DNA of 64,000 nt, taken from contig WQSX01000002.1 in assembly GCA_009787625.1 (NCBI GenBank), positions 1 to 64,000 of the forward strand. Direction: 5' to 3'. Position 1 is the first letter of the stretch. Every line of letters begins with the position of its first letter. The DNA is from Oscillospiraceae bacterium (GTDB lineage: Bacteria; Bacillota; Clostridia; Oscillospirales; Oscillospiraceae). This document shows, one piece after another, positions 1-64,000 of this stretch. The translations under genes were made by a program, and so were the position numbers. Below the pieces are notes generated by a model. That model was given only the letters and a program-made list of their open reading frames with translations. It did no database searches and had not been told where the DNA came from.

Positions 1-132
1 ATGGACATTAAAAACGACATCGACGCTTTACAGCAGCTGCTTCCACATTTCGTCCCTAAAGCACTAATGGCTCATGCGTGACTTTTGGTTTGACGCTTAC
101 TACATTATAGCATAAACTCGATATCTGTCAAC

Positions 133-1218
133 CTAAACATTGAACCTGAAGTTGATAATGTCACCGTCGGCTACTACGTACTCTTTGCCCTCCAGCTTAA
201 ACAGACCGTTTTCCTTTACTTTTGCCATTGCTCCAAGTTCGTGAATGTCGGCGTATTTTACTACTTCAGCGCGGATAAAACCACGCTCGATGTCGGTGTG
301 GATTTTACCTGCCGCTTTTCTTGCGACTGTCCCGCTTTCGATAGTCCACGCACGCACTTCGTCCTCGCCTACGGTCAAAAACGAAATTAATCCCAAAAGT
401 TCATAGACCGCCATTGCCAGAGCTGCAACTCCCGGTATTTCGATGCCCATGTCCTCCATGAAAGTTACTCTGTCATCTTCAGGAAGTTCACTTATTTCAA
501 GCTCCACTCCAACGCACAGTTCAATCAGCGGAATACTTTGCTCGGTGCAAAGGGATTTCAACTCAGTCGCATTTTTCCATTGCTTTGACTCCCATTGGCT
601 TTCATCTACGTTTACGACAATTAGTGCGGGTTTTTCTGTCAAAAACGCAAAGCCACGTATTTCCAAGCGTTCTTCCTCGGTCATTTCCATGTCGAGAATG
701 GTTCCGCCGTTTTCTAGCCATGCAAAACAGCGTTCCAGCAGAGCGATTTCTTTTTCATTTTCTTTGGTGACTTTTTTACCTGTTTTTATTCTGCCTATTC
801 TTTTTTCAATCATTTCAAGGTCGGCGAAGAGAAGTTCGGTTTTTACCGCTTCAAAATCACGCATGGGGTCAAGCGTATCAAAGCCGTGGACGACTGAGTC
901 GGATTCAAATGCACGTAGCACATGGACGAGCGCATCGCACCCTCTGACATCGTTTAGAAACCTTGCGGCATTTGAGTTTCCGCTGTTTTCGGAAACTGCA
1001 AAGCCCGCGACGTCGGTGAGTTCGATTTTTGCATATGTTATTTTCTTAGGCTTGTAGAGCCCCGTCAGAAAGTCAACTCTCTCATCAGGCACAATTCCCG
1101 TACCGATGTTTGCCGTGCCTTTTCCGCCACCTGATGTACTGCTTTCGTCCTTTCCTGTGAGTAGTCGAAAAAGCGTGGTTTTCCCAGTTTGGTTAAGTCC
1201 AACAAGACCAATTTTCAT
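133..1218 (-). CDS. ychF: YchF/DUF933-family P-loop ATPase with C-terminal TGS domain
   Basis: The 361-residue protein matches the Obg-related YchF family in length and layout. It has a P-loop at residues 7-14 (GLNQTGKT), a switch region near 66-72 (LTDVAG), NVDE at 203-206 in place of the GTPase NKxD motif, and a C-terminal TGS-like domain ending in DGDIINFRFNV. The NxxE form is the known reason YchF proteins prefer ATP over GTP. Family members bind ribosomes and act in translation or stress response. The P-loop departs from the usual NPNVGKST, and residues 24-38 are a Ser/Gly-rich insert, so this may belong to the divergent DUF933-only branch rather than be a strict YchF ortholog. An AAAGGA site precedes the ATG, and a good promoter lies upstream. 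Family call is firm; the ortholog call is moderate. Confidence 0.85.
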   Translation of the reverse strand: MKIGLVGLNQTGKTTLFRLLTGKDESSTSGGGKGTANIGTGIVPDERVDFLTGLYKPKKITYAKIELTDVAGFAVSENSGNSNAARFLNDVRGCDALVHVLRAFESDSVVHGFDTLDPMRDFEAVKTELLFADLEMIEKRIGRIKTGKKVTKENEKEIALLERCFAWLENGGTILDMEMTEEERLEIRGFAFLTEKPALIVVNVDESQWESKQWKNATELKSLCTEQSIPLIELCVGVELEISELPEDDRVTFMEDMGIEIPGVAALAMAVYELLGLISFLTVGEDEVRAWTIESGTVARKAAGKIHTDIERGFIRAEVVKYADIHELGAMAKVKENGLFKLEGKEYVVADGDIINFRFNV

Positions 1219-1251
1219 GTTTTTAGATGTTCCTTTATACGTTTTATTGCA

Positions 1252-1280
1252 ATTTTAACAGATGCGCGCGATTTTTTCAA
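1252..1280 (-). promoter_or_regulatory. Sigma-A promoter of the ychF-family gene
   Basis: On the minus strand there is TTGAAA, a 17-base spacer, then TAAAAT, about 35 bases before the start codon. It is divergent from the aspS promoter. Confidence 0.6.
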
Positions 1281-1291
1281 TAGAAATTGCA

Positions 1292-1321
1292 ACAAGACAG
1301 AGGAGCCGTCCCCCTGTCTTG
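1292..1321. repeat. Repeat family B, complete copy
   Basis: Imperfect palindrome with arms CAAGACAG and CTGTCTTG around a GCCGTCC core. Other copies are at 11826, 29837 and 51676. This one lies between the divergent ychF and aspS promoters, next to the aspS -35 box. Confidence 0.75.
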
Positions 1322-1324
1322 CCC

Positions 1325-1353
1325 TTGCTTGTGTCGCTAATTGATGATATACT
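1325..1353 (+). promoter_or_regulatory. Sigma-A promoter of aspS
   Basis: TTGCTT, a 17-base spacer, then TATACT, about 45 bases before the aspS start codon. Confidence 0.6.
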
Positions 1354-1397
1354 GTTTTTACATTAAAATTACAGCGTGATATGGAGGCAACAATTAC

Positions 1398-3173
1398 ATG
1401 AAAACATCTGACTTTAAGCGTAACATCTACTGTGGCGAGGTGCGTAGTGCGGACATTGGGCGGACTTTGACTGTTTGCGGTTGGGTACAGCGCAATCGCG
1501 ACCTTGGCAGTCTTATCTTTATCGACTTGCGTGACCGCACGGGGATTATACAGCTCGCTTTTGATGATAACACATCTAGGGACATCTTTGACGAGGCATT
1601 TGCCGTGCGTGCAGAGTTTGTTTTGCAGGCGACGGGAGTTTTGCGTGAGCGTTCTTCTAAGAACCCCGACTTGCCGACAGGTGATGTTGAGCTTGAAGTC
1701 ACTGAGCTTATTGTGCTCTCAAAGGCAGAGACGCCACCTTTTGAGATTGTCGAAGATTCAGATGTAAACGACGCGCTGCGCCTGAAGTACCGCTATCTCG
1801 ACCTGCGTCGACCTGATATGCAGCGTTACATTGCACTGCGCCACAGGACTACTAAGGTTACACGTGACTACTTTGACGAAAACGGGTTTTATGAAATCGA
1901 AACACCCATGCTAACAAAGTCCACCCCCGAAGGTGCGAGGGATTACCTTGTACCGAGTCGTGTTCATAAAGGCAAGTTTTACGCACTACCGCAGTCTCCG
2001 CAACAGTATAAGCAACTTTTGATGCTTGCGGGATTTGACAAGTATTTGCAGATTGTCAGGTGCTTCCGAGATGAAGATTTACGTGCCGACCGTCAACCTG
2101 AGTTTACGCAGATTGACCTTGAAATGTCGTTTGTCGACATGGAAGATGTCATTGCTATCAATGAGGGTTACATGAAGCGGATTTTCAAGGATATTCTTGA
2201 CGTAGATGTTCAGCTCCCCATGCAAAGGCTCACCTACCGTGAAGCTATGGACAGGTTCGGCAGTGACAAGCCTGATTTGCGGTTCGGTCTTGAACTGTCT
2301 GACATAAGTGACATTGTTAAAGGTTGCGAGTTCAAGGTATTTGCGGAGCCTGTCGCAAACGGCGGCAGTTTACGAATGATATGTGTGCCGGGCGGCGGCT
2401 CTATGCCCCGCAAACAGATTGATTCACTTGTCGAATACGTCAAAACTTACGGTGCCAAAGGTCTTGCGTGGACAAAGCTTGCTGAGGACGGCAGTGTCTC
2501 TTCGTCGTACTCGAAGTTTTTAACTGATGAAGAAAATGAGCAAATCATAAAGCGGGCAGGTGCGAAAGCGGGCGACCTTATACTGATTGTCGCCGACGTG
2601 AAGGAAGATGTTGTATTTGCCTCGCTCGGAGCTCTCCGTGTTGAGTGTGCAAAGAGACTTGATTTAACTCCGCAAGGTGTTTTCAATTTCGTATGGATAA
2701 CTGAGTTTCCGATGTTTGAATACTCCGAAGAAGAGGATCGTTTTGTTGCTGTACATCATCCGTTTACCGCACCGATGGATGAAGATATGCACTTGTTGGA
2801 GAGCGACAAGGCAAAATGCCGCGCAAAGCAATATGACCTTGTACTCAACGGTACAGAGCTTGGCAGTGGGTCAATTCGGATTAACACGCCTGAGATGCAA
2901 GAGCAAGTTTTCCGCGCTGTTGGGCTTACTCCGCAGGAGGCAAATGAGAAGTTTAGTCACCTTATAACCGCATTTAAGTACGGCGCACCGCCGCATGGTG
3001 GGATTGCCTATGGGCTTGACAGATTGGTTGCACATTTTGCAGGCTTAAGTTCAATACGCGATACCATCGCGTTTCCGAAAGTTCAAAACGCATCCGAACC
3101 AATGACAGCTTGCCCTGACATCGTGGATGAAAAGCAATTAAAGGAATTAGGCATTGCGCTTGCAGCGGAATAA
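1398..3173 (+). CDS. aspS: Aspartate--tRNA ligase
   Basis: Class II aminoacyl-tRNA synthetase of 591 residues that charges tRNA-Asp with aspartate in the cytosol. The N-terminal OB-fold (about 15-110) binds the anticodon. The catalytic core carries motif 2 (FRDEDLRADRQPEFTQ, about 223-238) and motif 3 (GIAYGLDRL near the C-terminus), with the bacterial GAD insert between them. Length is normal for the bacterial type. The OB-fold has RDLGS with Leu36, as in E. coli; non-discriminating enzymes often have His there, so this enzyme is probably specific for tRNA-Asp (inference). A GGAGG site at 1383-1387 fixes the start. The DivIC-like gene follows 81 bases downstream with no visible terminator between them. 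Confidence 0.98.
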   Translation: MKTSDFKRNIYCGEVRSADIGRTLTVCGWVQRNRDLGSLIFIDLRDRTGIIQLAFDDNTSRDIFDEAFAVRAEFVLQATGVLRERSSKNPDLPTGDVELEVTELIVLSKAETPPFEIVEDSDVNDALRLKYRYLDLRRPDMQRYIALRHRTTKVTRDYFDENGFYEIETPMLTKSTPEGARDYLVPSRVHKGKFYALPQSPQQYKQLLMLAGFDKYLQIVRCFRDEDLRADRQPEFTQIDLEMSFVDMEDVIAINEGYMKRIFKDILDVDVQLPMQRLTYREAMDRFGSDKPDLRFGLELSDISDIVKGCEFKVFAEPVANGGSLRMICVPGGGSMPRKQIDSLVEYVKTYGAKGLAWTKLAEDGSVSSSYSKFLTDEENEQIIKRAGAKAGDLILIVADVKEDVVFASLGALRVECAKRLDLTPQGVFNFVWITEFPMFEYSEEEDRFVAVHHPFTAPMDEDMHLLESDKAKCRAKQYDLVLNGTELGSGSIRINTPEMQEQVFRAVGLTPQEANEKFSHLITAFKYGAPPHGGIAYGLDRLVAHFAGLSSIRDTIAFPKVQNASEPMTACPDIVDEKQLKELGIALAAE

Positions 3174-3254
3174 TGGTATCATATAATTGTTTCACTGATT
3201 ATACATTGAACTCTATGACTTTGAAAATCCACCTTCGACATAAGGAGCTATTCA

Positions 3255-3545
3255 ATGACATCACGCTCTAAACTATTTACTATAATAATAATCGGCGCTC
3301 TTGCCATTTATGCGCTGGTTAGTTTGTATGTCATTTGGGAGCTGACTGTGCCGTTAAACAGGCAGCAGCAGGAGGATATGCGGCGTGCCGCCGAGCTTAG
3401 GCAGCAGATTGCAGACCTTGAGTTCATGCTTGAGAATACTGACGACCCCGACGTTGTTCGGCGCATTGCCGAGGAACTGCTCGGACTTGTTTCACCTGAT
3501 GAAATCGTAATCACCGGATTTACTGATAGGCTGATAGATGATTAA
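3255..3545 (+). CDS. FtsB/DivIC-like septum formation initiator protein
   Basis: Small 96-residue bitopic membrane protein: a short cytoplasmic N-terminus, one membrane helix (about 8-30), then a Gln/Glu/Arg-rich coiled coil (about 35-60). The C-terminal VVRRIAEELLGLVSPDEIVI fits the conserved end of the FtsB/DivIC family. Family members act in the divisome with FtsL and FtsQ/DivIB, outside the membrane. Its last 8 bases overlap the start of the downstream AAA+ ATPase gene, which suggests co-translation. Sequence alone cannot decide between DivIC, FtsL or a paralog, so no symbol is given. Confidence 0.8.
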   Translation: MTSRSKLFTIIIIGALAIYALVSLYVIWELTVPLNRQQQEDMRRAAELRQQIADLEFMLENTDDPDVVRRIAEELLGLVSPDEIVITGFTDRLIDD

Positions 3546-4704
3546 AAATAGGATTAGTGAGAAAAGTAAAGAAGAACTTTTACGAGATATGAAACCTGCG
3601 GCAACATATCTTGATAGCCTTGCAGGTTTTTCAGATGTACTGAGTACGATTAGACAAGCTGAAAATGCTGCAAAAGAACTTCTCGACGAGACAACAGATG
3701 CAGCAAACATGCCAAAGAAAACCAGATTTAAGCATATCTCAACAGGCGAAACGGTCGATATCGGAAATGATTCAGAAAACAAAGCTCGTGGAACAGACAC
3801 GGATATGAAGAAAACCAACGGTGAGTCACAAGCGACGGTCGCAGAGCAAAACGAGACTAAGCCTGATGAACAACCGGAGGAAAAGCCGTCTACTGAGGAA
3901 CTTTTACAAAAGCTGGATGAATTAGTTGGACTGGAGAACATAAAACAGAGCGTCAAAAGCCTTATAAATCTCGTCAAAGTTCGCAAGTTGCGTGAGGAAA
4001 ACAAACTCCCGAACCCTCCGCTCTCACTTCACATGGTGTTCACAGGAAACCCGGGAACAGGCAAAACAACAGTTGCGAGAATACTATCTGAGCTTTACTG
4101 CGCCATCGGCGTACTCTCAAAAGGTCAGCTTGTTGAGGTTGACCGCTCCGGTCTTGTCGCAGGATTTGTCGGTCAAACAGCGATTAAGACATCTGAAGTG
4201 GTCGAAAAAGCGCTCGGTGGCATACTTTTTATTGATGAAGCATATGCGCTTGCACCTGAGGCTGGGACCGGCAGTGACTTTGGTAGAGAAGCGATTGAAA
4301 CACTTCTCAAACTCATGGAGGACAACCGAGACGACCTTATAGTCATTGTCGCAGGTTACAGCGAGCCAATGGAGCGTTTCATCACGGCAAACCCCGGTCT
4401 GGAATCACGTTTTAACAGATACTTCGAATTTGAAGATTATGACAGTAACCAACTTGGCGAAATTTTTACGCTGATGTGCTTAAAGAGCGAATATGTACTC
4501 ACAGATGAGGCGAAAGAATTTGCAGACGAACATTTTAAGTTCATTTATGAAAACCGAGATGAAAACTTTGGCAATGCACGTCATATTCGCAATTTCTTTG
4601 AGCATATTGTCGCACAGCAGTCTGATAGGATTTCGTCACTGAGCGAGCATACAAGGGAAGATTTAGTAGTGATCAAGCTGGAAGACTTAGAAAAAGCAGT
4701 ATAA
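3538..4704 (+). CDS. AAA+ ATPase of the SpoVK/CbbX type
   Basis: The 388-residue protein has an unconserved charged N-terminal region (about 1-125, rich in Glu, Lys and Thr) followed by one AAA+ module. Walker A is at 170-177 (GNPGTGKT) and Walker B at about 229-234 (ILFIDE). GYSEPMERF and the Arg-finger region NPGLESRFNRYFEF are typical of the CbbX/SpoVK group. Relatives include the sporulation protein SpoVK and the Rubisco activase CbbX; no Rubisco genes are nearby, so a SpoVK-like or undefined remodelling role is more likely. The start lies inside the 3' end of the DivIC-like gene (8-base overlap), which hints at a link to division or sporulation. The substrate is unknown. Confidence 0.85.
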   Translation: MIKNRISEKSKEELLRDMKPAATYLDSLAGFSDVLSTIRQAENAAKELLDETTDAANMPKKTRFKHISTGETVDIGNDSENKARGTDTDMKKTNGESQATVAEQNETKPDEQPEEKPSTEELLQKLDELVGLENIKQSVKSLINLVKVRKLREENKLPNPPLSLHMVFTGNPGTGKTTVARILSELYCAIGVLSKGQLVEVDRSGLVAGFVGQTAIKTSEVVEKALGGILFIDEAYALAPEAGTGSDFGREAIETLLKLMEDNRDDLIVIVAGYSEPMERFITANPGLESRFNRYFEFEDYDSNQLGEIFTLMCLKSEYVLTDEAKEFADEHFKFIYENRDENFGNARHIRNFFEHIVAQQSDRISSLSEHTREDLVVIKLEDLEKAV

Positions 4705-4735
4705 AAACGAACCCTAGGTGGCGTGATTTGAACTA

Positions 4736-4760
4736 GATTCTGCGACTGCGCGCAGAATGA
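4736..4760. repeat. Repeat family C hairpin
   Basis: ATTCTGCG, a 6-base loop, then CGCAGAAT. The same core recurs at 6458-6489. It lies between the AAA+ gene and prs, and there is no T-run to make it a clear terminator. Confidence 0.7.
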
Positions 4761-4818
4761 CGTGACGGTACTCAGCAATTACAAAGTAGTAAATTGATAG
4801 GAAAGGACTGGTTTTCTA

Positions 4819-5778
4819 ATGGCACACGGTAAAGACATTAAGATTATTTGCGGAAACTCCAACATTCCCTTTGCGGAGGACGTCTGCCGAAACATAGGAT
4901 TACGTCTTGGCAGTACAAATGTCACCACATTCTCGGACGGAGAGATTGCAGTTTCTCTCAATGAAACCGTGCGTGGCTCAGATGTGTTCATCATTCAATC
5001 CACATGCACACCTATCAATGACAATTTGATGGAAATGCTTATCATGGTTGATGCGTGTAAACGTGCATCTGCGAGTCGTGTCACCTGCGTTGTTCCCTAC
5101 TTTGGCTATGCCAGACAGGACCGAAAAGCCAAGGCACGTGACCCCATCTCAGCAAAACTTGTCGCAAACCTCATAACTTCGGCAGGTTCCGACAGAGTTC
5201 TCACAATGGACTTGCACGCCGCTCAAATACAGGGATTCTTCGACATTCCCGTGGACAACCTTCATGGTGCGCCTATTTTTGTTGACCATTTTCACAAGAA
5301 GTTTAAGGGCAAGGGCATGGAAAATATAATTGTCGTCTCACCTGACATTGGCTCTGTTGCCCGCGCAAGAGCGTTTGCCCTGAAAATGGGTCTTGGGCTC
5401 GCCATAGTTGACAAGAGACGCGAGAAGGCTAATCAAGCCGAAGTCATGAATATAATAGGCTCTGTTGAGGGTAAAACTGTTCTGATGTATGATGATATGG
5501 TCGATACCGCAGGCAGTCTCTGCGAAGCGGCAAATGCTCTGGTTCAAAACGGCGGTGCAAAGGAAATCTATGCCTGTGCTTCTCATGGTGTGCTGTCGGG
5601 TGAATCTGTTGAGCGTATTAATAACAGCGTTGTCAAGGAAATCGTTTTCTCAGACACAATACCGCACGAGCGTTCAAAGGGCTCGGAAAAAATTAAGTAT
5701 CTCACCGCTGCTCCACTGTTTGCCGAAGCAATCAAGCGCACCTTTGAAGAAGTTTCAATTTCAACTCTATTTAGATAG
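4819..5778 (+). CDS. prs: Ribose-phosphate pyrophosphokinase
   Basis: Class I PRPP synthetase of 319 residues, the usual length. It transfers the ATP beta-gamma pyrophosphate to ribose 5-phosphate, making PRPP for purine, pyrimidine, histidine and tryptophan synthesis. Visible signatures are FSDGEIAVSLNETVRGSD near the N-terminus, the YFGYARQDRKAKARDPISAK flexible-loop region, DLHAAQIQGFFDIPVDNL, and the PRPP-binding loop MYDDMVDTAGSL (about 219-230). A GGAAAGGA site precedes the ATG. It is followed by pth, an order common near the origin in Bacillota. No clear promoter was seen in the 114-base gap upstream. Confidence 0.98.
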   Translation: MAHGKDIKIICGNSNIPFAEDVCRNIGLRLGSTNVTTFSDGEIAVSLNETVRGSDVFIIQSTCTPINDNLMEMLIMVDACKRASASRVTCVVPYFGYARQDRKAKARDPISAKLVANLITSAGSDRVLTMDLHAAQIQGFFDIPVDNLHGAPIFVDHFHKKFKGKGMENIIVVSPDIGSVARARAFALKMGLGLAIVDKRREKANQAEVMNIIGSVEGKTVLMYDDMVDTAGSLCEAANALVQNGGAKEIYACASHGVLSGESVERINNSVVKEIVFSDTIPHERSKGSEKIKYLTAAPLFAEAIKRTFEEVSISTLFR

Positions 5779-5843
5779 AGCATGGGCGCTTGGTATATAA
5801 GGTACCTATAGAAATTTTTGAAAGTTTTGGTCATTAAGAGGTT

Positions 5844-6437
5844 ATGTTTTTTAGGAAAAAACTTGAGCCTGTTGAGTGGATTGCTGTTTTTTTGGGCAAC
5901 CCCGGATTAAGGTATGAAAGTACACGCCACAATGCAGGGTTCATGGTGGCTGATGTAATTGCAAAAGAAACTGTGGTGAAGATAAACCGCGCCAAGTTCA
6001 ATGCGCTGACAGCAGTGGTCACTCTTGGTGGTAAGCGTGTTTTGCTTGTAAAACCTCAGACATACATGAACCTGAGCGGAAACTCGGTTCGGCAGGCTAT
6101 GAAATTTCACAACCTGCCAATTCAAAATGTTATAATTATCTCGGACGAAACTTCACTGCCGCCGGGCAAGCTACGCATACGCAGGCGTGGTTCATCTGGC
6201 GGACACAACGGTTTGCGTGATATTATCAAAAAATGCGGCAGCGAGGACTTTCCAAGAATCCGAATCGGTGTTGGAGCTCCCCCGTATGATGAATATATTC
6301 TGGCAGACTGGGTGCTTTCAGCGCTCAAAGGCGATGATGCGAAACAAGTCGCAGACGCTGTTTTACGAGCGGCGGCGGCACTGGAGCTAACCATGATGGA
6401 AGGCTTAGATGCCGCCATGGGTAAGTATAACGGTTGA
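5844..6437 (+). CDS. pth: Peptidyl-tRNA hydrolase
   Basis: Monomeric cytosolic enzyme of 197 residues that cleaves peptidyl-tRNA released from stalled ribosomes. Catalytic and binding residues are visible: Asn19 in GNPG, His29 in TRHNAGF, the Asn residues in KPQTYMNLSGNS, the Asp of SDETSLPPG, and the SSGGHNGLRDI loop. The N-terminus starts about ten residues before the core. An AAGAGG site lies very close to the ATG, so a TTG about 20 bases further in is a possible alternative start. A strong palindrome follows the stop codon. Confidence 0.95.
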   Translation: MFFRKKLEPVEWIAVFLGNPGLRYESTRHNAGFMVADVIAKETVVKINRAKFNALTAVVTLGGKRVLLVKPQTYMNLSGNSVRQAMKFHNLPIQNVIIISDETSLPPGKLRIRRRGSSGGHNGLRDIIKKCGSEDFPRIRIGVGAPPYDEYILADWVLSALKGDDAKQVADAVLRAAAALELTMMEGLDAAMGKYNG

Positions 6438-6457
6438 GGAAACTTAAGCTCTGATAT

Positions 6458-6489
6458 ATTGGATTCTGCGACTTCGCGCAGAATCCAAT
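6458..6489. repeat. Repeat family C hairpin, possible bidirectional terminator
   Basis: Perfect 13-base arms (ATTGGATTCTGCG and its complement) around ACTTCG. It shares the ATTCTGCG core with 4736-4760. It sits between the convergent pth and chemoreceptor genes, so it could stop transcription from both sides although it has no U-tract. Confidence 0.65.
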
Positions 6490-6509
6490 GCTGTGGCATT
6501 CGATACAGC

Positions 6510-8171
6510 CTAAAACTCCGAGTGGGGTGGTAGCCTGTCTATTTTTGATGTGTTTTTTAACTTAAATTGTGATATTAGCTGTTCAAGCGTTGATGATTGA
6601 TTACTCATCTCAGCGGAAGATGCGGCGCTTTGCTCTGCTGTTGCGCTGTTTTGTTGAGTCACCTTGGCTACTTGGTCGATGCCTGTGTTTATCTGTGAAA
6701 TGCTATCTGTCTGTTGCTCTGATGACTTTGCAATTTCGATTACAATTTGGTTGCTCTCCCCTATACCGGCAACAATTTCTGAGAGACTTTCAGATGTCTC
6801 ACCTGCAATTTTTGAACCGAGTTCTGCTTTTGCTATTGAATCTGCAATCAGGCTCTCTGTGTCTTTTGCCGCCACGGCACTCTTAGCGGCGAGGTTTCTC
6901 ACTTCCTCAGCTACTACTGCAAACCCTTTGCCATGCTGTCCGGCTCTCGCCGCCTCAACTGCGGCGTTGAGTGCCAATATGTTAGTCTGAAATGCTATGT
7001 CGTCAATGGATTTAATTACCTTGCTTATGTTTTGGCTTGATTCGTTTATGTCTTTTACGGCGGTCATCATTTCGTTCATTTGACCACTGCCTTTTTCTGC
7101 GCTAACTTTTATTTCATTAGCGAGCATCGCCGCACGCTCTGCCATGCCTGCGTTTTCTTTTGTCGTTTGAGCAACTGCCGAAATTGACGCCGAGAGCTGC
7201 TGAACAGACGCCGCCTGCTCTGTGCTGCCCTGCGCAAGTGTCTGACTGCCGTCGGCTATCTGTTTTGAACCCGATGAAACCTGCTCGGCGGAAATCTCAA
7301 TCTCCTTTAACGTGTCGTTTAGTTTTTCATTGAGAAGGTGTAGTGAATTGCCAAGCACGTCTTTTTCGGATAAAATCGTAATCTCCACGGTTAAATCGCC
7401 GTGGGCTAAAGCCGTGACTTCTCCGCCGATGGATTCGAGCCTTTTAAAAAGCTCAACCACGTAATTAAAGCTCTGCCCTATCTCATCTCTGCGAGGTCCG
7501 TATTTTGTAACCGCGGCACTATCATCGGCATTTAATGTAATGCTGCCCGACTGACTGAACTTGCCGATTATCTTGTTCAGCGCAATAAATGGCTTCGCAA
7601 ATGTCTTACCTACAAAGTAGTTTATGAGCAAAATTAAGCCAAATGCAAACGCAAAAATCACAACAAACCTAAGTAGTGATGCGGTTATCTCATAAGTAAA
7701 CTCACTGTTTGGCGCAAGTGCGAAAAGTGTGTAATCATTAACCAGCACCTCAACTGCCATAACATATCGCACGCCATCAAGGGTAAACTCTGCAAAACCG
7801 TCAACGGCAGTGGCTGCTGCAGAAATAATCGCACTCTGTGAAGCGCTGCTCAGCGATGAGACCTCAGCGCTTGTCGCAAAAAACTCACCTGATGTGCTCA
7901 CCAGAGCGGCAAATCCCGTATCGTAGAAGCGAGCATTTCCTATTGCACTAAGAATTTCATTTGATGGCACGGCAGTGCTTGATGTGATGAAGTAGAGGTT
8001 ACTTTCTGCCGATAACCCTGAGACTTCACGAATCATGGTAAGCCGTGATACTTCGGTAATCTCTTCAATAATCCTACTTTGCATATAGGCGGCAACGCCG
8101 ATACCGATAACTATTACCATCAATGAAATGAGAAAAAATACCCTTCCTGTCAAACTTTTAAAATTGATCAT
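6510..8171 (-). CDS. Methyl-accepting chemotaxis protein
   Basis: Transmembrane chemoreceptor of 553 residues. A first membrane helix (about 10-30) is followed by a short extracytoplasmic sensor (about 31-165) of unknown ligand and a second helix (about 168-190). A HAMP-like linker then leads to a long coiled-coil signalling domain. The hairpin tip is visible as [17 protein letters not shown] followed by [15 protein letters not shown], which binds CheA and CheW. Gln/Glu-Ser/Ala-rich stretches around it are likely methylation sites. No che genes are nearby, so the receptor is an orphan but implies a chemotaxis system elsewhere. A sigma-A-like promoter lies upstream. Confidence 0.95.
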
Positions 8172-8201
8172 TCTTATAACCAGCCTCTCAAAATATTGAT
8201 A

Positions 8202-8230
8202 ATTTTATCATAAAATTTGTCTTAAAACAA
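8202..8230 (-). promoter_or_regulatory. Promoter of the chemoreceptor gene
   Basis: TTGTTT, a 17-base spacer, then TAAAAT on the minus strand. It is divergent from the mutS promoter. Confidence 0.5.
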
Positions 8231-8249
8231 CTTTTATTATTTAGAGCTC

Positions 8250-8278
8250 TTGAATCAAACCACCCGATATGATAGAAT
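8250..8278 (+). promoter_or_regulatory. Promoter of mutS-lgt
   Basis: TTGAAT, a 17-base spacer, then TAGAAT, about 80 bases before the mutS start. Confidence 0.5.
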
Positions 8279-8357
8279 CACATGCAAAATATGTAATGCT
8301 CCCCTCAATTAAACAGAGAGCTTCATGGCAAAGAAAATTATATAGGAGGCATACCAC

Positions 8358-11042
8358 ATGACGCCGATGATGCGGCAGTATCTGGAAATTAAAGACAGAA
8401 ATCCTGACAGCATTCTTTTCTTTCGCCTTGGCGATTTTTATGAGATGTTCGGCGAAGATGCAAAGGTTGCTTCGCAGGCCCTTGACATAGTTCTTACCAC
8501 GCGCGATAAATCGGAAAACCTTGAAGAGCGCACACCCATGTGCGGCGTTCCGTACCACAGCGCCGAATCATACATTGCAAAGCTTATTTCAAAAGGCTTC
8601 AAGGTCGCAATTTGTGAGCAACTTGAGGATCCAAGCCAAGCAAAAGGGATTGTTGCACGCGATGTTGTACGTGTTATCACACCGGGAACGCTCATGGAAT
8701 CGTCAATGCTCGACGAGAGTAAGTCAAATTTCCTCTGTGCTGTCTATCTCGGAGAAGTGTCTGCCGCCTGTTTTTCTGACCTATCGACAGGCGAAATATC
8801 CGTAACTGAATTTTTGGACGTAGATTTGCGGCATATTGAAAATGAACTGGCTTCATTTTCTCCCACCGAGGTTATTTTAGGCGGAGATCCCGGCATGGTG
8901 AATACGCTGGCAGAGCGTATGAATGCGCGGTTTTCGTCTCTTGTGCAGTGCGATGGCGCACGGTTCAATGAGGAGAATGCAAAGATTGCAGGTGAACATT
9001 TCTTGGGTGTTTCGGAAAACACCGGGAGTGGGACGTCGAGGACGCCGTCCCCTACGAGCGCATTGCTAAATGGTGTGGTGTCCCCCATGGGGGTTGCTGT
9101 TGGTGCGCTTTTTTCTTATCTTGTTGATACGCAAAAGACTGATATATCGCATTTGAAATCGCTTCGCTACAATAATGACTTTGCGCTTATGGAGATGGAT
9201 ATAAACACCATGCGGAATTTGGAGCTTGTTGCATCTCTCAGAATCGGTGATAAGCGGGGGAGCCTTTTAGGTGTGCTCGACCAAACAAAAACACCTATGG
9301 GACGGCGACTTATCCGCAATTGGACTTTACGGCCGCTCCTTCAAGTTGCACATATTATGCGTCGCCAAAGTGCTGTTGATGAGCTTTATCGCAGTACCGT
9401 TGCTCGTGGCGAAATAACTGTTTCCCTTAGAAAGATCGGCGATATGGAGCGGCTTATAGGGAAAATCGTGTTTGGTAACGCGGGTTCGAGAGATATGAAA
9501 GCACTCTCCATGTCAATCTCAGCTCTGCCTGATATTTTAGCGCAGCTTGCGCCCATGAAATCCGCCCTGCTTAGCCAAAGTGCAACACTTGATAGTCTCT
9601 CCGACATAGCTGAGAAGATAGATTTTACAATTAAAGACGACCCGCCGTTTTCTGTGCGTGAGGGCGGATTTATTAATGATAGTGTAGACACTGAGCTTGA
9701 CCGCCTGCGCTCACTGCTGCATAACAGCTCCGAAGCGCTCACTGCAATTGAAACAAGAGAGCGCGAGCGCACGGGCAAAAAACTGAAAATTGGGTATAAC
9801 AAAGTTTTCGGCTATTACATCGAAATCACGCGCTCAATGTCTGAAGATGTGCCCGACGATTACATTAGAAAACAAACACTGACTAACTGCGAAAGGTTTA
9901 TTACCCAAGAACTCAAAGAGCTTGAAGCAGAGTTATTGACCGCAAAGGACAAAGTCACCACGCTTGAATATAATCTATTTGAAAAACTCCGCTCAGAGGT
10001 TTCGGCGCAAGTGGGGCGTATACAAGAAACAGCAAGAATAATCGCCGAACTCGATGTTTTCTGCTCGCTTGCCCACGTCGCTGTCACGGGCAACTATGTT
10101 ATGCCCGAAGTCGACGCTTCAGGGGTTATAAACATCAAAGATGGCAGGCACCCTGTTGTTGAGGTTATGAACCAGAGTTCACTCTTTGTGCCAAACGACA
10201 CATTTTTGGACAAAGGCGACTCCCGAACATCCATAATCACAGGCCCAAACATGGCCGGTAAATCGACATATATGCGCCAAACCGCCCTCATTGTGCTGAT
10301 GGCACAGATGGGCTCGTTTGTACCTGCAAGCTTCGCTCAAATCGGCATAGTTGACAGAGTTTTCACAAGGATTGGCGCATCAGACGACCTAGCCGCAGGG
10401 ATGTCAACGTTCATGGTCGAAATGACTGAGGTCTCCGATATTTTGTCAGATGCAACTTCGGCATCGCTCCTAATTCTCGACGAAATAGGGCGCGGCACTT
10501 CAACCTATGACGGAATGTCCGTTGCCCGCGCTGTTTTGGAGCATTGTGCCGATAGGAAAAAGCTAGGCGCAAAGACCATGTTTGCAACGCATTATCACGA
10601 GCTTACAGTTTTAGAAGATGAGATTGACGGCATAAAAAACTACAATATCTCTGCCAAAAAGCGCGGCGACGAGATAATTTTCCTGCGCAAAATTGTCCCC
10701 GGCGGTGCAGACGACAGCTATGGTATCGAAGTTGCAAATCTGGCAGGCGTTCCCGACAGTGTGATTAAACGCGCAAAGGCAATTTTGAAAACGCTGGAGA
10801 GCATGGGTGAGGGCAAGGGTGGAAATAAAAGAATGGGTTCATCGCATGAAGATAAACCAGAAAATGTCGGCAAAGGTATCGAAAAAAGTAATTCGTCAAC
10901 AAAATTTGCCGATTCGGGGCAATTTTCCATGCTCGACATGGGCATAAGCGAAGTAGCAGAAAAACTTCGTTTAACCGATTTAAACACACTAACACCCCTT
11001 GAGGCGCTTAGTTTGCTTTTTGAGCTGAAGAAGAAATTGTAG
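8358..11042 (+). CDS. mutS: DNA mismatch repair protein MutS
   Basis: Mismatch-recognition ATPase of 894 residues, slightly longer than the usual 850-870. The mismatch-binding N-terminus shows TPMMRQYLEIK and the FFRLGDFYEMF motif with the wedge Phe. Connector, lever and clamp regions follow. The ATPase has Walker A at 629-636 (GPNMAGKS), Walker B (LLILDEIGRGTSTYDG) and the FATHYHEL segment. Two unusual stretches are visible. Residues about 225-235 (GSGTSRTPSPT) are encoded by a palindromic repeat within the connector domain, and residues about 815-855 form a Gly/Lys/Ser-rich linker. An AGGAGG site precedes the ATG. lgt follows 10 bases downstream. No mutL is present in the window. Confidence 0.97.
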   Translation: MTPMMRQYLEIKDRNPDSILFFRLGDFYEMFGEDAKVASQALDIVLTTRDKSENLEERTPMCGVPYHSAESYIAKLISKGFKVAICEQLEDPSQAKGIVARDVVRVITPGTLMESSMLDESKSNFLCAVYLGEVSAACFSDLSTGEISVTEFLDVDLRHIENELASFSPTEVILGGDPGMVNTLAERMNARFSSLVQCDGARFNEENAKIAGEHFLGVSENTGSGTSRTPSPTSALLNGVVSPMGVAVGALFSYLVDTQKTDISHLKSLRYNNDFALMEMDINTMRNLELVASLRIGDKRGSLLGVLDQTKTPMGRRLIRNWTLRPLLQVAHIMRRQSAVDELYRSTVARGEITVSLRKIGDMERLIGKIVFGNAGSRDMKALSMSISALPDILAQLAPMKSALLSQSATLDSLSDIAEKIDFTIKDDPPFSVREGGFINDSVDTELDRLRSLLHNSSEALTAIETRERERTGKKLKIGYNKVFGYYIEITRSMSEDVPDDYIRKQTLTNCERFITQELKELEAELLTAKDKVTTLEYNLFEKLRSEVSAQVGRIQETARIIAELDVFCSLAHVAVTGNYVMPEVDASGVINIKDGRHPVVEVMNQSSLFVPNDTFLDKGDSRTSIITGPNMAGKSTYMRQTALIVLMAQMGSFVPASFAQIGIVDRVFTRIGASDDLAAGMSTFMVEMTEVSDILSDATSASLLILDEIGRGTSTYDGMSVARAVLEHCADRKKLGAKTMFATHYHELTVLEDEIDGIKNYNISAKKRGDEIIFLRKIVPGGADDSYGIEVANLAGVPDSVIKRAKAILKTLESMGEGKGGNKRMGSSHEDKPENVGKGIEKSNSSTKFADSGQFSMLDMGISEVAEKLRLTDLNTLTPLEALSLLFELKKKL
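9030..9055. repeat. Repeat family A variant inserted in mutS
   Basis: Stem GGGACG/CGTCCC with inner CG/CG pairs and an AGGA loop, followed by CTAC. The same structure with one compensated base pair occurs at 15308-15333 in mfd. Read in frame in mutS it gives GSGTSRTPSPT. Confidence 0.7.
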
Positions 11043-11052
11043 GGGTGGACTT

Positions 11053-11868
11053 ATGCATCCGATACTATTCACAGTTCTTGGCAGAACTATAACAAGCTAT
11101 GGCGTACTCGTTATATTAGCGACGGCTCTAGCGTGGCTCATTGTTGCGCTCTTGACTCGCAGGAAAATCAAAGATATCGGACTCGTTTTTCTGATGTGCA
11201 TTGCCGGTGGCTTTGTGGGTGTGGTTTTGCTCAGACCAATTATGCGAATACCTGCGATAATTGCGAATTGGCAGTATCTTACCCAGTTTGGGATTGAGGG
11301 GTTTATAGGACATGTCTTTGGCGAACTTGTTTTTTACGGTGGGCTTATAGGCGGCATAATTGCAATGGCACTCTTTTGCCGTGGATTCAAAATCCCAATA
11401 CTTCCAATCGCAGACGTTTTTGCTCCTGCTTTAGCGGTGGCGCACGGAATTGGCAGAATAGGTTGTTTTCTGGGCAGTTGTTGCTACGGCATCGCTGTAG
11501 ACGCATCACACCCCTTTGCGGTTGTGTTTCCCAAACATGCTCTGAGCGCTCCGCCGGGAGTGCCTTTGCTTGCGGTTCAGCTTATAGAAGCTGCGTGTCT
11601 ATTTTTGATTTCCGCAATTCTCATAATTGTATACAAAAAAGGCACACTCAAAGGGCTTACAGTGTGCCTATATGGAATACTCTACTCGATAACCCGTTTT
11701 GTGTTGGAATTCTTCCGAGGAGATCTTCACCGTGGAATATACGGCGGCCTCTCAACCTCGCAGTACATTTCAATAGTGCTGCTTATCGGGAGTGTCGTTT
11801 TGCTTTGGCTTATAGTGAAGCAGAGCAAAAGACAGGGGGACGGTTCCTACTTAAGCAACATTTCGTAG
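11053..11868 (+). CDS. lgt: Prolipoprotein diacylglyceryl transferase
   Basis: Polytopic membrane enzyme of 271 residues that attaches diacylglycerol from phosphatidylglycerol to the lipobox Cys of prolipoproteins. Several hydrophobic helices are visible, with the Lgt signature HGIGRIGCFLGSCCYG in the middle and ILYSITRFVLEFFRGD near the end. Substrates in this window include the PrsA-like lipoprotein and the OB-fold lipoprotein at 29254. A GGGGTGG site overlaps the end of mutS. The last residues (about SKRQGDGSY) are encoded by a family B repeat and are not part of the enzyme core. The 3' end overlaps the convergent ABC permease gene by 22 bases. Confidence 0.96.
   Translation: MHPILFTVLGRTITSYGVLVILATALAWLIVALLTRRKIKDIGLVFLMCIAGGFVGVVLLRPIMRIPAIIANWQYLTQFGIEGFIGHVFGELVFYGGLIGGIIAMALFCRGFKIPILPIADVFAPALAVAHGIGRIGCFLGSCCYGIAVDASHPFAVVFPKHALSAPPGVPLLAVQLIEAACLFLISAILIIVYKKGTLKGLTVCLYGILYSITRFVLEFFRGDLHRGIYGGLSTSQYISIVLLIGSVVLLWLIVKQSKRQGDGSYLSNIS
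11826..11847. repeat. Repeat family B, half copy forming the lgt tail
   Basis: It carries AAAGACAGGGGGACGGTTCC but lacks the CTGTCTTG right arm. Read in frame it encodes KRQGDGS at the end of Lgt. Confidence 0.7.
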
Positions 11869-12638
11869 TTATAGTTCCTGACTGCCGACTTCATCATTAC
11901 AAAAGCAACAATTCCTAATAATGCAGCTATTATCAGTAGAATCCACGCGTTTAGCATCATTAGTCCTGTGAATTGGCTTGCCGCTAGTAGTATTATCGGT
12001 AGTGTTATAAGTCCTGCTTTTTGGAATGCCTCTTCCATTGACTGTGCTTTTGCGGATATTTTCGATGTGATGGTAACGGCAAGAAGTGTGAGTGCCGGAG
12101 CTACTAGGAAAACAGTTATATACCAGTTTACTCCGGGTAACATTAAGCTTCCGAACATGAAGTAAATTAAGGTTTGGCTGACAAGTAGGTACGCAATGAA
12201 AGTTCCGACGGTGGCAATCATCGACAGAAAAAATGCTGAAAGTACCTTCGATGAAAAGATTTCGCGCAGTGACAACGGGCTGTAGAGCAGTGTTTCAAGG
12301 GTGCGTTTTTCCTTTTCGCCAACAAACGATGCGGTTGCCATTGCTGTGGTTGCAATGACGGGAATCATCAAAAAGAACGCCGGAATTATGCTGTTCAGTA
12401 CAAAAGACAAAATCGTAAGGCTCATATCCGTTTCGCCTACAATACCCGGCATTACGCCGAGTAAATCGCCGAAGTCGCCCATATCTTCAGGGGTAAAGTA
12501 CATGATTGCAATGAATAGCGCAGGAAAGGCGACACCGAACATTAGCGCAACGATGACGATTGACACGATATTCCCCTTTGTTGTTTTAAAGAAACGCAAA
12601 TCCTTTTGGATTATGGCTTTTTGCATAGAACTTAGCAT
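11847..12638 (-). CDS. ABC-2 type transporter permease
   Basis: Membrane subunit of 263 residues with about six hydrophobic segments. The GEKEKRTLETLLYSPLSLREIFSSK segment is the conserved cytoplasmic loop of the ABC-2 permease family. It pairs with the ATPase encoded just upstream (97-base gap) to form an exporter whose substrate cannot be told from sequence. The start was placed at the ATG that follows a GGAGG at 12648-12652. An upstream in-frame ATG would add 18 residues but lacks a ribosome site. The stop codon lies inside the 3' end of lgt on the other strand. Confidence 0.88.
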   Translation of the reverse strand: MLSSMQKAIIQKDLRFFKTTKGNIVSIVIVALMFGVAFPALFIAIMYFTPEDMGDFGDLLGVMPGIVGETDMSLTILSFVLNSIIPAFFLMIPVIATTAMATASFVGEKEKRTLETLLYSPLSLREIFSSKVLSAFFLSMIATVGTFIAYLLVSQTLIYFMFGSLMLPGVNWYITVFLVAPALTLLAVTITSKISAKAQSMEEAFQKAGLITLPIILLAASQFTGLMMLNAWILLIIAALLGIVAFVMMKSAVRNYNYEMLLK

Positions 12639-12735
12639 TTTGTATGTCCTCCGATATATCTTTTTTGTCAGTGAAATGTAATTGAAAATCACCTTGAGAT
12701 TGTGATAGACGTGTTCGTTTATATTGCTTCACCGA

Positions 12736-13629
12736 TTACACAAGTAGTGAAAAGTAAATTTCTTCGACTGATGCTTTTTCTGCCGAAATATGATAGAGAT
12801 TTCCGCCATTATCGACTATCGATTTTACGATGTTTGGAATTTCATCGTCTGAATCTACGTCGATGGTGTACGTTTGCTCGTCTAACTTCTCTGCGTTCAG
12901 AGAGTCGGGGATTTTGTCTGCCTCAATTTTTACATGACTCCCCGCAAACACTAGCTCGCGTAACTCTTCTAGGGTTCCGCTTGCAAGCAATATTCCGTTA
13001 TCTATCAAGCCGTATGATGAGCAGACATCTTGTGCGTAACGAAGTTGGTGTGTACAGAGGAAAATTGTCGTCCCCTCATTTTTCGCTAAATCCTTGATTA
13101 TTTTATTAACGTTTAGTGCACTTTCGGGGTCAAGTGCCGCAGTTGGTTCGTCCAGAAACAGGATTTTTGGCCTGTGAATCATGGCGCGGGCAAGCGACAG
13201 GCGTTGGCGCATACCTGTTGAGTAATCTCCAAGCTTGCGGTCTTTTGCATCTGTAAGCTCCAGTTGTTCTAAAGTGCTTAGCCCTCTTTTTCTGCTTTCC
13301 GTCTCCGTCAGCCCAAAAACTTTTCCGTAGAATATTAGGTTTTCAATGCCTGTAAGGTTTCCATACATTTGGGCGTGTTCTGTGACAACGCCTGCGATAG
13401 CATGGACATCGACGGGATCTTTTGCGGGGTCGAACCCAAAAACTTCGCAAACACCGTTGGTCGGCGCAAGTGTTCCGTTGAGAAGTTTTACCGTCGTTGT
13501 TTTTCCCGACCCATTTGGACCTAGAAAGCCAAACACTTCGCCCTCATCTATGCTCACGCTGATACCGTTGACTGCAAGCTTTCCGCTGTCGTACTTTTTC
13601 ACCAGATTTTCCAGTTTTACTGCACTCAT
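12736..13629 (-). CDS. ABC transporter ATP-binding protein
   Basis: Nucleotide-binding subunit of 297 residues. Walker A is at about 38-46 (GPNGSGKTT), the signature motif is STGMRQRLSLARA, Walker B is ILFLDEPTAALDPES, and the switch His lies in CTHQL. A C-terminal accessory domain of about 80 residues follows. This layout is typical of ABC-2 exporters of the antibiotic or Nat/CcmA type. It is transcribed with the permease gene downstream. A GGAG site lies 6 bases before the ATG, and a promoter with a perfect TATAAT is upstream. Confidence 0.93.
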   Translation of the reverse strand: MSAVKLENLVKKYDSGKLAVNGISVSIDEGEVFGFLGPNGSGKTTTVKLLNGTLAPTNGVCEVFGFDPAKDPVDVHAIAGVVTEHAQMYGNLTGIENLIFYGKVFGLTETESRKRGLSTLEQLELTDAKDRKLGDYSTGMRQRLSLARAMIHRPKILFLDEPTAALDPESALNVNKIIKDLAKNEGTTIFLCTHQLRYAQDVCSSYGLIDNGILLASGTLEELRELVFAGSHVKIEADKIPDSLNAEKLDEQTYTIDVDSDDEIPNIVKSIVDNGGNLYHISAEKASVEEIYFSLLV

Positions 13630-13701
13630 TTATGGCTCCTTCACTTATGTAGACACTGACTTTGCACTATCAAATGCCACCTAGTATTTATTCTGTAATC
13701 A

Positions 13702-13731
13702 ATTATAACAGGAAACAAAGTCACTTTTCAA
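13702..13731 (-). promoter_or_regulatory. Promoter of the ABC-2 exporter operon
   Basis: TTGAAA, an 18-base spacer, then TATAAT on the minus strand, about 70 bases before the ATPase start. Confidence 0.55.
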
Positions 13732-13815
13732 TCAACTTGTGGTTGACTTTTCCAAAAAAAGTTAACCCTTGGTAAATCGCACGGGCTTTTCGTTTTGGCG
13801 CTGAGAAAAATTAAA

Positions 13816-13847
13816 CGGAAGAGGCGAGATTTGTACCGCCTCTTCCG
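13816..13847 (-). terminator. Rho-independent terminator of the PrsA-like gene
   Basis: Perfect 11-base stem CGGAAGAGGCG with a 10-base loop. On the minus strand it is followed by TTTAATTTTT, directly after the PrsA-like gene. Confidence 0.8.
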
Positions 13848-13865
13848 CAAGTTTGTAAATTGCCG

Positions 13866-15119
13866 TTATTCTTCGAGCCAAGCGAAAATTCTCGCTAGGT
13901 CTATAGATTGATAAAGCTCAGAGAACACGGGATTCATCTCTTCACGCCACTGCTGCATAACTGTCGGGAAGTTATCAGAAGCCGCAACTTGGCGAAGTGT
14001 GTGTGCCATTCCTTGAGATATAATTGAGATAGGTACAGCATCAAGATCCACAGGGAGTCTGAGAATAATGTGGTATCCATGTGAAGTCTCGACAATTTCA
14101 CTCATCTCTCCGTAAGTCAGTTCCAGTGCTGCGCTTGAGAATGGTTCAACCATATCCCAGGGTTGAAACAGATACCCTCCAGGATTAGTCAAACTGCCGG
14201 GGTCTTCACTGTACTGAAGCATTAGCTCCGTAAAAAAGTCCACAAAATCATCGTCTTGAGCCCGAGGCAATAGTCTCTCATAGATTTCATCAATAGCTTC
14301 ACGAGCAGAGTTATCCTCTGTAGACATAATTAAAATATGCCTTGCCATCATAAATCCCTCTCTGGTAGCAAACTCTTCAGCAATCTCATCAGATAAATCC
14401 ACCCCAAATTCGCCATAGAGCGTATTTAGTATGGGGGTGACTAATCTTTCAGTAGTTATAACGCGCTCAAACGTCTCAAAGTCATAAAAACCATACTCAA
14501 TTCTCAATGCTTGTGTGAAATTTTCAAAAGAGCCGTAATGGTCAAATACAATCTGCATCTCTTCGTTTAGCCTGTCAAGCTCGTCCTCTGCAATCGCAAT
14601 ATTTAAAGTCGATGCTCCGTGTCGGTAAAGCAGAAGTGTCATTGCGCTCTCTGTCGCCAGCTCCAAAGCCATTACTGCAAGTGTCTCATCACCGTGTACA
14701 ATTTCAGACCAGTCTACAGGATTTTGAAAAAAGCCTGTGAAGTTTGAAATTGTGCTGTAGATATGTGAGTAAAGCTCAGCCCATGTGATATGATCATCTC
14801 CTGCACTTATCATAATCGCATCTCTGTCAAAAGTTGTCATAGCTTCTTCCAAATTAGCCGCAACTCGTTCTGAGTGGTTAGTTACAAAGCCATCTGCGTC
14901 CGCTGATGGGTCATCGTCTGAATCTACTACCTCTGACGGCACATCTTCATCCCCATTCGATTCTATGTCAGCCCCGTCATCACATGCTGCAAGTGAAGCA
15001 AAGATTAGTGCCATACATAGAATCAGTGAAAGTATTTTAATTAAACTGAACATTGGTTTACCGCTTTTTAGGTGCTCCATTTCGCTTGGAGCCGCGTGTT
15101 TTTCTGCAAGTTTTTTCAT
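13866..15119 (-). CDS. PrsA/SurA-like peptidylprolyl isomerase lipoprotein
   Basis: The 417-residue protein has a hydrophobic segment (about 24-43) ending in a lipobox LAAC with Cys46, so it should be lipid-anchored outside the membrane. The preceding 22-residue N-terminus is long for a lipoprotein. An acidic linker and a helical SurA_N/PrsA-type region follow. Residues about 255-375 form a parvulin-type rotamase domain, visible from ARHILI, GGYLFQPWDM and TSHGYHIILRL. The family assists folding of secreted proteins. The outer ATG was chosen because GAAAGGA precedes it; the inner ATG at residue 23 has no ribosome site. A TATAAT at 15208-15213 (minus strand) may be its -10 box. Confidence 0.85.
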   Translation of the reverse strand: MKKLAEKHAAPSEMEHLKSGKPMFSLIKILSLILCMALIFASLAACDDGADIESNGDEDVPSEVVDSDDDPSADADGFVTNHSERVAANLEEAMTTFDRDAIMISAGDDHITWAELYSHIYSTISNFTGFFQNPVDWSEIVHGDETLAVMALELATESAMTLLLYRHGASTLNIAIAEDELDRLNEEMQIVFDHYGSFENFTQALRIEYGFYDFETFERVITTERLVTPILNTLYGEFGVDLSDEIAEEFATREGFMMARHILIMSTEDNSAREAIDEIYERLLPRAQDDDFVDFFTELMLQYSEDPGSLTNPGGYLFQPWDMVEPFSSAALELTYGEMSEIVETSHGYHIILRLPVDLDAVPISIISQGMAHTLRQVAASDNFPTVMQQWREEMNPVFSELYQSIDLARIFAWLEE

Positions 15120-15303
15120 TTAAGTGATTGTCCTTTCAAAACTCCTCAGATGCAGGTAGCGCTCATATGCAGTACATAAACCGGAGGATTGTCTTACTAC
15201 AGCCGATATTATAGCAGATAACACACGATTTGAGTAGCTTTTTTTATTTTGTTTACTTTTTGTCCTAATCTTTAGCTGTTTTTAGTGGGCAACTCTACGA
15301 ATT

Positions 15304-18300
15304 TTATGGGGCGTCGAGGACGCCGCCCCCCACGCTTTCCAAAGACGAAAGCGCGTATGCAAAACTTCGTACCAACTTTACCGCCTCGTCTACTACTGCA
15401 CCACCTGCGAGTTTTAATGCAACGGCGGGATCTGTGCCTGCGAGCACCTTTATACGCCCTGTAAAATCAGGCAATGCGTAAAGCGTAGAAATGCTCTCCA
15501 TGTTAAAGTCAGTTAGTTTAACACTCAACCAGCCCTCTTTTTGCGAAATTTCTGTAATGCCAATCTCTGATGCTTCTGCACGTAGCATTGCCACAGAGAT
15601 TAGCGTAAGAACTTGTTTGGGCGGATCGCCGTATCTGTCAACGAGCTCCTCAACCATGTCGTCATAGTCCTCTTGTGAGCGAATAAGTGCGATTCGTCTG
15701 TATACATCCATTCGCTGTTTAGCTGACGGGACGTATTTATCGGGAATTCCGGCAGAGACGTTGATGTCTGCAACGCACTCAATCTTCTTGGGCGCTTTTT
15801 CGCCTTTTTCCTCTAAAACAGCCTCTTCAAGCAGTTTTAAATACATATCATATCCAACGCTTATCATATGCCCCGACTGCTCGGAGCCGAGCAAACTGCC
15901 CGCACCCCTTATTTCAAGGTCACGCATCGCAATCTTAAAGCCTGAATTAAACTCTGCAAATTCCCTGATTGCAGTGAGCCGCTTCTCCGCAATCTCGGAG
16001 ATCGCCTTACCCTGCCTGAAGGTGAGGTATGCGTATGAGCGGCGCGGTGAACGACCGACACGTCCTCGAATTTGGTGAAGCTGTGCAAGTCCCAGCTTGT
16101 CAGCATCCTCGACTATCAGGGTGTTTACATTCGGAATATCAATGCCGGATTCGATAATTGTTGTGCAGACAAGCACCTGAATTGTACCATCAATCATCTG
16201 CTCCATCACTTCACTGAGATGATCCTCGTCCATTTGTCCGTGCGCCACGCCAATCCGCACACCCTCTAGCAACCCTGCGAGCCTGCCTGCTTCTCGTTCA
16301 ATTGATTCCACCCTATTGTGCAGATAATAAACTTGTCCGCCGCGGTCGATTTCACGCCTTATGGCATCGCATAAAATGTCGTAATCATGTTCCATGACAT
16401 AGGTTTGGACGGGGCGGCGGCTCTGCGGAGGTTCCTCAATTGTTGACATGTCTCTAATTCCCGATAGCGCCATGTTGAGTGTTCTGGGAATCGGTGTGGC
16501 GGAAAGAGTTAGAACATCTACTTTCTTTGAGATTGACTTTAGTTTTTCCTTATGCGACACCCCAAAACGTTGCTCCTCGTCAACCACCAAGAGTCCGAGT
16601 TTTTTAAACTCAATATCTTTCTGCAAAAGCCTGTGAGTGCCTATAATAAAATCAACGCTTCCGTTTTTAATATCACGCAGAGCAGTTCGCATCTGTGCAG
16701 GAGTTCTGAAACGACTGAGAACCTCGATGTTTACAGGATAGCCGGCGAAGCGGCGCATTGATGTAACGTAGTGTTGCTGTGCCAGAACCGTTGTCGGAAC
16801 TAAAATTGCCGCCTGATAGCCGCTGAGAATACACTTCATTATGGCACGCAGGGCGACTTCGGTTTTTCCATAACCCACATCACCGCAGAGAAGCCTATCC
16901 ATAGGAACTGATTTTTCCATGTCCTCTTTTATCTCTTTTGTACTTTTGAGCTGGTCATCTGTCTCCTGATAACCGAACTTATCTTCAAACTCGGCTTGCC
17001 ACACTGTATCTTTCGCAAACGCCCTGCCTTCAATACGTTGACGCTCCGCATACAACTTTATGAGTTCTTTTGCCATCTCTTTTGCGGCTTTTTTCGCACG
17101 TGTTTTCGCCTTGATCCATTCTGTTCCGCCCAGCTTTGAGAGCTTTGCACCAACTGCCTCTTCGCCGCCACCGATGTACTTTGCCACCATATCAAGCTGA
17201 GTCGTAGGAACATAGAGCGAATCTGTACCTGCGTATGCGATTTTGATGTAATCCTTGTCCACATCGTCAACACGTAACTTGAAAAACCCAACAAAGCGAC
17301 CGATTCCGTGCGTGTCGTGAACAACAAGGTCGCCTTGTGCAAGATCTGAAAAACTCTGCAACTTCTCACGCGTAGTCTTTTGTTTAGCCTTTTTGACTTT
17401 TCTAACTACTTGTGGTTGCGCTACAATCTGCCCCTCGGTGACAATCGCAAGGTTAATAGATGGATATTCCACACCCGCTGAAAGTTCACCGATGGCTATT
17501 GCACACTGCCCCTTTTCGGGCAAATTATGCAGTGCGCTGTCGAGACTCGACGAAATCTCACGCTCTTCAAGGTACTCGCGCATACGGTCTGCCCTGCGCC
17601 TGTCTTGGCATAAAATAACAGTTCTAAAGCCCGATTTTATGTAATGAGCGACTTCGGACGATGCCGTTTCAAGACTGCCGCCGTAAGACGGAAGCCGTTT
17701 GGCGTCCATGCTGATCATAACTTTTGGCGTGAGCGGATATGAGCTGCTCGCAAAGCTGTCGGTCATAACAGTTGGGAATTTATTTAAATTTAGCAGTAGT
17801 CCTGCCCAGTCCTCAGAAAAGCGGACAAGACTGCTTTCAAGTACGCCCGCTTCGAGTAGTGTGACACTGTCTGCTCCGAGCATTTTAAGATAACTATCGG
17901 CACGTTCCGTCACACGTAGCGGCTCGCAGATTACAACAATCGTATCGTCTTGAAGATAATCGAGCGGTGTTGACATTGGCGAAATCAACTCAATGTACCT
18001 GTCGGCGGTTGTAAACCCTCTATCTTCATTGAGCCTGTCAATGTCGGCTGTGAGGTTTTTGAGTAGCTCAGGCGAAGTTGTGCTTCTTGCTTCAAGTCTT
18101 GCATGATACTCTTCAAGCTCTTTGGCTAGACCCTTTGCACCTTCGCCGCCTGCGCCACTATAAAGTGACGGCAACGCTTCAGCAACCGGAGCGATTTGCG
18201 CTTCGCTGAGTGGTTCGGTTCTACGCTGTGTGGATATATCAAAAAATCCAATGGCATCAATTTCATCGCCAAAGAACTCGCAGCGTACAGGTTCATCATG

Positions 18301-18858
18301 CGCCGGGGAGAAAAAGTCCAAAATCCCACCCCTGACTGCGAATTGTCCATGACCCTCGACCTGCTCACTCCTGCTGTAACCGCACAATATCAGTTTCTCT
18401 GAGAGTTCACCCATGTCATAAACAGTGCCTGTGCGCACTATCATAGACGCTTCTTTGAGTTTTTCGGGCGAAATCGTCCGTTGCAGGACACCACTCACAG
18501 ACATTACGACAATTGGTGCACGTTGTTCGTTCATCGCCAAGAGCGCCGCAATTCGCTTTTGTTCGGTGTGGCGCGAAACAGCGTCAACATCGTGAAAAGT
18601 AAACTCCCGCGAGGTTACAGTGTGAGCTTGCTCCATTGTGAGTGCAGCGATATCACGGGCAATTCTCCCCGCCTCATCCTCACCCGCACATATGACCGCA
18701 ACGGGTCGCATGGTCGTTGCTCTAATCGCCGCTGCAACGTGAGCACGGTGTATCTCGGACAGCCCCGAAATAACCGCAGGACATTTCCCGGCTTCAATAC
18801 CGGAAATAAGTTTCCTAAAGCCGGCTTCTTCGCTGAGTGATTTTGTGATTTGTAGCAT
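15304..18858 (-). CDS. mfd: Transcription-repair coupling factor
   Basis: The 1184-residue Mfd removes RNA polymerase stalled at DNA damage and recruits UvrA. Domains in order are the UvrB-like N-terminal module, the RNA polymerase-interacting CarD-like domain (about 505-580, GDLVVHDTHGIGRF), the RecG-like translocase with Walker A at 659-666 (GDVGYGKT), DEEQRFGV and the QIRGRVGR helicase motif, then the C-terminal TRCF domain. The ATG at 18858 was chosen because AAGGAG lies at 18868-18873; a start 8 codons upstream has none. The last residues (VGGGVLDAP) and the stop codon region are encoded by a palindromic repeat. Confidence 0.97.
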   Translation of the reverse strand: MLQITKSLSEEAGFRKLISGIEAGKCPAVISGLSEIHRAHVAAAIRATTMRPVAVICAGEDEAGRIARDIAALTMEQAHTVTSREFTFHDVDAVSRHTEQKRIAALLAMNEQRAPIVVMSVSGVLQRTISPEKLKEASMIVRTGTVYDMGELSEKLILCGYSRSEQVEGHGQFAVRGGILDFFSPAHDEPVRCEFFGDEIDAIGFFDISTQRRTEPLSEAQIAPVAEALPSLYSGAGGEGAKGLAKELEEYHARLEARSTTSPELLKNLTADIDRLNEDRGFTTADRYIELISPMSTPLDYLQDDTIVVICEPLRVTERADSYLKMLGADSVTLLEAGVLESSLVRFSEDWAGLLLNLNKFPTVMTDSFASSSYPLTPKVMISMDAKRLPSYGGSLETASSEVAHYIKSGFRTVILCQDRRRADRMREYLEEREISSSLDSALHNLPEKGQCAIAIGELSAGVEYPSINLAIVTEGQIVAQPQVVRKVKKAKQKTTREKLQSFSDLAQGDLVVHDTHGIGRFVGFFKLRVDDVDKDYIKIAYAGTDSLYVPTTQLDMVAKYIGGGEEAVGAKLSKLGGTEWIKAKTRAKKAAKEMAKELIKLYAERQRIEGRAFAKDTVWQAEFEDKFGYQETDDQLKSTKEIKEDMEKSVPMDRLLCGDVGYGKTEVALRAIMKCILSGYQAAILVPTTVLAQQHYVTSMRRFAGYPVNIEVLSRFRTPAQMRTALRDIKNGSVDFIIGTHRLLQKDIEFKKLGLLVVDEEQRFGVSHKEKLKSISKKVDVLTLSATPIPRTLNMALSGIRDMSTIEEPPQSRRPVQTYVMEHDYDILCDAIRREIDRGGQVYYLHNRVESIEREAGRLAGLLEGVRIGVAHGQMDEDHLSEVMEQMIDGTIQVLVCTTIIESGIDIPNVNTLIVEDADKLGLAQLHQIRGRVGRSPRRSYAYLTFRQGKAISEIAEKRLTAIREFAEFNSGFKIAMRDLEIRGAGSLLGSEQSGHMISVGYDMYLKLLEEAVLEEKGEKAPKKIECVADINVSAGIPDKYVPSAKQRMDVYRRIALIRSQEDYDDMVEELVDRYGDPPKQVLTLISVAMLRAEASEIGITEISQKEGWLSVKLTDFNMESISTLYALPDFTGRIKVLAGTDPAVALKLAGGAVVDEAVKLVRSFAYALSSLESVGGGVLDAP
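15308..15333. repeat. Repeat family A variant forming the mfd 3' end
   Basis: GGGGCG/CGCCCC stem with inner CG/CG pairs and an AGGA loop. It has the same layout as 9030-9055 in mutS, with an A-T pair replaced by G-C. In frame it encodes GGGVLDAP at the Mfd C-terminus. Confidence 0.7.
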
Positions 18859-18916
18859 GTATAATTTCTCCTTGAATTGCACCGGGATTCCTATATAATC
18901 CCGAATATAATGTATA

Positions 18917-18939
18917 TGTGGTACTATATGATTACCACA
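18917..18939. promoter_or_regulatory. Operator-like palindrome beside parS
   Basis: Perfect arms TGTGGTA and TACCACA with a 9-base spacer, three bases from a parS site and upstream of mfd. Protein binding is only inferred. Confidence 0.35.
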
Positions 18940-18942
18940 GAA

Positions 18943-18958
18943 TGTTTCACGTGAAACA
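18943..18958. other. parS: parS centromere-like site 1
   Basis: Exact 16-base palindrome TGTTTCACGTGAAACA, the ParB/Spo0J-binding consensus in Bacillota. It lies in the gap between the methyltransferase stop codon and mfd. Confidence 0.95.
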
Positions 18959-18960
18959 AT

Positions 18961-19803
18961 TTATGTTTTTCGCCCCATGTAGAGTTGATAGACATAATCT
19001 GCTTTCAGTATTCCGCCGTTTTGATTTATTGCCTCAGATAAAGCCTTGTAGAGAGCGTTGCAATTTTCTTCGGGCAATTTTATATGGTCAGACATTGTGT
19101 TCATCAGTGAAACATATTCATCTGCTGTGTATAGCTTGTAGCTTTTGTAGAGTTTCGTTCTTATGTCTGTGAATCCGTAAAGCTCCAGGCCTCTGAGTCT
19201 GAACCCTCTGTGGAGTTCGTCCGGGTCGAGATAGTCGTCTATACTCATTTCGGCAATGGTTTTTTCTCTCCTTCTCCAGTTTTCATAATGTGTATAGTAA
19301 TGCTGAATATAGGCTTTTTCAATATCGTCGGTTAACTCTCCCTCTCCTTGGCGCACAACATTGTTGCGAAGTAGCGCAAATGTGCCGCCATCTTTTAGTA
19401 GTCTGAAAACTTTAGGGCACCCGATATTCGCATCTATCCAATGAAACGCCGAAGCGGCAAATATTAAGTCATAGGACGAGTCCTCCAGCTTTACATCTTC
19501 GAAAGTCGATGTGATTACTTTGAATTTTTCGTTTTCGCTGAATTTTCTCTTTAGAAACTCCGTCATGTTTTCGCCCATCTCTACAGCAAGCACGTCATAT
19601 CCTGCATCAAGAGCTTGAACTGTAGCTTTGCCTGTGCCCGCACCTATTTCTAGGGCCTTTTTGCCACTGTCGGGTGATGAATATTTGATGATGTCGCTGA
19701 ATATTTCAGGGGGATAGTCCCAGCGTGTTTTATCGTAGTTTTCTGTGATTTCGTCAAAAACGACTCGATTATGGCGTTCCCAGCCTGTTTTTGTTGCAGA
19801 CAT
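18961..19803 (-). CDS. Class I SAM-dependent methyltransferase
   Basis: The 280-residue protein has a Rossmann-type methyltransferase fold. Motif I is ALEIGAGTGKATVQAL and motif II lies near DVLAVEMGENM. A DLIFAASAFHWID segment is typical of the UbiE/Methyltransf_11 group. A C-terminal half of unknown fold follows. The substrate cannot be named. AAAGGAG before the ATG at 19803 fixes the start; a longer reading frame would add 32 residues partly encoded by a family A repeat. The stop codon lies two bases from parS site 1. The flanks are rich in repeats, so this is an accessory region. Confidence 0.85.
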   Translation of the reverse strand: MSATKTGWERHNRVVFDEITENYDKTRWDYPPEIFSDIIKYSSPDSGKKALEIGAGTGKATVQALDAGYDVLAVEMGENMTEFLKRKFSENEKFKVITSTFEDVKLEDSSYDLIFAASAFHWIDANIGCPKVFRLLKDGGTFALLRNNVVRQGEGELTDDIEKAYIQHYYTHYENWRRREKTIAEMSIDDYLDPDELHRGFRLRGLELYGFTDIRTKLYKSYKLYTADEYVSLMNTMSDHIKLPEENCNALYKALSEAINQNGGILKADYVYQLYMGRKT

Positions 19804-19832
19804 GTTGTGTTCTCCTTTGTTGTGTTGGTGGT

Positions 19833-19858
19833 GTAGGGGCGAACTGTGTTCGCCCGCC
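19833..19858 (+). repeat. Repeat family A, pair 1 left
   Basis: GTAGGGGCGAAC stem with TGT loop and GTTCGCCC. It faces the inverted copy at 19932-19955 across 73 bases. Confidence 0.85.
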
Positions 19859-19931
19859 AGGTATCGGAGTATTTCGGATATCCAGGAGATAATTTCCATC
19901 GTCTCCTACATGGTTGTGCCGGCGTTTCTTA

Positions 19932-19955
19932 CGGGCGAACGCAGTTCGCCCCTAC
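19932..19955 (-). repeat. Repeat family A, pair 1 right
   Basis: Inverted copy CGGGCGAAC..GTTCGCCCCTAC, just downstream of the transposase stop codon. Confidence 0.85.
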
Positions 19956-20141
19956 GGGGTTTGTCACTCTATATAATACATATCCTCAGTCCATTGTGCG
20001 GGGTTGTCTTTGATATATTCCGTGATTTTTATGTATTCTCGGTGGTTTCGTATTATGTGGTTGTGATAGGAGCGTTGCCATGGTGAGAAACCTATTTGTT
20101 TGGTTATACGTCCTTTCCATTGTTTTATAATTCGGGAAACC

Positions 20142-20164
20142 GTAGGGCGAACTGTGTTCGCTCG
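20142..20164 (+). repeat. Repeat family A, pair 2 left, inside RAYT
   Basis: GTAGGGCGAAC..GTTCGCTCG, directly adjacent to the in-frame TAA. It has one G fewer in the GTAGGGG start than other copies. Confidence 0.8.
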
Positions 20165-20289
20165 TTAAATTAGAATAATCATATGCACATGATTCGGCAT
20201 TATTACGTAGCAATTTACATGAACCCCATCGAATATCGTCGACATTTTATTTATTTCTGATTCTGTTATTTTCCCGATATCTGAAAGGA

Positions 20290-20314
20290 GCGGGCGAACG
20301 CAGTTCGCCCCTAC
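20290..20314 (-). repeat. Repeat family A, pair 2 right, inside RAYT
   Basis: GCGGGCGAAC..GTTCGCCCCTAC, inverted relative to 20142-20164 with 125 bases between. The pair encloses the HUH codons. Confidence 0.85.
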
Positions 20315-20433
20315 AGTGGCGATTTCACCCAACAGCTCTTGCCTATCTTTCACGCACACCGTTACAAAATATGCGCCTTCTTGCGAGTAATCGTAGCCGT
20401 CTAGGCGGTTTTTCCTTCTTGTGGGCTTTTCGC

Positions 20434-20562
20434 TCATTTTGATTGTCCCGATTCACATACTATTTTCTCCCACTCATCTTTTAGCAATCTGTACTCTACC
20501 CTGTCTTTTAATTTGCCCTCATGCCATACGCAGGATTTGCACTCTGTTTCGAGTTTTATCAT
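20434..20562 (-). CDS. Small CxxC-containing protein, hypothetical
   Basis: A 42-residue frame starts MIKLETECKSCVWHEGKL and ends in SGQSK. Its TGA overlaps the RAYT ATG (ATGA), as in a translationally coupled pair. The CKSC pair followed by Trp could bind metal. The only ribosome-like site (AAAGGT) is 13 bases from the ATG. I do not recognise a family. The overlap is the main reason to list it; it may be non-coding. The rest of the 336-base gap up to the HD gene holds only repeat pair 3. Confidence 0.35.
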   Translation of the reverse strand: MIKLETECKSCVWHEGKLKDRVEYRLLKDEWEKIVCESGQSK

Positions 20563-20590
20563 GTGGTTTGCAGACCTTTCGGTTTTTATT

Positions 20591-20617
20591 GTAGGGGCGA
20601 CCGTCCTCGGTCGCCCG
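20591..20617 (+). repeat. Repeat family A, pair 3 left
   Basis: GTAGGGGCGACCG..CGGTCGCCCG, facing 20750-20777 across 132 bases. Confidence 0.85.
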
Positions 20618-20749
20618 ATTCTCGCAATATAATTGTGGTGTTTATATGATTCGGCATTATTGCATATCTCTACTATGTCGATGTTGTTTTTTTGTTATAA
20701 TCCAAAATTGCAGTTCTAACAAGTCTTCCAATGCTTGATAATTGTATGC

Positions 20750-20777
20750 GCGGGCAACCGAGGACGGTCGCCCCTAC
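20750..20777 (-). repeat. Repeat family A, pair 3 right, supplies the HD gene stop codon
   Basis: GCGGGCAACCGAGG..CGGTCGCCCCTAC. On the minus strand its GTAG gives the TAG stop of the HD hydrolase gene. Confidence 0.85.
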
Positions 20778-21475
20778 ACCTCTTGCCTGTAACATTCGCG
20801 GACTTCTGCCAAAATTGCTTTGTAGAAACCTTTTGCCGCTGGCTTTCGTTTTTTTGCTAGTTTTGTTCCGTGCTTTGTGTAGAATTTATCGTAGATTTTT
20901 TCGAGCTTATACTTGTATTCTCTGAGAAACGAATTTTGCTTGTCTTTTTTCCCATTTTGCACTAACCCCTCTTCACTGACCGTGTACAGCGGCTCCATCA
21001 CATGAGCGTTGTGTAGTAGTGTTCTGGCTATACCTATTGCGCCGCAGACTTCTAACTTGTCTGCATCAAATAGAATTTTTGCTTCTATGCTTTCCGGTGG
21101 ATTGTTGCTGCGAAAGCGATGCATTTCTATACAGTTTTTGACTGCATTCGAAAATTCCTCGGAGTAGCCGTTTAAAATAAGCCAATCATAAGCCTTTACC
21201 GCTCCGTGAGTTGCATGGTCAATGCTTGGGTCGGCGAATTGCTCCGGACGAGATATGTCATGCAAGAGACACGCCACGGTTAGAATATCGAAATCTACTT
21301 CACCTCCTGCATTTGCCTCATTTTCAGCGATTTGCAGTGCGTAGTTTAAGACCCTATATACATGCTCTGCGTCATGCGCTACATCACATAGGCACGATTT
21401 CATGTATGTTTCCACTTCGGGAAACTTTGCCATTAGTGGTTTTCTACTGTTTTTTTCTCTATTATCCTGCATCAT
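20774..21475 (-). CDS. HD-domain phosphohydrolase
   Basis: The 233-residue cytosolic protein has the HD superfamily metal ligands: His34 and His38 in the first helix, His72-Asp73 (LLHDIS) and an Asp at 137-139 (LFDADKLE). The layout resembles the YedJ/YfbR-like group of single-domain hydrolases, which act on nucleotides or related phosphoesters; the substrate is unknown. The C-terminus is Lys/Arg-rich. The start is preceded by GAGGAACG. It lies 18 bases after the acetyltransferase gene and is probably co-transcribed with it. The TAG stop comes from a family A repeat. Confidence 0.85.
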   Translation of the reverse strand: MMQDNREKNSRKPLMAKFPEVETYMKSCLCDVAHDAEHVYRVLNYALQIAENEANAGGEVDFDILTVACLLHDISRPEQFADPSIDHATHGAVKAYDWLILNGYSEEFSNAVKNCIEMHRFRSNNPPESIEAKILFDADKLEVCGAIGIARTLLHNAHVMEPLYTVSEEGLVQNGKKDKQNSFLREYKYKLEKIYDKFYTKHGTKLAKKRKPAAKGFYKAILAEVRECYRQEV

Positions 21476-21493
21476 CGTTCCTCACTGCACTGT

Positions 21494-22045
21494 TCACTTG
21501 TTTTTTGACACTTCGTAATCCTCTTTAGACAAAATATATCTCTTGCCTTCAAAGACTTTATTTAATGCTTTCGACTCAAAAACATGTTCACCACAATACT
21601 TAAACCCTGTTTTCTCTATAACCTTTTGGGATTGCTCGTTTATTTGAAAATGTCCGCACCATAATACGTCTACGCTTAACTCTTCAAAGGCATACTGAAT
21701 TGCCGCTTTTGCCGCTTCAGGCATAATCCCTTTGCCCCAATAATCCTTTGATAGAACGTAGCCTATTTCTCTTTGGATTTCGGCTTTATAGCCGTAACTC
21801 AGTGTGTCTCTGTCGTGGATTCCGAGTGAGCCTATAACTTTATTGTTTTCTTTAAGCACAATGGCGTAAACATCACCGTCACGAATGAATGCGTCCAATA
21901 TTGTTTTAGACGTTTCTGTGTTTTCGTGGTGCGGCCACCCTGCCATTTCCCCGACACCTTCGACTTTTGCGTATTCGTAAAAGTCTGCTAGGTCTGTTTC
22001 TTTCCAGTCTCTCAGTATTAGCCTCTCTGTTTCTAAAGTTTTCAT
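21494..22045 (-). CDS. GNAT family N-acetyltransferase (RimJ/RimL type)
   Basis: The 183-residue protein begins MKTLETERLILRDWKETDL, the usual start of RimJ/RimL-like acetyltransferases. It has the acetyl-CoA-binding region REIGYVLSKDYWGKGIMPEA, and INEQSQKVIEKTGFKYCGE in the last third. It transfers acetyl groups from acetyl-CoA to an amine, possibly a protein N-terminus or small molecule; the target is unknown. GGAGG lies 5 bases before the ATG. It probably forms a two-gene unit with the HD hydrolase. Confidence 0.9.
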   Translation of the reverse strand: MKTLETERLILRDWKETDLADFYEYAKVEGVGEMAGWPHHENTETSKTILDAFIRDGDVYAIVLKENNKVIGSLGIHDRDTLSYGYKAEIQREIGYVLSKDYWGKGIMPEAAKAAIQYAFEELSVDVLWCGHFQINEQSQKVIEKTGFKYCGEHVFESKALNKVFEGKRYILSKEDYEVSKNK

Positions 22046-22123
22046 GATTCCTCCTGGTTTTGTGGTTTTAGTCGATTGTTAAAATCATAAGTATTCGCAA
22101 TTATTTGATTTTCTCCGCTTTTT

Positions 22124-22151
22124 CAAATCACCCGCAGGGCCGGGTGATTTG
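22124..22151. repeat. Short derivative of the 115-base element (family D)
   Basis: CAAATCACCC and CGGGTGATTTG ends with an 8-base centre. The ends match those of the full copies at 23877 and 24702, as if the interior had been lost. Confidence 0.7.
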
Positions 22152-22373
22152 TTATTTAGTTTTTTGTAATAATCGAATGATGGCTTCTTGATTTTTAATA
22201 ATCCTGCTCAGCCCCATCAGAACTCCACCACCGATGAATGCCATTACGCTTACAATTCTAAAAATTATATCTTCCCAGAGATCAAGGCGAATGATTTGAA
22301 AAATATAAAAGAAGGACATGCCTACTAAAATTAGACCTGCTACAAATAGAACGTTTGAAACAATTTTATTCAT
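22152..22373 (-). CDS. Small two-helix membrane protein, unknown
   Basis: The 73-residue protein has two hydrophobic segments (about 5-27 and 37-57) separated by a short charged loop (RLDLWEDIIFR) and a charged C-terminus. No family recognised. It starts 10 bases after the IMPACT-family gene, with GAGGGGTGA upstream, so it is likely translated from the same message. Confidence 0.65.
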   Translation of the reverse strand: MNKIVSNVLFVAGLILVGMSFFYIFQIIRLDLWEDIIFRIVSVMAFIGGGVLMGLSRIIKNQEAIIRLLQKTK

Positions 22374-22383
22374 ATACGCATCA

Positions 22384-22740
22384 TCACCCCTCTATTTGCT
22401 CCAGTTCGCCGTCAACCGCCAAGCCTGCGGCTTTTCCGTAGGCACGTATTAATCCACCTTTTCCTAAAAGCGTACCTCCGAAATATCGCACGACTACTAC
22501 AACTACATTTTGCAGTTTGCGTCGTGTAATCACGTTGTAAATGGGAAGTCCTGCCGTTCCGCGCGGCTCGCCGTCGTCATTTGTTTTTGCGGTGTTTTGG
22601 AGAACATAGGCATACGTAACATGACCCGCCTTAGGATGCTTTGCGGCTATGTCCGCGATAAATGCCTTTGCATCAGGCTCTGTCTCCGCTTTTGCGGCGT
22701 AACTTATAAACCGTGACTTCTTTTCTACGAGTTCGTACAT
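22384..22740 (-). CDS. YigZ/IMPACT-family protein, N-terminal domain only
   Basis: The 118-residue protein carries the IMPACT (UPF0029) N-terminal domain: KKSRFISYAAKAET, the HPKAGHVTYAYVL segment, DDGEPRGTAGLPI and VVRYFGGTLLGKGGLIRAYG are all typical. Bacterial YigZ proteins are usually about 200 residues with a second DUF1949 domain; here the reading frame ends right after the first domain (LEQIEG). The biochemical role of YigZ is poorly defined. AAGGAC precedes the ATG. Confidence 0.85.
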   Translation of the reverse strand: MYELVEKKSRFISYAAKAETEPDAKAFIADIAAKHPKAGHVTYAYVLQNTAKTNDDGEPRGTAGLPIYNVITRRKLQNVVVVVVRYFGGTLLGKGGLIRAYGKAAGLAVDGELEQIEG

Positions 22741-22816
22741 ATGGTTTGTCCTTGATTTGAGTGTTCTTTTGGTGGTTTTCTCGTGTTATCTGATTTTTGG
22801 TTTCATCATGTTTTTT

Positions 22817-22840
22817 CGGGCGATTAATAATCGCCCCTAC
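22817..22840 (-). repeat. Repeat family A, single copy
   Basis: CGGGCGATTA..TAATCGCCCCTAC. The outer stem matches the family; the inner stem is ATTA/TAAT, compensated on both arms. Confidence 0.8.
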
Positions 22841-22857
22841 ATGGGTTCCATTGCATT

Positions 22858-23688
22858 TTACGATATATTTGTGAGAATTTCTTTATATCGCTTTGTCGCG
22901 AGTTTGCTGTGGGAACCTTTTTTGCAAAATTCAAGTTTGGATAGTTTCGGGGAATTTCTTTCTACAACTATCATCTCGTCTACAAGTTTATCTTGCAAAA
23001 CCTGAAGCGCAGATAGGAATCGCTTATCTCGTTTTGCTTTATCATAAAACGACAGCACATAAACATAGGAAAATATGTTGTAATCCTCAAATGGATATCC
23101 GACCCTATAAAACCGGCTCCCCATGCCATATTGACAAGGTCCTATAGGCCTTTTGATTTCCCAGTGCTTTAGCAAAAACTCCACCGCAGCATCTAAAATA
23201 GGTTCATTATTTAGGTATTTGCTAAAGCGAAAAGAGCAGAGAATATTAAGTGTTGGGAAGGGGTTTGAATATTCCGTTTCCGGACCTCTTCCGAATGAAA
23301 ACTTATTGCAACGCCAGCCGCCATCTAAATATGTGGTGTCTAAAAAGTATCTGAATGTTTTTTGCACTCTTTCATCTGATTGATAACCTAAGTTGCACAA
23401 TAGATATGCGGCTCTTGCTGTGTGACAGGGCAAAATGCCGCCCGTCGGATATAATTTAAAACGACCGTCTTCTTTCCAAGCATCGAAAAACAGATCAGCT
23501 ACCACAATTAGTATCGGGTCAGACGGGCTAATTCCCAATTCCAAAAGCATTAGCGCACAGTCATATGCAGAAAACGGGCTTCCCTTAATCAATCGATTAT
23601 CGGGGGTTGTCCAGTAATCGGCACCTAGGTCATACCTGTGTGATAGTATTTCATCTATATCGATTTGATACTCGTGGTTAAGGCTCAC
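22858..23688 (-). CDS. Hypothetical protein with prenyltransferase/cyclase-like helical repeats
   Basis: The protein has 276 residues from the GTG at 23688. Features recall the alpha-alpha toroid of the prenyltransferase/squalene-cyclase superfamily: spaced helical pairs, LYPTGGILPCHTARAAYLLCNLGY, and a Gly-Gly-Trp turn in YLDGGWRCN. Two such turns are present, but the catalytic cyclase DxDD is absent, so the function is not known. GTG was chosen because GAGGTG lies 6 bases upstream. An ATG at 23733 would add 15 residues but lies 9 bases from parS site 2 and has no ribosome site. Confidence 0.6.
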   Translation of the reverse strand: MSLNHEYQIDIDEILSHRYDLGADYWTTPDNRLIKGSPFSAYDCALMLLELGISPSDPILIVVADLFFDAWKEDGRFKLYPTGGILPCHTARAAYLLCNLGYQSDERVQKTFRYFLDTTYLDGGWRCNKFSFGRGPETEYSNPFPTLNILCSFRFSKYLNNEPILDAAVEFLLKHWEIKRPIGPCQYGMGSRFYRVGYPFEDYNIFSYVYVLSFYDKAKRDKRFLSALQVLQDKLVDEMIVVERNSPKLSKLEFCKKGSHSKLATKRYKEILTNIS

Positions 23689-23742
23689 GCTTTGCACCTC
23701 ATGTTTCTTTGATAGTTGTAAGTAAAGACACATACAACATAT

Positions 23743-23758
23743 TGTTTCACGTGAAACA
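23743..23758. other. parS: parS site 2
   Basis: Exact TGTTTCACGTGAAACA, upstream of the toroid-like gene. The remaining sequence up to 24068 contains only the family D element. Confidence 0.95.
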
Positions 23759-23876
23759 TTTTTCGCAATGTTTCGGGTTTAGTTCATGGGCGGCTATTAA
23801 TGGTTTTTACAAGAAAGATAATAATCGTTTGCGATACTCAAAAAGGTGTTGCAAATATTGGATATTTTCCGCTTAT

Positions 23877-23992
23877 CAAAACACCCGGCACCTGCGGGCG
23901 GCACCCTCTTTTCTAAAGAGGGCAAAAATGACTCTTTTTAAACCCCTGCCCTCTTTAGTAAAGAGGGTGGCCCCGCAGGGCCGGGTGTTTTG
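23877..23992. mobile_element. MITE-like element, family D, copy 1
   Basis: A 116-base element with inverted ends CAAAACACCCGG and complement, and nested inner arms (GCACCCTCTTTTCTAAAGAG and its near-complement). No coding sequence. It is 80-90% like copy 2 by eye. Confidence 0.7.
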
Positions 23993-24068
23993 TTGCCTAG
24001 GTTTTCACAATTTCCTGCATAATAATCAAGTTCAAAATAATTACCATAATCTTCAGACGCCATCCCAC

Positions 24069-24602
24069 CTACACCACTCTTTCAAAATACTCATCCGCAA
24101 GTATTGCATATACCGCCTCATCAATCCATTTTTTATCAACCCTCGCCCAGAACGCTTTGACATGCGTGGCTTCTCGGCGCATTCCGTTTCTTTCCATCAC
24201 ACGACAGGAGCCGTAGTTGACGGCAGCGCACGGCGCGGTTAATCTGCGAAGCTTTAAATCTTCAAAGCCGTATCTAATAAGCTCTGCGGCAAATTCCGTG
24301 CCATATCCCTGCTTCCAGTAGTCCATATGTAATATCCAACCCAACACTCCTGTATCATTTTCCTTATCCGGATAAACTCCACCACTTCCTATGACTTTGC
24401 CCGATTCTCTCAGGCAGACGGCAAAATCCCTTCCTACTTTTCTGTTTGCCGACATCTCCAAAAACGCTCTGGTTTCACTTTCCGCATTCGGTCCAAACGA
24501 CATATAACGCACATTATCAGGGTTTGAGCCCCAAGAATGCACAGCTTCAAAGTCGTCCACTGTTAATGGACGTAGTGTGAGTCGCTTTGTTGTTAATATC
24601 AT
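24069..24602 (-). CDS. GNAT family N-acetyltransferase (RimJ/RimL type)
   Basis: The 177-residue protein starts MILTTKRLTLRPLTVDDFEA, a RimJ/RimL-like N-terminus. It has GVLGWILHMDYWKQGYGTEFAA as acetyl-CoA loop and AVNYGSCRVMERNGMRREA near the C-terminus. It transfers an acetyl group to an unknown amine. AAGGAG precedes the ATG. It is flanked on both sides by family D elements and parS sites, so it sits in the repeat-rich accessory stretch. Confidence 0.9.
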   Translation of the reverse strand: MILTTKRLTLRPLTVDDFEAVHSWGSNPDNVRYMSFGPNAESETRAFLEMSANRKVGRDFAVCLRESGKVIGSGGVYPDKENDTGVLGWILHMDYWKQGYGTEFAAELIRYGFEDLKLRRLTAPCAAVNYGSCRVMERNGMRREATHVKAFWARVDKKWIDEAVYAILADEYFERVV

Positions 24603-24701
24603 GTTGTGTCTCCTTGGTTATATAGCCTGTTAGTTGAATTCGAAACTCAAAAAGATCTTGCGAATATTCAAGTATCTATACTAATTGATGTTCTCAGCTC
24701 T

Positions 24702-24816
24702 CAAATCACCCGCCGCCTGCGGGCGGCACCCTCTTTTCTAAAGAGGGCAAAGATTGCTCACTTCTAACCCCCGCCCTCTTTAGAAAAGAGGGTGCCCCGC
24801 AGGGTCGGGTGATTTG
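24702..24816. mobile_element. MITE-like element, family D, copy 2
   Basis: A 115-base element with ends CAAATCACCCG and CGGGTGATTTG and the same nested CCCTCTTT/AAAGAGGG arms as copy 1. The rest of the 292-base gap holds only parS site 3. Confidence 0.7.
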
Positions 24817-24852
24817 TTGCCATGGCTTTTAAACTGTTTTTATACAGCATAA

Positions 24853-24868
24853 TGTTTCACGTGAAACA
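24853..24868. other. parS: parS site 3
   Basis: Exact TGTTTCACGTGAAACA between the GNAT gene and the GNAT-DUF3788 gene. Confidence 0.95.
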
Positions 24869-24894
24869 TTATTTACTACATGGTGTAATGGCGT

Positions 24895-25947
24895 CTATCC
24901 GACAAGCCGCTCCGTGATTTCCTCGTGAGATAAACCAATATCTAGGCGGCCACATTTCTCTTGGTTTTCAGGCACGATTTTTCGGTTGGGCTTGCGCTTG
25001 AGTTGAAGTAGGCGAAAAACATCATCTATCAGCGAATCATCAGATATGTCGAATCCGAGCCATTTTCCGTCGTGAAGAATTTCAGCATCGTCATATTCTT
25101 TGCAAATCGCTTCACTGAACGAATCTCGCTCAAGCTCAAATTTTGCTCGTTCATCTTTACCAAGCACGACACCCGCGAGGAAGTGTCCTTCACGAAGACA
25201 AAGAGTTATCATCGCTTTTCCACTTCGCCGAAAATATAAGTTGTTGTAATGCTTGTGGGTTGGTTTGCCCTCGTCCCACTTTTCGTCCAGCATGTAATGA
25301 TAACGAATCTGCCCTGTCAATTTTTCCCATGCAGAGCTTGCTCCGCCGAGCATCGCCTTGACTTCTTCATAGGGTTTTACGGGTCTATCCACTAAACTTC
25401 GCCCCTTTTGCTTTATAGTTACTATATCCGCAGAGCATTGGCTAAGCTCATACCCAAAGCCCGACTCATTGTATAGTTTGCTGCCTATTGTATGCGCTTT
25501 TGTTCCAAGCAATATTCCGCCCATTCTTTTGTAAAATTTAATCGAGGGCGTATTTTCCTCTAAGCACCACAAAATCATTTTACTTTTCCCATTTGCTTTA
25601 AGTTCTTTAGTTGCAAAGTGAAACAACTCCTTGCCGATGCCTTGTCTTATGCGGTCAGGTCGCACATATATGGCGTACAATTCGCAGTCATATTCACCGA
25701 ACCCCTCATCAGCAACATCTTTTCTTTCGCCACACCAGCAAAAACCGAGGATTTCTCCGACTTTATTTTCATAGACAAAGAACAGACCATTTCCAAATCT
25801 GGCCTCTGCTCTTTTCAGCACAGCTTCATAGTTGAGCGAATTTAAGTAATCATCAATGATTATACCTTTGTATGACGCTCGCCAACCTTCGACGTTTATT
25901 TTTGCAGTTTCTTTTAAATCTTCGAGCTTTGCGTATCTGACAGACAC
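24895..25947 (-). CDS. GNAT acetyltransferase fused to a DUF3788-like domain
   Basis: The 350-residue protein starts at GTG, with AAAGGAG 9 bases upstream. Residues about 1-155 are a GNAT acetyltransferase: YAIYVRPDRIRQGIGKELF is the acetyl-CoA loop, and ENTPSIKFYKRMGG closes the fold. Residues about 190-325 resemble DUF3788: an N-terminal EEVKAMLGGASSAWEKL, a central Tyr-rich strand, and the DGKWLGFDISDDSLIDDVFRLLQLKRKP end. Such two-domain proteins may couple acetyl transfer with small-molecule recognition, but the role is not known. It follows rsmG by 30 bases and is likely co-transcribed with it. Confidence 0.8.
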   Translation of the reverse strand: MSVRYAKLEDLKETAKINVEGWRASYKGIIIDDYLNSLNYEAVLKRAEARFGNGLFFVYENKVGEILGFCWCGERKDVADEGFGEYDCELYAIYVRPDRIRQGIGKELFHFATKELKANGKSKMILWCLEENTPSIKFYKRMGGILLGTKAHTIGSKLYNESGFGYELSQCSADIVTIKQKGRSLVDRPVKPYEEVKAMLGGASSAWEKLTGQIRYHYMLDEKWDEGKPTHKHYNNLYFRRSGKAMITLCLREGHFLAGVVLGKDERAKFELERDSFSEAICKEYDDAEILHDGKWLGFDISDDSLIDDVFRLLQLKRKPNRKIVPENQEKCGRLDIGLSHEEITERLVG

Positions 25948-25977
25948 GTGTTGACTCTCCTTTTTGCTTCGTTTCCA

Positions 25978-26694
25978 TCACAACGGAAAATTCTGTATCC
26001 TTGCAAATCTTCTTGGGTAGGTGTCGGGTGTTTTGCTTGTTTTGCGAATTAACACTGCTCGGTGGGCTATGTCTGTTTCGGGAATTTTGTAATCATATAT
26101 GCTTTCTAGTTTTGCGCCCAGTGTGGTCATTGCAGGTTCTGCATTTTTGATTTCTTCGTCAGAATTTACGCTCTTCATCGCAACCATTAACCCGCCGACT
26201 TTTACAAACGGCAGACAAAGCTCAGAAAGCACTCTAAGCTCTGCAACGGCGCGTGAAACCGCAACATCAAATACCTCTCGTTTGTCGCGCTCTCTTGAAA
26301 CTTCTTCCGCGCGAGCATGTATACAGTTTACATCAACCTGAAGAATTTCTGATATTTCGGACAAAAACTTAATTTTTTTACCCGTAGCATCTAAAAGAGT
26401 CAGGTCTATGCCGGGGCGGACGATTTTGAGAACAAGTCCGGGGAAGCCCGCACCACAGCCAACATCAATAACCCTCTCGTTTTCAAGCGAAATCGCTCCG
26501 AGAAGTGCAATTGAATCAAGGAAGTGCAGCCTCGCAACATCCTCCGGTTCGGTTATGGCAGTAAGGTTAAATAGCTTGCTGCGCTGCGCGAGATAATCAT
26601 AGTACGCACCAAGTGCCGCCTCTGAGCTGAGCGGCAAGGTAATATTCAACTCTTTTGTGCCATGCCCGATGATTTGCGAAATGAGCTCAAACAT
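25978..26694 (-). CDS. rsmG: 16S rRNA (guanine-N7) methyltransferase RsmG
   Basis: SAM-dependent enzyme of 238 residues, also called GidB, that methylates N7 of G527 in 16S rRNA (E. coli numbering). It has the family N-terminus with YYDYLAQRSKLFNLTAIT, motif I IDVGCGAGFPG (about 76-86), and SRAVAELRVLSELCLPFVK. In Bacillota it is typically next to the chromosome-partition genes; here parS sites lie nearby but parA/parB are not in the window. No ribosome site precedes the ATG, and the promoter -10 box ends only 10 bases upstream, so the message may be leaderless. Confidence 0.96.
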   Translation of the reverse strand: MFELISQIIGHGTKELNITLPLSSEAALGAYYDYLAQRSKLFNLTAITEPEDVARLHFLDSIALLGAISLENERVIDVGCGAGFPGLVLKIVRPGIDLTLLDATGKKIKFLSEISEILQVDVNCIHARAEEVSRERDKREVFDVAVSRAVAELRVLSELCLPFVKVGGLMVAMKSVNSDEEIKNAEPAMTTLGAKLESIYDYKIPETDIAHRAVLIRKTSKTPDTYPRRFARIQNFPL

Positions 26695-26704
26695 AACAGT
26701 TGCT

Positions 26705-26733
26705 ATTATAAGTCTTTTTTGCGCTCAGTGCAA
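26705..26733 (-). promoter_or_regulatory. Promoter of rsmG
   Basis: TTGCAC, a 17-base spacer, then TATAAT. The predicted start of transcription is about 4 bases before the ATG. Confidence 0.65.
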
Positions 26734-26775
26734 GTATTAGTTTTAAAATTTGCTAAATATTTTACAGTTTTTTAC

Positions 26776-26805
26776 TTGACATTTATGCACTGCTCTAGTT
26801 ATTAT
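26776..26805 (+). promoter_or_regulatory. Promoter of the PspC-domain gene
   Basis: TTGACA, an 18-base spacer, then TATTAT, followed by a leader of about 120 bases. I could not match the leader to a known riboswitch. Confidence 0.6.
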
Positions 26806-26934
26806 CTAAATTGAAAGCGAAAGAACTGTTGTTCGCCGGGACTAATCCAAAGATTCGAGTTTTGCCTACGGTAGAGAGATACCTCGCCATTTCCTTTGGG
26901 TGACTATTTAAATATGAAAGGAGTGCTATGAATT

Positions 26935-27108
26935 ATGAATGCCAGACGTCTGTATCGTTCGCGCAGTAACCGGTGGCTTGCGGGAGTTTGTGGTGGTATT
27001 GCCGAATATTTCAATATCGACCCAATTATAATCCGACTACTGTTTATCCTACTTGTGCCAAGTTGGATTGCTTATCTTTTATGCATTATATTAATTCCGG
27101 CGGAGTGA
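26935..27108 (+). CDS. PspC-domain small membrane protein
   Basis: A 57-residue protein consisting almost only of a PspC domain: a basic N-terminus (NARRLYRSRSNRWLAG), the signature VCGGIAEYFNIDP, then a membrane segment (about 33-55). PspC-domain proteins respond to envelope stress in many bacteria. AAAGGAG lies 11 bases before this ATG. An earlier ATG at 26928 is in a different frame that does not continue as PspC. Confidence 0.85.
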   Translation: MNARRLYRSRSNRWLAGVCGGIAEYFNIDPIIIRLLFILLVPSWIAYLLCIILIPAE

Positions 27109-27226
27109 TGACAAGCCCCTACCCATCTTCTTTTTTGAGAAAATCATTGTTTATCACCTTAAATGACATTTTGTGGTTTATCGATTTTTAAAATTGAAAC
27201 TAACTGTCTCATAATAGTGACTCCCC

Positions 27227-27904
27227 TCACACCAAAAGCCCATCTCGTATCTCAAACAGCAAATCCGCTTGCTTGGCGATATCGTTTGAATGCGTCACGA
27301 AAACTACTGTTTTTCCCGTTTTATGAATTCCCGAAACAAGCTCTAGGACATCTTTCTCCGACTGAGAATCCAAGTTCCCTGTTGGCTCGTCCATCAGCAG
27401 GATTGCGGGGTCATTTGCCAGCGCTCTGGCAATTGCAACTCTCTGTAGCTGCCCACCTGAAAGCTCGGACGGCTTCGAGTTTATTTTATCGGAAAGTCCG
27501 ACAGTTTCCATCAGCTCCACGGCTCGTTCTCTTATGTTTCCCTTGCTTATCTTCGAGAACATCATCGCTGTTTGAATGTTTTCCGCCGCTGTTAAGTTTT
27601 CAAGTAAATTAAAAAACTGAAAAACAAACCCAATCTTCTCGCCTCTCAGCTCAGAAATCTTACTATCGCTAAGGCTTGAAATATCAGTGCCGTCGATGAT
27701 AACACGCCCGCTTGTTGGTTTGTCCAAGCCGCCGATAAGTTGTAATAACGTGCTTTTCCCATGCCCCGACGGGCCGACAATGCAACAAAATGAACCTTTA
27801 GGAATCTCTAAACTCACGCCCCTGAGCGCGTGAGTCTTTGCTTTGTTTCCATATACTTTTTCCAAATTCTCTGTTTGAATAATCTGAGCCACCCCCTTTG
27901 CCAA
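27227..27904 (-). CDS. ABC transporter ATP-binding protein (MacB/LolD type)
   Basis: ATPase of 225 residues with Walker A GPSGHGKST (about 44-52), Q-loop FVFQFFNLL, signature LSGGQLQRVAIARAL, Walker B ILLMDEPTGNLDS and switch His in FVTHS. The FNLL and PTGNLD motifs mark the MacB/LolD/FtsE group. It pairs with the MacB-like permease upstream and the OB-fold lipoprotein. The start is uncertain: the TTG at 27904 has only a weak GGGCGG site, and a GTG four codons further in is preceded by AAAGGGG with almost no spacing. A 161-base inverted-repeat element separates it from the permease gene. Confidence 0.9.
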   Translation of the reverse strand: MAKGVAQIIQTENLEKVYGNKAKTHALRGVSLEIPKGSFCCIVGPSGHGKSTLLQLIGGLDKPTSGRVIIDGTDISSLSDSKISELRGEKIGFVFQFFNLLENLTAAENIQTAMMFSKISKGNIRERAVELMETVGLSDKINSKPSELSGGQLQRVAIARALANDPAILLMDEPTGNLDSQSEKDVLELVSGIHKTGKTVVFVTHSNDIAKQADLLFEIRDGLLV

Positions 27905-27912
27905 GCCGCCCG

Positions 27913-28073
27913 GTGGTCTGTAAAGTCTAAAAGTTTACCATAATTGTGGTAGATTTTTGTGACTGACTAGAAGAAAAAACGCAGGAATGCAATTCGCCTT
28001 TCAAGTTTTTTTGCCGACGGCAGACGCAAAAAGATGCCGCAAGGATGGTGAATTTTTAGGCTTTACAGACCAC
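27913..28073. mobile_element. 161-base element with 29-base inverted ends between ABC genes
   Basis: The ends start GTGGTCTGTAAAG and end CTTTACAGACCAC. Extending inward, 26 of 29 bases pair. It has no reading frame and no obvious target duplication. Transcribed with the operon, it would fold into a long hairpin. Confidence 0.55.
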
Positions 28074-28081
28074 TAGACCAC

Positions 28082-29248
28082 TTAGACGTTTCTTATAGCT
28101 TCCATTGGAGTTAGCTTTGAGGCTCTCCATGCTGGGTATAGACCCGATACACCTGAAATCAATACGGACAAACCCAATACCGTAAGCAACAGCGGAGCGG
28201 AGAAAGCCACAGCGGTATCGGGACTTCCTAAAACCGAAACAAACTCGTTTTGCTCGATCAGCGGGGCGGCAACTCGTGAAACCACGAACCCGACCACAAA
28301 GCCAAATGCTCCACCCAAGAGACCATATAAGCATGATTCAGCTATAAATATTTTAAATATCGTGCCGCTCTTACTGCCCATGGCACGCAAGATTCCGATT
28401 TCACGCCGCCTTTCATGAATTGCGGTCATCATTGTGTTGATTATTCCGAACGCGGCGGCAATCAAAGCAACCGTTGCGATTACTTGCAGAGTTACATTCA
28501 ATGAACCCAAAATGAGCAGTACAGAACTCAAAAGCTCCTCATTTGTTGATACTGAAAGGTTTGCGATATCCATTATTGAAGCAATGTACCGCTCGGCATT
28601 TATGACATCTTCAATAGTGACGGCGATAAATGATACATAATCACCCGTCCCGAATGTCTCTTGCGCTATATCAAGAGGCATAAAGACAGAAATGTCGTCG
28701 TTGCTGCCCGTTGGCTCTAATATGGCGACAATGGGAAAATCCAGCCCTCGAAATGTCAGCGGCTCGCCAACTTCTAAGTCAAACCGCTGTGCTGTGAGAT
28801 AGCCCACCACTACGGAGCGCTCAGTCTCTTCTGTAAAATAAGTGCCTGAACTAACAGTCCATTCCCTATGCTCATTCATTTCATAGGGCAAAATTCCCAC
28901 GAGAGTCAGGGGTGTGTCAGCAACGGATACACCCATTGTCAAATATGGAATTGCAGCTGTAATGCCGTCAATTGCGGCGATTTCCCTCACAATATCACGA
29001 GGTATTGATTCGGGCAAAATATCACCCGTGAGCACCGAGAGGTTTATAAAAGGGCAATCAACCCTTGACATGACAATTAAGTTTGCCCCGAAGGCATCCG
29101 CCTGGCTCGTGACTTCGGCACGTAAATTATCTCCGATAGACAAAAGTGCGACAAACGATGCCATACCGATAGTTATACCTAACAACGTGAATACAAATCG
29201 GCTCTTGCTCCGTAGCAAGTTTTTTGCCACAAGGGATAGCATTTGCAT
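28082..29248 (-). CDS. MacB-like ABC transporter permease (FtsX fold)
   Basis: The 388-residue protein has one N-terminal membrane helix (about 18-40, FVFTLLGITIGMASFVALL), an extracytoplasmic MacB core domain (about 45-250), and three C-terminal helices. The ERRREIGILRAMGSKSGTIFKIFIAES segment is the conserved coupling region, and the ASKLTPMEAIRNV end is typical of the family. MacB-type systems use ATP to drive mechanical work on extracytoplasmic substrates, often export of peptides or lipoproteins. The lipoprotein gene ends 5 bases upstream. Confidence 0.93.
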   Translation of the reverse strand: MQMLSLVAKNLLRSKSRFVFTLLGITIGMASFVALLSIGDNLRAEVTSQADAFGANLIVMSRVDCPFINLSVLTGDILPESIPRDIVREIAAIDGITAAIPYLTMGVSVADTPLTLVGILPYEMNEHREWTVSSGTYFTEETERSVVVGYLTAQRFDLEVGEPLTFRGLDFPIVAILEPTGSNDDISVFMPLDIAQETFGTGDYVSFIAVTIEDVINAERYIASIMDIANLSVSTNEELLSSVLLILGSLNVTLQVIATVALIAAAFGIINTMMTAIHERRREIGILRAMGSKSGTIFKIFIAESCLYGLLGGAFGFVVGFVVSRVAAPLIEQNEFVSVLGSPDTAVAFSAPLLLTVLGLSVLISGVSGLYPAWRASKLTPMEAIRNV

Positions 29249-29253
29249 TTATC

Positions 29254-29700
29254 TCACTTCCTTATTTCAAATTGTGTAACTCGAAGCATGAATAAGCTCG
29301 GATTACAACAATTTTGCACCAATTGTCCTTCCACAACGACCTCATCGCCGGACTGTGGCATTGCTTGATTCCCGCGGTAATCAATCATCAACTCAACCGT
29401 TCCACTCTCATCTTCGATATAGAAAAACTGAGATTCAACACCGGACACGAGGGCTGCAATGGTTATATTCAGATTGTTCTCGACAAAGTGGCCCGGGTTC
29501 TCAAGTACTTCTTGAATCGAAGTATAGCTTACACCATCGGCAGTAGTGTTTGCATCACCCACTGCCCCAGCGGAGTTTGTCACAACCCCACTTTCAGACT
29601 CACTTCCGCTCTGCTCTGCTGTGTTTTCGGCACAGGCAAATAAGGTAAAGCTTATTGTGAATAAAAGGGATATTATGATAATAAGTTTTTTCCTGCTCAC
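29254..29700 (-). CDS. Lipoprotein with OB-fold-like domain
   Basis: The 148-residue protein starts at GTG, with AGAGAGG 8 bases upstream. A signal peptide ends in lipobox LFAC with Cys23, followed by a Ser/Glu-rich linker. The C-terminal 90 residues (YTSIQEVLENPGHF to VTQFEI) have the strand pattern and SGDEVVVEGQLVQ turn of small bacterial OB-fold domains. It is the first gene of the unit with the MacB-like permease and ATPase, so it may be the extracytoplasmic partner of that transporter. The ligand is unknown. Confidence 0.75.
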   Translation of the reverse strand: MSRKKLIIIISLLFTISFTLFACAENTAEQSGSESESGVVTNSAGAVGDANTTADGVSYTSIQEVLENPGHFVENNLNITIAALVSGVESQFFYIEDESGTVELMIDYRGNQAMPQSGDEVVVEGQLVQNCCNPSLFMLRVTQFEIRK

Positions 29701-29835
29701 TTACAAAACCTCTCTAATTCTTAGTTTTAATCAGTGCTAACAATAGGGTATTTTATGCCATTCTATCACGCAAAAATGGCTGAGTCAATTTTTTGGATAA
29801 TCTGTGTGCAGTGATTTTTGCGCATGAATAAGTCG

Positions 29836-30291
29836 TCACAAGACAGATGAACCGTCCCCTTGTCTTATGGATTTCAAAATATCACGTATCTCTGTTAGTA
29901 ATTCCTCTTCCTTTGTCGGCTTGGCGGGAACCGGCTTTTCTTCTGCTTTTTTGTGAAACTTGTTTATTGCCTTGACAAAGAGGAACACAACAAAAGCTAC
30001 AACTATAAAGCTTATGATACTATTGAGGAAAAGCCCGATTTCCAAGTAGTTAGGTCCGCCTGAACCGTATAACTGAGGAAGTAAAATCGTCCACTCGGAA
30101 AAGTCAATCCCAATCAAAACGCTCATCAGAGGGGTCGCAATGTGGTTCACTATTGAAATAACAAGCGCAGTAAATGCACCGCCAACAATCATGCCAACAG
30201 CCATGTCCATCATGTTGCCTTTTATGGCAAATGTCTTAAACTCACCAAGGAACCTCTTTAATTTACCTTGCCTCTTAGTAGCATCAGCCAT
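29836..30291 (-). CDS. mscL: Large-conductance mechanosensitive channel
   Basis: A 151-residue protein with the MscL layout: N-terminal amphipathic helix, TM1 with GNMMDMAVGMIVGGAFTALV, an extracellular loop, TM2 (FLNSIISFIVVAFVVFLFVKAINK), and a charged C-terminal bundle helix (TKEEELLTEIRDIL). It opens under membrane tension to release solutes during hypo-osmotic shock. The start was placed 30 codons inside the longest frame, after GAGGGGG. The last residues (RQGDGSSVL) and the stop codon are encoded by a family B repeat. Confidence 0.95.
   Translation of the reverse strand: MADATKRQGKLKRFLGEFKTFAIKGNMMDMAVGMIVGGAFTALVISIVNHIATPLMSVLIGIDFSEWTILLPQLYGSGGPNYLEIGLFLNSIISFIVVAFVVFLFVKAINKFHKKAEEKPVPAKPTKEEELLTEIRDILKSIRQGDGSSVL
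29837..29868. repeat. Repeat family B copy forming the mscL 3' end
   Basis: CACAAGACAG..CTTGTCTTATG. In the mscL frame it encodes RQGDGSSVL and the TGA. Confidence 0.75.
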
Positions 30292-30352
30292 TCTGCACCC
30301 CCTCGGTATTCTTTTGCGCTTATTTTGCGTTTTCGTCGATAATAGCAAGCCA

Positions 30353-30381
30353 ATTATAACGCTATAAAACTCTGAGGTCAA
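30353..30381 (-). promoter_or_regulatory. Promoter of mscL
   Basis: TTGACC, a 17-base spacer, then TATAAT on the minus strand. Confidence 0.65.
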
Positions 30382-30418
30382 ATTTTTCGTGTTTTATGGT
30401 TCAAAACACACTACATGA

Positions 30419-30447
30419 TAGACAACACTCACAACTCGTGTTAGAAT
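30419..30447 (+). promoter_or_regulatory. Promoter of the aldolase-like gene
   Basis: TAGACA, a 17-base spacer, then TAGAAT, about 50 bases before the chosen ATG. Confidence 0.5.
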
Positions 30448-30497
30448 ATACACAAAACCTCATACAATGGATAAAACCAAAAATAAGGAGCAAAGAC

Positions 30498-31790
30498 ATG
30501 AAATTTGAACTCTTGCATCCTGCTGACCAGCTTGTTTTGATCATGGATAGGATTTACCAAAACGGACTCACTACCACATCGGGTGGAAATCTCTCTATTT
30601 TAGACGAAAATGGAGACATTTGGATAACCCCATCTGGGATTGACAAAGGTACACTCACCCGTGGCGACATCTGTTGCGTAAAGGCAGCGGACAAGTCTGT
30701 GGTTGGGGCTAACAAACCCTCTGTTGAGCTTCCGATTCACTCATCTGTCTACGAGCGGCGCCCCGACATTCGCGCTGTGCTCCACGCCCATCCGCCGGGG
30801 TTGGTTGCGTTTTCTACTGCGAGAGTGCTGCCCGACATCAACCTTGTCGCAAATGCGCGGCGAACTCTCGACTCAATAACCATGGCTGATTATGCCGTGC
30901 CCGGCTCAAAGAAACTTGGAGACAATATTTCTAAAGAGTTTGAGCGTGGATTTAACGTTGTTGTCATGGAAAATCACGGCGTTGTAATCGGTGCAGACAG
31001 CCTCTTTGACGCATACAAAAAGTTTGAAACCTTGGAATCTCTGGCAAAACTTGAGATAAACGCACGCAAGCTCGGCTCGGCAAAGTCTTTGGAAGAATCC
31101 GAAGTAAACCTGAGCTCTACAAGAGACCACCACTTAATGGATGATTTCATGCCGAACAAGCACACCTCAGAAGAGTGTGCCGCTCGCAGAGATATGACCA
31201 ACCTGATTCGCCGCTCATATCGCCAAAAACTGTTCGGCAGTACGCAGGGCACATATTCCATGCGCCTCTCTGACGGCTCTTTCCTCATAACCCCATATGG
31301 CGTAGACAGAGCCTACATGGATGAATCCGACTTAGTGCTTATAAAGCACGGCATGAAAGAGAGCGGCAAAGTGCCTTCCCGCTCGGTTAAATTACACCAA
31401 ACAATTTACAATCAGCATAGCGAGATAAATTCAGTACTGAGTGCGAACCCACCCTACGCCATGGCTTTTGCAGTAACGGATATAACGTTCGACCCGCGCA
31501 CAATCCCCGAAAGTTACATACTTCTGAGGGAGACAAAAAAAATCTCATACAGCTCCCTATACCTGGAAGCCGATAAAGTATCAAGCCTGCTCAGTGACAG
31601 AACGCCCGTTCTGATATGCGAAAACAACCAAATTCTGGCAACAGGAAACTCCCTACTACACGCATTTGATAGGCTCGAAGTAATGGAAGCAACAGCACAC
31701 TCAATAGTGCTAGCCTTAGATATTTGCGACCTGACACATATCTCTGACGAACAAATAAAAGAAATAGACAAAGCTTTTAACTTGAAGTAA
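30498..31790 (+). CDS. Tandem class II aldolase/adducin-domain protein, second domain lacking metal ligands
   Basis: A 430-residue protein of two class II aldolase/adducin domains. Domain 1 (about 5-200) has the zinc-site residues: Glu77 in SVELPIHS, His96 and His98 in LHAHPPG, and His160 in MENHG. Such domains act on sugar phosphates (fuculose-1-P or ribulose-5-P type). Domain 2 (about 228-425) keeps the fold landmarks (LITPYGVD, NPPYAMAF) but the equivalents are Lys298, Ser315, Asn317 and Asn377, so it should not bind zinc. It may be structural or regulatory. AAGGAG before the ATG at 30498 sets the start; an upstream ATG adds 34 residues without a ribosome site. The substrate is unknown. 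Confidence 0.85.
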   Translation: MKFELLHPADQLVLIMDRIYQNGLTTTSGGNLSILDENGDIWITPSGIDKGTLTRGDICCVKAADKSVVGANKPSVELPIHSSVYERRPDIRAVLHAHPPGLVAFSTARVLPDINLVANARRTLDSITMADYAVPGSKKLGDNISKEFERGFNVVVMENHGVVIGADSLFDAYKKFETLESLAKLEINARKLGSAKSLEESEVNLSSTRDHHLMDDFMPNKHTSEECAARRDMTNLIRRSYRQKLFGSTQGTYSMRLSDGSFLITPYGVDRAYMDESDLVLIKHGMKESGKVPSRSVKLHQTIYNQHSEINSVLSANPPYAMAFAVTDITFDPRTIPESYILLRETKKISYSSLYLEADKVSSLLSDRTPVLICENNQILATGNSLLHAFDRLEVMEATAHSIVLALDICDLTHISDEQIKEIDKAFNLK

Positions 31791-31860
31791 CTCGTTTCCG
31801 ACATCTCAGAACGCATCCAAAAACAACCAAGCCACCCTCTACCAACTACTACAAATTCAT

Positions 31861-31899
31861 TCCACAAATGCGCTTTTTGTCGCATTTGTGGATTTTTTG
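31861..31899 (+). terminator. Rho-independent terminator after the aldolase-like gene
   Basis: Perfect 12-base stem (TCCACAAATGCG) with an 8-base loop, followed by TTTTTTG. Confidence 0.9.
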
Positions 31900-31989
31900 T
31901 ACCCATTTATTTCTTATTTGCCTATTATATGTTACACATTTTGGCAATAATGTGAAGTTTACAAATTATACACTTTTAGTGCAATAAAC

Positions 31990-32037
31990 ATGTTGACAAC
32001 ATTATTTTTATGTGGTATATGTTGTGCATGACAACAT
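31990..32037 (+). promoter_or_regulatory. Promoter of the surface operon flanked by two operator-like palindromes
   Basis: TTGACA at 31993-31998, a 17-base spacer and TATATG at 32016-32021 form the promoter. A perfect palindrome ATGTTG-A-CAACAT (31990-32002) overlaps the -35 box. A second one, ATGTTGT-GCATG-ACAACAT (32019-32037), overlaps the start point. A repressor binding both is plausible. The leader to the first start codon is about 170 bases, AT-rich, with no recognised riboswitch. Confidence 0.6.
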
Positions 32038-32201
32038 TTTCATCTGCTTCTAGTTGTTTTTCTCATTTTATGCACCTTTAATAAACATTTTTTCTATATT
32101 TATAATGCTAACTCTTCTCAATGTCACTCAGTTGCAAGGCATGAGAGCTACTGTAGACTCTTGTCTTTTGAGAAAAGCGAAGGAAAGGAATAATCATCAA
32201 A

Positions 32202-33521
32202 ATGAAAGCAAAAAAAGTATCACTGATTTCAATAATAGCCATCTTAATGCTCTTTGTGCTCCCTTTTGGACACATTGCATCTGCATTTACCGCCTTTAGC
32301 CGTGGCTCGGGTGAAATTACATTTGTAAATCCTAATGAATGGATTATTCAGTTCTTCGCAAACAACGTAATGCCGGGTAGCGCTCCTAACGCGCCTGAGC
32401 AACTGGAACTCCGTTACATCAAAGACGGCGCAAGATTGAGTGAAAGAACACCAACACATGCTCAGTTTTCTCCGCCTGATGCACCGTCAGGACATTTCTA
32501 TCGTTTCATCGGTTGGAATACCGAAAGAAACGGCACGGGAGACAGCTTTACACACACTGAAATTTCAGTTCTTCCCATCACAAAACATATGTGGCTTTAT
32601 GCACAGTGGGGCTTAGAGCGTGAAGTAGTAAGCTCAACGCCGCCGAGTCCGACGCCGTCGCCGAGCCCAACACCGCGGCCCCAAGTCTCACCAACACCGA
32701 GACCTGCATCCCCATCAATCCCTACACCGGCAGCTCCGACGCCGACACCCACGCCATTTTTACCGGGTTCAACCTCTCCCTCAACCCCGGCACCTCCTAC
32801 GCCGGCACCGCCTGTGCCCGCTGCTCCCGCACCTGTGGCTCCCGCAGCTGCTGTGCCACCTGCTGCCACAGCAGCGGTTCCGGCTCCTCCCGAGACAGAC
32901 GAGTCGGATAGTGAACTCACAACTTTTGATGAGCCCGGCGAGAGCGAACCCGATATCGCAAGGCAAAGCGAACCTGCCGAAGATGAAGATGAATACCTCA
33001 CGGTTGATGATATGGATGATCCGAGCGGAACGCTTGAAGTTGCAAACGGTGACACCCCACTATTTGGAGGGGTTCCCCTGTTTTCCACAAACGGCACTCC
33101 AACTTGGGCTCTTCTAAACCTGATACTTGCGGCACTCGGAATAACTCTTGCCATGCTCGCTCTACTCAAGCGGACTATCGCAGATAGCAAAAAGCACCAA
33201 GACAATGGGCAGGAATATATCATCCAAGCAGATAGCACACAAGAGGGCAATGCTTCACTCACTTCACGTAAATCCCTCTGGCTCATAATCGGAAGTGTCT
33301 CAGGTGTTGTTGGCGTTATGCTTTTCATAGTTTTCCAAGACATCACTGCACTTATGGTATGGGTAGACTCTCTGACAATTTTCCATATTGTCATCTTCGT
33401 AATAGGCACTGTCGCTGCAATACTCGCAACTCGTCGTGATAAAGACGAAGACGACACAGACGATGAACTCAGCTGGAGCGCCTCGCAAGATGCACCTGCC
33501 ACCGCACAAAAGGTAGTGTAG
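32202..33521 (+). CDS. Membrane-anchored surface protein with InlB-type repeat and Pro-rich stalk
   Basis: A 439-residue protein. The signal peptide (about 1-28) ends at ASA. Residues about 75-145 hold a Listeria-Bacteroides (InlB B-type) repeat, visible from GHFYRFIGWNTERNGTGDSFT and LYAQW. A Pro/Thr/Ser-rich stalk of PTP repeats follows (about 146-235), then an acidic stretch. Three hydrophobic segments (about 297-320, 358-380, 390-411) anchor the C-terminus. The stalk would project the repeat through the wall. It is the first gene of the WxL-like operon and may present or anchor the other products. No sortase motif is present. Confidence 0.8.
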   Translation: MKAKKVSLISIIAILMLFVLPFGHIASAFTAFSRGSGEITFVNPNEWIIQFFANNVMPGSAPNAPEQLELRYIKDGARLSERTPTHAQFSPPDAPSGHFYRFIGWNTERNGTGDSFTHTEISVLPITKHMWLYAQWGLEREVVSSTPPSPTPSPSPTPRPQVSPTPRPASPSIPTPAAPTPTPTPFLPGSTSPSTPAPPTPAPPVPAAPAPVAPAAAVPPAATAAVPAPPETDESDSELTTFDEPGESEPDIARQSEPAEDEDEYLTVDDMDDPSGTLEVANGDTPLFGGVPLFSTNGTPTWALLNLILAALGITLAMLALLKRTIADSKKHQDNGQEYIIQADSTQEGNASLTSRKSLWLIIGSVSGVVGVMLFIVFQDITALMVWVDSLTIFHIVIFVIGTVAAILATRRDKDEDDTDDELSWSASQDAPATAQKVV

Positions 33522-33632
33522 TAACATCATTAGTGGCGAAGTGCAAAATTGCCTAATTACACTACATGGTTTTACGAATAAAAACAGCCTGCTTCCATAA
33601 GGTAGGAAGGGCAAAAAGAAAGGAAATATATC

Positions 33633-34370
33633 ATGAAGAAATACCTAGCAATAGTGGTCTTGCTGGCATTGCTCGTATCAATCGGCACTGCCGCATATGC
33701 AACCAACGCAAAAGGTCATGCAGACATCAAGTTTATTTCGTTTGACGGCATTGACGATGGTGTGTATGACCCTGACGACGGAGAGTTGGACGACGAGCGT
33801 TTGCCTGAGTGGATGGATCAGCTCTCGGGAATGTCGCTCCCCTTTGGTCAACACGAGATTTCAATTGCAAATGAAGTCTACGACTCACTGATTGGCGTGC
33901 CTGTCGCAGGGCAAGACCCCGATGATGAAAATGCGATAACAGGTGGCACGGGTGTTTTAGTCGTCGGAATGCGTAGCGGCGAGTGGAAAGTGCAGTTAAC
34001 GCCGATAGCAAGTGGATTTCGATACACACAGGCTGCAATCAATGATGAATCAATCCGTGGTCAGGAAACCCTTAAAGACTACAGGCTGTCTCTGCAGCTT
34101 GACAAGCAGTGGGCGACACAAAACACCAAGCCCGTAACGGTGAGCTCACACACACCGCTCTTGCCGGACACAGCAGGTCACATCACAGGCGGGTTCACAT
34201 TTGCAGGGTATACCGATACCATTCTCGACAACACAACCGCGGGCGACCTCGGTGTATTTGGAGCTAATTTCAACGCTCAGCTCTTTGCACCCGCTGCATC
34301 TGTAACAGTCGCAGGCGAAGCACAGACAATCTTAGACTGGACATTCGTTTTAGATTCAATTCGCGAATAA
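33633..34370 (+). CDS. WxL-like secreted surface protein, short
   Basis: A 245-residue protein with a signal peptide (about 1-24, ending AYA). The first half is rich in Asp. The WxL-like landmarks are a first Trp motif (SGEWKVQLTPIASGF, about 116-130) and a terminal ILDWTFVLDSIRE. The family is known to bind the cell wall non-covalently through this C-terminal domain. The last motif is W-T-F instead of the classic W-x-L. The 111-base gap after the first gene contains a short hairpin but no T-run, so readthrough is likely. AAAGGAAA precedes the ATG. Confidence 0.7.
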   Translation: MKKYLAIVVLLALLVSIGTAAYATNAKGHADIKFISFDGIDDGVYDPDDGELDDERLPEWMDQLSGMSLPFGQHEISIANEVYDSLIGVPVAGQDPDDENAITGGTGVLVVGMRSGEWKVQLTPIASGFRYTQAAINDESIRGQETLKDYRLSLQLDKQWATQNTKPVTVSSHTPLLPDTAGHITGGFTFAGYTDTILDNTTAGDLGVFGANFNAQLFAPAASVTVAGEAQTILDWTFVLDSIRE

Positions 34371-34416
34371 GAAGGGTAACAGAGGGCAGGGGTAAGAACA
34401 ACGGAGGGGTGGCAAC

Positions 34417-35466
34417 ATGCACAAAGCAATCAAATCACTCGCAACAATTATAGCGATTGCACTGCTATATGCGCTCGCCGCCCCCCTAACTTTAGCAGCT
34501 TCCGACTCATTTTCTGTAGCTCCCGTGCTCCCTGAAAACCAAAGTCCGGAGTCTCTGGGCTCATTTAACTTAGATGTAATGGCAGGGCAAACTCAAGAGA
34601 TAGAGGTGCTTGTATCAAACCCAAGCAGTGATTTTATCACAGTGGAAGTGTCACTGCTCACACCGGGCACAAGCAGGAGCGGAGTCATTGACTTTTCACA
34701 ATCAGGAACCCTTGACGAGACACTTGACACCTCATTTGCGGACATCGCAGAGCTAAAAGTTGAGTCCACCATAACAATTCCGTCAGGTGCAACGGCAGTG
34801 GTGCCGATAGCCTTACATATACCAAGCGATGGATTTGAGGGCGTTGTCTTCGGCGCAATCCATGTACTTCTAACAGTTTCCGAAGAGGAAATGGCGCAGG
34901 CAGGGCAGTTTGTCAACAGATTTGCGCAGGTTATTCCTGTAAGACTGTTTGTTGACAGGGCAAACACGATAATTTCGGATTTTCAGCTTGGCGACATCGA
35001 ACTTAGTCTGGTTGCAGGTGTTGCAGCACTCGAAGCAAACATAAGAAATCCACAGCCGCGCTTTTGCATTGGTGCGATGGTTGGTGCAGAGATTTATCCT
35101 AAGGGAACAAGCACTCCGATTTTCACCGTTGCCGACCTTGAAGTTGATTTCGCCCCAAATTCGGTCTATCCGCTGACAATGCTCGACAACGCCGGTTACG
35201 GAATCTTGACAGGTGATTATGTGGCAAACATATCAGTCGAGTTTGGTGGGTCGGTATGGATTTTTGAGCAAGATTTTCATATCTCACGAAACACATCAAA
35301 CGAAGTAAATTCAAACGCTATAAACCAACAAGCCCCACCAAATCTGCTGCGTCAAGAATCATCACTTTCAAGCCTTATACTATGGATTGTCGTCGGCTCT
35401 GCGGGTTTTGTGCTCGTACTGTGTACAGCAATTATGGTAGTAGTTAGGGTAAACAAGAATAGGTAA
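34417..35466 (+). CDS. WxL-interacting protein (DUF916/DUF3324 type) 1
   Basis: A 349-residue protein with a signal peptide (about 1-28) and a DUF916-like domain (about 30-150), opening FSVAPVLPENQ and SLGSFNLDV, with GFEGVVFGAIHV near its end. A DUF3324-like domain (about 160-290) follows, with NIRNPQPR and VDFAPNSVYPL. A C-terminal membrane helix (about 322-344) and a short basic tail end the protein. In Lactobacillales, such proteins bind WxL proteins and peptidoglycan. GGAGGGGTG precedes the ATG. Together with the second copy at 36159 it frames the WxL-like gene at 35501. Confidence 0.85.
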   Translation: MHKAIKSLATIIAIALLYALAAPLTLAASDSFSVAPVLPENQSPESLGSFNLDVMAGQTQEIEVLVSNPSSDFITVEVSLLTPGTSRSGVIDFSQSGTLDETLDTSFADIAELKVESTITIPSGATAVVPIALHIPSDGFEGVVFGAIHVLLTVSEEEMAQAGQFVNRFAQVIPVRLFVDRANTIISDFQLGDIELSLVAGVAALEANIRNPQPRFCIGAMVGAEIYPKGTSTPIFTVADLEVDFAPNSVYPLTMLDNAGYGILTGDYVANISVEFGGSVWIFEQDFHISRNTSNEVNSNAINQQAPPNLLRQESSLSSLILWIVVGSAGFVLVLCTAIMVVVRVNKNR

Positions 35467-35500
35467 GTTAAATAACAGGAGAGAGGAGTGGAGATTAACG

Positions 35501-36142
35501 ATGAAACACAAAATAAAGAACCCTCTTACAGTAATTGCGATAATTTTAACAACTCAGCTATTAACACTCGGCGTGTTTGCCGACAGCTCTTTACCGCAAG
35601 AACCGCCACATCTCAGTGATAGCTCACAGGCAGAGGCGACATTTAGCTCCCCCGATGTTAATGAAGGGATAGAGCCAAATCCTGACGGTGGTATAAACGG
35701 ATTAAATTACGACTTTTTAGAGCGGTCAGTCAACTTTCTCAACGTAAGTTATGATGCCGCCGCTCCTGCATATATGCGAGTCACATCAACTTTGCCGTGG
35801 TCAGTTTCAGTGAGCATAACACCCTTTGCTCAGACAGCCGCATTAAATGAAAAAACAATCGAAGGTTTCACCATGAACCTAAACCCCACTGCAATCACAA
35901 GCCTCCACCCGGACACCCAAAGCAGTGCAACAGTCACACCACAGGTGCTGCGCGCACTTGACAGTGAGGGCAACCCGACACAAGTCGGAGTGCAAGGGGC
36001 AAACACTCCGCCTATTGCACAAGGTGGAGTGGGCATTTGGAATCTGCAAATCCCGGCTGTCTTAAACGTACTCGGAAGCACCGCCCACGTGGGCAGTGCA
36101 ACAGCACAAATAAATTGGATTTTCGTACAGACCGTACCATAA
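35501..36142 (+). CDS. WxL-like secreted surface protein, short
   Basis: A 213-residue protein with a signal peptide (about 1-27, ending FA). Motifs typical of WxL domains are LPWSVSVSITPF (about 105-116) and the terminal ATAQINWIFVQTVP, again with W-x-F. The middle part holds a TQVGVQGANTPPIAQGGVGIWNLQIP segment. It is probably cell-wall associated through the C-terminal domain and held by the DUF916 partners on either side. GGAG sites precede the ATG, and the next gene follows by 16 bases. Confidence 0.7.
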   Translation: MKHKIKNPLTVIAIILTTQLLTLGVFADSSLPQEPPHLSDSSQAEATFSSPDVNEGIEPNPDGGINGLNYDFLERSVNFLNVSYDAAAPAYMRVTSTLPWSVSVSITPFAQTAALNEKTIEGFTMNLNPTAITSLHPDTQSSATVTPQVLRALDSEGNPTQVGVQGANTPPIAQGGVGIWNLQIPAVLNVLGSTAHVGSATAQINWIFVQTVP

Positions 36143-36158
36143 ACAGGAGTAGCCAAAG

Positions 36159-37340
36159 ATGCACAAACCCATGCGAATATCATTAGTATTAAATTTCAGA
36201 ATGCTCTGTAGTTATCTTACAGCACTTCTTATCGTTTTAAGCACTTTCGCTTTGATCACTGTCAGTGCAGCGGCAATCGGCGGAGGTTTTGCAGTGACAC
36301 CCATTTATCCCGAAAACCAAGTCCCTGAAACTATCGGATTTTTCGACCTGCACGTGACCCCCGGAATGAATCAAACAATAGCCATAAGCATTACTAACAC
36401 TGTTTCGGAAGAAGTTACCGTATCGACCACGACATTCACCCCAACAACAAACATAAACGCAATTATAGACTACGGCGCACCCGGCGCACCCGATGAAACA
36501 CTTGTCTTGGATTTTGCGAAGATAGCTGTCCCCGAGCGGGAACTCACAACACTCACTCCCGGCGAGACAAAGGAACTGTCTATTAACATATCCATTCCCG
36601 ATGAGGGGTTTGAGGGCATTATACTTGGTGTGATACACACAATAAAAAGCATAACAGCTAAGGAGCTTGCAGAAGCAGAGGAGACAGGCGGAATAATCAG
36701 CAGATACACGTTTGCACTCCCTGTCAGGCTTCAAATCTCATATGATGAAATAGAACCTCAGTTACTTCTCGGCGAAATCTCCACACGGCTTGTAAATCAC
36801 AGAGCAGCGGTTGTGGTGGAGATAAGAAATCCGCTACCTAGAATCACAAGATATGTCACAGGAAGAGCAGATGTGTTCCCTTATGGAAAGCGCAAACCAA
36901 CTTTGACAAAAGAAGATATCGAAATTGAATTTGCGCCAAACTCGGTATTTCCCATGGCACTCGTAGATGAAGCGGGCATTGGGCTTAGCGAAGGAAAGTA
37001 CACAGTCGCAGTAACTCTGGAGCATGAGGGCAGGGTCTGGGAGTTCATTGAGGATTTTGAAATACAAGCCACAGAGGCACATCTTATAAATGAGGGAGCC
37101 TTAAATCTGCAAACAGCCTCTGATCAAAGGCTTCTGCCGGATATACTGCTTTGGCAAGCCATTGTACTCATTGCAATTACCATAATTACGCTGGTCGTAA
37201 TAGTGACTACGATAAAATATATAATAAGCAACAGGAAATCAGATGTTGAGTTAAATCAGTTCTTGTCAGATACGTTAAGGGCAAGAGAGCTCAGAAGTAT
37301 ATCGAGTAACTGCAAAGATTGGAGAAAATATGATGATTAG
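36159..37340 (+). CDS. WxL-interacting protein (DUF916/DUF3324 type) 2
   Basis: A 393-residue protein with a signal peptide (about 1-39). The DUF916-like domain starts FAVTPIYPENQVPETIGFFDLHV and includes GFEGIILGVIHT. The DUF3324-like domain shows VEIRNPLPR and IEFAPNSVFPM. A membrane helix (about 325-350) is followed by a longer cytoplasmic tail of about 40 charged residues than in the first copy. The two partners are clearly paralogous, so the operon may have grown by duplication. The gene overlaps the start of the giant protein gene by 11 bases, which suggests coupled translation. Confidence 0.85.
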   Translation: MHKPMRISLVLNFRMLCSYLTALLIVLSTFALITVSAAAIGGGFAVTPIYPENQVPETIGFFDLHVTPGMNQTIAISITNTVSEEVTVSTTTFTPTTNINAIIDYGAPGAPDETLVLDFAKIAVPERELTTLTPGETKELSINISIPDEGFEGIILGVIHTIKSITAKELAEAEETGGIISRYTFALPVRLQISYDEIEPQLLLGEISTRLVNHRAAVVVEIRNPLPRITRYVTGRADVFPYGKRKPTLTKEDIEIEFAPNSVFPMALVDEAGIGLSEGKYTVAVTLEHEGRVWEFIEDFEIQATEAHLINEGALNLQTASDQRLLPDILLWQAIVLIAITIITLVVIVTTIKYIISNRKSDVELNQFLSDTLRARELRSISSNCKDWRKYDD

Positions 37341-40300
37341 ATATTCTACAGGCGTTAAGAGAGTTTTTGCTCTTGTGCTGGCTGTCACAATGATAGTTGG
37401 CTTGACTTCCTTTGCACTGGGAGCCGTGGGTGAGGGCGAGCCCCCTCATGAGCGGGAGTCCGATGAGGGGATAATCGTTGCCGATGAGGCAGCGTTTTTA
37501 GGTTCGCACGACGAAAACAACACGCTCGGTAATGAGCTTGATATTGACTCCGGATTGACTTTTGATAACTTGCATGAAGAAAACTTAAGCGGCGAGCCAA
37601 TTGCAAGCTCTGATAGCGAAGCTTTTTCAGACGACGAAGCAGCCCTTGATGATGAAACTCCGCAAGCATATGATGATTCTTCTCCCGATGATATTTTTTC
37701 CGATAATACACCACCCGACACCGCCACCCCCGGTAATGCGAGCAGTTTGACTGTATCACATCTTGAAATAATTGCGCCATCAGCAGTTGTGCATGTAGGC
37801 TCAGATTTCGACGAATTGAGCGACGTTCAAGTTCGCGTGTTTTTCACAGACACCACATGGGAATATGGCATTCTTGGGCAAAATGTGAACCTTACATATG
37901 AACTTCCGAACGGGTACAGCCTTGAATCAAGTCCCGCGCAGTGGCAGATAAGATACGATGCGTCTCTCAGGAACGGGCATACATGGAACAGCCCCGATGA
38001 CCGTGCAACTCATGCTTTCAGGCTCGTTACAGTCATCGACCCCGATGCAGACATGGGTGCACACATCGTAAACATAAACGGCATAGATATATTCGACCTC
38101 GGTTTAAGTGAAGGCAGACAGTTTGAAGTTGAGCTTTTCTACACTCCGCTTGAACATCAGCACGACAAAGGCCGCTATGTCAGACTTCTTCTTCCTGACT
38201 TTCTTGGTTTTGAATTCAGCGTTATCCCTCCTCAGACCAATACACCTTTTAAAATTACAGAAGTATCCTTAAAAGAAGTTATAATAAAATTTGACGACGG
38301 CTCCATTCCGGGCGAATCTCTAATACCGATTTCGTTCATTCATCGTGTCTCACGTGAACTCTCACAAACACCCATTCCTCCATCGTTTGAGGTGATCGCA
38401 TACTCATACCGCGGACTTGAGTCTCCACCGGACAAAGATACAGCCGAGCCATTTCTCCACGAGACCAGCACTTGGGAGTTTTCAGCACCCGTTCACCCCA
38501 TAAGCACACTTCGTGTAAATTCATTTTCGCCGGCAAATGCACATGCCGTTATAACGACATTTTCCCCCGTTGCCGGAGTGGGCGAGAGCACTCACACTTT
38601 CACAGCACGCAATCTGATAAAACCCGCAGCAATGCGCTCAACTCAGGACAACACGCTTCGCGTACTTGTCCCTGTGCCTGAAGATTTGGATACAATCGGA
38701 GTCACACCTATTGCCGCCGATTCAACAACACTGATTGAAGTAGACGGCAACCTCTACTGGCGGGGAGCTGCTTTGACACCCAGTAACAACCCCGGCACTG
38801 GTTCGTGGGCGTTCATGGAAGCATTGTGGGGTCCGCCGCGTATAAACACCGCAGGCTCAACAGCGAACATATCTGTCAATCCTCGATTCAGAGGTGTTAC
38901 CAATGAAATAATTCAAAATCCACGTTCATTCACTTCAGAGCGTCCTGTTTTAGTTGAATTTTTTCAGGCAGGTGAACTTCAGCGTGAACCGCTTCTTAAC
39001 AAAGACGGTGAGCCGCAGACTTACACCGTTACATTTGGTCGCTTTGGCGTAGCAGACTTCGACTTGCAAGCTTTTAATCAGGTTAGTACAGTACTCGAAA
39101 GCATAGGTAGCAGACCTTTTAGGGTTCAGGGCACAAGCGACGGCTTTCCCTCATCAGGTCGATGGAGTAGTCTGGAGTTTCGCCCCACACGCTATACAAA
39201 TAGCGCCGAAATGCCACAAGTGATCTACGAAGACATGGTTATAAGCCTCGGACCGTTTGTGCCCGAAATGCGCCCGATAGGTGTCACAATGAACCCTCGC
39301 TATGGCGAAGCGCACTTTGAATACACTCTTGAAAACGGGGATATAAAACGCTCACCTGCACCTGCTATGTCATACAGGTTCGATGTCGGCGATAGCTACG
39401 TTCGAAGCGTAAAGATACTTCCTGTAGAGATAAATGTCCAAAATCAGGGGGCGCCGGTTGTTAATACACTGGCGGTACCTCAAACATGGGTGTTCAGACT
39501 CTCAAGCACATATCTCAGGCATGATACTGCAGGCGGGTCTTTGGCTAGTATTCACCCCGCAAATTTTGATGTCCAAATCGACTCAGAGCAACATGGACTA
39601 CACAGACCAACCAGATCGCAGAATTTTGACTTGCGGCTTTATCATGAAGTCCTGCGTTATGACTGTGCAATGACGGTTCCCCCTGCCACAGCCGCTAATG
39701 ACGGTTGGCAGGGTGATAAAGATAATCTCTTACACTTTTGGCCTCGCATAAATGACATGAACTCCGCAAGAGACCATGTGTTCAATGATGTGAGTCTACG
39801 GTTTACTGTTAACCCTGCAGTGAATGTAAGAGGCATTTTACTACGCTCCGGTGTCACAAACGAGGAAAACAACATAACCGTTCACTTTAGCGAGGGTGGG
39901 CCTGAAACTCATATTCTCACGAGGTCAGACGCTCAGGCGGATATGCTGATGTTCACAGGGCTATCATCTACTCGCTACGTCACACGCATTGACTTTAACG
40001 GCGTCGACATTCAAGACAATCTCAATGTCGATGGTTCTCCTCTGTGGAGCGTAGATAACCCACACTTTACTCTGCTCGCTGACTATAGCTACAAAGAGGA
40101 CCTCAAAGGCGCAAAAATGCATCCGAGACATGAATCACGCTTTGGTCTTACTATCTTTCTCGATGGCTCATCTACTCCCTTCACTCCCGTCTCACCAACA
40201 AGAGGGGACTCGTCAAACCTGTCGGTATGGCTTAACAGCTTTTATGAGTCGGATTTTTCCATTTTACCACGCTCGACTCACTTCTACGTATTTCCCGAAG

Positions 40301-43300
40301 AGAGCAGGCATACCTCGAATTCTATAATCGCGGCATTTTTGACTCAGGAGAGACCTCAGGAGTCAATAGGGGTAAGTCACGTCAATAACGGCACACTTTT
40401 GGCATTGTCGGATGTGGAGTTTGTCTTAAACGCTGAAAATACCTCTCAGGAGTTTTTGAAAAGCCTCAGCGGGTATGCCAAAGGTTCAAATTTGCCTGAC
40501 ACGTCAGTCGTCACTTTTTTCTATACCTTAAATACCGGGGAGAAGATAACTGAAATAATGCCTGCACATTCGATACAAACAATTCGCTATGCTAACCCCA
40601 CTGATTATATAACCGAGCTCCGAATAACCATAACGGATGTGCCGCAGCGTGAACGGGGTACTCAAATCACAGTAAACGAAACACTAAACCGTTTTTCACT
40701 GATACAGCTTCACATAAATCTCCATAGATACAAAACTGCCAACAACGGCATCGACTTTGAGAAAATAGGTGTCACAGACACGCTCGCTCCTGTGAGCGGT
40801 ACAGTAAAGACCGTTTCGGAGCGCGGAGAAACAGTTCAAAATATTGACGGAAATGCGGGGATGTTCATCGTTCCGTGGGGTAATGACCTCTATGTCTCAG
40901 CTCTCGGACTCAATCACACATTATCACGAGTCGGCGAAAATCCCCCGGCAATCGACATTAACATGATAACCGGTGGTTTTAATAACCCAACAACAGGCGG
41001 AGGTCAACAGACAACTGTTATAAATAATCCCGGATTTTGGCCGGGGCAGACCCTGCAAGTTGATGTCAGAAACATTCTATCCGCTGCATTTGACAGGGAG
41101 GGTCATGATGAGAGAATAGGGTCAATTGTACGCGAAGACAGCTTGCCAAGAGGTTTTGCAATCAGACCTATCTATTCCTCAGGCGTAACTCATAGAAGCT
41201 GGGTAGGAACAGCTACAAACGATGAACTCACAAATGTTGTTGTGTACATTCCGGTAGAGCCGGGCTTTAGCTTGGTCCCCGGCACAATGAAGCTCATGCG
41301 AAACAACAGTGAACGCGAGGGCGCAGTGAGAGATATCAGCGTTGTACCAAGCCCCGAGGGAACATGGCTCAGAGTTGATCTGGCGAACTACAGACCGTCA
41401 GGTCTCAGAGGAGGAGTTCAGGCGAGCTTCATCTCTGGTGCTCTGCAAAATACAACTGAAAACTTCCCCGGCACAAACTCCCTTGGTGGTGCAGCAAACT
41501 TCACAGGCGGTGACATTCTCAGGTTTGAGCTTCGTGCATCAGACTTCATTCCATGGGATACAACAGGTAGCCGTCCTGTGATACGCGGGCAATACTATGT
41601 AGATGTCGCAAATATCGGGTTCACAGGCAAGGGCGATGTGAAGTTCTACAGCCCGGAAGGCTTGACAGATAACGACGGCAACCGCTTTATCTCAGGTGGT
41701 CTTAAAGGACAAAACGAACCACCTGCATCTATGGTGCGCAGGAATGTCGGTCCTGTCGGTTCAAGCTCGTTGGTTCTCGAAAACACAAACCCTCTCACAA
41801 TAAGGTTCAACAGAGTAAACCAGCCGTCATCATCATCTTTGGCACATGAAACCCCTTACCACTTTCCGGATACAAGCCATAAACTCGGCGACTTGCGTGT
41901 GCGTATAAATGCGCCGTCACAACAGGTTGGCATATTTGGGCTAAGCACAGTAGGCGGCGACAACTTAACCGAATCTCCAAATAACGACACAAGATACCAC
42001 AACCACGAGAGTGTTGGTGTCACAGTCCGCGCTTCGCATATATCTACGTTTGGTGTTTCATCAGCAGATTACATGATCTATGTGGAAGTTCCAAAGTCAG
42101 GCTGGGGCAACCTAACCCACCCCGGACTCAGTCTCTCAGGACCTGCCGGAACTCTTGAGGCTCCGCCAAACAACTCTTCAGTCTTTGAGTACACCGTTAC
42201 TACAAACCTGAGTGATGCAATGGAGCAAAACCCAAGCGACGGAACTTGGCTCAGTGAAGAGGAGTTACTGAAAAACTTTTCATGGAAAGATGTCACAATG
42301 GTTCGCATAAGTGTTACAGGTGTCGGCAACCATCCGTTTTTGTATAATCTTCCAATGGAAAACCGTGCAGACAAGAGCTTCCTCGGAGATCAGAAAATCG
42401 TGTCCTCCATACATTTTCGCTCACCACAGATAGAAAGCAATGCGCTTCGCTCTGTGCAAGCACTGCCGACATTCACGCTAACTGACTATACTGTTGAAGG
42501 TTTCCTGTGGCATGATGAGATGAACTCAGGTCAGATGGATAAGTCAAGCGAAAAGATTACGGGAGCGGTAAGAATGATACATCCCACAAACTTTGTGTCC
42601 GCATGGATCCCCGCAACACCCGAGGGTGGGTTTAGTGTAAAGGTCCCGGTCTTTAACCCTGAAGGAGGAAGTCTCGGTGCATACAGGCTTGAAGTTGCGG
42701 CACCCGGCTTTGAGCCACTCTATGTGAATATCGACGGTACAGACGACTCAAGGTTCAACGACCAAGGTGACGGCACAGGTTACCGCTACCTGCGTGTTAG
42801 CACGACTCGCACCACAGTAAACGCAGGATTCAAAGAGTCTCCAAACGTGAGCATTGTATATCTGAACGTCGATGGCACACCCCATGCCTTTGACGTCGCA
42901 GAGATTGGCACTACAATCACTGCACCTTTAGAGTCGGCAACGCCGCCCGGCAGTCACTATGACTTTATGGGTTGGATTCAGAGCGACAGTGCGGGTGAGC
43001 CTATTTCAACGCATACTTGGCAAGGCACATTTTCACTCACCGTGCCGCCTCTGGTTGCACCGATTGAACACCGCGACGTAATATATTTTGTTGCCCTATG
43101 GAAATTTAACCCACCGCTTGCCTTTAGCGCACCCTCTATCTTAGATTACGGAGTCATACGCCCGCAATTCGGCACAAATTTCATAGAGTTGCCGAGCTTG
43201 CCCGCAAGTGACGATAGACCGGCACAAGACCCTGCGACAACCGTAAACTTTCATGTTTCAGCAGGTGAACACATACCAAGTTGGCGCATTGATGTACGCC

Positions 43301-43590
43301 ACGACACAGCCATAAACCTGCGCCACCGTGAGCACAGCCCGGAAAATCCAAAGAGATTAGACCCAAGTGCACTGTCGTTCATAGCAGGAAACTCACCGAT
43401 TTTCGGCGCATCACAAAAAGTCTACACCTATAACGATGCAGACAAATGGCAAGACGGCGTATATACAATAAACTGGCTAAACCTACAAAACCGCCTACGC
43501 ATAAGAACAAGCTCTCCGCTAATAGAGGTAGACACAACAGAAAAACTGAAAACGCCAATAAACTGGATATTCATCCCCGCTGCCCCGTAA
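37330..43590 (+). CDS. Giant WxL-like surface protein (adhesin-like)
   Basis: A 2086-residue secreted protein. A signal peptide (about 1-32, ending ALGA) is followed by an acidic Asp/Glu/Ser-rich linker (about 33-135), then a long beta-rich body (about 140-1720) with no family I can name. Residues about 1722-1820 look like an SdrD-B/Cna-B-type module (GFLWHDEMNSGQMD). About 1838-1920 is an InlB-type repeat ending VALWKF. The C-terminal 155 residues are WxL-like, with PSWRIDVRHD and the terminal PINWIFIPAAP. The size and modular end suggest an adhesin or matrix-binding protein held on the wall. GGAG precedes the ATG inside the upstream gene. A hairpin terminator follows 14 bases after the stop. 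Confidence 0.8.
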   Translation: MMIRYSTGVKRVFALVLAVTMIVGLTSFALGAVGEGEPPHERESDEGIIVADEAAFLGSHDENNTLGNELDIDSGLTFDNLHEENLSGEPIASSDSEAFSDDEAALDDETPQAYDDSSPDDIFSDNTPPDTATPGNASSLTVSHLEIIAPSAVVHVGSDFDELSDVQVRVFFTDTTWEYGILGQNVNLTYELPNGYSLESSPAQWQIRYDASLRNGHTWNSPDDRATHAFRLVTVIDPDADMGAHIVNINGIDIFDLGLSEGRQFEVELFYTPLEHQHDKGRYVRLLLPDFLGFEFSVIPPQTNTPFKITEVSLKEVIIKFDDGSIPGESLIPISFIHRVSRELSQTPIPPSFEVIAYSYRGLESPPDKDTAEPFLHETSTWEFSAPVHPISTLRVNSFSPANAHAVITTFSPVAGVGESTHTFTARNLIKPAAMRSTQDNTLRVLVPVPEDLDTIGVTPIAADSTTLIEVDGNLYWRGAALTPSNNPGTGSWAFMEALWGPPRINTAGSTANISVNPRFRGVTNEIIQNPRSFTSERPVLVEFFQAGELQREPLLNKDGEPQTYTVTFGRFGVADFDLQAFNQVSTVLESIGSRPFRVQGTSDGFPSSGRWSSLEFRPTRYTNSAEMPQVIYEDMVISLGPFVPEMRPIGVTMNPRYGEAHFEYTLENGDIKRSPAPAMSYRFDVGDSYVRSVKILPVEINVQNQGAPVVNTLAVPQTWVFRLSSTYLRHDTAGGSLASIHPANFDVQIDSEQHGLHRPTRSQNFDLRLYHEVLRYDCAMTVPPATAANDGWQGDKDNLLHFWPRINDMNSARDHVFNDVSLRFTVNPAVNVRGILLRSGVTNEENNITVHFSEGGPETHILTRSDAQADMLMFTGLSSTRYVTRIDFNGVDIQDNLNVDGSPLWSVDNPHFTLLADYSYKEDLKGAKMHPRHESRFGLTIFLDGSSTPFTPVSPTRGDSSNLSVWLNSFYESDFSILPRSTHFYVFPEESRHTSNSIIAAFLTQERPQESIGVSHVNNGTLLALSDVEFVLNAENTSQEFLKSLSGYAKGSNLPDTSVVTFFYTLNTGEKITEIMPAHSIQTIRYANPTDYITELRITITDVPQRERGTQITVNETLNRFSLIQLHINLHRYKTANNGIDFEKIGVTDTLAPVSGTVKTVSERGETVQNIDGNAGMFIVPWGNDLYVSALGLNHTLSRVGENPPAIDINMITGGFNNPTTGGGQQTTVINNPGFWPGQTLQVDVRNILSAAFDREGHDERIGSIVREDSLPRGFAIRPIYSSGVTHRSWVGTATNDELTNVVVYIPVEPGFSLVPGTMKLMRNNSEREGAVRDISVVPSPEGTWLRVDLANYRPSGLRGGVQASFISGALQNTTENFPGTNSLGGAANFTGGDILRFELRASDFIPWDTTGSRPVIRGQYYVDVANIGFTGKGDVKFYSPEGLTDNDGNRFISGGLKGQNEPPASMVRRNVGPVGSSSLVLENTNPLTIRFNRVNQPSSSSLAHETPYHFPDTSHKLGDLRVRINAPSQQVGIFGLSTVGGDNLTESPNNDTRYHNHESVGVTVRASHISTFGVSSADYMIYVEVPKSGWGNLTHPGLSLSGPAGTLEAPPNNSSVFEYTVTTNLSDAMEQNPSDGTWLSEEELLKNFSWKDVTMVRISVTGVGNHPFLYNLPMENRADKSFLGDQKIVSSIHFRSPQIESNALRSVQALPTFTLTDYTVEGFLWHDEMNSGQMDKSSEKITGAVRMIHPTNFVSAWIPATPEGGFSVKVPVFNPEGGSLGAYRLEVAAPGFEPLYVNIDGTDDSRFNDQGDGTGYRYLRVSTTRTTVNAGFKESPNVSIVYLNVDGTPHAFDVAEIGTTITAPLESATPPGSHYDFMGWIQSDSAGEPISTHTWQGTFSLTVPPLVAPIEHRDVIYFVALWKFNPPLAFSAPSILDYGVIRPQFGTNFIELPSLPASDDRPAQDPATTVNFHVSAGEHIPSWRIDVRHDTAINLRHREHSPENPKRLDPSALSFIAGNSPIFGASQKVYTYNDADKWQDGVYTINWLNLQNRLRIRTSSPLIEVDTTEKLKTPINWIFIPAAP

Positions 43591-43604
43591 TGGGCGAGCA
43601 CCCG

Positions 43605-43644
43605 AAAGAGGCTGTTGCAAAAATCAAAACGCAACAGCCTCTTT
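43605..43644. terminator. Bidirectional hairpin terminator
   Basis: Perfect 14-base stem (AAAGAGGCTGTTGC) with a 12-base loop between two convergent operons. GGGCGA at 43592 and TCGCCCCTAC at 43656 bracket it and look like the two halves of a family A repeat. Confidence 0.8.
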
Positions 43645-43661
43645 ATCCATGCCATTCGCCC

Positions 43662-44690
43662 CTACAAAACAATATCGTACAACTCTCTGCAAATTTCCTC
43701 TTTGACGTCGAAGAATGCTTCAACGATTTTTGGATCGAAATGTTTGCCTTTTTCGGAAGCGATGATTTCGAGCGCTTGCTCGGCGGGAAACTCTTCTTTA
43801 TATATGCGCTTTGACATCAGCGCATCAAAAACATCTGCGATTGCCATAATCCGCCCTTGAAGCGGAATGTCCTCTCCCGACAGACCATAGGGATAGCCTT
43901 TTCCGTCCCAATGCTCATGGTGAGATACGGCAAAAAGTTTAGCGTTGTGTAAAAACACATTTCCACCGCTGCGAGCAATAATAGTCTCTATGATATTCTC
44001 ACCGTAAACCGCATGGCTTTTCATGATGTCATATTCCTCGCTTGTAAGCTTCCCCGGCTTTTTTAAAATGGTGTCGGCAACCTTTATTTTGCCGACATCG
44101 TGCAGTAGCGAACACTCCGACATCAAATCAAAGTCCCAACCTGAAATTTGCTCCTCATAGACACTTTTTTCCAACATCCGCTTCAGCAAAATCTTAACAA
44201 TATAACTCGTGCGCCCCAAGTGGTCCCCTGTCAGTTCATCCCTATTTTCCACCACGTCCGCAAGTACAAAAACCACGTCACGGTTTGCATTGTAAAGCTG
44301 AGCCGTCCTCTCCCGCACTAGTTCTGCTATGCCGATGTGATGTTTTACTCTGTTGAGCAACACAGCGGGATTAAAAGGCTTGCTTATAAAGTCAACAACT
44401 CCCATTTCAAGCGCTTTACTCTCTGTCTCGTGATCTTTTTTTGCCGTTAAGAAAATAACGGGAATCTCTTTTAGCCGCTCATCATTTCTTAAATGGCGGA
44501 ACACATCAAACCCGTCTATCTCCGGCATTTCAATATCCAGCAGAACAATATCAGGGATCATCTTCTCCAAACGTTCAATTGCCTTTGTCCCGGAGGGAAT
44601 TGTCCTCACTGCGTAGTATGGGCTTAAAACCTCTGAAATTGTAGTTAAGTTACTGATGCTATCATCTACAACAAATATCGTCTTTTTCAT
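43662..44690 (-). CDS. Response regulator with HD-GYP domain
   Basis: A 342-residue protein with an N-terminal receiver domain (phospho-acceptor Asp52 in LLDIEMP, Lys in ISKPF) and a C-terminal HD-GYP domain. The latter shows LLHDVGKIK with His197-Asp198, HHEHWDGKGYPYG with Gly265-Tyr266-Pro267, and ADVFDALMSKRIYKE. Intact HD-GYP motifs predict hydrolysis of cyclic di-GMP. The start overlaps the kinase stop codon by 4 bases (ATGA), so the pair is a two-component unit. The TAG stop is part of a family A half-repeat. Confidence 0.93.
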   Translation of the reverse strand: MKKTIFVVDDSISNLTTISEVLSPYYAVRTIPSGTKAIERLEKMIPDIVLLDIEMPEIDGFDVFRHLRNDERLKEIPVIFLTAKKDHETESKALEMGVVDFISKPFNPAVLLNRVKHHIGIAELVRERTAQLYNANRDVVFVLADVVENRDELTGDHLGRTSYIVKILLKRMLEKSVYEEQISGWDFDLMSECSLLHDVGKIKVADTILKKPGKLTSEEYDIMKSHAVYGENIIETIIARSGGNVFLHNAKLFAVSHHEHWDGKGYPYGLSGEDIPLQGRIMAIADVFDALMSKRIYKEEFPAEQALEIIASEKGKHFDPKIVEAFFDVKEEICRELYDIVL

Positions 44691-47600
44691 TTTGCTTTTT
44701 CCTGTGCCTTATTTAGAATATCGTTAGCTGCCTGTTTTGCAAGCTCCGCCGCCTCTTCATCATCACTGAAAAGTAAATGCTTTTCTATCTGTTCAACAAC
44801 ACGTGATGTTTCGGTTGTCAGCGGCATTTTTTTCAGTGTTTTAATTAGTTCTTGTTCCTTTTGCGTGTCATAAGCTTCGCACGCCTCAGAAATTTCGAGC
44901 AATAAGTTTCCTGTAGCTGTATAATCTTCAACGGATTTAACGCTTTCGTCTTTCTTTCGCAGAGAGAGCAATTTAACGACCTCTTGAAGCTCAACGAGAA
45001 ACTCGGGTGTTTGATTCTGTATTGTCGCTATATCACGGGTTCTCCCTGCATCCTCCAGTATTCCTGCTTTTTCCGAGAGATTCGACTTGTGAATATTGGC
45101 AAGCGCACTTTTTATTGCATGGGTTTGAATTACATAGAGTTTTAATAATCCCTCATCAAGGTTTTCAACACTTCGCAGAACAGATTCCAAAACTTCAATG
45201 CTTCTTTCTGCATCAATCATAAATGAATTTTTGAGCTGCTCTGATATGTCTTTTTTGCCATTTTCGCTCTTTTGCTTAGGGAACTTTGCCCTTGCATGCT
45301 CAATAACTTCAGTGCTCTGCTTCTCGAATATAAAGGTTCTTAAACATGTGTCTAACTTTCTCGGATTAATTGGTTTTGAAATAAAATCAGAAAATCCATT
45401 GTCGAGAAACAGCTGCGAGATCCCTCCTGCGGCGTTTGCCGTAAGGGCGACAATCGGGTGAGTATATCCGCTGCTTCGCAAGATTTTCGTAACTTCTACA
45501 CCATCCATTCCCGGCAACATGTGATCCATAAATACAATATCATACTCCTTGCCGCTTTCGATTAGCGATATTGCTTCGCTACCGTTTTGAGCGGTTTCGA
45601 CAGCGAGCCTGTATGGTCTGAGAAAACCTTTGGCGACATATAGGTTTGATTCTACATCGTCCACAACCAGCACTTTGCCATACGGCATAGGCTCATGCTC
45701 AAACTCAGGCGCACTTTCTGCATATAACCCAAAGTTGTCAAAATTAGCCAAGCTCTCTGTTACTTCCCTGCCGAGAGTTTGCTTGCTGTTTACGATTTGC
45801 GGTATATTTACAGTAACTGTGGTTCCTTTATTTAGCTCGCTCTCTACCTGTATTTCACCGCCCATCAGCTCCACAAGCGAATGGGTGATATTCAGCCCAA
45901 GCCCATGCCCCTCCACTGTGCGGTTCTTCTCTTCACTGAATCTCGTATAATCGGAGTTAAACAGTTCGCCGAGCTGCCCGGAGCTCATACCCTGCCCTGT
46001 ATCTGTGACAGTGGTCATAAGATTTATAACGTCATCACTCGAAGTTTCTGAGATATGGATCTTGAGGGTTATATCACCCTCTGCTGTGTATTTAAACGCA
46101 TTGGACAACAAGTTATTAAAAATTTGCCTGATGCGAAGATCGTCGCCAATCAGGCGCACGGGAATCCTTTCATCAATATCCAAACTAAAGTTTATCTTTT
46201 TACTTCCCATATATATGAGGTTTAATTGCGAGACATCGGCAATTAGGCTGGCTGTGTCATAAGAGACAGGCATTATCTCCATTTTTCCCGCCTCCACTTT
46301 GGACAAGTCAAGTATTTCGTTTATAAGACTAAGAAGTGATTTTGAGGAGTTGAAAATGCGTAGAAAAGCCTCTTCCGTATCGGCAGTGTGGATATTTTTT
46401 TGCATTTCAATTTCCGCTACTCCCATGATGGAGTTCATTGGGGTTCGGATTTCGTGACTCACTTGCGCCAAAAAGCGTGTCTTTGCCTTACTTCCTTCTT
46501 CCGCTACTATGCGTAATCTTTCAGCACTGACATCCTTGATGTAACAGGCAAAACCTAAATCCTCAGAAAGCTTGACAGGCACAATTGTAACCTCACAGTA
46601 AATTGGCTCACCATAGAAAGTGACAAGCCCTTGCTCAAGCCCATACAGTTCATTCTCCAAATTGACACTCAGTGCCGCGTTGCAATGCTTTGAGATATGT
46701 TCATCAATTTCTTTGTCGCTCAGAGAGTACTCAGAAAATATGTGTCTGTAGTTGTTTACGAAGTAATTTTGAGCCCTGCAATGTGAATTTCCATAATTTT
46801 TGCAACCTTTGCACTTCAAGTCACAACTTGCAAACCCCTTTTCTTCATCACCTTCCGAATATAAGCTCGTTTCATTATCTTTCGAGGATAAAAATAATTC
46901 CAAAGTTGCCCGGTTACAGTCAAGTATATTAAATTTGCTGTCAAACAAAACACAAGCCACAGGGAGTGCTCTGAGAAGTAACTGAGCTTTTTTCTCCGCC
47001 TCTTCCACACGCTTTTCTTTTCTTAAATCGTTGACAAAAATTGCAAGTGCCGGCTCGTCATTGTAATTAACTCGAACCAACAGGAAATTGACGGGTATAA
47101 GCTCATTTTTAACACTTTTCATTGTTGTTGTGAAGTTGGACGAGCCTTCCCTATAGGCAGTATAGGCGTACTCTTTTGTCATATCTTCAACGCTTTTGTA
47201 CTCTGAAGGCAACTGAAAAGAATCCATAAGCCGGGCTTTCGTCTCATCTTTGCTCCTAAAGCCAAGCAAAGTCCGTATTGCTTCATTACATTCCAAAATT
47301 TCAATAACTTCACCGTTATCGCTTGGAACACGTCTTGTCAAAAACGCCGCAATCGGCATTGCTTCAAGAACCAGTGCCGCTCTTGCATTGCTTTCACGGG
47401 TTCGCTCAAATGCTTTGATGTTTTGAGCAATGGCATATCTGTTATTGACAGATAAAATCACACCGGTAACTACCGATAAAATCATTATAAATACGCTCAA
47501 CCTCAGAGTTGAGTATATCGCACGCTCAATAATCGGTCCTGCAAAAAAATCTACTCCAACCAGTCCTATCACCGTGCCGTCAGGGTCCATAATCGGCGCA

Positions 47601-48115
47601 AGTCCGGATACGAGCGCACCCCAGCCTCCTTCATCGGAGATGCCTGTCGTTACAATGTTCCCATGGAGAAAGACTTCCTCGGTGTTTACACCGAAAACTC
47701 CGGGGTCGGGCTCACTCACTAAAAATCCGCCGGCAATTGCTGTTGATGCGTAATACGCAAACATGTCATCACGACATGGCACAACTATATAAATGTATGC
47801 TGTCTCTTCTAAGCGAGAGTATATGACGTTTATCAGGCGATACAGTCCTAGCCAGTACTCGTCTGGTGAACCTCCGTGAACGGACTGATAAAAAAGCTCG
47901 TAATTAATCGAGCCGGCAATACCCGTTGCAATTCCGGCAGCTTGGTTTGAGTATGATTCAATTGCGAAATTACTATATGCGACAAAACTGATAGCACATA
48001 AGATTGCGCCGGCAAGCAAAATGCTCACCACCGCAATAATCGGTGCCCTTGTCAGTATAGAGCGGTATTTTGAAGTTTTCTTATCATGCTCCGAATTGTT
48101 TTTTGTTACTGTCAT
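44687..48115 (-). CDS. Hybrid sensor histidine kinase with PAS, REC and Hpt domains
   Basis: A 1142-residue membrane kinase. TM1 (about 28-50) and TM2 (about 206-228) enclose a Cache-like extracellular sensor. Two PAS-like domains follow (about 245-365 and 372-545); the second contains a Cys cluster C431-x3-C435-x2-C438-x7-C446. HisKA has His554 (SHEIRTP), and the ATPase shows NNLLSNAFKYT and GHGLGLNI. REC has Asp864 (VFMDHMLPG) and Hpt has His999 (QTHAIKSA). Phosphate probably passes His554, Asp864, His999, then Asp52 of the coupled HD-GYP regulator. A GGGG site precedes the ATG. The signal is unknown. Confidence 0.93.
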   Translation of the reverse strand: MTVTKNNSEHDKKTSKYRSILTRAPIIAVVSILLAGAILCAISFVAYSNFAIESYSNQAAGIATGIAGSINYELFYQSVHGGSPDEYWLGLYRLINVIYSRLEETAYIYIVVPCRDDMFAYYASTAIAGGFLVSEPDPGVFGVNTEEVFLHGNIVTTGISDEGGWGALVSGLAPIMDPDGTVIGLVGVDFFAGPIIERAIYSTLRLSVFIMILSVVTGVILSVNNRYAIAQNIKAFERTRESNARAALVLEAMPIAAFLTRRVPSDNGEVIEILECNEAIRTLLGFRSKDETKARLMDSFQLPSEYKSVEDMTKEYAYTAYREGSSNFTTTMKSVKNELIPVNFLLVRVNYNDEPALAIFVNDLRKEKRVEEAEKKAQLLLRALPVACVLFDSKFNILDCNRATLELFLSSKDNETSLYSEGDEEKGFASCDLKCKGCKNYGNSHCRAQNYFVNNYRHIFSEYSLSDKEIDEHISKHCNAALSVNLENELYGLEQGLVTFYGEPIYCEVTIVPVKLSEDLGFACYIKDVSAERLRIVAEEGSKAKTRFLAQVSHEIRTPMNSIMGVAEIEMQKNIHTADTEEAFLRIFNSSKSLLSLINEILDLSKVEAGKMEIMPVSYDTASLIADVSQLNLIYMGSKKINFSLDIDERIPVRLIGDDLRIRQIFNNLLSNAFKYTAEGDITLKIHISETSSDDVINLMTTVTDTGQGMSSGQLGELFNSDYTRFSEEKNRTVEGHGLGLNITHSLVELMGGEIQVESELNKGTTVTVNIPQIVNSKQTLGREVTESLANFDNFGLYAESAPEFEHEPMPYGKVLVVDDVESNLYVAKGFLRPYRLAVETAQNGSEAISLIESGKEYDIVFMDHMLPGMDGVEVTKILRSSGYTHPIVALTANAAGGISQLFLDNGFSDFISKPINPRKLDTCLRTFIFEKQSTEVIEHARAKFPKQKSENGKKDISEQLKNSFMIDAERSIEVLESVLRSVENLDEGLLKLYVIQTHAIKSALANIHKSNLSEKAGILEDAGRTRDIATIQNQTPEFLVELQEVVKLLSLRKKDESVKSVEDYTATGNLLLEISEACEAYDTQKEQELIKTLKKMPLTTETSRVVEQIEKHLLFSDDEEAAELAKQAANDILNKAQEKAK

Positions 48116-48245
48116 ATGAGTGCCCCACTAAGAAAAAGCAGTGTCTTGATTGACACAATATAAACAAATTCGTATTAATTGTTATTTTAACAAAGATAAC
48201 AAAAAAATGCAAACATTTTAGTTATTAATTGCTATCGGCACTACC

Positions 48246-49805
48246 TCACCCGACAGTTACACTTCCAACATCTTCATTGTCAGGCACGAACGCAACATAT
48301 GTCATACCTCTCCCCAAATAAAGTGGTCTGCCGTCCTCGTGAGTGTATACAAACGGCGCTGTGTGCCCATCTCTCGACCAACGAATCGGAATGATGCTTC
48401 CTCCGTTGACGAAGTACCCTGTTCCGCCGGCAACGCCTGTCAGCACATCGACTTCACGCAATGCGTTCGCTTCTGCCGCAGAACCTGCGTCGGAGGGTGA
48501 TGCCGCAACTCTTGTATATAGTAGCAGCAGGTTTGCAAACTCGACCCATGTATTGTCGTTTGCATCAACAAAATAGGAGAATGTATCACCATGTCCCTGT
48601 ATCATATGGTAGACACCCCTGTTTGCATCAAATGTAAACATAGAGCTCTTAAACGAAGAGAATCTCACAGTAACACTGTTTGCAGTCTCGCCTTCCGGAG
48701 TGGCATTATCTGAGAAATTCAGCCCGGCATTAAAGCCTGCGCCATGTCTCAATCTAAAATCGAATGTAGGCAACTGAGCGCTAATACGTTCACCATCTGT
48801 CACAACGCTGTGATAATCCAAAACCGTGCGTCCGGGGATTCTGTTCTGATTTCTGTCGAACATCTGCCTGTGAGCCGAATTCCCGCCCACAGCACTAATC
48901 CAATCTATTCCTCGAGCCGGTATAAAGTCACGTGCCAAAAAGCTCTGCCCCGCACTGACAAATATGGCATCATGGCTCTCAGCGATACTTGCAATGTAGT
49001 ATCTCGCACTTCGGATACTTCCCGTGGTCTGCAAGTTATTATAGTCTGTGAAGATTCCAACCATTCTGGTAACTTGTCCCTCCATGGGGACTTCATAGAT
49101 AATGTCGGCATTTGAAACACCGTTTATGGGTAATGTTGAGTTTGCAGGGGCGTTGCCGAGCGAGATTGCGAGCGGACGGACTCCTACAAGTTCTTCACGC
49201 ATGGGGCGTCCTGTGAGCGGATTTATAGCGGTTGCGCCCGGGGGTGTTGGCGGCGGCGTGGGTGTTGGCGTTGGCTCAGGGGAGGGTGTAGGTGTTGGTG
49301 TTGACTCAGGCGTTGACGCCGAATCCGATGTTGGCGGCGGTGTTGGAACAGGGGAGGGAACGGGGACAGGTATTGGGGTTGGCGCCGGTGTTGGCGGCGG
49401 CTCAGGTGTGGTCGGCAATATCGGCCACGCCGATAGGTTCGGTCTCGGCGGTGGTGTCGTCCGTGGTGTCGGTGTGGACTGAGCTAAACGGCGTAACTCC
49501 TCGGTTTCGATTTCCAATGCAGTGATCTCAGCTTGCCTAACACCAATAAGCTCCGCTACGAGTACAATAGCGTCGCCCGAGATTGCGCCCGATTCAAGCA
49601 AATGCTCACGGTTTTCCCACTGCTCCTGTAACTCATACAGGTTCATACTCATCACAATCTCTGTCTCTTCTGCCAAAATACGTGCGTTTTCATTGCCAAT
49701 ACGCATAATATCCACTACAACCAAAGTAGCCAAAGAAATTGCAGCAACCAATAAGCCTGAAGCAACAATAGTAAGCACCCTTATTGTATTCTTACGCATA
49801 TGCAT
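48246..49805 (-). CDS. DUF3048 (YerB-like) protein with Pro-rich stalk
   Basis: A 519-residue protein with an N-terminal membrane anchor (about 10-30), a coiled region (about 38-105), a Pro/Thr-rich stalk of PTP repeats (about 106-200), and a DUF3048 domain (about 205-519). The domain starts at NPLTGRPM and includes RPLAISLGNAPAN, QVTRMVGIFTDY and GSIRSARYYI. The family is extracytoplasmic, and its activity is not established. The start at 49805 follows GAAAGGAAAGG; an upstream ATG would add 22 residues. The promoter and the upstream htrA terminator are clear. Confidence 0.85.
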   Translation of the reverse strand: MHMRKNTIRVLTIVASGLLVAAISLATLVVVDIMRIGNENARILAEETEIVMSMNLYELQEQWENREHLLESGAISGDAIVLVAELIGVRQAEITALEIETEELRRLAQSTPTPRTTPPPRPNLSAWPILPTTPEPPPTPAPTPIPVPVPSPVPTPPPTSDSASTPESTPTPTPSPEPTPTPTPPPTPPGATAINPLTGRPMREELVGVRPLAISLGNAPANSTLPINGVSNADIIYEVPMEGQVTRMVGIFTDYNNLQTTGSIRSARYYIASIAESHDAIFVSAGQSFLARDFIPARGIDWISAVGGNSAHRQMFDRNQNRIPGRTVLDYHSVVTDGERISAQLPTFDFRLRHGAGFNAGLNFSDNATPEGETANSVTVRFSSFKSSMFTFDANRGVYHMIQGHGDTFSYFVDANDNTWVEFANLLLLYTRVAASPSDAGSAAEANALREVDVLTGVAGGTGYFVNGGSIIPIRWSRDGHTAPFVYTHEDGRPLYLGRGMTYVAFVPDNEDVGSVTVG

Positions 49806-49861
49806 TGTAGTAATGACCTTTCCTTTCGACCAATTCATCAAGTTATAGTATTTTATGCCCC

Positions 49862-49890
49862 ATGATAACACAAAATATAGATGCAGTCAA
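49862..49890 (-). promoter_or_regulatory. Promoter of the DUF3048 gene
   Basis: TTGACT, a 17-base spacer, then TATCAT on the minus strand, about 55 bases before the start codon. Confidence 0.65.
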
Positions 49891-49893
49891 TTA

Positions 49894-49918
49894 AAAACCG
49901 AGGGGCGTTTACCCCTCG
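49894..49918 (-). terminator. Terminator of htrA
   Basis: CGAGGGG stem with a 6-base loop. On the minus strand it is followed by GTTTTTAA. Confidence 0.75.
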
Positions 49919-49946
49919 ATTTATCGGCGTTTATTACCATTGACCC

Positions 49947-51575
49947 TTACGGCCTTGTGGTGGGTGCGGGGGGCGGAGCCGGTCTGTCAGGTCTGCCTGC
50001 ATACATATCCTCGTCAAAAGTGATGCTGAATGTAAGTCTATTGCCCTCGCGCCAGACAGTGATGTCTGTGGTATCGCCTGCACGGTAGCTGTCTAGTGAC
50101 TGCCTTAGTGCGTCAAGCGAAATTACTGTATCGTCACCGATAGAGACTATGATATCATCAACTTCAAGCCCGGCAGTTTCAGCGGCAGAGCCTGAGTTTA
50201 TTGACAAAATCGACACGCCTTGGACTTTGCCGTACTGCTCGACATCAAATGGGCTGACATTTTGAACAGTCACTCCTAAAAGTGGTCTGCCCGAGAGATA
50301 TCCATCTTCAATGAGTGCAATGGCAATTTCCATTGCATCGTTAATCGGAATGGCAAAACCGATTCCCTCAACATTACCCCTAATGACCTTAGCGGTCACT
50401 ATTCCAATTACCTCGCCACGCTGGTTGTAGATGGGCCCTCCGGAGTTCCCTCTGTTGACCGCTGCGCTAAATTGAAACGCATCAATGGTAATGCTGTCAA
50501 CGGTAACTACTCTATCAAGTGCCGAGACAATACCATCGGTCATGGTATAAGCCAAATCTCCCAGAGGATTTCCGACAGCATAAATTCTCTCGCCGACACG
50601 CATTTCATCGCTATTGCCAATCATTGCAGCACTGAGTCCTGCAGCATTTATTTTGAGGAGTGCAACGTCGTTGCTTGCCTCAAAGCCCACAATTTCAGCC
50701 GTGTACTCTGAGCCATTTTCTAAAACAACAACAATCGGGAGACCGCTCCGATGCGCCATTTCAATGACATGATAGTTTGTCAAAATATATCCGTCGGTCG
50801 AGATAATGAAGCCGGAGCCGGATACAGGAGCAGGGTCGCCCTCCTCGCCGATATCTCTAAATCCCATACCGGGAAAACGTGTCATTATTCCGACAACTTG
50901 CGAAAGTGCCATATCATAAATGTCCGCTGCCGTCATTTGATTGTCGGCGATTGTCTCGACTCGTCCGGTCAATTCAGTGTCGTTTCGGGTGCTGCCGAGC
51001 ACAACTTGCTGGGTCTGAATAAAGTCACCTCTTTGCTGGCGGTACTCCATAACAAGGTATGAAGAAGCTGCGCTAATCAGAGCGCACACAAGCACCAAAC
51101 AAGCCGCTTTTAAGAAACCACCCACTGAGCTGTTGCGCTTTTTACGCTTTGTTTCAACAGCCGGCTTGATGACCGGATATCGGTTTTTATCATAAGCAGT
51201 AAACTCCCGGCTTGCATCGTGAGGTGGCGCAAATTCGAGATGCGGTTGCTGCTGTGTCTGCGGATAACTTTCCGAAGTGTAAGGCTGCCTATAGTGCGCT
51301 TTATCGCTGTACGAGGTTGCGCTGTAAATCGGCTCCATTGATGAGACTGCACTGTTGACCGATTTGGTATAAATAGGTTCAGCAGGTAGCGGCTCAACAT
51401 GAATCGGTTCGATATAATATATCGACTCATCATATGCCGGTTCGCTCTGAGGTGCCTCACGCAAGGGCGACTCACTCGGAGTCGGCTCACTCGGATATGG
51501 TAAGTCTACCTCATTTTGAGAATATTCGGGATACTCTCCATATTCGTTTTTTCTTTCATCATCAGGTGTATACAT
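49947..51575 (-). CDS. HtrA/DegP-like membrane serine protease
   Basis: A 542-residue protein with a long cytoplasmic N-terminus (about 1-145) rich in Pro, Glu, Ser and Tyr, and one membrane helix (about 150-172). A trypsin-like domain has catalytic His269 (NYHVIE), Asp303 (SNDVALLK) and Ser378 (GNSGGPIY). A PDZ domain follows (about 425-515), and the end is a Pro-rich tail (PPPAPTTRP). It degrades or refolds misfolded extracytoplasmic proteins. AGGAGG lies 9 bases before the ATG. The terminator after it separates it from the DUF3048 gene. Confidence 0.95.
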   Translation of the reverse strand: MYTPDDERKNEYGEYPEYSQNEVDLPYPSEPTPSESPLREAPQSEPAYDESIYYIEPIHVEPLPAEPIYTKSVNSAVSSMEPIYSATSYSDKAHYRQPYTSESYPQTQQQPHLEFAPPHDASREFTAYDKNRYPVIKPAVETKRKKRNSSVGGFLKAACLVLVCALISAASSYLVMEYRQQRGDFIQTQQVVLGSTRNDTELTGRVETIADNQMTAADIYDMALSQVVGIMTRFPGMGFRDIGEEGDPAPVSGSGFIISTDGYILTNYHVIEMAHRSGLPIVVVLENGSEYTAEIVGFEASNDVALLKINAAGLSAAMIGNSDEMRVGERIYAVGNPLGDLAYTMTDGIVSALDRVVTVDSITIDAFQFSAAVNRGNSGGPIYNQRGEVIGIVTAKVIRGNVEGIGFAIPINDAMEIAIALIEDGYLSGRPLLGVTVQNVSPFDVEQYGKVQGVSILSINSGSAAETAGLEVDDIIVSIGDDTVISLDALRQSLDSYRAGDTTDITVWREGNRLTFSITFDEDMYAGRPDRPAPPPAPTTRP

Positions 51576-51675
51576 AAAAATAGCCTCCTAGCTAAAAAGA
51601 ATTTTGCCAAGAAAGTTTACCACATATATGCTAACAAATAAACAAAAAGTTATGTCTAAAGTATTAACATTTGGT

Positions 51676-51708
51676 CACAAGACAGGGGGACGGTTCCCCT
51701 GTCTTGCA
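51676..51708. repeat. Repeat family B, complete copy
   Basis: CACAAGACAGGGGGACGG..CCCCTGTCTTG, the most symmetric copy, between divergent htrA and guaB and next to the guaB -35 box. Confidence 0.8.
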
Positions 51709-51715
51709 CAAAAAC

Positions 51716-51744
51716 TTGACACCGAGCTTATTAGGTTCTATACT
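51716..51744 (+). promoter_or_regulatory. Promoter of guaB
   Basis: Consensus TTGACA, a 17-base spacer, then TATACT. Confidence 0.75.
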
Positions 51745-51796
51745 ACCATAAACATACATAAAACATAAAAACAACAATTGAGGAGGCGTTTATATT

Positions 51797-53314
51797 ATGG
51801 CTTATTTTTTTAAGGAACCCTCACGCACGTTTAGCGAATACCTGCTCGTACCCGGTTACTCCGGCGAAGACTGCATTCCCGAAAACATCAGTCTCAAAGC
51901 GCCTCTTGTCAAGTTTAAGCGTGGTGAAGAGTCCGATCTTAGCATTTATATACCTTTGACTTCCGCAATCATGCAGTCCGTCTCTGATGATAAGATGGCG
52001 GTGGCGCTTGCAAAAGAGGGCGGATTATCATTTATCTATTGTTCCCAGTCCATAGAGGCTCAAGCCGCAATGGTCGAGAAAGTAAAATCTCACAAAGCGG
52101 GATTCGTTACCAGTGACTCAAACATAAGCCCAAACTCCACACTTTCAGACATACTCGCCCTAAAGGAAAAAACAGGACACTCAACAGTCGCCGTGACCTC
52201 AGACGGAACAGCAAATGCAAAACTCGTCGGGTTTGTCACCAGCAGAGATTACCGTGTCAGCCGAATGGACGGCACAGAACTTGTGCGCGACTTCATGACA
52301 CCTATCGACAAACTTGTCACCGCTCCCGCTAACACAACTCTTAAAGATGCAAACGATATAATTTGGGAACACAAACTAAACTGCTTGCCCATCATCGACG
52401 AACAGGGCAGACTGATACATATGGTCTTTCGCAAAGACTATGAATCGCACAAACAAAACCCCTACGAACTGCTCGATAAAGATAAAAAATACATCGTCGG
52501 AGCAGGCATTAATACCCGTGATTATATGGAGCGAATTCCCGCACTCATCGAAGCAGGTGCTGATGTCTTATGTATTGATTCATCCGAGGGTTTTTCCCAG
52601 TGGCAGAAAAACACAATAGCATGGGTGCGTGAAAAATACGGCAACAGTGTCAAAATCGGAGCAGGTAATGTCGTTGATGGCGAGGGCTTTAACTTTCTTG
52701 CGGAGAGCGGCGCAGATTTCATCAAGGTCGGTATCGGCGGCGGCTCTATTTGTATAACACGCGAGCAAAAAGGCATAGGCCGCGGTCAGGCAACAGCCGT
52801 TATAGATGTAACTCGCGCCCGTAACGAATACTTTGAGCGCACAGGTGAATATATCCCAATATGTTCAGATGGCGGCATTGTGCACGACTATCACTTTACG
52901 CTTGCCCTCGCAATGGGTGCAGACTTTTTGATGCTCGGACGTTACTTTGCACGTTTTGACGAAAGCCCAACAAACAGAATCAGTGTCGGCGGCAGTTACA
53001 TGAAAGAATATTGGGGCGAGGGCAGCGCTCGCGCCCGCAACTGGCAACGCTACGACACGGGAAGTTCTAAGGGTCTATCTTTTGAAGAGGGCGTTGACTC
53101 ATACGTGCCATATGCGGGAAATCTCAAAGACAATGTATCACTCACGCTCGGCAAAATCCGCTCAACCATGAGTAACTGCGGAGCCTGCACAATCCCCGAA
53201 CTTCAAGAAAAAGCAAAACTCACACTAGTCTCTTCAACTTCAATTGTTGAGGGTGGTGCGCATGATGTCGTGTTGAAAGAATCCGCCACACAGCAAGGAT
53301 ACTCGCAACAATAA
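51797..53314 (+). CDS. guaB: IMP dehydrogenase
   Basis: A 505-residue protein of the IMPDH family, which oxidises IMP to XMP with NAD, the committed step of GMP synthesis. The N-terminal barrel strand region has [28 protein letters not shown] pair is inserted at about 105-225. The catalytic loop has Cys319 in [18 protein letters not shown]. The flap region shows [12 protein letters not shown]. The [10 protein letters not shown] form differs slightly from GPGSICTTR in typical GuaB, so this may be a diverged branch. GAGGAGG precedes the ATG. Near-consensus promoter upstream. Confidence 0.92.
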
Positions 53315-53356
53315 TATGAGGAAACCAAATGATTTCTGAAAGGAACTTTCATTAAA

Positions 53357-54040
53357 ATGAAGTTTTCGCTACAAGATGAAATAGCAAAACTAAAAACTCT
53401 GACGTTCAAGGAAAAAGTTGACCACATATGGGAGTATTACAAAATTCCCCTAATTGCTTTGGTTTTGCTCCTTGCTTTGGTGGGATATATTATAAATGCT
53501 ATAGTGAACCCACGCCCTGAGGTAGAGCTTTTCATTGCATGGAACTCAGACAGAGTAATCACTGATAATATCGAGGAACTTTCTTTCATATTTGCGGAGC
53601 GTTTAGAGTTTAACCCTGCCGAGCAAGATGTCATAATTTCATGGTTTCCCGTAGACCCCGCCGACCCGCAAATGCAAATGGCAAGCGTCCAAAGAATGAT
53701 GGCCATGCTCACTGTCGGCGGCATTGACCTGTTTGTCCTTGAGGAAGAGCAACTTCAAAGCCATGCAAATTTCGGTATAGTTGTTCCGCTTGAAGAGATG
53801 CTCGGTGCGATTCGGGTGATGAACCCCACCGTTTACGAAATAATCTCCGAGCGTACTATTAAAATAGCATACGAGGACTTCTACGAAAATACTGTAGAAA
53901 ACATAATGGCAATCGACATAACAGGAAGCCCCATGCTTCACGAAATAGGATTCGGTGAGATTGACTTTATGATAAGCTTAGCAGTAAACGCAACATTCAC
54001 ATACCACGCAAAACAAGCAATCATCGCTATTTTTGAGTAG
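53357..54040 (+). CDS. Membrane-anchored protein of unknown function
   Basis: A 227-residue protein: a charged N-terminus (about 1-27), one membrane helix (about 30-50), and an extracytoplasmic C-terminal domain. The C-terminal domain has a periplasmic-binding-like flavour (AWNSDRVITDNIEELSF, GIDLFVLEEEQLQ, GIVVPLEEML) but too little to name a family. It lies 42 bases after guaB and is convergent with rnhA. AAAGGAA lies upstream of the ATG. Confidence 0.7.
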   Translation: MKFSLQDEIAKLKTLTFKEKVDHIWEYYKIPLIALVLLLALVGYIINAIVNPRPEVELFIAWNSDRVITDNIEELSFIFAERLEFNPAEQDVIISWFPVDPADPQMQMASVQRMMAMLTVGGIDLFVLEEEQLQSHANFGIVVPLEEMLGAIRVMNPTVYEIISERTIKIAYEDFYENTVENIMAIDITGSPMLHEIGFGEIDFMISLAVNATFTYHAKQAIIAIFE

Positions 54041-54056
54041 TACTATTGCTAATAAT

Positions 54057-54497
54057 TCACCGCCCGGCGAACTCGTCTCGCTTTGCTACCGCAATCTCGT
54101 CACAGCGGTTATTGTACTCATTATCAGCATGGCCTTTTACCCATGTGAACGTCACATCGTGCTTATCTAATAGCGGCACCAGCTGAGTCCAAAGGTCGGG
54201 GTTTTTTACCTCACCACCCTTGCGTTTCCAGCCTTTCTTCTGCCAGGATTCTAGCCATCCGAGATTTATAGCGTTTGACACATATTGAGAATCCGTGTAA
54301 AGGTTCACTTTACACGGTTCTTTTAATGCCTTAAGTGCCGAGATAACGGAAGTAAGCTCCATGCGGTTATTCGTTGTGCTGGTTTCACCGCCGCTGATTT
54401 CCTTTTCACGCCCACCGTACATGAGAATTGCCCCCCAACCACCCGGACCGGGATTGCCGCTACATGCACCGTCTGTGTAGATTGTCACGTTTTTCAT
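54057..54497 (-). CDS. rnhA: Ribonuclease HI
   Basis: A 146-residue type 1 RNase H. It cleaves the RNA strand of RNA-DNA hybrids such as R-loops and primer remnants. The four catalytic carboxylates are visible: Asp9 ([15 protein letters not shown]), Glu47 (NNRMELT), Asp69 (YTDSQYV) and Asp133 (CDEIA). [12 protein letters not shown] with its flexible-loop His lies before the last Asp. Length is close to the E. coli enzyme, so it is a complete stand-alone domain. It lies between the origin cluster and guaB, with two family A repeats in the gap to gyrA. Confidence 0.97.
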
Positions 54498-54518
54498 TGT
54501 TTGATTTCCTATGTTCGT

Positions 54519-54543
54519 GCGGGCGAATGCAGTTCGCCCTTAC
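54519..54543 (-). repeat. Repeat family A copy
   Basis: GCGGGCGAA..TTCGCCCTTAC, same orientation as the next copy 38 bases downstream. Confidence 0.8.
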
Positions 54544-54581
54544 GGTTGTGGGTTGTTGGTTTTTGGGTGGATTCGGTAAGA

Positions 54582-54609
54582 GCGGGCGACCGAGGACGGT
54601 CGCCCCTAC
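54582..54609 (-). repeat. Repeat family A copy downstream of gyrA
   Basis: GCGGGCGACCG..CGGTCGCCCCTAC, starting six bases after the gyrA stop codon. Confidence 0.85.
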
Positions 54610-54615
54610 GATTTA

Positions 54616-57150
54616 TTATTCCGGTGTTTCCGCAACCTCTGTTACAGTTTCGCCGCCCTCTTCGTCCTCGAACTCTTCTTCATCGTCTTTCTCTGTTCTG
54701 GCGATGCAGATGACCTCGGCGTCAGAACCTGTGCGCATCAGGCGTACTCCTTGTGTCGCCCTGCCGTAGGTGCTTATGTCAGATGCCGCCATGCGGATGA
54801 TTGTTCCGTCGTCTGAGATAATCAGCACATCATCATTGTCGTCAACAACCTTGACATCGGAAACCTTGCCGGTCTTTTCTGTTATAATGTAGTTTTTCTT
54901 ACCATAACCACCACGGCTTTGAACTCCACCCTCGTCACCTCTGAAATACTCACTTATTTCGGTGCGCTTGCCGTAACCGTTTTTCGTAACCGTGAGAAGT
55001 GAACCACCCTCACGGGCTCTTGCCGCCCCAACGCAATAATCACCTTTTCTCAGACGAATACCGCGAACACCTGCGGCAACACGCCCCATAGGTCTGACAT
55101 CAGTTTCATTAAAGCAGATAGCCATGCCGTTATGGGTGGCGATTAAAATTCTCTGTTTCCCATCAGTTTCACGCACGGCAATAAGCTCATCGTCCTCGCC
55201 TATAGTGATTGTGCGAATTCCTACATTTTTGATATTTTTCAGCTCACTGAGCTTCATCCGCTTGACAGTTCCGCTCCTTGTGACCATTACAAGAAACTCA
55301 TCTTCGCCAAACTCACGCACACGAATCATAGCAGAGACTTTTTCTCCCGGATGAACAGGAAGTACGTTGACAATGTTCGTACCCCTTGCCTGACGGCCTG
55401 CCTCGGGAATCATGTACCCTTTCTTGCGATAGACCCTGCCCTGATTTGTGAAGAACAAGATAAAGTCATGGGTTGAAGCGGTAAACAACGTCTCAACATA
55501 GTCCTCATCACGTGTGGTCATAGCAGTGATACCTTTTCCTCCACGCCTTTGAGCCTTATATGTGTTTGCAGGCAGACGCTTGATGTAGCCCGCATGTGTG
55601 AGCGTGTAGACGCATTCTTCCTCATCAATGAGATCCTCAATGTCAATCTCATCTTCGACCACTGCAATCTCGGTGCGGCGCTCATCGCCGTATTTATCGC
55701 GGATTTCTGTTATCTCTTCAATCAAAACAGCATCCATCTTGCCTTGGTCAGAGAGAAGCATTAGGAAATATTCAATCTTTTTTTGAAGCTCGGCATATTC
55801 GTTTTCAATCTTTTCAATTTCAAGCCCTTGTAAGCTTCGCAGGCGCATTTCTAAAATAGCCTGGGTCTGCAACTCACTAAGCTCAAACCGCTCCATCAAA
55901 CGCTCTTTGGCGTTATCATAACTGGTGCGAATGATATGAATAACTTCGTCAATATTGTTGCAAGCAATACGCAAACCTTCCAAAATATGCGCCCGCTCAC
56001 GAGCTTTTTTCAAATCATATTCGGTACGCCTGCGAATAATTTCACGTTGAAACGTGATGTATTCATCGAGAATTTGACGAAGTGACAAAATACGAGGCTG
56101 GCTCTGGTCGTCCACAAGCGCAAGCAAGACAATTGCAAAAGTCGTCTGCATTTGAGTCTGCGTATACAGGCGGTTTAGCACAACCTGAGTGTTTGCATCA
56201 CGCTTTAGCTCGATGACAATGCGCATACCATCCCTGTCGGACTCATCACGCATAGCCGAAAGTCCCTCAATACGCTTATTTTTGACGCACTCAGCGATAG
56301 ACTCCAAAAGTCTCGCCTTATTTACCTGATATGGCAGTTCATTGACAATAATTCGCTCACGACCGCCGCCGAACTCTTCAATCTCGGTTCTCGCCCGAAC
56401 CCGAATGCGCCCTCTGCCCGTAGCATAAGCCGCTCTGATACCTGCGCGGCCCATGATAATACCGCGAGTCGGAAAATCGGGTCCCGTAATATGCTCCATC
56501 AAATCATCTAATTCAGCTTCGGGATTATTCATAACGCAGATAACTGCATTTATAACTTCCGTGAGATTATGCGGAGGAATATTCGTAGTCATACCAACGG
56601 CAATACCGCTTGAGCCGTTTACGAGCAAATTCGGGAACCTCGACGGCAGAACACGAGGTTGCTTACGAGTTTCGTCATAGTTAGGATCCCAGTTTACAGT
56701 TTCCTTACCGATATCACGGAGCATTTCATCAGAAATCTTTGAAAGACGCGCCTCGGTATAACGCATAGCCGCAGGCGCATCACCATCAACAGAACCAAAG
56801 TTACCATGCCCTGAAATTGTCATATAACGCATGGAAAAATCTTGCGCCATTCGCACAAGTGCATCATAAATCGAAGCATCTCCGTGCGGATGATATTTAC
56901 CCATGATATCACCAACCGCAGTAGCTGCCTTACGAAACGGCTTATCGCTGGTAAGACCACTCTCATGCATGGAGTATAAAATGCGCCTGTGAATGGGCTT
57001 TAACCCATCACGCACATCAGGAAGCGCCCTGTCAATAATAACCGACATAGCATAGGTGAGAAACGAAGTCTCCATCTCTTCCTCAAGCGGCGCAGTAATT
57101 ATAACTTGTTCGGGATAACTGATATCCCCTGTCTTTTCTTTCTTAGGCAT
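54616..57150 (-). CDS. gyrA: DNA gyrase subunit A
   Basis: An 844-residue breakage-reunion subunit of gyrase. The active-site Tyr131 lies in AAMRYTEARL. The QRDR reads HPHGDASIYDALVRMAQ, with Ala92 at the position equivalent to E. coli Ser83 and Asp96 at Asp87. The C-terminal beta-pinwheel contains the GyrA box QRRGGKG, which separates gyrase from topoisomerase IV. An acidic tail (DDEEEFEDEEGG) ends the protein. The ATG at 57150 follows GAGG; a TTG two codons earlier is the longest start. It is last in the dnaA-gyrA cluster. Confidence 0.98.
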   Translation of the reverse strand: MPKKEKTGDISYPEQVIITAPLEEEMETSFLTYAMSVIIDRALPDVRDGLKPIHRRILYSMHESGLTSDKPFRKAATAVGDIMGKYHPHGDASIYDALVRMAQDFSMRYMTISGHGNFGSVDGDAPAAMRYTEARLSKISDEMLRDIGKETVNWDPNYDETRKQPRVLPSRFPNLLVNGSSGIAVGMTTNIPPHNLTEVINAVICVMNNPEAELDDLMEHITGPDFPTRGIIMGRAGIRAAYATGRGRIRVRARTEIEEFGGGRERIIVNELPYQVNKARLLESIAECVKNKRIEGLSAMRDESDRDGMRIVIELKRDANTQVVLNRLYTQTQMQTTFAIVLLALVDDQSQPRILSLRQILDEYITFQREIIRRRTEYDLKKARERAHILEGLRIACNNIDEVIHIIRTSYDNAKERLMERFELSELQTQAILEMRLRSLQGLEIEKIENEYAELQKKIEYFLMLLSDQGKMDAVLIEEITEIRDKYGDERRTEIAVVEDEIDIEDLIDEEECVYTLTHAGYIKRLPANTYKAQRRGGKGITAMTTRDEDYVETLFTASTHDFILFFTNQGRVYRKKGYMIPEAGRQARGTNIVNVLPVHPGEKVSAMIRVREFGEDEFLVMVTRSGTVKRMKLSELKNIKNVGIRTITIGEDDELIAVRETDGKQRILIATHNGMAICFNETDVRPMGRVAAGVRGIRLRKGDYCVGAARAREGGSLLTVTKNGYGKRTEISEYFRGDEGGVQSRGGYGKKNYIITEKTGKVSDVKVVDDNDDVLIISDDGTIIRMAASDISTYGRATQGVRLMRTGSDAEVICIARTEKDDEEEFEDEEGGETVTEVAETPE

Positions 57151-57192
57151 AAACAAACCTCAATTTCAAAATTTGCATCAGACAAGCAGATT

Positions 57193-57275
57193 ATGGGCTG
57201 TTTGTGGAGTCATTTTTGCGAGAACAGCGGTGTAGATCCCGATGGCTCGCAAAAATGCGGAACAAATTGCCCATG
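57193..57275. repeat. Large imperfect inverted repeat between gyrB and gyrA
   Basis: Inner perfect arms CATTTTTGCGAG (57211-57222) and CTCGCAAAAATG (57246-57257), extended outward by ATGGGC..TTTGT and ACAAA..GCCCAT. It could fold in the gyrB-gyrA message as a processing or attenuation hairpin, or be a small mobile repeat. No T-run follows. Confidence 0.6.
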
Positions 57276-57298
57276 ACCTGCGACAATCAGCAGAAAAA

Positions 57299-59537
<2,239 letters not shown>

Positions 59538-59538
<1 letters not shown>

Positions 59539-60641
59539 TACTTCACTCCGCCACTTTCAATTTCAATCATCTTAGCACCCTCACCGAGAGTAACTGCCGC
59601 TTCATCACAACAGGTTATGAAGACCTGCCCTGTCGTAATCCGCTCTAATACGAAACTTTGGCGCTTTGGGTCAAGTTCCGAGAGAACATCGTCTAATAGT
59701 AAAACCGGATATTCGCCTTTGTCGTCGTAATGTATATATCTCTCTGCGAGTTTAATTGAAATCGCCGCAGTTCTCGCCTGCCCTTGTGAAGCAAACTTCC
59801 TCGCAGGAGTGCCGTTTATGCATATATCTAAATCGTCTTTATGAGCACCTGAGAGACAAAGCCCACTTCTTAGTTCCGCAAGCTTATGCTTTTCTTGATG
59901 TGCCAAAAGCTCCGGGAGAAGCTCATCAGGTTTCTTATCGGTTGAATCCATGTCACCAACTGTTTTGTAGTGTATGGTTAAATTTTCCTTGCCACCTGAA
60001 AACTCATTATGTATAACACTTGCTCTCTTCGATAGTCCCCCTGCAAATGCCGACCTGTAGTATATGAGTCTTGCACTCAGCTCTGCCAGCCTGAGATTAT
60101 GGTCGTCTAAAAGTTCGAGTAATGCAGGTTTCTCATGGTGGTCTTTTAAAATTCTCGTCTTATGGTCATAAAGCCTGTTAAACTCTGTGAGTACAGCGTG
60201 GTATGTTGGTCTCAGTTGTGAAAGACAACTGTCCATCAGCTTTCGTCTTACAGATGCACCATCTTTAATTATTGTCAAATCATCAGGTGAAAAAAGCACA
60301 GCCGTTAGCCGCCCTGCAAGTTCAGAGCCCTTTTTTAGCTTATTTTCATTGACAAAAAGCTGTCGCCTGCTACTGCGTGAAAACCTCGCTTCAATTTTTT
60401 GACTTCGCTCACTTGAAACTATGTCTGCATTAATAATAGAATCTTGGAAATTAAAGTTTATGAGGTCTTTATCTCCCGAAGAGCGAAAAGTCCGCCCTGT
60501 TGCCAAATAATATATCGCTTCAATAAGATTTGTCTTACCTTGGGCATTTTTTCCACATATGACGTTGATTGTGTCTGAAAATTCGACCGCCGCACTTTCA
60601 TAGTTGCGAAAGCGTTCTAAACTCAATTTCTTAACCGTCAT
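59538..60641 (-). CDS. recF: DNA replication and repair protein RecF
   Basis: A 367-residue SMC-like ATPase that loads RecA at single-strand gaps with RecO and RecR. Walker A is CGKNAQGKTNLIEAIYYL (about 29-46), the signature motif is FASQGQARTAAISIKLAE, and Walker B is PVLLLDDVLSELD. The start overlaps the S4-domain gene by 4 bases. It is in the conserved origin cluster. Confidence 0.97.
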
Positions 60642-60880
60642 GCGGGGTCACATCCCTTAACCAGTAACAAAGTATTGCCAACTTTTACAGTGCTTCCGGG
60701 CTTTATTTTTCGACCGCGCTCTAAACAGGCTTTCTTATCTACCAAAACTTCACCTGATGTCACAAGATACTTTGCTTCTCCGCCTGTTGAAGCAATTCCG
60801 GCAAACTTTAGGAGCGAATCGAGCTTTATAAATTCGCCGCTTATATGCACTTTTTTTAATCTGTCTAATTTAACCTTCAT
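60638..60880 (-). CDS. S4-domain RNA-binding protein (YaaA/RlbA type)
   Basis: An 80-residue protein with an S4 domain (LDSLLKFAGIASTGGEAKYLVTSGEVLVDKKACLERGRKIKPG). It is found in the same place, between dnaN and recF, in Bacillus and Clostridia. In B. subtilis the protein (YaaA/RlbA) is associated with large-subunit assembly. It overlaps dnaN by 11 bases and recF by 4, so it is translationally coupled to both. Confidence 0.93.
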   Translation of the reverse strand: MKVKLDRLKKVHISGEFIKLDSLLKFAGIASTGGEAKYLVTSGEVLVDKKACLERGRKIKPGSTVKVGNTLLLVKGCDPA

Positions 60881-61988
60881 AAGCCTTCAATCTTACAGGG
60901 AGAATCATATAAAGAAAATTATTTGAATCATCGGCGGGTGATAACATGCACGGGGTAACTCCTGAATTTAACTCAATGACAACATTATCAGCCGGTGCTG
61001 CTTTAAGAGCTTCAAGAAGATATCTGTCATTAAATCCAATTTTAAGACTTTCACCATCACCGTTTATAATACACTCATCACTTGCCTTACCAAGTGCCGA
61101 TGCTGAAGAGAGCTTAATAATTCCATCTTCAAACTCACATTTGACAGGGCTTTTAAGTTTATCACTTATAATAAGTGAAACACGCTCCACAGCTCCTATT
61201 AGTTCATCTTTTTCAATGGTGAATCTGTATTTTGTGTTTGCAGGGATTGAATTTTTATAATTTAAAAACTCACCTTCAAGCCTGCGAGAAATTAAAATAG
61301 TATCACTTATATAAAAAATTATGTGCTTTGAACCGAGAGTTAGCTTGACTTTATCGTCAGAATCAGACAAAATCCTCTCAACCTCTGTGAGTGCAACACC
61401 CGGCACAACAAAACTATAATCAGGTACATCAGCACTGTCAAGTTTTTCGCGGCGCAACGCCAGCCTATATCCGTCAACCGCGACAATGGTAAGTTCACCT
61501 GCTTCTGTCTCAAACAATGCTCCCGTGTGAATTGGGCGAGATTCATTATCACTTACTGCAAAATTTGTCTGTGAAATCATTTTTTTAAGAATTCCTTGGC
61601 TCAGCTCAATAATATCGTTGCCGTCAACTGTCGGAAGCTCAGGATAATCAGATGTCGGAGAGCCAAGTATCTCAAAATCACTCATCTCACTACTTATTTT
61701 GGCAACAGAACTTGAATTGACAGAAATGGTGACATATTGACCCGGAAGTTTTCTTATAATATCACCGAAAAGGCGAGCATTTAAAACAATTCCACCGATA
61801 TCTTCAACTTCAGCAGGTACATTTGTAACTATACCTGTTTTTAGATCATATCCTACAATTTTTAAGTTGCCGTCAGTTGCTTCAAGCAAAAGCCCCTCAA
61901 GCAGAGGGATAGGACTCTTTGCAACTGCGGCTCGTGCCGCAATAAGTATAGAATCAAGCAGTAATTTTTTTTCACACGTAAACTTCAT
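60870..61988 (-). CDS. dnaN: DNA polymerase III beta sliding clamp
   Basis: A 372-residue protein forming the ring clamp that holds DNA polymerase III on DNA. Three related domains are visible. Typical segments are MKFTCEKKLLLDSILIAARAA, LEATDGNLKIVGYDLKTG, and the C-terminal MILPVRL, which belongs to the conserved clamp end. The start was set at the fifth codon of the longest frame, because GAAAGGA abuts the first ATG with no spacer but is 11 bases from the second. It is directly upstream of the oriC-like region. Confidence 0.97.
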   Translation of the reverse strand: MKFTCEKKLLLDSILIAARAAVAKSPIPLLEGLLLEATDGNLKIVGYDLKTGIVTNVPAEVEDIGGIVLNARLFGDIIRKLPGQYVTISVNSSSVAKISSEMSDFEILGSPTSDYPELPTVDGNDIIELSQGILKKMISQTNFAVSDNESRPIHTGALFETEAGELTIVAVDGYRLALRREKLDSADVPDYSFVVPGVALTEVERILSDSDDKVKLTLGSKHIIFYISDTILISRRLEGEFLNYKNSIPANTKYRFTIEKDELIGAVERVSLIISDKLKSPVKCEFEDGIIKLSSASALGKASDECIINGDGESLKIGFNDRYLLEALKAAPADNVVIELNSGVTPCMLSPADDSNNFLYMILPVRLKAYEG

Positions 61989-62024
61989 AAAAATAACCAT
62001 TCCTTTCGAAAATCAGCAGACACA

Positions 62025-62235
62025 AAACTTATTTTATTTATAAATAAAAATAATATTTTTATAGTAGTAGTAGTAGTAGTAGTGAAAACTGTGGAAAACA
62101 CAAACTTTATTAGGTTTTGCAATGGTTGCAAGTGTGGCATATTTCTGTGGAAAACTTTGACCACTATGTTAACAATATATCAAAATGTGGTTTTTCTACA
62201 TTAGATAACACGAGTTAACACTCAAATGTGGAAAA
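62025..62235. other. oriC: oriC basal unwinding region
   Basis: From left to right: an AT-only tract (about 62025-62060), seven tandem TAG triplets (62062-62082), and TGTGGAAAA boxes at 62090-62098, 62146-62154 and 62227-62235, all in one orientation. Weaker boxes are TGTGGCATA (62133) and TGTGGTTTT (62186). AT tract, DnaA-trio and DnaA box in this order is the known layout of the Bacillus subtilis unwinding element. The boxes match the TGTGGATAA consensus at 8 of 9. Confidence 0.85.
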
Positions 62236-62267
62236 TTAAACATTCAATGAGTTATAAAGTTTAATTT

Positions 62268-63593
62268 TCACCTATCTGCACTAATACTTGAATTTATATT
62301 CGACGTGATATCTCTAATTCTGTTTGAAAAATCTCTATCTTCATTTATCTTCTTTTCAACTTTCCGTACTGAAGATATGACGGTTGAATGGTCACGCCCA
62401 AAAACTCCACCGTTGTCTTTGAGTGAGAGATTTGTGAGCTTACGTATGAGATACATAGCTATTTGCCTGGCAAGTGCGGTATTTGCGACCCTGCTTTGAC
62501 CTTTGATTTCATCAGGAGTAAGCATAAAATACTTTGCGATTTCTTCAATAATTGTCTCTGTTGTGGGAATTAAATCTTTTTCACCTTTAGAAATATCTTT
62601 TAGTCGCTCTTTAACAGTTTCAACTGTGATTGTGTCATCCATCAAGTCACGGTATGCTATTATAATCTTCACAGCACCTTCCAGTTGGCGCACGTTTGAA
62701 TCGAGATTTTCAGCGATATAGTTTGTAACATCATCCGGTAAAATAACACCAAGTTGAGAAGCTTTGTTCTTTATAATAGCGAGACACAAATCCTTGTCAG
62801 GCGGCTGAATATCTGCAGTTAGACCCCATTCAAAACGAGTTCTGAGCCTATCTTCAAGTGAATGAATATCTTTTGGTGGTCTGTCAGATGTTAAAACTAT
62901 TTGTTTTCCAAGTTCAAACAAAGTGTTATAAGTGTTAAAGTATTCCTCTTGAGTTGATGGTCTGCCTGCTATAAATTGAATATCGTCCATAAGCAAGAAA
63001 TCAGCAGCGCGATATTTTTCACGAAATTCAATGTTTTTACCCTGCTGAATTGCCTCAATGAGTTCGTTTGTGAACTCACTTCCCTTTACATAAATGACAT
63101 TTAAGTGTGGATACTTAGTTTCAACAGCATTACGAATTGCATATAAAAGATGTGTTTTTCCAAGTCCGGATTCACCGTGAATAAAAAGTGGATTGTAGCC
63201 GTGTTTTTGAGTTATATCAGAGACGGCAACAGCGGCGGCATGTGCAAATTTATTAGAGCTTCCCACGACAAAATGTTCAAATGTATACTCATCAACACCT
63301 AAATAGTTAGGAATTTCAGTAGTTTCATTCATCGCTTTTAATCCCTCATCGTCCAAAACTATAACTTCAAACTCAGTTGATGAAAAAATTTCATTGAGAG
63401 CACTGCGTATAGTACCGAGAAACCGCCCCTCTAAGACTTCTTTTTTATATAGCGATGGCGTATGTATAAACAGTCGGTTGCTCGAAAGCTTCACTGCACT
63501 ACATTCATCAAACCACGTTGAGATAGCTGTTTGGGTTAAGTCTTTAGATAAAATTTCCAAAACTTTTACCCACAGTTCGGTAGCGGAATTCAT
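62268..63593 (-). CDS. dnaA: Chromosomal replication initiator DnaA
   Basis: A 441-residue initiator that binds DnaA boxes and melts oriC. Domain I (about 1-80) begins MNSATELWVKVLEILSKDLT. The AAA+ domain has Walker A at 140-147 (GESGLGKT) and Walker B with Asp203-Asp204. Domain IV has GVFGRDHSTVISSVRKVEKK, the DnaA-box-binding helix-turn-helix. A promoter and GAAAGG site lie upstream. rpsT precedes it and dnaN follows, the standard Bacillota order except for rpsT. Confidence 0.98.
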   Translation of the reverse strand: MNSATELWVKVLEILSKDLTQTAISTWFDECSAVKLSSNRLFIHTPSLYKKEVLEGRFLGTIRSALNEIFSSTEFEVIVLDDEGLKAMNETTEIPNYLGVDEYTFEHFVVGSSNKFAHAAAVAVSDITQKHGYNPLFIHGESGLGKTHLLYAIRNAVETKYPHLNVIYVKGSEFTNELIEAIQQGKNIEFREKYRAADFLLMDDIQFIAGRPSTQEEYFNTYNTLFELGKQIVLTSDRPPKDIHSLEDRLRTRFEWGLTADIQPPDKDLCLAIIKNKASQLGVILPDDVTNYIAENLDSNVRQLEGAVKIIIAYRDLMDDTITVETVKERLKDISKGEKDLIPTTETIIEEIAKYFMLTPDEIKGQSRVANTALARQIAMYLIRKLTNLSLKDNGGVFGRDHSTVISSVRKVEKKINEDRDFSNRIRDITSNINSSISADR

Positions 63594-63634
63594 ATGAAAA
63601 TCAAAACCTTTCTTACAAACTTACAAGTCTGACT

Positions 63635-63663
63635 ATTGTATCAATTTTTGGCAAAAAAAGCAA
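63635..63663 (-). promoter_or_regulatory. Promoter of dnaA
   Basis: TTGCTT, a 17-base spacer, then TACAAT on the minus strand, about 42 bases before the dnaA start. Confidence 0.6.
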
Positions 63664-63670
63664 GAGAAAA

Positions 63671-63711
63671 AAACCACTGTGCACCGTTTTTCGATACACA
63701 GCGATTGGTTT
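63671..63711 (-). terminator. Terminator of rpsT
   Basis: On the minus strand AAACCA and CTGTG pair with CACAG and TGGTTT, followed by a T-run, between rpsT and the dnaA promoter. Confidence 0.7.
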
Positions 63712-63736
63712 ATAAAGCGTTAAATAAACAAGAACC

Positions 63737-64000
63737 TTACTTGCTTTCCATTGCATTCAGAGTACGTGTGAGAACACTTTTTCTGCGAGCGGCTTTGTTT
63801 TTATGAATAAGGTTTTTTGTCGCTGCGCGGTCAACAGTTTTAACAGCAACTCTGTAGGCAGCCTCAGCTGCTTTACGGTCGCCCTCCTGGGCAGCGGTAT
63901 CAAACCTTTTAAGGTTAGTTTTCATAAGAGATCTAGCTGCTCTGTTTTTAACAGTTTGCTTTGCAATAAGTTGCGCTCTTTTTGCTGATGATTTAATATT
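63737..64000 (-). CDS. rpsT: 30S ribosomal protein S20, start beyond the window
   Basis: The frame runs off the right edge of the window. Reading from the edge it gives NIKSSAKRAQLIAKQ, then SLMKTNLKRFDTAAQ, and ends RKSVLTRTLNAMESK, the standard S20 sequence. Only about two residues (probably Met-Pro) are missing. S20 binds 16S rRNA early in small-subunit assembly. An internal ATG at 63925 would give a 62-residue fragment and is not the real start. Confidence 0.95.
   Translation of the reverse strand, partial: NIKSSAKRAQLIAKQTVKNRAARSLMKTNLKRFDTAAQEGDRKAAEAAYRVAVKTVDRAATKNLIHKNKAARRKSVLTRTLNAMESK

Follow-up and report, generated by a model that had tools for sequence, protein, structure and literature searches.

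Whether a WxL-type cell-surface operon is encoded in an apparently clostridial genome, and whether the W-x-F endings of its three secreted proteins mark a separate subtype with its own wall ligand, were the questions raised by six genes in the window (here, the whole stretch of DNA that was analysed, 64,000 nucleotides). WxL domains have been reported almost wholly from Bacilli (Hassan and Williamson, PMC9772566) and almost all WxL/WxLIP systems from Lactobacillales and Bacillales (PMC10599100), as stated in the available parts of both papers. None of the matches listed in our literature search joined 'WxL domain' with Clostridi or termite, and no paper from 2024 on was found that joined WxL protein, crystal structure and Enterococcus faecium. 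According to the present analysis, a genus outside Lactobacillales and Bacillales, apparently a clostridial one, also has a system of the WxL/WxLIP type.

Operon layout and the FILTED anchor

The ORF check recovered all six predicted genes as consecutive, co-oriented open reading frames on the + strand between 32202 and 43590, encoding proteins of 439, 245, 349, 213, 393 and 2086 aa. They are separated by gaps of 111, 46, 34 and 16 bp, followed by an 11-bp overlap of genes 5 and 6. Every product has a secretion-type N-terminal hydrophobic segment, and a purine-rich stretch was seen by eye 5' of each of the six start codons. Genes 2 (33633 to 34370) and 4 (35501 to 36142) encode small, CscB-like, WxL-like proteins, and each is followed by a WxLIP gene: the CscA-like gene 3 (34417 to 35466) and gene 5 (36159 to 37340). 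Gene 6 (37330 to 43590) encodes a giant, CscC-like secreted protein, the C-terminal region of which (43033 to 43587) has the WxL layout LDYG ... SWRIDV ... NWIF, an assignment made by layout only.

Upstream of the operon, a terminator-like hairpin with a 12-bp stem and a T6 tail follows an aldolase gene (31861 to 31892, + strand; pattern scan only), and a promoter-like site, TTAATA-17-TATAAT, precedes gene 1 (32078 to 32106, + strand; consensus match only). The scan found 15 terminator-like and 19 promoter-like sites against shuffle means of 12.1 and 14.1, both of which are close to chance. On the 3' side, genes for an HD-domain response regulator and a hybrid histidine kinase are encoded on the opposite strand. 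Since gyrA (54616-57156) lies further along the window, followed by gyrB, a RecF/SMC-type gene, dnaN and dnaA up to 63593, the operon is located near oriC, as had been predicted. An empty-site comparison was carried out among 19 genomes of the genus, including the window's own; a nearly full-length counterpart of the flanking aldolase was found in two of the 18 other genomes (G013, G004), and the flanking HD-domain query matched dozens of paralogues. The response regulator itself (43662-44690) gave 77 matches in the window's own genome (G000) and up to 94 in the genus (G002), receiver domains included; going by these match counts, the genus is signalling-rich. No LuxR-type or sigma-70-family regulator was found directly adjoining the window operon. 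LuxR-type regulators with MalT-like features were observed beside three WxL operons (L012:10565-13165, L026:3447-6035, L017:5044-7614), and two further operons are preceded by genes for sigma-70-family (ECF-like) factors (L011:4453-5289, L016:6420-7079).

Gene 1 (32202 to 33521) encodes a signal-type N-terminus, a Pro/Thr/Ser-rich stalk and a C-terminal FILTED domain with three hydrophobic segments (33105 to 33455), which matched NF052597 at 79.9 bits (cut-off 40). One weak Listeria-Bacteroides-repeat-like segment was also detected (PF09479, E 0.014, below cut-off). An anchored stalk protein had been proposed for this gene; the stalk and the anchoring were borne out, and the anchor was found to be the FILTED segment. 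The small LPxTG-anchored CscD that is usual, though not obligatory, in Csc clusters is absent, and the 439-aa gene 1 protein with its FILTED C-terminus occupies the CscD position. A FILTED membrane anchor thus sits where an LPxTG partner is usually found, and gene 1 differs from other FILTED surface proteins (NF052597) in belonging to a WxL-type operon. The phrase 'FILTED domain' itself retrieved no paper in the literature search.

Five FILTED matches were found in the window's own genome, three of which open its three WxL-type operons (C2, C16, C27). The two others are surface proteins encoded outside WxL operons (C15, L013:4162-6234; C40, L014:5806-9450), and the C40 gene adjoins a sigma-factor-like gene (by eye). 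Elsewhere, the gene 1 position is taken by a FILTED protein in L016, G005 (L027) and G010, and by proteins with LPxTG-like ends in L015 and L017 (NF033073, E 1.7e-6 and 3.8e-6, both below the 48-bit cut-off); a sortase gene is located near the operon in L017. Among ten genomes examined besides the window's own, FILTED was present in five, and no match was found in G007, G008, G009, G021 and G190. A role of FILTED as stand-in for a missing sortase was ruled out because sortase matches were obtained in all ten genomes examined, own included.

WxLIP partners and the proposed assembly

Genes 3 and 5 had been predicted to be DUF916/DUF3324 proteins, and both passed the profile check, with E-values of 3.8e-25 and 1e-27 for PF06030 and of 4.1e-19 and 5.5e-23 for PF11797, all above the Pfam cut-offs. 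Judged from their sequences, they are full-length WxLIPs (PGBD plus HBD), each with a C-terminal hydrophobic segment (residues 324-342 and 334-352) that forms a transmembrane helix. In comparison with EfmWxLIP1 of E. faecium (PDB 9i1y), whole-ectodomain matches were obtained for gene 3 (E 2.1e-32) and gene 5 (E 3.1e-30), and the fold is the same as that of the solved WxLIP. The likeness to the E. faecium WxLIP locus A (9i1y, 9i25) therefore extends over both domains (E 3e-30 to 2e-32), but identity in the structural alignment is only ~27%, and the comparison covers the WxLIPs alone. When the published N-terminal motif NQIDKxxxYFDLK was set against NQSPESLGSFNLDV and NQVPETIGFFDLHV, NQ and F-[DN]-L were kept and IDK and the last K were not. 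Identity between the two window WxLIPs is 35.8%, against ~60% when each is compared with its own counterpart in G005, a second species of the genus. Since each pairs with that counterpart at 100/100 in a tree of 22 WxLIPs, the doubling predates the two species.

PF06030 above cut-off was found in 7 of 119 relatives, 3 of 300 family genomes and 3 of 391 sampled class genomes (own genome included in each, the three samples overlapping), and in 5 of the 18 other genus genomes. PF13731 exceeded its cut-off in 2 of 398 genomes of a phylum sample. In Thermotoga maritima, a control genome from outside Bacillota, PF06030 also scored above cut-off. Two narrow peptide patterns, scanned against named genomes, hit three loci, each in a MAG of the Lab288P1 series (two labelled Defluviitaleaceae, one Oscillospiraceae); the series is presumably of termite-gut origin. 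In the tree, 13 WxLIPs form a clade with support 100/98, ten from the window's genus and three from the named clostridial MAGs; outside it fall those of G021 (same family) and of G190, G129 and G167 (same class). The window's GyrA is 54-58% identical to those of the named clostridial MAGs and 57% to that of a genome of its own class, values on which the apparently clostridial placement of the organism is based; with the GyrA of G007 it shares 87%. The MAG WxLIPs are nevertheless closer to the window's in the tree than are the WxLIPs of G007, G008 and G009. This discord and the patchy presence suggest horizontal spread, with fast change in G007-G009, which sit on a long branch, as the alternative. 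Two species of the window's genus, G008 and G009, encode a WxLIP joined in frame to a C-terminal part of WxL layout (L030:732-3239, L031:794-3253), and in a third species the two are separate neighbours (L028, G007). The layout alone marks the C-terminal parts of these fusions as WxL (classic HMM E 0.72 and 0.48; hhalign 2.0% with G007).

The locus is related to the Csc/WxL clusters known from Lactobacillales, Listeria and Enterococcus and probably functions in a similar way; these clusters have been described, in the parts of the literature available, by Siezen 2006 (PMC1534035), Hassan and Williamson 2022, and Hassan and others 2023. Shared features are a full-length WxLIP with a transmembrane helix, small and large secreted proteins with Trp in the C-terminal tail and an anchored partner, all in one operon. 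Several differences were also found: the motifs are relaxed to W-x-[F/V/I]; the anchor is FILTED rather than LPxTG; the giant protein has 2086 aa, whereas known large ones have about 500-1000 (PMC9772566, available part); there are two WxLIPs, whereas a single cscA per cluster is given in the available part of Siezen (PMC1534035); and the host is apparently one of the Clostridia, in which the same part of that paper places none.

The locus as a whole is probably best explained as a divergent WxL (Csc-type) cell-surface operon with a WxLIP clamp, a FILTED anchor and a motif change that affects packing only. The C-terminal helix of each WxLIP would tether it to the membrane, and the WxLIP would clamp the C-terminal WxL domain of a partner by adding a strand that completes the beta-sandwich of that domain. 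Such strand donation is, in the available part of PMC10599100, an AF2 prediction for the E. faecium pair, of which PDB entry 9i25 is the WxLIP-WxL complex. Because its C-terminal WxL domain would be clamped in this way, the giant gene 6 protein may be retained at the wall, the long N-terminal part pointing away from the cell as an adhesin-like arm. The FILTED protein would take the place of the sortase-anchored CscD peptide, and the change from Leu to Phe, Val or Ile would alter the packing of a buried platform and not the ligand.

The termite-gut origin that we assume for the Lab288P1 MAGs, to which all three named relatives belong, would suit a different function, namely the capture or breakdown of plant polysaccharide by the complex on the cell surface. 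This was proposed for the Csc clusters of Lactobacillus plantarum by Siezen and colleagues (PMC1534035, available part). We regard such a role as unlikely here, since neither Pfam nor NCBIfam yielded any match to gene 6 at E<=1, and an adhesin that binds a plant polymer would fit equally well.

A pilus-like fibre, in which the WxLIPs are membrane-tethered donor-strand chaperones and the small WxL subunits polymerise through N-terminal strands, is rather unlikely. The two Ig-like domains of the WxLIPs may be arranged roughly as in the chaperone-usher chaperones (Caf1M, FimC, PapD), and strand donation is also the predicted mode of WxLIPs (PMC10599100, available part). However, the rmsd of 5.8-7.6 A may reflect a mere common two-Ig arrangement, the first chaperone in the Foldseek ranking came at rank 32, after RbmA and transglutaminases, and no polymer of WxL proteins is described in the available parts of the literature. 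In addition, the WxLIPs differ from these chaperones in having a C-terminal transmembrane helix, and none of the chaperones was among the sequence matches listed for the two WxLIPs. We consider it quite doubtful that WxL systems in general are a one-membrane counterpart of chaperone-usher assembly, with a PapD-like tethered WxLIP and incomplete WxL sandwiches that exchange strands to build a stalk. If this were true, the N-terminal strand on the D/P-rich tether of the small WxL proteins would be the exchange strand, a multi-subunit stalk would carry the giant protein at its tip, the G008 and G009 fusions would be co-translated chaperone-subunit pairs, and the window's two WxLIPs would each serve their own WxL partner. 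Both the natural fusions and the PapD-like fold comparison open the mechanism of assembly to direct tests.

C-terminal domains of genes 2, 4 and 6

Three WxL-like domains had been predicted, with PF13731 as the check, and this check was negative: none of the three C-termini matched at E<=1, and no NCBIfam cut-off was passed by genes 2, 4 and 6. With the DUF916/DUF3324 match upheld, the refuting conditions set for the original prediction thus had a mixed outcome. Searching the whole genome with PF13731 gave one match, on C16, at 21.4 bits (Pfam cut-off 25 bits); compared as proteins, C16_s (7.9e-5) and C27_L (0.0047) had sub-cutoff matches to this profile. Genes 2 and 4 could be linked to WxL by profile through intermediates only, so the prediction has profile support for these two, and for gene 6 it is carried by layout. 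The operon's count of C-terminal WxL domains is accordingly 0/3 by PF13731 and 2/3 through intermediates, with gene 6 added by layout. Because neither the cut-off nor the W-x-L motif is matched, genes 2, 4 and 6 are not PF13731 members in the classic sense.

A classic-WxL HMM alone did not place genes 2, 4 and 6 above shuffles, and gene 6 reached 2.2% against classic WxL by hhalign. When a two-row profile of gene 6 was used, two shuffled sequences outscored its best relative, and with gene 6 as query against the remaining large proteins, BLASTP returned, apart from the self-match, only G005_L and 73 residues of L016_L (E 0.058). As a group, the large domains gave 90.8% against classic WxL in hhalign with C27_L in the profile and 29.2% without it. 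For control, 500 column shuffles were run (five alignments, 100 each), seven of which gave ~99.6% with only 2-19 aligned columns; in a smaller run (60 each) such values arose in two of the five alignments. They were read as a program artefact, and hhalign matches were counted only over long stretches. The layout pattern was drawn up after the family had been seen, and it matches 10 of the 35 family proteins listed, genes 2 and 4 not among them. In PDB searches, 9i25 was found with the large-domain profile and with one G190 large domain (E 0.0055), and it was not found with single classic WxL proteins or the small-WxL profile. AF2 gave no usable model of gene 4 (five-row alignment, pLDDT 35.8).

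The absence of a direct PF13731 match in all three proteins, the negative profile tests of gene 6 and the poor gene 4 model would fit unrelated beta-sandwiches that have come to be encoded beside a WxLIP. This is very unlikely, as intermediates connect genes 2 and 4 to WxL, C16_s and C27_L match PF13731 below the cut-off, and every one of the domains is C-terminal, adjoins a WxLIP and carries a tail Trp.

The set FILTED-WxLIP1-small-WxLIP2-giant is kept in G005, where the counterparts of gene 4 and gene 6 are 62.9% and 61.9% identical, the latter over 2063 aligned residues; no counterpart of gene 2 was found between gene 1 and WxLIP1 of that operon. In G010, four large WxL-type proteins are encoded in tandem upstream of its WxL operon (L071:6884-14499, L026:3-3244), with beta-helix-like repeats (by eye) and a similar C-terminal domain.

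The tail motif

The D/N-W-x-F endings were present as predicted in all three tails, ILDWTFVLDSIRE in gene 2 (DWTFV; W-T-F at 34338 to 34346), INWIFVQTVP in gene 4 (NWIFV; W-I-F at 36116 to 36124) and INWIFIPAAP in gene 6 (W-I-F at 43564 to 43572), all on the + strand. The second Trp site of genes 2, 4 and 6 thus reads W-T-F, W-I-F and W-I-F; the first, read by eye from the translations, is W-K-V, W-S-V and W-R-I. Two classic W-x-L motifs are found in none of the three. The chance occurrence of such tails was counted in 114 ORFs of at least 150 aa from eight loci: W-x-[LFIVM] lay in the last 15 residues of 14 ORFs, 11 of them WxLIP-operon tail proteins and three unrelated, and W-x-F in six, one unrelated.

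Twenty complete tail proteins were compared, all from genes that neighbour one of the clade's 13 WxLIPs. Left out were G005_L and the L017 large protein (contig ends), the fourth G010 copy, which is split between two loci, and the next secreted gene in G007 (L028:9907-11937), which has no such tail. The residue two positions after the tail Trp was L in eight, F in five, V and I in two each, and T, H and G in one each. This suggests that the kept feature is Trp and not the W-x-L triplet, which is why motif and Pfam scans would miss such proteins. The constancy of Trp is partly due to selection, because the tails were picked by their place beside a WxLIP and by a by-eye tail. G021, G129 and G167, which fall outside the clade, have lost the second Trp.

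The distinctness of the originally predicted subtype is supported at the level of the WxLIP clade, and its marker and ligand are not: W-x-F was ruled out as a subtype marker, since the third position varies within the clade and within the window's own genome. That W-x-F defines a subtype with its own wall ligand is highly improbable, for although the three window proteins, the small protein of G005 and C16_L all have Phe at the third position, and the WxLIPs form a supported clade, 15 of the 20 tails are not W-x-F, including the classic W-T-L ending of the genome's own C27 operon, and the Leu side chains of published WxL models lie in a buried platform with no ligand role described in the available part of that paper (PMC9772566). 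The same buried position makes a packing change more likely than a new ligand for the step from Leu to Phe.

Two further observations concern the tail. Very divergent pairs of a WxLIP and a small protein with Tyr in place of the second Trp were seen at L050:7488-9332 and L051:7784-9631. An LPQTG protein of G743 (L067:15067-15747), encoded next to a TasA-like gene (by eye), contains a VDWIFV strand, a possible look-alike of the W-x-F tail; a TasA/camelysin-like origin of the W-x-F strand is a lead only.
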